Source: an uncultured Clostridiaceae bacterium
Lineage (GTDB): Bacteria; Bacillota; Clostridia; Lachnospirales; Lachnospiraceae
Assembly: GCA_949841235.1 (NCBI GenBank)
Contig: CATKZA010000015.1
Location: 1-11,270, forward strand
Direction: 5' to 3'
Length of the DNA: 11,270 nucleotides
Under the pieces are notes generated by a model. It was given only the letters and a program-made list of their open reading frames with translations. It had not been told where the DNA came from and did not search any database. Both the position numbers and the translations under genes were made by a program. Below are positions 1 to 11,270 of the stretch, in pieces; the stretch's first letter is position 1, and the number at the start of each line of letters is the position of its first letter.

Positions 1-2894
1 TTTTTCGGTACTTTGACCACCGCTTTCTTGTGGATTCCCTTCAGGGCGTTCTTTCCCACCTTTTTCAACTTCGCAGTCTTAACCGTAATCTTTTTCAGCG
101 ACTTGCATCCGCTGAATGCGTTTTTGCCAATGGTGACGATGTTCTTTCCTATGGTAATCTTTTTCAGTTTCGTGCATTTCTTGAATGCATTGGCTCCCAC
201 AGATGTAACAGCGTAGGATGTTCCATTGGTGCTGACTTTTGCGGGGATGGTCAGGCTCTTGGCCTTCTTGCTCTTCGCCCCCTGCACTGCCACTGCCGTC
301 TTTCCTGCCGCGGCACTGGTCACCTTGTATTTGAGTTTCCCCGCCGCAAAGGCTGTTCCCACGGACAATGCCTTGCTCTTGCTTCCTGTCTGGTTGTCGG
401 GTCCGGCACTTGCATCGGGCTTTTTAATCGGCTCTGCGCTGGGTTTCACATCAGGCTGGGTACTGGGTGCCTGACTAGGCTTTGCGCTGGGCTCCGTGCT
501 GGGCTTTGCACTGGGTTCCGTGCTGGGCTCTGCACTGGGCTCCGCGCCGGGCTCTGTGCTAGGTTCTGCACCGGGAGAAGCGACCGGCTCTTCTACGGCA
601 TTTTCATCCACCGTGATCCTGCACGACGCATCCTGTCCCGAATAAGTCATGGCATGAACGATGGTCACCCCCTTCTTGATGCCTGTGACGGTGCCGTCCT
701 GGGCTACCTCCGCAATGCTTCTGTCCTCGCTGAACCACAGAATCTTCTCCGTGGTATTCTCCGGCATCAGCGTGGCCGCCAGAGCCACCACGTTGCCGGG
801 ATGAACTCCCACGCCGTCCTTTGCCAAGGACAGGGCTGTTGCCGGGACTTCAGCCGGGGCATAGTCTTTTTTCAGAACGGCATCCTTGACCGTGACCTTC
901 ATGGTTATGGTGTTGACGCCATCCACGTAATATTCTTCCGGGAAACTGCATCCATTGTCCTTGCCCTCATTCTTTGTCAAATCCGTGATACAGTTTGCCG
1001 GCTCATACCAATAGTTCAGCATGCAGATATCCGGCACGGTTCTCTTCCCGGTGGGCTTGTCATTCTTATATTCATCTTCTTCCTCATAGGGAAAAGTTTT
1101 GTTGCTCATGGTACAATCACGGCCATTGAACTGCAAGTTTTCCACCTCGAAGACTGCGCTGTTAAGGATGGATGTCTGGGATACCTCCCGATGCACTGTC
1201 ACGTCCTTGATGAAGAGGGTGTTCAGCGTGGACATCTGATCCTTGCTTCCCGAGAGCGAGATGGTAAAGCCTCCTCCGCCATCTTCTGTCAGTTCCAAGT
1301 AATTGTCCCCCTCCAGCATGTTCCAATCATACGAATTATTGGCATAGAGTCCCGCCTTGAATGTTTTTGGCTGCTTCACTTTCACCATGCAGCAAGCGGA
1401 TGCGCCCCCCTGCACGGTGGCCGTAATCAGGCAGGTACCTGCGCCTTTCGGCGTAACGGCTCCCTTGTAACTGACAGCGGCTACCGTGGTATCGCTGCTC
1501 TCCCACTGGATCATGTCCTTAGCGTCCGCCGGGGTCAGGCTTGCCTTGAGGGCTTTGGCACCGTCCACCATGTCCAGTTCCATGGTTTTCTGATCCAGCG
1601 TGATGGCTGTTGCCGTGCCTTCTTTCTTGTCATAGGCGCTCATGATTGCCTCTAAGATACCCGGCTGGGTCACTTTGTATGTCTTTCGGTCAAATATGCC
1701 GAATCCCAGATCCCCGTTCCATCCATTGTCCCAGTATACGGGGATGCAGCCGGTCTGAAGGCTGGTCATGCACAGAACGGCCGCATAGGTGGCACGGAAC
1801 TTATTGTTTTCCGGATCAGGCTCCCCCCATGCGTCCAATCCAGAATCCTTCTTGGTGCTTTTGTCGATGGAGCCATATTCGCCTATGACTACCGGATAGC
1901 CCTTGCTGGTGAATGTTTCTTTGAGCTTGGCGAACTGTTTCGCCATATCGTCCTCCTGGCCGTAGCCTACCTTTTTGCTGCTGTCTCCCTCTTCTCCCCA
2001 CTGGGTGATAGTGTAGTCTTCCTTTCCGCAGAATGCCCAGGGCTGATAGTAATGCACGGATATCATGATGCGCTTCTGTTCTTCTGGTATCTCTCCGCTG
2101 CGGTGGGTGTCCTCGGGGATTTCAAACCCATAGTCCCCGGTGGTATAATCGATGTCGGTATTCATGCCGGGCACCAGAAGCCAGCGTTTGTCATTGCTGC
2201 CGCCGCTCTGACGCACCGTATCCACGAAGATCTGGTTGTAGTCGTTGATATTTTGATAGGCGCTCCGAATCTCTTCATCGGTAATGCCATCTTTTTCCAA
2301 GATGTTCGCCCCGATCTCGTTCATAGACTCGAAGATCAGGTGATGGTCATAATCTTTGAACCGGGCGGCAATCTGCTTCCACACGGCCTCATATTTCGTC
2401 TTGATCGTATCCTGATCACTAGCTCCCGGAAGAATCCAGCCACCGGTGACCGTGGAATATCCGTCCCCATGGATGTTCATAATGACATAGAGCTTATACT
2501 TGATTGCCCAGTCCACCACCTCCTGCACCCGGTCGAGCCAAGCTTTGTTGATCGTGTAATTGGGCGATGCGCCAATCTTTGACAGGTAGGATACCGGAAT
2601 GCGGATGCTTTTGAATCCGCTGGTTTTCACCGTGCGAATCATGCGCTCGGTAACCTTTACTCCTGACCAGGCATCCTCCGCCGGCGTGCCGTTGCTGTTG
2701 GCCTCCAGCTGATTGCCCAGGTTCCATCCGGCTCCCATGGCTTCTACAATCTCCTGCTGGTTCAGGTTCTGGAACCCCGTCTCTTCTGCCGATGCCCTGC
2801 CGCCCGGCTGTCCTGGGGCAATTTCCCACCCCGAGGTCAGCACGAGGGCAATGGCAAGCAGAAGGGCTAGGATTGTGCCACTTTTTTTCTTCAT
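1..2894 (-). CDS. Secreted multidomain GH5 endoglucanase-type glycoside hydrolase, C-terminus cut by window edge
   Basis: An open frame starts at 2894 and runs off the left edge (about 964 residues visible). Residues 1-36 form a signal peptide: KKK, a hydrophobic core, and a likely cleavage after ASA36. The GH5 domain covers about 45-400: WNLGN at 57-61, NIHGDG at 140-145, MNEI at 191-194 with E193 the probable acid/base, SVHYYQPW, and GEYG with E339 the probable nucleophile. It should hydrolyse a beta-1,4-linked plant polysaccharide outside the cell; the substrate is not readable. Next come a Big_2-like Ig domain (about 428-510), an unassigned module (about 511-671), a second Big_2-like domain (about 675-760), a Pro-Ser linker (about 768-825) and BspA-like LRRs with KKITIGKNIVTIGKNAF near 905. 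The usual NEP is NEI here. AAGGGAG lies 3-4 bases before the start. It follows the LRR protein gene by 136 bp with no clear promoter of its own, so cotranscription is likely. Frame and GH5 assignment are firm; subfamily (perhaps GH5_4-like) is uncertain. Confidence 0.93.
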   Translation of the reverse strand, partial: MKKKSGTILALLLAIALVLTSGWEIAPGQPGGRASAEETGFQNLNQQEIVEAMGAGWNLGNQLEANSNGTPAEDAWSGVKVTERMIRTVKTSGFKSIRIPVSYLSKIGASPNYTINKAWLDRVQEVVDWAIKYKLYVIMNIHGDGYSTVTGGWILPGASDQDTIKTKYEAVWKQIAARFKDYDHHLIFESMNEIGANILEKDGITDEEIRSAYQNINDYNQIFVDTVRQSGGSNDKRWLLVPGMNTDIDYTTGDYGFEIPEDTHRSGEIPEEQKRIMISVHYYQPWAFCGKEDYTITQWGEEGDSSKKVGYGQEDDMAKQFAKLKETFTSKGYPVVIGEYGSIDKSTKKDSGLDAWGEPDPENNKFRATYAAVLCMTSLQTGCIPVYWDNGWNGDLGFGIFDRKTYKVTQPGILEAIMSAYDKKEGTATAITLDQKTMELDMVDGAKALKASLTPADAKDMIQWESSDTTVAAVSYKGAVTPKGAGTCLITATVQGGASACCMVKVKQPKTFKAGLYANNSYDWNMLEGDNYLELTEDGGGGFTISLSGSKDQMSTLNTLFIKDVTVHREVSQTSILNSAVFEVENLQFNGRDCTMSNKTFPYEEEDEYKNDKPTGKRTVPDICMLNYWYEPANCITDLTKNEGKDNGCSFPEEYYVDGVNTITMKVTVKDAVLKKDYAPAEVPATALSLAKDGVGVHPGNVVALAATLMPENTTEKILWFSEDRSIAEVAQDGTVTGIKKGVTIVHAMTYSGQDASCRITVDENAVEEPVASPGAEPSTEPGAEPSAEPSTEPSAKPSTEPSAKPSQAPSTQPDVKPSAEPIKKPDASAGPDNQTGSKSKALSVGTAFAAGKLKYKVTSAAAGKTAVAVQGAKSKKAKSLTIPAKVSTNGTSYAVTSVGANAFKKCTKLKKITIGKNIVTIGKNAFSGCKSLKKITVKTAKLKKVGKNALKGIHKKAVVKVPK
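412..594 (-). repeat. Pro-Ser-rich linker repeat inside the GH5 gene
   Basis: This stretch encodes a tandem linker of the form PSxxP (PSTEPSAKPSTEPSAKPS and variants) made of imperfect 12-base units around CCCAGC. It separates the second Ig-like domain from the C-terminal LRR. A similar block sits in the neighbouring surface-protein gene at about 3365-3545. Such linkers are typically extended and are common in secreted clostridial enzymes. Edges are approximate. Confidence 0.8.
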
Positions 2895-3030
2895 GCTCTC
2901 TCCCTTCTCTTCTTTTCTACTCCCTGCATCTCTTGCCGTGAAGAACGCTGGCTTTGCGTTCTTCTTACATGCAACTTAGACGTTCCCAGCCAGCGTTTTT
3001 TGCTGACCTTGAACCGTCTTTGCATGTTAT
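2895..3030 (-). other. LRR-GH5 intergenic leader with overlapping inverted repeats
   Basis: This 136-bp gap lies between the stop of the LRR gene and the start of the GH5 gene. It holds three perfect inverted repeats: a 9-bp stem 2940-2948/2956-2964 with a 7-base loop (GAAGAACGC arms), a 9-bp stem 2944-2952/2989-2997 (AACGCTGGC with GCCAGCGTT), and an 8-bp stem 2967-2974/3020-3027 (ACATGCAA with TTGCATGT). The first two share bases and exclude one another; the second and third interleave as a pseudoknot would. Six T residues follow the second stem only on the plus strand (2996-3001), where no gene needs a terminator. On the coding strand no T-tract follows any stem, so read-through into the GH5 gene is expected. 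The GH5 ribosome site (AAGGGAG) is about 35 bases beyond the last stem. Confidence 0.55.
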
Positions 3031-6000
3031 CTATCTCACTTTGACTTTCTTCACCTTGCTCCACTTGCCGTAATATTTCTTGCCCTTCACGGTCTTATAG
3101 GCTCTGACTCTGACATAATATTTCTTCTTCCTCTTAAGCCTCTTGACAGTCTTCTTCACAGTCTTTGCCTTCTTGACAGTGTAGGTTTTCTTGCCCTTTT
3201 TAAATGTCTTGTTCAATGCAATCTGTACCTGGTAGCCGGTAACGCCTGAGACTTTTTTCCACTGTACGGTAATGGTCTTTTTCTTGGTGGATTTCACCTT
3301 CTTAAGCGTCACCTTCTTCACGCTGACTTTCTTGGTGTTTGCCGTGCCGCCAGGAGTTTTGTTAATCTGGGAACCACTTGGGTCTTTCGTGGTCTGTCCC
3401 CCCGGATCCTTGGTGGGCTGGGTGCTGGGTGCCCCGCTGGGCGATGCGCTTGGCTTTGTGCTGGGGCTTGTACTTGGCTTTGTGCTGGGATTAGTGCTGG
3501 GCTCTGCGCTAGAGGGCGTGTCCGGATTCTTTGACGGCTCTGCCCCCGGGTCTGTCACCGATGCTTTTACCAAGGCCGCCATGGCATCCTCCACCTTCTT
3601 CTTTGCCTCTTCCACCTGGGAAATCTTGGTGGCATCCTTGCAAATCTCCTGCGCCTCCTTAATAGCCGCCTGGAGGGCTGCCCAGCTTTCGGGAGTATAG
3701 TCCGCCTCCTTCAACGCCTGTGCTTCCTTGATTGCCTGCTCAACCTCTGCCTTCGGCCCCTCTACAGGTCGAAGGACGATATCGCCCAAGGCCTTCCGCA
3801 ATCGCTTATCGCTCTGGATAATTTCCGTGAGGGTAGCATCCCCCTTCTGCAAAACCTCTAGCGCAAGATCCCGCTGATCCAAATAATCGAACCATGCGTC
3901 CGCACCATCTCCATCGGTGTCATAATCTGACTCTAAGATGTCCAATGTCTTCTGATAAGTGGCTCTCAGGAAAGGCTTTGCCCCGGCAGAAATGCTGTTG
4001 ATCGCCGCCGTCCTGTTGGTAATCTTGTCGTAGACAGTCTCCCCCTTGGCAAACAGAGTCTCCGACTCGGAAAGAACCGTCTGGAATGCCTCCCACAGCT
4101 CCCCATCGTAGTCTGCCGCCGTAAGTTTGCCCGCCTCTTCCTTGACTGCGGCATACTCTGTCTCCAGATTAGCCAAAACCTCGCTCCTCTTGTAGAGAAT
4201 CTCCGATGCCAGCCAGCCGGCTTGATGAGTTCCCCGGCTCGCTAAGAGATCGTAGGTTGCGCCGTCGCAAAGGATCATGGCCGTCTTGGGCGCTCCGGCG
4301 AATGTGCTGTCATAACTCTGTCCGCCATCAGTTGACGTAGAACCCACAAGGGTATCGTCAGCGTAATCGTCCTTTTCAAACTCTAGATATTCCAGCCGGC
4401 TAAGCCCACGCAATGCGTCTTTGTTAATCTGCGTTACCGTAGCCGGGATGATCAGTTTCTTTATTCCGGAATAATAAAATAAACTCGCTGGAAGAACAGT
4501 CATGCTCGCCGGAATCTCAAAGGTCTCCAAATTTTTAGTATATCCAAATACACCATCCCCTATATTGACGCATCCCTCCGGCAATGTAATGGAAGTAATG
4601 CCCGAACCATAAAAGCAACGACTGCCAATAGTCGTCACGCCGTCTGGTATGGTTATCTCTTTCAGGCTTTCACACGCATTAAAGCAATATTCCCCAAGCG
4701 TCGTTACTGATGCCGGTATGGTGACGCTGGTGACATTCTTGCAGCCAGCGTAAAAATAATCGGGGATTGTCGTAATATCCTTGGGAAGAGCCAGTTCTGA
4801 CACGCCGCTTCCATAAAAGCAACGACTCCCGAAGGAAGTAATCTTATCCGCTGCATACTCGATCTTCGTAACGCTCCAGCATTCATAAAAGAGCATATCC
4901 GGTATTTCTGTAATATTCTCATTGAGAGCCATGGTTCCGGTAAGTTTCCTGCATCCATTAAATGCAGATTTGCCTACGCTGGTCACCTTGGTGGTCAGCA
5001 CGTTCTCCGCCTCCCAGACCCAACAGCCGGAAAATGCGCTCGCCCCTATGCTGGTCACCGTATCCGGCAGACTAAAACTTGTCATCCAGCGCAGATTGCT
5101 GAAAGCATAATCCCCAATCCTGGTCGGGTTCACGCCCTCCTTCACCACCACCTTCTCCAATTCCAAACGATAAGGTTTATACCAAGGCGCACTGTTTGCT
5201 GCATAATCACTCTCCACAGCGGATGCCTCGGTAATCGTCAGAGTATGGGTTCCGTTATGGTAGGTATAGCCGGTACCCGGTATCTCTCCGTAGACTCTGA
5301 AAGCCGCCGGATTGCTGGTGGTCTCAAAGGCACTGTCCGTGGCAGTGGCAGTAGCGCGCACGAAATAATCCCCCGCCACCGTGGGCTTAGCGCTTGGATT
5401 ATTAGCATCCACCGGATTCCGGCATGCCACATCTGTATAGTAGGCGTATGTCACCGATGCGCCCTGGGCGTTCCCCGTCACCTTCGGCTCTATCGGTGAA
5501 TCGATGTCGTAATTCTCCTGACTCAGATGAAGGGTGGTTTCCTTCCCCTTTATGGCGGCAAAATCATCCTCGGAATCCACAACCTGGAGGTTTGCATAGG
5601 TACCCATGTTGGTAGCTGCGCTCAAATGATAGATGACAGGCTTGGATGTTATAGCGTTATAAAAACTTGCACCTATTTTAGATGTAAGCTTCGTCCCTTT
5701 CATGTATATTCTCTTAAGGCTATCGCAGCTTTTAAATATGGTAGTATTGTTTAGATTTTTCACAGAAGAGATGTCCACATATACCAAGGCCGAACAACCG
5801 TCAAAGATCTGGGAGGCATCCTTTAGTTCCACATTGGGAATGTTCACCGATGTCAAACTGGTACAGCCCCTTGCAAAACTAGCGGCATTGCCCAATTCAG
5901 TCATTGCAGGCAGGTCAATCGTCTCCAGGGAAGTACAATTCATAAATGTGTTGTTGGCACTGATGGACATCAACTTCGGAAAAGATATGGTCTGGATCTT

Positions 6001-6828
6001 TGCACAGCCATAGAATGCGGAGCCACCTGTGATAGTGGTCAGTTCCGGCAGATTGATGGCCTCCAAGACATTGCAGGTGTTGAATGCGCTCTCCCCAAGG
6101 CTTCCCACGTTGGGGGCATCCACCTCTTTCAGTGCCTTGCAGTTCTGGAACGCCTGCTTTCCAAGAACCGTAGCACCTTGGAAATGAATGGCTGCCAAGG
6201 AACTGCATCCGTTAAATGCACCCTCCGGCACTGCCTCCACGCTGGGCATGTTCACCGCTTTCAGCCCGCTGGATTTGAAGCAGTTAACCCCCAAGGTCGT
6301 CAGTTTCTCCGTTCCGGTCAGCGTCTCCAGCAACGTGGTTCCGTAAAAGGAATGATCCCCTATCTCTGCCAGTTCTTCCGCTGCGCCAAAGTCCACTTCC
6401 TCTACCTGATTGTAGTTATAAAACATATATCCGCCGACCTTGGTCACATTTCCTGTAAATACAATCTTCTTAATGTCGTCCTTGTTCCCATACCAAGGCA
6501 ATCCCGCATAGGTACTGCTGGTGTAATCGGGTATGGCACCCTCGCCGCTGATGGTCAGCGTCCCGGTCCCTGCGGCAAAAGACCACTTGTGGGTGTCCGG
6601 GGTAATCTCCGCCCCGGTGCTGTCCTTCTCTCCTCCGAAGGTGCCGCTGGCCGTCACCGCATCTCCCTCGTCACTGGCGGGAACTCCCCCTTCCTGCGCG
6701 GCAGATGCCTTCCAATCGCCACCCCCTGCCGCCGGGATGCCCGCAACTGGCAAGCCGGATAGCACCAGTGCCGCAGATAGCGTCAGCCCAAGCACTTTTC
6801 GCTTCATTGTTCTCTTCTTTGTCTTCAT
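3031..6828 (-). CDS. Secreted BspA-like leucine-rich-repeat surface protein with FIVAR and FN3-like domains
   Basis: The 1265-residue product starts MKTKKRTMKRKVLG and has a signal peptide over about 1-32. Two blocks share one plan: a beta cap (GTLTISGEGAIPDY...PWY near 88-115, and HTLTITEASAVESDYAAN...PWY near 522-550), each followed by BspA/LRR_5 repeats of the type IGDYAF...LPDTVTSIGASAFSGC (to about 430 and 855). Between them is an Ig/MBG-like domain (about 434-512). Then come two FIVAR-like helical units (about 885-950 and 1026-1090), a PSTxPS linker (about 1096-1154) and a very basic FN3-like domain (about 1170-1265). There is no LPXTG signal or membrane anchor, so it is secreted or held to the wall non-covalently. 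BspA-family LRR proteins commonly bind host or polymer ligands; the ligand here is unknown. An AGGAGG lies about 13 bases before the chosen start; M8 is an alternative. Its upstream DNA carries the putative invertible promoter. Confidence 0.93.
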   Translation of the reverse strand: MKTKKRTMKRKVLGLTLSAALVLSGLPVAGIPAAGGGDWKASAAQEGGVPASDEGDAVTASGTFGGEKDSTGAEITPDTHKWSFAAGTGTLTISGEGAIPDYTSSTYAGLPWYGNKDDIKKIVFTGNVTKVGGYMFYNYNQVEEVDFGAAEELAEIGDHSFYGTTLLETLTGTEKLTTLGVNCFKSSGLKAVNMPSVEAVPEGAFNGCSSLAAIHFQGATVLGKQAFQNCKALKEVDAPNVGSLGESAFNTCNVLEAINLPELTTITGGSAFYGCAKIQTISFPKLMSISANNTFMNCTSLETIDLPAMTELGNAASFARGCTSLTSVNIPNVELKDASQIFDGCSALVYVDISSVKNLNNTTIFKSCDSLKRIYMKGTKLTSKIGASFYNAITSKPVIYHLSAATNMGTYANLQVVDSEDDFAAIKGKETTLHLSQENYDIDSPIEPKVTGNAQGASVTYAYYTDVACRNPVDANNPSAKPTVAGDYFVRATATATDSAFETTSNPAAFRVYGEIPGTGYTYHNGTHTLTITEASAVESDYAANSAPWYKPYRLELEKVVVKEGVNPTRIGDYAFSNLRWMTSFSLPDTVTSIGASAFSGCWVWEAENVLTTKVTSVGKSAFNGCRKLTGTMALNENITEIPDMLFYECWSVTKIEYAADKITSFGSRCFYGSGVSELALPKDITTIPDYFYAGCKNVTSVTIPASVTTLGEYCFNACESLKEITIPDGVTTIGSRCFYGSGITSITLPEGCVNIGDGVFGYTKNLETFEIPASMTVLPASLFYYSGIKKLIIPATVTQINKDALRGLSRLEYLEFEKDDYADDTLVGSTSTDGGQSYDSTFAGAPKTAMILCDGATYDLLASRGTHQAGWLASEILYKRSEVLANLETEYAAVKEEAGKLTAADYDGELWEAFQTVLSESETLFAKGETVYDKITNRTAAINSISAGAKPFLRATYQKTLDILESDYDTDGDGADAWFDYLDQRDLALEVLQKGDATLTEIIQSDKRLRKALGDIVLRPVEGPKAEVEQAIKEAQALKEADYTPESWAALQAAIKEAQEICKDATKISQVEEAKKKVEDAMAALVKASVTDPGAEPSKNPDTPSSAEPSTNPSTKPSTSPSTKPSASPSGAPSTQPTKDPGGQTTKDPSGSQINKTPGGTANTKKVSVKKVTLKKVKSTKKKTITVQWKKVSGVTGYQVQIALNKTFKKGKKTYTVKKAKTVKKTVKRLKRKKKYYVRVRAYKTVKGKKYYGKWSKVKKVKVR
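3365..3545 (-). repeat. Pro-Ser-Thr linker repeat inside the LRR gene
   Basis: These bases encode tandem PSTxPSxxPS units, such as PSTNPSTKPSTSPSTKPS, built from imperfect 12-base repeats. The linker joins the FIVAR pair to the basic C-terminal domain. Its sequence and position before a lysine-rich end match the linker of the adjacent GH5 gene, so the two proteins share a C-terminal design. Edges are approximate. Confidence 0.8.
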
Positions 6829-7062
6829 AGGCTAGTTTCTTCCTCCTTCTCCATCTGGCGAATGGAAACCGATGCCAACGCAAATCCCTATTCACAGCAT
6901 CTTGCACATCCCCATTCTCTTGTCTCTTTGTTCCCTCCTTCTCAATACATACCCTTGTGTATCTTTATATGAAAAGACAAACGCTGAGGCACAAAATCCA
7001 TTGCCCCTCCCTTTGCCTAATTCTCATAACGCAGCGATTCCTATCCGTCATGCCAAAACAAG
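6829..7062 (-). other. Upstream leader of the LRR surface-protein gene
   Basis: This non-coding 234-bp stretch lies between the LRR start codon and the left recombination-site dyad. On the minus strand it holds two purine-rich Shine-Dalgarno-like runs, AAGGAGG near 6840-6850 (used by the LRR gene) and GAAGGAGGG near 6930-6940 (no convincing ORF behind it). A TATAAA lies near 6965-6972, but no acceptable -35 box sits 16-19 bp upstream. I therefore see no strong fixed promoter for the LRR gene here, which fits the idea that transcription enters from the invertible segment. Confidence 0.5.
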
Positions 7063-7100
7063 TGGCCATACCACATAATATGGATTATGTGGTATGGCCA
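7063..7100. repeat. Left inverted repeat / dif-like recombination site
   Basis: This is a perfect 17-bp dyad: TGGCCATACCACATAAT at 7063-7079, a 4-base centre ATGG at 7080-7083, and the complementary arm at 7084-7100. The inner 27 bp (7068-7094) recur exactly, in reverse complement, at 7331-7357. Read as a Xer-type site it is an 11-bp arm ending CATAA, a 6-bp asymmetric centre TATGGA, and an arm starting TTATGT, the layout of bacterial dif sites. The outer TGGCC bases are not shared with the right copy. Confidence 0.85.
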
Positions 7101-7273
7101 TAGACAAAAAGCATTGAAGGACTATCACATGATGGGATGAACAGCCTCCAAAGCATATTTCTAGAAAAGAACCAGACTCTTATGTGCAAGCGAGGCGATC
7201 CTAGTCTATCTCTAGAAATAGTTGTGAATAGTTACCATTAAAAAGGATACTGTAATTCTTTCAATAATTTTCA

Positions 7274-7302
7274 TTGAATTTATAGATTTTATATGTTATA
7301 AT
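7274..7302 (+). promoter_or_regulatory. Sigma-A-type promoter inside the invertible segment, facing right
   Basis: The -35 box TTGAAT (7274-7279) and the perfect -10 box TATAAT (7297-7302) are 17 bp apart, with AT-rich sequence upstream that could act as an UP element. Transcription would start near 7309. It points away from the surface-protein genes and towards the 3' end of the recombinase gene, in antisense to it. I found no comparably good promoter on the opposite strand of the segment. Confidence 0.75.
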
Positions 7303-7330
7303 GAGAATCAAGTTGAAATTTATGTAATTT

Positions 7331-7357
7331 TACCACATAATCCATATTATGTGGTAT
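7331..7357. repeat. Right inverted repeat / dif-like recombination site
   Basis: This dyad has 11-bp arms, TACCACATAAT (7331-7341) and ATTATGTGGTA (7346-7356), around the centre CCAT (7342-7345). With one flanking T it is the exact reverse complement of 7068-7094. The centre reads ATGG in the left copy and CCAT here, so the sites have defined and opposite orientation. It ends two bases before the recombinase stop codon. Confidence 0.85.
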
Positions 7358-7361
7358 TTTT
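7331..7361 (+). terminator. Terminator formed by the right repeat plus a T-tract
   Basis: On the plus strand the 11-bp stem with a 4-base loop is followed directly by TTTTT (7357-7361). It lies about 20 bases downstream of the expected start of transcription from the 7274-7302 promoter. The stem is AT-rich, so strength is uncertain. The T-tract overlaps the complement of the recombinase stop codon. The left repeat is not followed by a good T-tract in the leftward direction, so the same stem should not stop transcription in the ON state. Confidence 0.5.
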
Positions 7362-8211
7362 ATATTGTGAGCACAAGCCCCATATCTTCTAGGATTTTTC
7401 GATGTTTTTGACTGGGCGTCTTGATATAGATTCTTGTCGTTTCAATACTACTGTGACCTAAAATATCCGCCGTCTTGCCGATATCTTTTCCCAACTGGTA
7501 ATAGGTTTTCGCAAACAGATGCCGCAGATTGTGAGGATATACTTTTTCTTTTTCCACCCCCGCCTCCTCGCAAAGCATCTTCATCTCCTTCCAGATATTG
7601 CTCCGATCCATTGGCCTGCCACTAGAGGTGCAGAACACCGGTCCGCTGTCCATCCCTTCCCGTCGGATGTACTCCAGCAGCAGCATCTGGAGGCTTCTGG
7701 GAATCAAAACCCGCCGCTCCTTTCCCTTGCAGGAAACATCGGCCATGCCGTTCCTCACCGCATCCACCGTGATCATCCCCAGCTCGCTGACGCGTATCCC
7801 CGTGGCGCAGATGGTCTGAATCACCAGTGCCAGCCTGGTCCTGCCATCCGCCATGGCCGTCTCCACCAGCCTCTTATATTCCTCCCTGCTCAGATCCCTA
7901 TTTTCCGGAGTGAAGGTCTCCTTCTGCACTTTGCAGGTCTTTACGCACAAATCATGCCAGCCCATGTAGCTCAAAAAGCGATTAATCGCTACCAAGTAGG
8001 AGTTGATGCTGCTTGTCTTATACTGTTTGCATCCCATTAACGCCTCCTTATATTCAATCATTCGCTTCTTGGTCAATTCTTCTTTCCCCGCAAAAGCCAT
8101 CAGTTTCTTCACATCCCTGATATACTTTTGTATCGTGGTACTGCTTTTTTCCTCTTCGTAGAGACATTGTTGAAAATTCCTGATAGATTGCTCCGTAATA
8201 ATTCTTTTCAT
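7360..8211 (-). CDS. Tyrosine site-specific recombinase (XerD/phage integrase family), probable DNA invertase
   Basis: The 283-residue protein has the two-part plan of tyrosine recombinases. An N-terminal SAM-like DNA-binding domain covers about 5-95 (MKRIITEQSIRNFQQ...). The catalytic domain follows, with R140 (ATGIRVSEL), a Lys in KGKERRVLIP (162/164), H227 and R230 in PHNLRH, H253 in GHSSIETT, and the nucleophile Y262 in TRIYI. All catalytic positions are present and the length suits the XerD type, so it should be active. I start it at 8211 because AAAGGGGG lies 7 bases upstream; an in-frame ATG at 8286 would add 25 residues but has poor ribosome-site spacing. There is no phage or conjugative gene nearby. 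The stop codon is two bases from the right inverted repeat, so its natural substrate is probably the 7068-7357 segment. The family is certain; the invertase role is inferred from position. Confidence 0.93.
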   Translation of the reverse strand: MKRIITEQSIRNFQQCLYEEEKSSTTIQKYIRDVKKLMAFAGKEELTKKRMIEYKEALMGCKQYKTSSINSYLVAINRFLSYMGWHDLCVKTCKVQKETFTPENRDLSREEYKRLVETAMADGRTRLALVIQTICATGIRVSELGMITVDAVRNGMADVSCKGKERRVLIPRSLQMLLLEYIRREGMDSGPVFCTSSGRPMDRSNIWKEMKMLCEEAGVEKEKVYPHNLRHLFAKTYYQLGKDIGKTADILGHSSIETTRIYIKTPSQKHRKILEDMGLVLTI

Positions 8212-8218
8212 GGCACTT

Positions 8219-8226
8219 CCCCCTTT
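8219..8226 (-). promoter_or_regulatory. Ribosome binding site that sets the recombinase start
   Basis: AAAGGGGG on the minus strand lies 7 bases before the ATG at 8211. The upstream in-frame ATGs at 8286 and 8235 lack a well-spaced Shine-Dalgarno sequence, which favours the shorter protein. Confidence 0.65.
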
Positions 8227-8316
8227 TCCTTCCATGAACCCTAATGCCGAAAGTTCCTTTCGACACGCCGATTCAAGATAAATCATTTCCCTTTATAGTA
8301 TCATGCGTAAAAGAAT

Positions 8317-8349
8317 GTTACTATTCACGGCTTCGCCAATCATAGCAAC
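8317..8349. repeat. Imperfect hairpin with a GTTACTATTCAC arm
   Basis: Arms of 15 bases around a TTC loop pair at 10 of 15 positions (GTT, CTAT and GGC blocks). The arm GTTACTATTCAC matches 11 of 12 bases of the complement of GTGAATAGTTAC at 7224-7235 inside the invertible segment, so the two copies point in opposite directions. It lies in the untranslated leader of the recombinase gene. It could be a dispersed small repeat, a structured leader or a protein site; function is unknown. Confidence 0.4.
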
Positions 8350-8367
8350 AAAAGAATACATATCTCT

Positions 8368-8376
8368 ATTGTATCA
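8368..8376 (-). promoter_or_regulatory. Possible extended -10 promoter of the recombinase gene
   Basis: On the minus strand, TGATACAAT is an extended -10 (TGn then TACAAT, five of six bases matching TATAAT) about 157 bases before the recombinase ATG. There is no good -35 box at the right distance, as extended -10 promoters allow. This is a weak prediction. Confidence 0.35.
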
Positions 8377-8665
8377 CAATTCAATTATTTCTAGCGTGCA
8401 ACATCGTTATTCCATGTCATTTGACAAAATTTTTCTTCCATTTTAGGAAGATGTATGATATGATATTATATTAAATAACACAAAAATAAGCAGGCAAACA
8501 GTCATATCTGCTTCGCAGACAACACTATATAGATAAGTCCACGGATTGCTTCAGTTTTTTATTTCTTTGAAATTATGGGATATAAATATAGAAGCATGAC
8601 GGCAAGATATTTTCGAATATGAAAGTAATATAAGGTAATGAGATGGCATTTATAATAAAGCAAAA
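8377..8665. other. AT-rich intergenic stretch between divergent genes
   Basis: No coding frame of note is seen here. The stretch holds TTGACA at 8421-8426 on the plus strand without a properly spaced -10, a short dyad TCTTCC/GGAAGA at 8434-8451 next to it, TATGAT at 8454-8459, and a 5-bp hairpin TCTGC-TTC-GCAGA near 8507-8520. It probably carries the promoter of the small plus-strand genes, but I cannot choose one with confidence. Its base composition is clearly more AT-rich than the large genes on either side. Confidence 0.4.
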
Positions 8666-8680
8666 ATGGAGGATATGCAT

Positions 8681-8923
8681 ATGGCTGATTTATCAGAAGC
8701 TATGATTGGTACTAAAAAGCAAGAAGTATTTCTAGCAATTGATTTTTTGGGAGTATTTTTTTCCATGTTAAAACAAAGAAACAAAAACGTTGTATCAAGT
8801 AAGATATTATTTGACACCATAGGAAAGCATTGCCAAGAGTTCATGGATTTGTTTTTGGATATAGATGTCAGAAATAATTGTGGGGTATATTTTTCACAAG
8901 ATATAGAAGAGGGCATGGGATAA
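8681..8923 (+). CDS. Small hypothetical protein (80 residues)
   Basis: The frame begins MADLSEAMIGTKKQEVFLA and ends EEGMG. I start it at 8681 because GGAGG at 8668-8672 lies 8 bases upstream; the ATGs at 8666 and 8675 overlap that site or sit too close to it. The product has mixed charge, a short hydrophobic run (IDFLGVFFSML) too weak for a secure membrane helix, and a Lys/Asn-rich middle. I recognise no family. It is the only plus-strand gene region in the window, is AT-rich, and is followed without any gap by a second small ORF and then by a strong terminator, which supports a real transcription unit. The opposite-strand frame of similar length looks like a shadow. Confidence 0.55.
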   Translation: MADLSEAMIGTKKQEVFLAIDFLGVFFSMLKQRNKNVVSSKILFDTIGKHCQEFMDLFLDIDVRNNCGVYFSQDIEEGMG

Positions 8924-9046
8924 ATGAAGATTTACTGCAGGAATACGAAAAAAATAATTGACGGCCTCCTCAAGGATTATATTTTCCCTCACTATTCATC
9001 GCAACAAATTCAGTCGCTTTCACTGACTATATTTATAAAGAAGTGA
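8924..9046 (+). CDS. Very small ORF (40 residues), possible gene remnant or in-frame continuation
   Basis: ATG follows directly on the TAA of the preceding ORF (TAAATG, no gap) and is in the same frame. It encodes MKIYCRNTKKIIDGLLKDYI and ends after IFIKK, with its 3' end inside the terminator stem. GAGGG lies about 10 bases before the ATG, so separate or coupled translation is possible. Alternatively the TAA is a nonsense mutation splitting one gene of about 121 residues. No family is recognised. Confidence 0.35.
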   Translation: MKIYCRNTKKIIDGLLKDYIFPHYSSQQIQSLSLTIFIKK

Positions 9047-9057
9047 AAGCGACTTTT
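9012..9057 (+). terminator. Strong rho-independent terminator between convergent genes
   Basis: A perfect 13-bp stem, AGTCGCTTTCACT at 9012-9024 and AGTGAAAGCGACT at 9042-9054, has a 17-base loop and is followed by a T run from 9054 to 9057. It ends the small plus-strand genes. On the minus strand it lies just after the radA operon's last gene, but there it is followed by a mixed GAATTTGTT, so termination that way is less sure. Confidence 0.8.
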
Positions 9058-9095
9058 AATCCGTATAGGGATGAATGATTCTAATCACATCTAAT

Positions 9096-9437
9096 CTACG
9101 TAATCGCATACAGCAATTCCACGATCTGCTTGATATTCTCCAGCGTCCCCCGCTGGTAAGCCGTCTCCTTCTCCAACTCATGGGCCACGTTATTTACCTC
9201 GAAAGCCGTAGCCAGCAAATCATTCAGAAGATCCTCAATCGTATCCGAAACCACCTTAATGTCCTTCTCCCCATCCTCTTTCATTTCCAAGACGCACTGG
9301 CGTATCACATCAATCCCGCTCACCAGCTTATCCGTTATATTGATAGAATCAAAGGACATCTGCTCCAGAGAATCCAATGAGTTTTCCATCCGGTCAAGCA
9401 CCAATTCCGTCGTATGTTCCGTTGCCTTTACACCCAT
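9096..9437 (-). CDS. Uncharacterised helical (coiled-coil-like) protein downstream of radA
   Basis: The 113-residue product, starting MGVKATEHTTELVLDRMENS, is acidic and almost wholly helical in pattern, with heptad-like spacing of Leu, Ile and Val and no signal peptide or membrane segment. The C-terminal part (about 65-110, DTIEDLLNDLLATAFEVNNV and onward) is loosely like the helical signalling region of chemotaxis receptors, but too short and too weak for assignment. It starts only 3 bases after the radA stop codon. Its ribosome site (GGGGGTG, 9 bases before the ATG) lies inside the last radA codons, so the two are surely cotranscribed and probably coupled. Function is unknown; a coiled-coil partner or regulator is a guess. 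Confidence 0.8.
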   Translation of the reverse strand: MGVKATEHTTELVLDRMENSLDSLEQMSFDSINITDKLVSGIDVIRQCVLEMKEDGEKDIKVVSDTIEDLLNDLLATAFEVNNVAHELEKETAYQRGTLENIKQIVELLYAIT

Positions 9438-9440
9438 AAA

Positions 9441-10814
9441 TTATAACACCCCCAGTAACTCATGTATTGTCTGGATGCCAATCAGCTCCATCCCCTTTCG
9501 CTGGGTTTCCTTAATCTCCAGCTGTCCCCGGTTCACCTCCGGCAAGATGCATCGCTTGAAACCCAGCTTCGCAGCCTCCAATACCCGCTGTTCCGCCATA
9601 TTGATTGCACGAACCTCGCCCACCAGGCCCACTTCCCCGAAGCAAATGCTGCCTCCGCTCAGAGCCGTATTCCGATAACTGGAAATCAATGCCGCCACGA
9701 TGGCCAGATCCAACGCCGGCTCGTGAATGCGCATTCCCCCCGCCACGTTGATATAGGCATCACAGTCTCCCATATGCAGGCCCAGCCGCTTCTCTATCAC
9801 CGCCATGAGAAGATTCACTCGATTGTAATCCGTCCCGGCAGCCGTCCTCCTAGGCATGTTAAAATTCGTCTGGCAAACCAAGGCCTGTACTTCAATTAGA
9901 ATGGGTCTGGTGCCCTCCATGGAACATGCCACCACAGAACCCGGCTCGTCCTCCGGCCTGCCTTGCAGCATGTATTCCGATGGATTGGACACCTCTACCA
10001 GCCCATCCCCGCGCATCTCAAAGACCCCTACCTCGTTGGTAGAACCAAAACGGTTCTTCACTCCCCGCAGAAAACGGTAGGAGGCACTGCCGTCCCCCTC
10101 GAAATAAAGCACCGTATCTACCATATGTTCCAACACTCTGGGCCCTGCCACCACGCCTTCCTTGGTCACATGCCCCACCACGAAAATGGAAATCGCCATT
10201 CCCTTGGCAAGGCGCATCAGCGCAGCAGTAGTCTCCCGAACCTGTCCCACACTGCCCGGGGCAGAGCCAAGCTCCTCCCGGTACATGGTCTGGATGGAGT
10301 CGATAATCACTACCTCCGGCTTCATCCTCTGCACCGTGTCCACCACCAGATCCAGATCCGTCTCGCTGAGCAAAAGCATATCCTGCCCGAAATCGCCCAG
10401 CCTGTCCGCCCGCATCTTGATCTGCTTCTCGGACTCCTCGCCGGATACATACAGCACGTTCCTGCCACCCTTCACCAATTTCTGGCACATCTGCAATAGA
10501 AGCGTGGACTTTCCAATCCCCGGATCTCCGCCCACCAGCACCAGCGAGCCAGTGACGATGCCACCGCCCAGCACCCTGTCCAGTTCTCCAATCTGCGTCA
10601 ATGTGCGGACTTCCCTGGTCACATTCACCTCCGACAGCCTGACAGGCTCCCGCCGTTCCCTGATTCTCTGGACGCTTCCCCCGGAGGACTTCACTACCGG
10701 CTCCTCCACGAAGGTATTCCACTCCTTGCATCCGGGACACTGCCCAAGCCACTTGGCACTCTCGTGACCACATTCCTTGCAGAAAAAAACGGTCTTATTC
10801 TTGCCCTTCGCCAT
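9441..10814 (-). CDS. radA: DNA repair protein RadA (Sms)
   Basis: The full-length 457-residue RadA is a RecA-like ATPase and DNA-branch-migration helicase used in recombinational repair and, in Firmicutes, in transformation. It has an N-terminal C4 zinc finger (C12, C15, C26, C29), Walker A GGDPGIGKST at 95-104, Walker B VVIIDS with D172, the RadA-specific KNRFG motif at 253-257, and a C-terminal Lon-protease-like domain (about 275-457, TDYNRVNLLMAVIEKR). Length and all motifs are normal. The start lies 3 bases after the stop of the upstream gene with only a weak ribosome site, so translation is probably coupled. In many Firmicutes radA closes a ctsR-mcsA-mcsB-clpC operon. Those genes are not in view, but the upstream part of this operon lies beyond the right edge. 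Confidence 0.98.
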   Translation of the reverse strand: MAKGKNKTVFFCKECGHESAKWLGQCPGCKEWNTFVEEPVVKSSGGSVQRIRERREPVRLSEVNVTREVRTLTQIGELDRVLGGGIVTGSLVLVGGDPGIGKSTLLLQMCQKLVKGGRNVLYVSGEESEKQIKMRADRLGDFGQDMLLLSETDLDLVVDTVQRMKPEVVIIDSIQTMYREELGSAPGSVGQVRETTAALMRLAKGMAISIFVVGHVTKEGVVAGPRVLEHMVDTVLYFEGDGSASYRFLRGVKNRFGSTNEVGVFEMRGDGLVEVSNPSEYMLQGRPEDEPGSVVACSMEGTRPILIEVQALVCQTNFNMPRRTAAGTDYNRVNLLMAVIEKRLGLHMGDCDAYINVAGGMRIHEPALDLAIVAALISSYRNTALSGGSICFGEVGLVGEVRAINMAEQRVLEAAKLGFKRCILPEVNRGQLEIKETQRKGMELIGIQTIHELLGVL

Positions 10815-10817
10815 AGG

Positions 10818-11231
10818 CTATAACTTCACCACGCGGATCTTCACCACTTGGCCCGCATCCATCTCCAGGCTCAGCACCAGTTTTCCGCCCAAGTTCGTCT
10901 TCATCTTATCAAAACTGGTATCATCCACATAGACCTTATACTCTGTCTCCGGCTCCAGCTCCAGCGTTATGGAAGTATCTTCCAAGCCCTCCACGGAAAA
11001 GATCGTCTCGCTGTCCGTGGCCTTCAATTCCGTCACCACCGTCCCAGGCACGGACTCATATACAAACAGGCCGTTCTTTTCCAGTTTGGTAATCTCCTTA
11101 AATGTCTTCACCTTATACAGGTCTCCCTCAAACTCAAAATCAGACTTCTTCTGCTTGGTGTCATATTCATAATTCCCAAAACTCAAAGTCCCATTGTCCT
11201 CTTTGCGAATCAGTTCCTTAATTACTGGCAT
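10818..11231 (-). CDS. Conserved clostridial protein of unknown function upstream of radA
   Basis: The 137-residue product starts MPVIKELIRKEDNGTLSFGN. I chose this ATG because GGGAGGAG lies 6 bases before it; an in-frame ATG at 11264 would add 11 residues without a visible ribosome site. It appears beta-rich and acidic, with no signal peptide. The conserved-looking core is SDFEFEGDLYKVKTFKEITK, GLFVYESVPGTVV and KMKTNLGGKLVLSLE. Proteins of this kind next to radA in Lachnospiraceae are, from memory, often labelled endosialidase or endosialidase chaperone, but nothing here shows a sialidase site (no Asp-box), so I would not use that label. It lies 3 bases upstream of radA and belongs to the same operon. 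Confidence 0.85.
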   Translation of the reverse strand: MPVIKELIRKEDNGTLSFGNYEYDTKQKKSDFEFEGDLYKVKTFKEITKLEKNGLFVYESVPGTVVTELKATDSETIFSVEGLEDTSITLELEPETEYKVYVDDTSFDKMKTNLGGKLVLSLEMDAGQVVKIRVVKL

Positions 11232-11237
11232 GTGCTT

Positions 11238-11245
11238 CTCCTCCC
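11238..11245 (-). promoter_or_regulatory. Ribosome binding site of the pre-radA gene
   Basis: GGGAGGAG on the minus strand lies 6 bases before the ATG at 11231 and decides this start over the upstream in-frame ATG at 11264. Confidence 0.65.
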
Positions 11246-11270
11246 GTGCAAATTTGCCGTACAAATGTCT

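Follow-up and report, generated by a model that had tools for sequence, protein, structure and literature searches.

The 11,270-nt window makes up the whole of contig C15 in a draft genome of 2.1 Mb, 66% complete and split into 404 contigs, from a gut-type bacterium. It carries what is very probably an invertible-promoter ON/OFF phase switch, in which one recombinase gene accompanies two crossover sites and a promoter lies between these sites. The sites, their exactly inverted cores, the promoter match and the asymmetric flanks are all present at the locus, the arrangement is conserved among relatives, and related loci occur in opposite orientations. From these sequences we infer that the segment flips at the window's own locus, with the recombinase acting on both sites and the promoter driving expression in an orientation-dependent manner.

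Paired putative crossover sites beside a tyrosine recombinase gene

Two 27-bp repeats in inverted orientation (7068-7094 and 7331-7357), which an earlier note had taken as the bounds of an invertible segment, proved 100% complementary on sequence comparison, with 236 nt between them and 263 bp from start to start. Each repeat corresponds to a near-perfect palindromic 28-bp site consisting of an 11-bp arm, a 6-bp asymmetric core and a second 11-bp arm. Because the arms are palindromic, the direction of a site is given by its core alone (TATGGA or its reverse complement). The putative crossover site proximal to the leucine-rich repeat (LRR) gene (S2, 7068-7095, no strand assigned), delimited from the sequence and from within-pair core identity across the family, reads ATACCACATAA TATGGA TTATGTGGTAT in the 11-6-11 layout. 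Its recombinase-proximal partner (S1, 7330-7357, likewise unstranded and defined from the sequence) has the core TCCATA on the + strand and the same arms, save for the outermost inner base. The predicted invertible spacer (7096-7329, unstranded) lacks a sizeable ORF, as the earlier note had also observed: none reaches 70 aa, and the longest lying entirely within the repeats is 34 aa. The draft genome contains one site pair, in one orientation, and a pattern search of that genome found no second copy of the sites; Rfam gave no match anywhere in the window.

Only 2 bases separate the nearer repeat from an ORF for a 308-aa tyrosine recombinase (7360-8286, - strand), which was assigned from profile matches (PF00589 and PF02899) and alignment and is XerA/XerD-like. 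Its active site had been described as intact, and the R, K, H, R, H and Y columns, which we take to be the catalytic residues of tyrosine recombinases, were indeed invariant across 24 aligned relatives. A weak promoter-like match upstream of this gene (8339-8368, - strand; 9/12 consensus matches) lies outside the invertible segment. Beyond RadA, a 113-aa protein (9096-9437, - strand) had no Pfam match and a weak CheA-like similarity far below cut-off.

On the other side, 239 nt from the S2 repeat and reading away from the segment, lies the gene that we infer to be switched (3031-6828, - strand). It encodes a secreted BspA-type LRR protein of 1,265 aa with profile matches to PF13306 in five stretches, weak FIVAR and fn3 matches just below the Pfam cut-offs, and an N-terminus that appeared signal-like by eye. 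A candidate ribosome-binding site, AAGGAGG (6842-6848, - strand; identified by eye), precedes the LRR start codon (ATG) by 13 nt, which is a long spacing. The next gene, open at the window end, encodes a GH5 cellulase-like secreted protein (3-2894, - strand; ORF with profile matches to Cellulase, Big_2 and LRR_5). The promoter scan gave no promoter-like match at the junction of the two genes (2700-3100), and their co-transcription is possible.

Conservation of the module and its core signature

We searched for the same module in a first collection of 150 genomes of the window's family, taken to be Lachnospiraceae, 32 of which contained recombinase homologues (E ≤ 1e-40), the window's genome included; within the window's genus, homologues at E ≤ 1e-60 were present in 13 of 28 genomes, again counting its own. 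A total of 107 distinct homologous loci were compared, many of which end before a module could show, and these yielded 59 modules, 41 by a strict rule, under which both sites must be palindromic with exactly inverted cores, and 18 by a relaxed one. Among the 70 usable loci (>200 bits and at least 400 bp downstream), a strict pair lay just beyond the stop codon in 40, compared to 1/66 upstream of the gene and 0/61 at +2.5 kb; 20 shuffles gave a mean of 0.0. Allowing either rule, a pair occurred at the gene 3' end in 58/70 loci, against 1/66 upstream and 0/61 at +2.5 kb, an enrichment over controls that excludes chance pairing. The module was absent by both rules from the other 12; one of these (L151, the same locus as L030) is the sole homologue with a pair upstream of the recombinase.

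A second collection, comprising the best 80 of at least 568 relatives from an alignment search and therefore leaning to closer relatives, gave a similar picture. Seventy-five of the 80 lay outside the first set and 66 were usable; the module was found in 63/66 of these loci drawn from the best 80 of at least 568 (46 strict), with 0/59 in the upstream control and three loci without it (L170, L183 and L235). The records were nearly all labelled as Clostridia, with one labelled Erysipelotrichaceae. When other tyrosine-recombinase loci were taken from a PF00589 search of 21 genomes, the module was present in 0/30, these 30 being drawn from a longer match list. A single-sequence search of genome and viral contigs with the window recombinase returned no relative, while the alignment search did find relatives. 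The closest relative found (L102, 64% identity) has the same core as the window, and spacing across the 122 modules had a median of 262 bp. Some homologous recombinases contain an in-frame stop, including three beside site pairs (L110, L122 and L137, one stop each); these modules may be locked, or a paralogue may serve them. Three loci in Hungatella hathewayi WAL-18680 (L053, L061 and L063, genome G149) have extra or duplicated sites in the segment, with site gaps of 318 and 783 bp in L053 and a spacing of 774 bp in L061, and are possibly multi-state switches.

The sites themselves have a distinctive signature. Choosing sites by their arms only, with the core ignored, gave 106 pairs from 136 loci (15 others had a single site and 15 none). 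Cores were exact reverse complements in 105 of these 106 pairs, which include close paralogues and are not 106 independent cases, and none was palindromic; the exception was L061, in which the rule picked an additional site in direct orientation. Core positions mismatched in 0-1% of comparisons within pairs versus 22-74% between loci. Overall, there were 75 distinct cores, and two loci had a core in common in only 50 of 5,565 comparisons. The arms behaved in the opposite way, being alike between loci and partly mismatched within pairs; the consensus of the sites is TACMACATAA-N6-TTATGTKGTA. Strand exchange limited to six bases would require just this pattern, and we know of no other reading that predicts matched cores with variable arms. 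Across the 106 pairs, inner half-sites agreed better than outer ones (20% versus 42% mismatch at position 10), a difference that may show which of the arms is cut first. Both the presence of the module in 58 of 70 homologues and the near-universal core inversion lend strong family support to recombinase-driven phase switching, as the earlier note had proposed from the window's layout.

In the first set, we took the longest ORF (200 aa or more) whose start falls within 800 bp of S2. This ORF reads away from the site in 48/59 modules and towards it in 5/59 (4 of which have a longer away-reading ORF behind), with no such ORF in 6/59. Downstream proteins of 34 of these 59 modules, 35 proteins in all, hand-chosen and not always the first gene, were scanned with Pfam, which revealed clear envelope or surface families in 16 of the 34 loci (LRR, FIVAR, teichoic-acid or LicD enzymes, polysaccharide synthesis, choline-binding, SpaA/LPXTG, Big_2 and List_Bact_rpt); 7 of the 35 proteins had no Pfam match. 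The downstream gene of the closest relative, L102, encodes an LRR-FIVAR-fn3 protein, and in L104 a FIVAR protein is followed by a GH5 cellulase, in the same order as in the window. Two modules (L114 and L101) sit before a helicase gene, and a second integrase-like protein (PF00589) is encoded downstream of the module in L117, L122 and L040.

Candidate promoter, candidate terminator and orientation

The window segment contains a promoter-like match, TTGAAT-17-TATAAT with a TG before the -10 element (7274-7302, + strand; 10/12 consensus matches), aimed at the 3' end of the recombinase gene. A second match with an equal hexamer count (7313-7341, + strand) points in the same direction and extends into S1. 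The best promoter score in the segment was 11.5 compared to 8.0 on the opposite strand, and a consensus scan of the stretch from the segment to the LRR gene found nothing promoter-like on the - strand. Since scanning 6700-8700 gave 7 matches versus 5.5 in shuffles, the window match by itself is no proof. It is the family that lends it weight: 61 of 122 segments contain a clear promoter, compared to 4.8 in shuffles, and the other 61 lack one by the rule used. Of the clear promoters, 49 point towards the recombinase and 12 towards the downstream gene, which suggests that the assemblies are mostly in the OFF state where the state can be called. The window is probably also assembled in the OFF state, given that its promoter match faces away from the LRR gene.

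As assembled, the predicted transcript would reach S1 after ~20 nt. The bases after S1 read TTTTTATATT, so that the arrangement resembles a terminator. This candidate hairpin with its T-run (7331-7366, + strand) faces the OFF-state promoter and was identified by scan, folding and a T-tract bias across the family. The scan found 4 terminator-like sites, compared to 1.4 in shuffles, with the S1 and S2 palindromes both scoring, and the stretch 7309-7368 folded at -15.5 kcal/mol (z -4.0). In the first set, a T-tract followed S1 on the recombinase side in 33/59 modules and S2 on the gene side in 3/59 (p = 8e-8); the bias was weaker in the second set (19/63 versus 9/63, p = 0.003), and 70 of the 122 modules have no T-tract at S1. 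Inner-side T-tracts at S1 were rare (3/59), so S1 probably does not serve to terminate transcription of the recombinase gene itself; rather, it often seems to double as a terminator catching the OFF promoter. At S2, the assembled orientation forms a 17-bp perfect hairpin (7063-7100, - strand; sequence, scan and folding) that may, as a weak suggestion with no support across the family, block leftward read-through in the OFF state. In the 61 clear-promoter modules, we asked whether the hairpin at either site is stronger in the OFF orientation, following the model for cwpV of C. difficile. Stem length did not differ significantly (p = 0.72 at S1, 0.09 at S2), and for hairpin energy p was 0.049 at S1 and 0.08 at S2; we make no claim for such a pattern, although the window itself fits it at S2.

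These features would fit together as follows. The recombinase would bind the 11-bp arms of both sites and exchange strands within the matching 6-bp core. With the cores in inverted orientation, this exchange would flip the segment that the sites enclose. In the assembled orientation, the promoter would fire towards the recombinase, giving an OFF transcript of ~55 nt (start ~7309) that is probably stopped at the S1 palindrome and T-run, and the LRR gene would be OFF. After inversion, the promoter would face the LRR gene, with transcription predicted from mirrored coordinates to start at ~7116 and produce a leader of ~290 nt. This ON transcript would cross S2, which would have no T-run directly behind it, and the cellulase gene behind the LRR gene would perhaps be ON as well.

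Comparison of orientations among related loci, a check raised in the earlier note, gave five homologous pairs with agreeing flanks and an inverted segment. Overall, 107 module pairs had alignable homologous segments, 13 of which aligned best inverted; many of the same-direction pairs were paralogues of one Hungatella genome. The five pairs (L159/L162, L177/L233, L101/L114, L109/L110 and L117/L122) have identical cores and collinear flanks: the recombinases share 73-86% identity, and the best downstream blocks, which align in the same direction, share 73-82%. The inverted alignment spans the full segment in L117/L122 and a portion of it in the other four; for L177/L233 there is also a weaker match in the same direction. 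Counting inward from the core centre in L101/L114, 30 bases at one site are the exact reverse complement of those at the opposite site. Two of the pairs (L109/L110 and L117/L122) are paralogues within one genome, with a recombinase-frame stop in L110 and L122. In a sixth comparison (L101/L116) the segment was inverted and the downstream regions were unlike. Contigs ended within 450 bp downstream of the recombinase in 29/99 loci (9/75 in the second set), compared to 4/99 (3/75) upstream, and two contigs end or begin exactly in a site (G155 C243 and G175 C149). These breaks fit mixed orientations or shared sites in the sampled population, and could also arise through repeats alone.

Several other explanations deserve weighing against a working switch. 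The locus could be a switch by descent that is locked here, with a silent or inactive recombinase and the LRR gene stably OFF. A single orientation in a single assembly and the in-frame stops of some homologous recombinases agree with this reading, which we nevertheless consider improbable, as the window recombinase is full length with catalytic columns invariant over the 24 relatives and its two sites match over 27 bp. Far less probable is that the palindromes are mere transcription terminators flanking an intergenic region, with no recombination. Both do score as terminator-like, and S1 has the stable fold and T-run described above, but terminators have no need for a locus-specific asymmetric core that is exactly inverted in its partner in 105/106 pairs, and they would leave unexplained both the attachment to one recombinase clade and the inverted segments between collinear flanks.

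The 11-6-11 layout also resembles that of dif, the site of the XerC, XerD and XerA housekeeping recombinases. This layout and the XerA/XerD-like protein lend some appeal to the idea that the sites are attachment or dif-like resolution sites of a mobile element or chromosome rather than parts of a switch. We give this very little credence: the sites are inverted, not direct, in all but one of the 106 pairs, their spacing is short, and their cores vary between loci. XerC, XerD and XerA act on one chromosomal dif, in contrast to two inverted private sites beside a gene, and the window protein reached none of the NCBIfam cut-offs (153.1 bits versus 220 for XerA, 115.5 versus 329.6 for XerD and 111 versus 335.15 for XerC). 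An invertible-promoter switch is thus the reading that we favor.

Relation to known switches and implications

The E. coli fim switch controls a surface structure, as is predicted for the window. It has two recombinases and short repeats, whereas the window has a single recombinase and sites that are long, palindromic and built round a locus-specific core. Promoter inversion with FimB and FimE encoded nearby is described for fim (PMC2784873), and the window has a candidate promoter within the segment and a recombinase gene next to it. The likeness to RecV-controlled switches of C. difficile that the earlier note had drawn holds in part: RecV/cwpV and the window share a site-specific recombinase, inverted repeats ~200 bp apart and a surface protein gene, as well as a proposed intrinsic terminator acting in the OFF state (PMC2784873). 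The likeness does not extend to the promoter, which lies outside the inverted region in cwpV and has its match inside it in the window, or to the repeats and enzyme, cwpV having imperfect 21-mers with recV elsewhere and the window perfect 27-bp repeats with the recombinase 2 bp away (PMC2784873). With no promoter-like match found between the segment and the LRR gene, and with an adjoining recombinase, the window differs from the cwpV type on both counts.

Among published kinds, inverton group 139 is probably the closest, as judged by geometry, host class and neighboring enzyme. According to the available sections of PMC11892184, this group comprises 33 invertons in the hCom2 gut community, 32 of them from class Clostridia, and nearly all have a tyrosine-type recombinase of invertase group 35 within 5 kb. 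The example given from Clostridium sp. D5 has 26-bp repeats that are 231 bp apart start to start (computed from coordinates), and its orientation shifts over culture passages in reads (PMC11892184). The window matches these groups in its Clostridia host, a class indicated by its relatives, and in its adjacent tyrosine recombinase and compatible repeat length and spacing (27 bp and 263 bp). Elsewhere, out of 66 Firmicutes samples, 15 were reported to contain putative inversions, and 14 of these came from Clostridia (PMC5903667, available sections), and the available sections of PMC10939037 contain nothing on this switch class. In the literature searched, which included few subscription papers and the available sections of PMC11892184, we found no description of a locus-specific 6-bp core or an S1 terminator.

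The invertible-promoter kind of switch is already known, and these two features stand out at the level of the family. Bacteroides is where invertible promoters are best known. For Clostridia, an enzyme clade that comes with a recognizable paired site would allow switches to be called from assemblies, with no need for reads. More tentatively, and with slightly less than even confidence, we propose that a Clostridia-wide recombinase clade moves about as a self-contained switch cassette in which each copy has a private 6-bp code and the recombinase-side site often serves as an OFF terminator. If so, the code would be identical within a copy's two sites and change freely between loci, crossover itself may keep the two cores matched while the code drifts, and a genome with many copies would have many surface loci switching largely independently. 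For the window organism, the LRR surface protein, and perhaps the cellulase, would be predicted in only part of the population, and many related bacteria have the same module, often beside other surface genes. Matched, locus-specific cores would also offer a testable model of how recombination specificity drifts and could predict which loci cross-react.

We also considered selection for distinct cores within a genome and do not claim it, as genome G155 has TGATTA on 7 contigs and TAAAAA on 2. The TGATTA sites of this genome are spread over C30, C45, C89, C156, C181, C205 and C243, and in 5 of these 7 contigs a site lies within ~70 bases of the contig end; with a common core and sites so close to contig ends, crossover between distant loci is possible.
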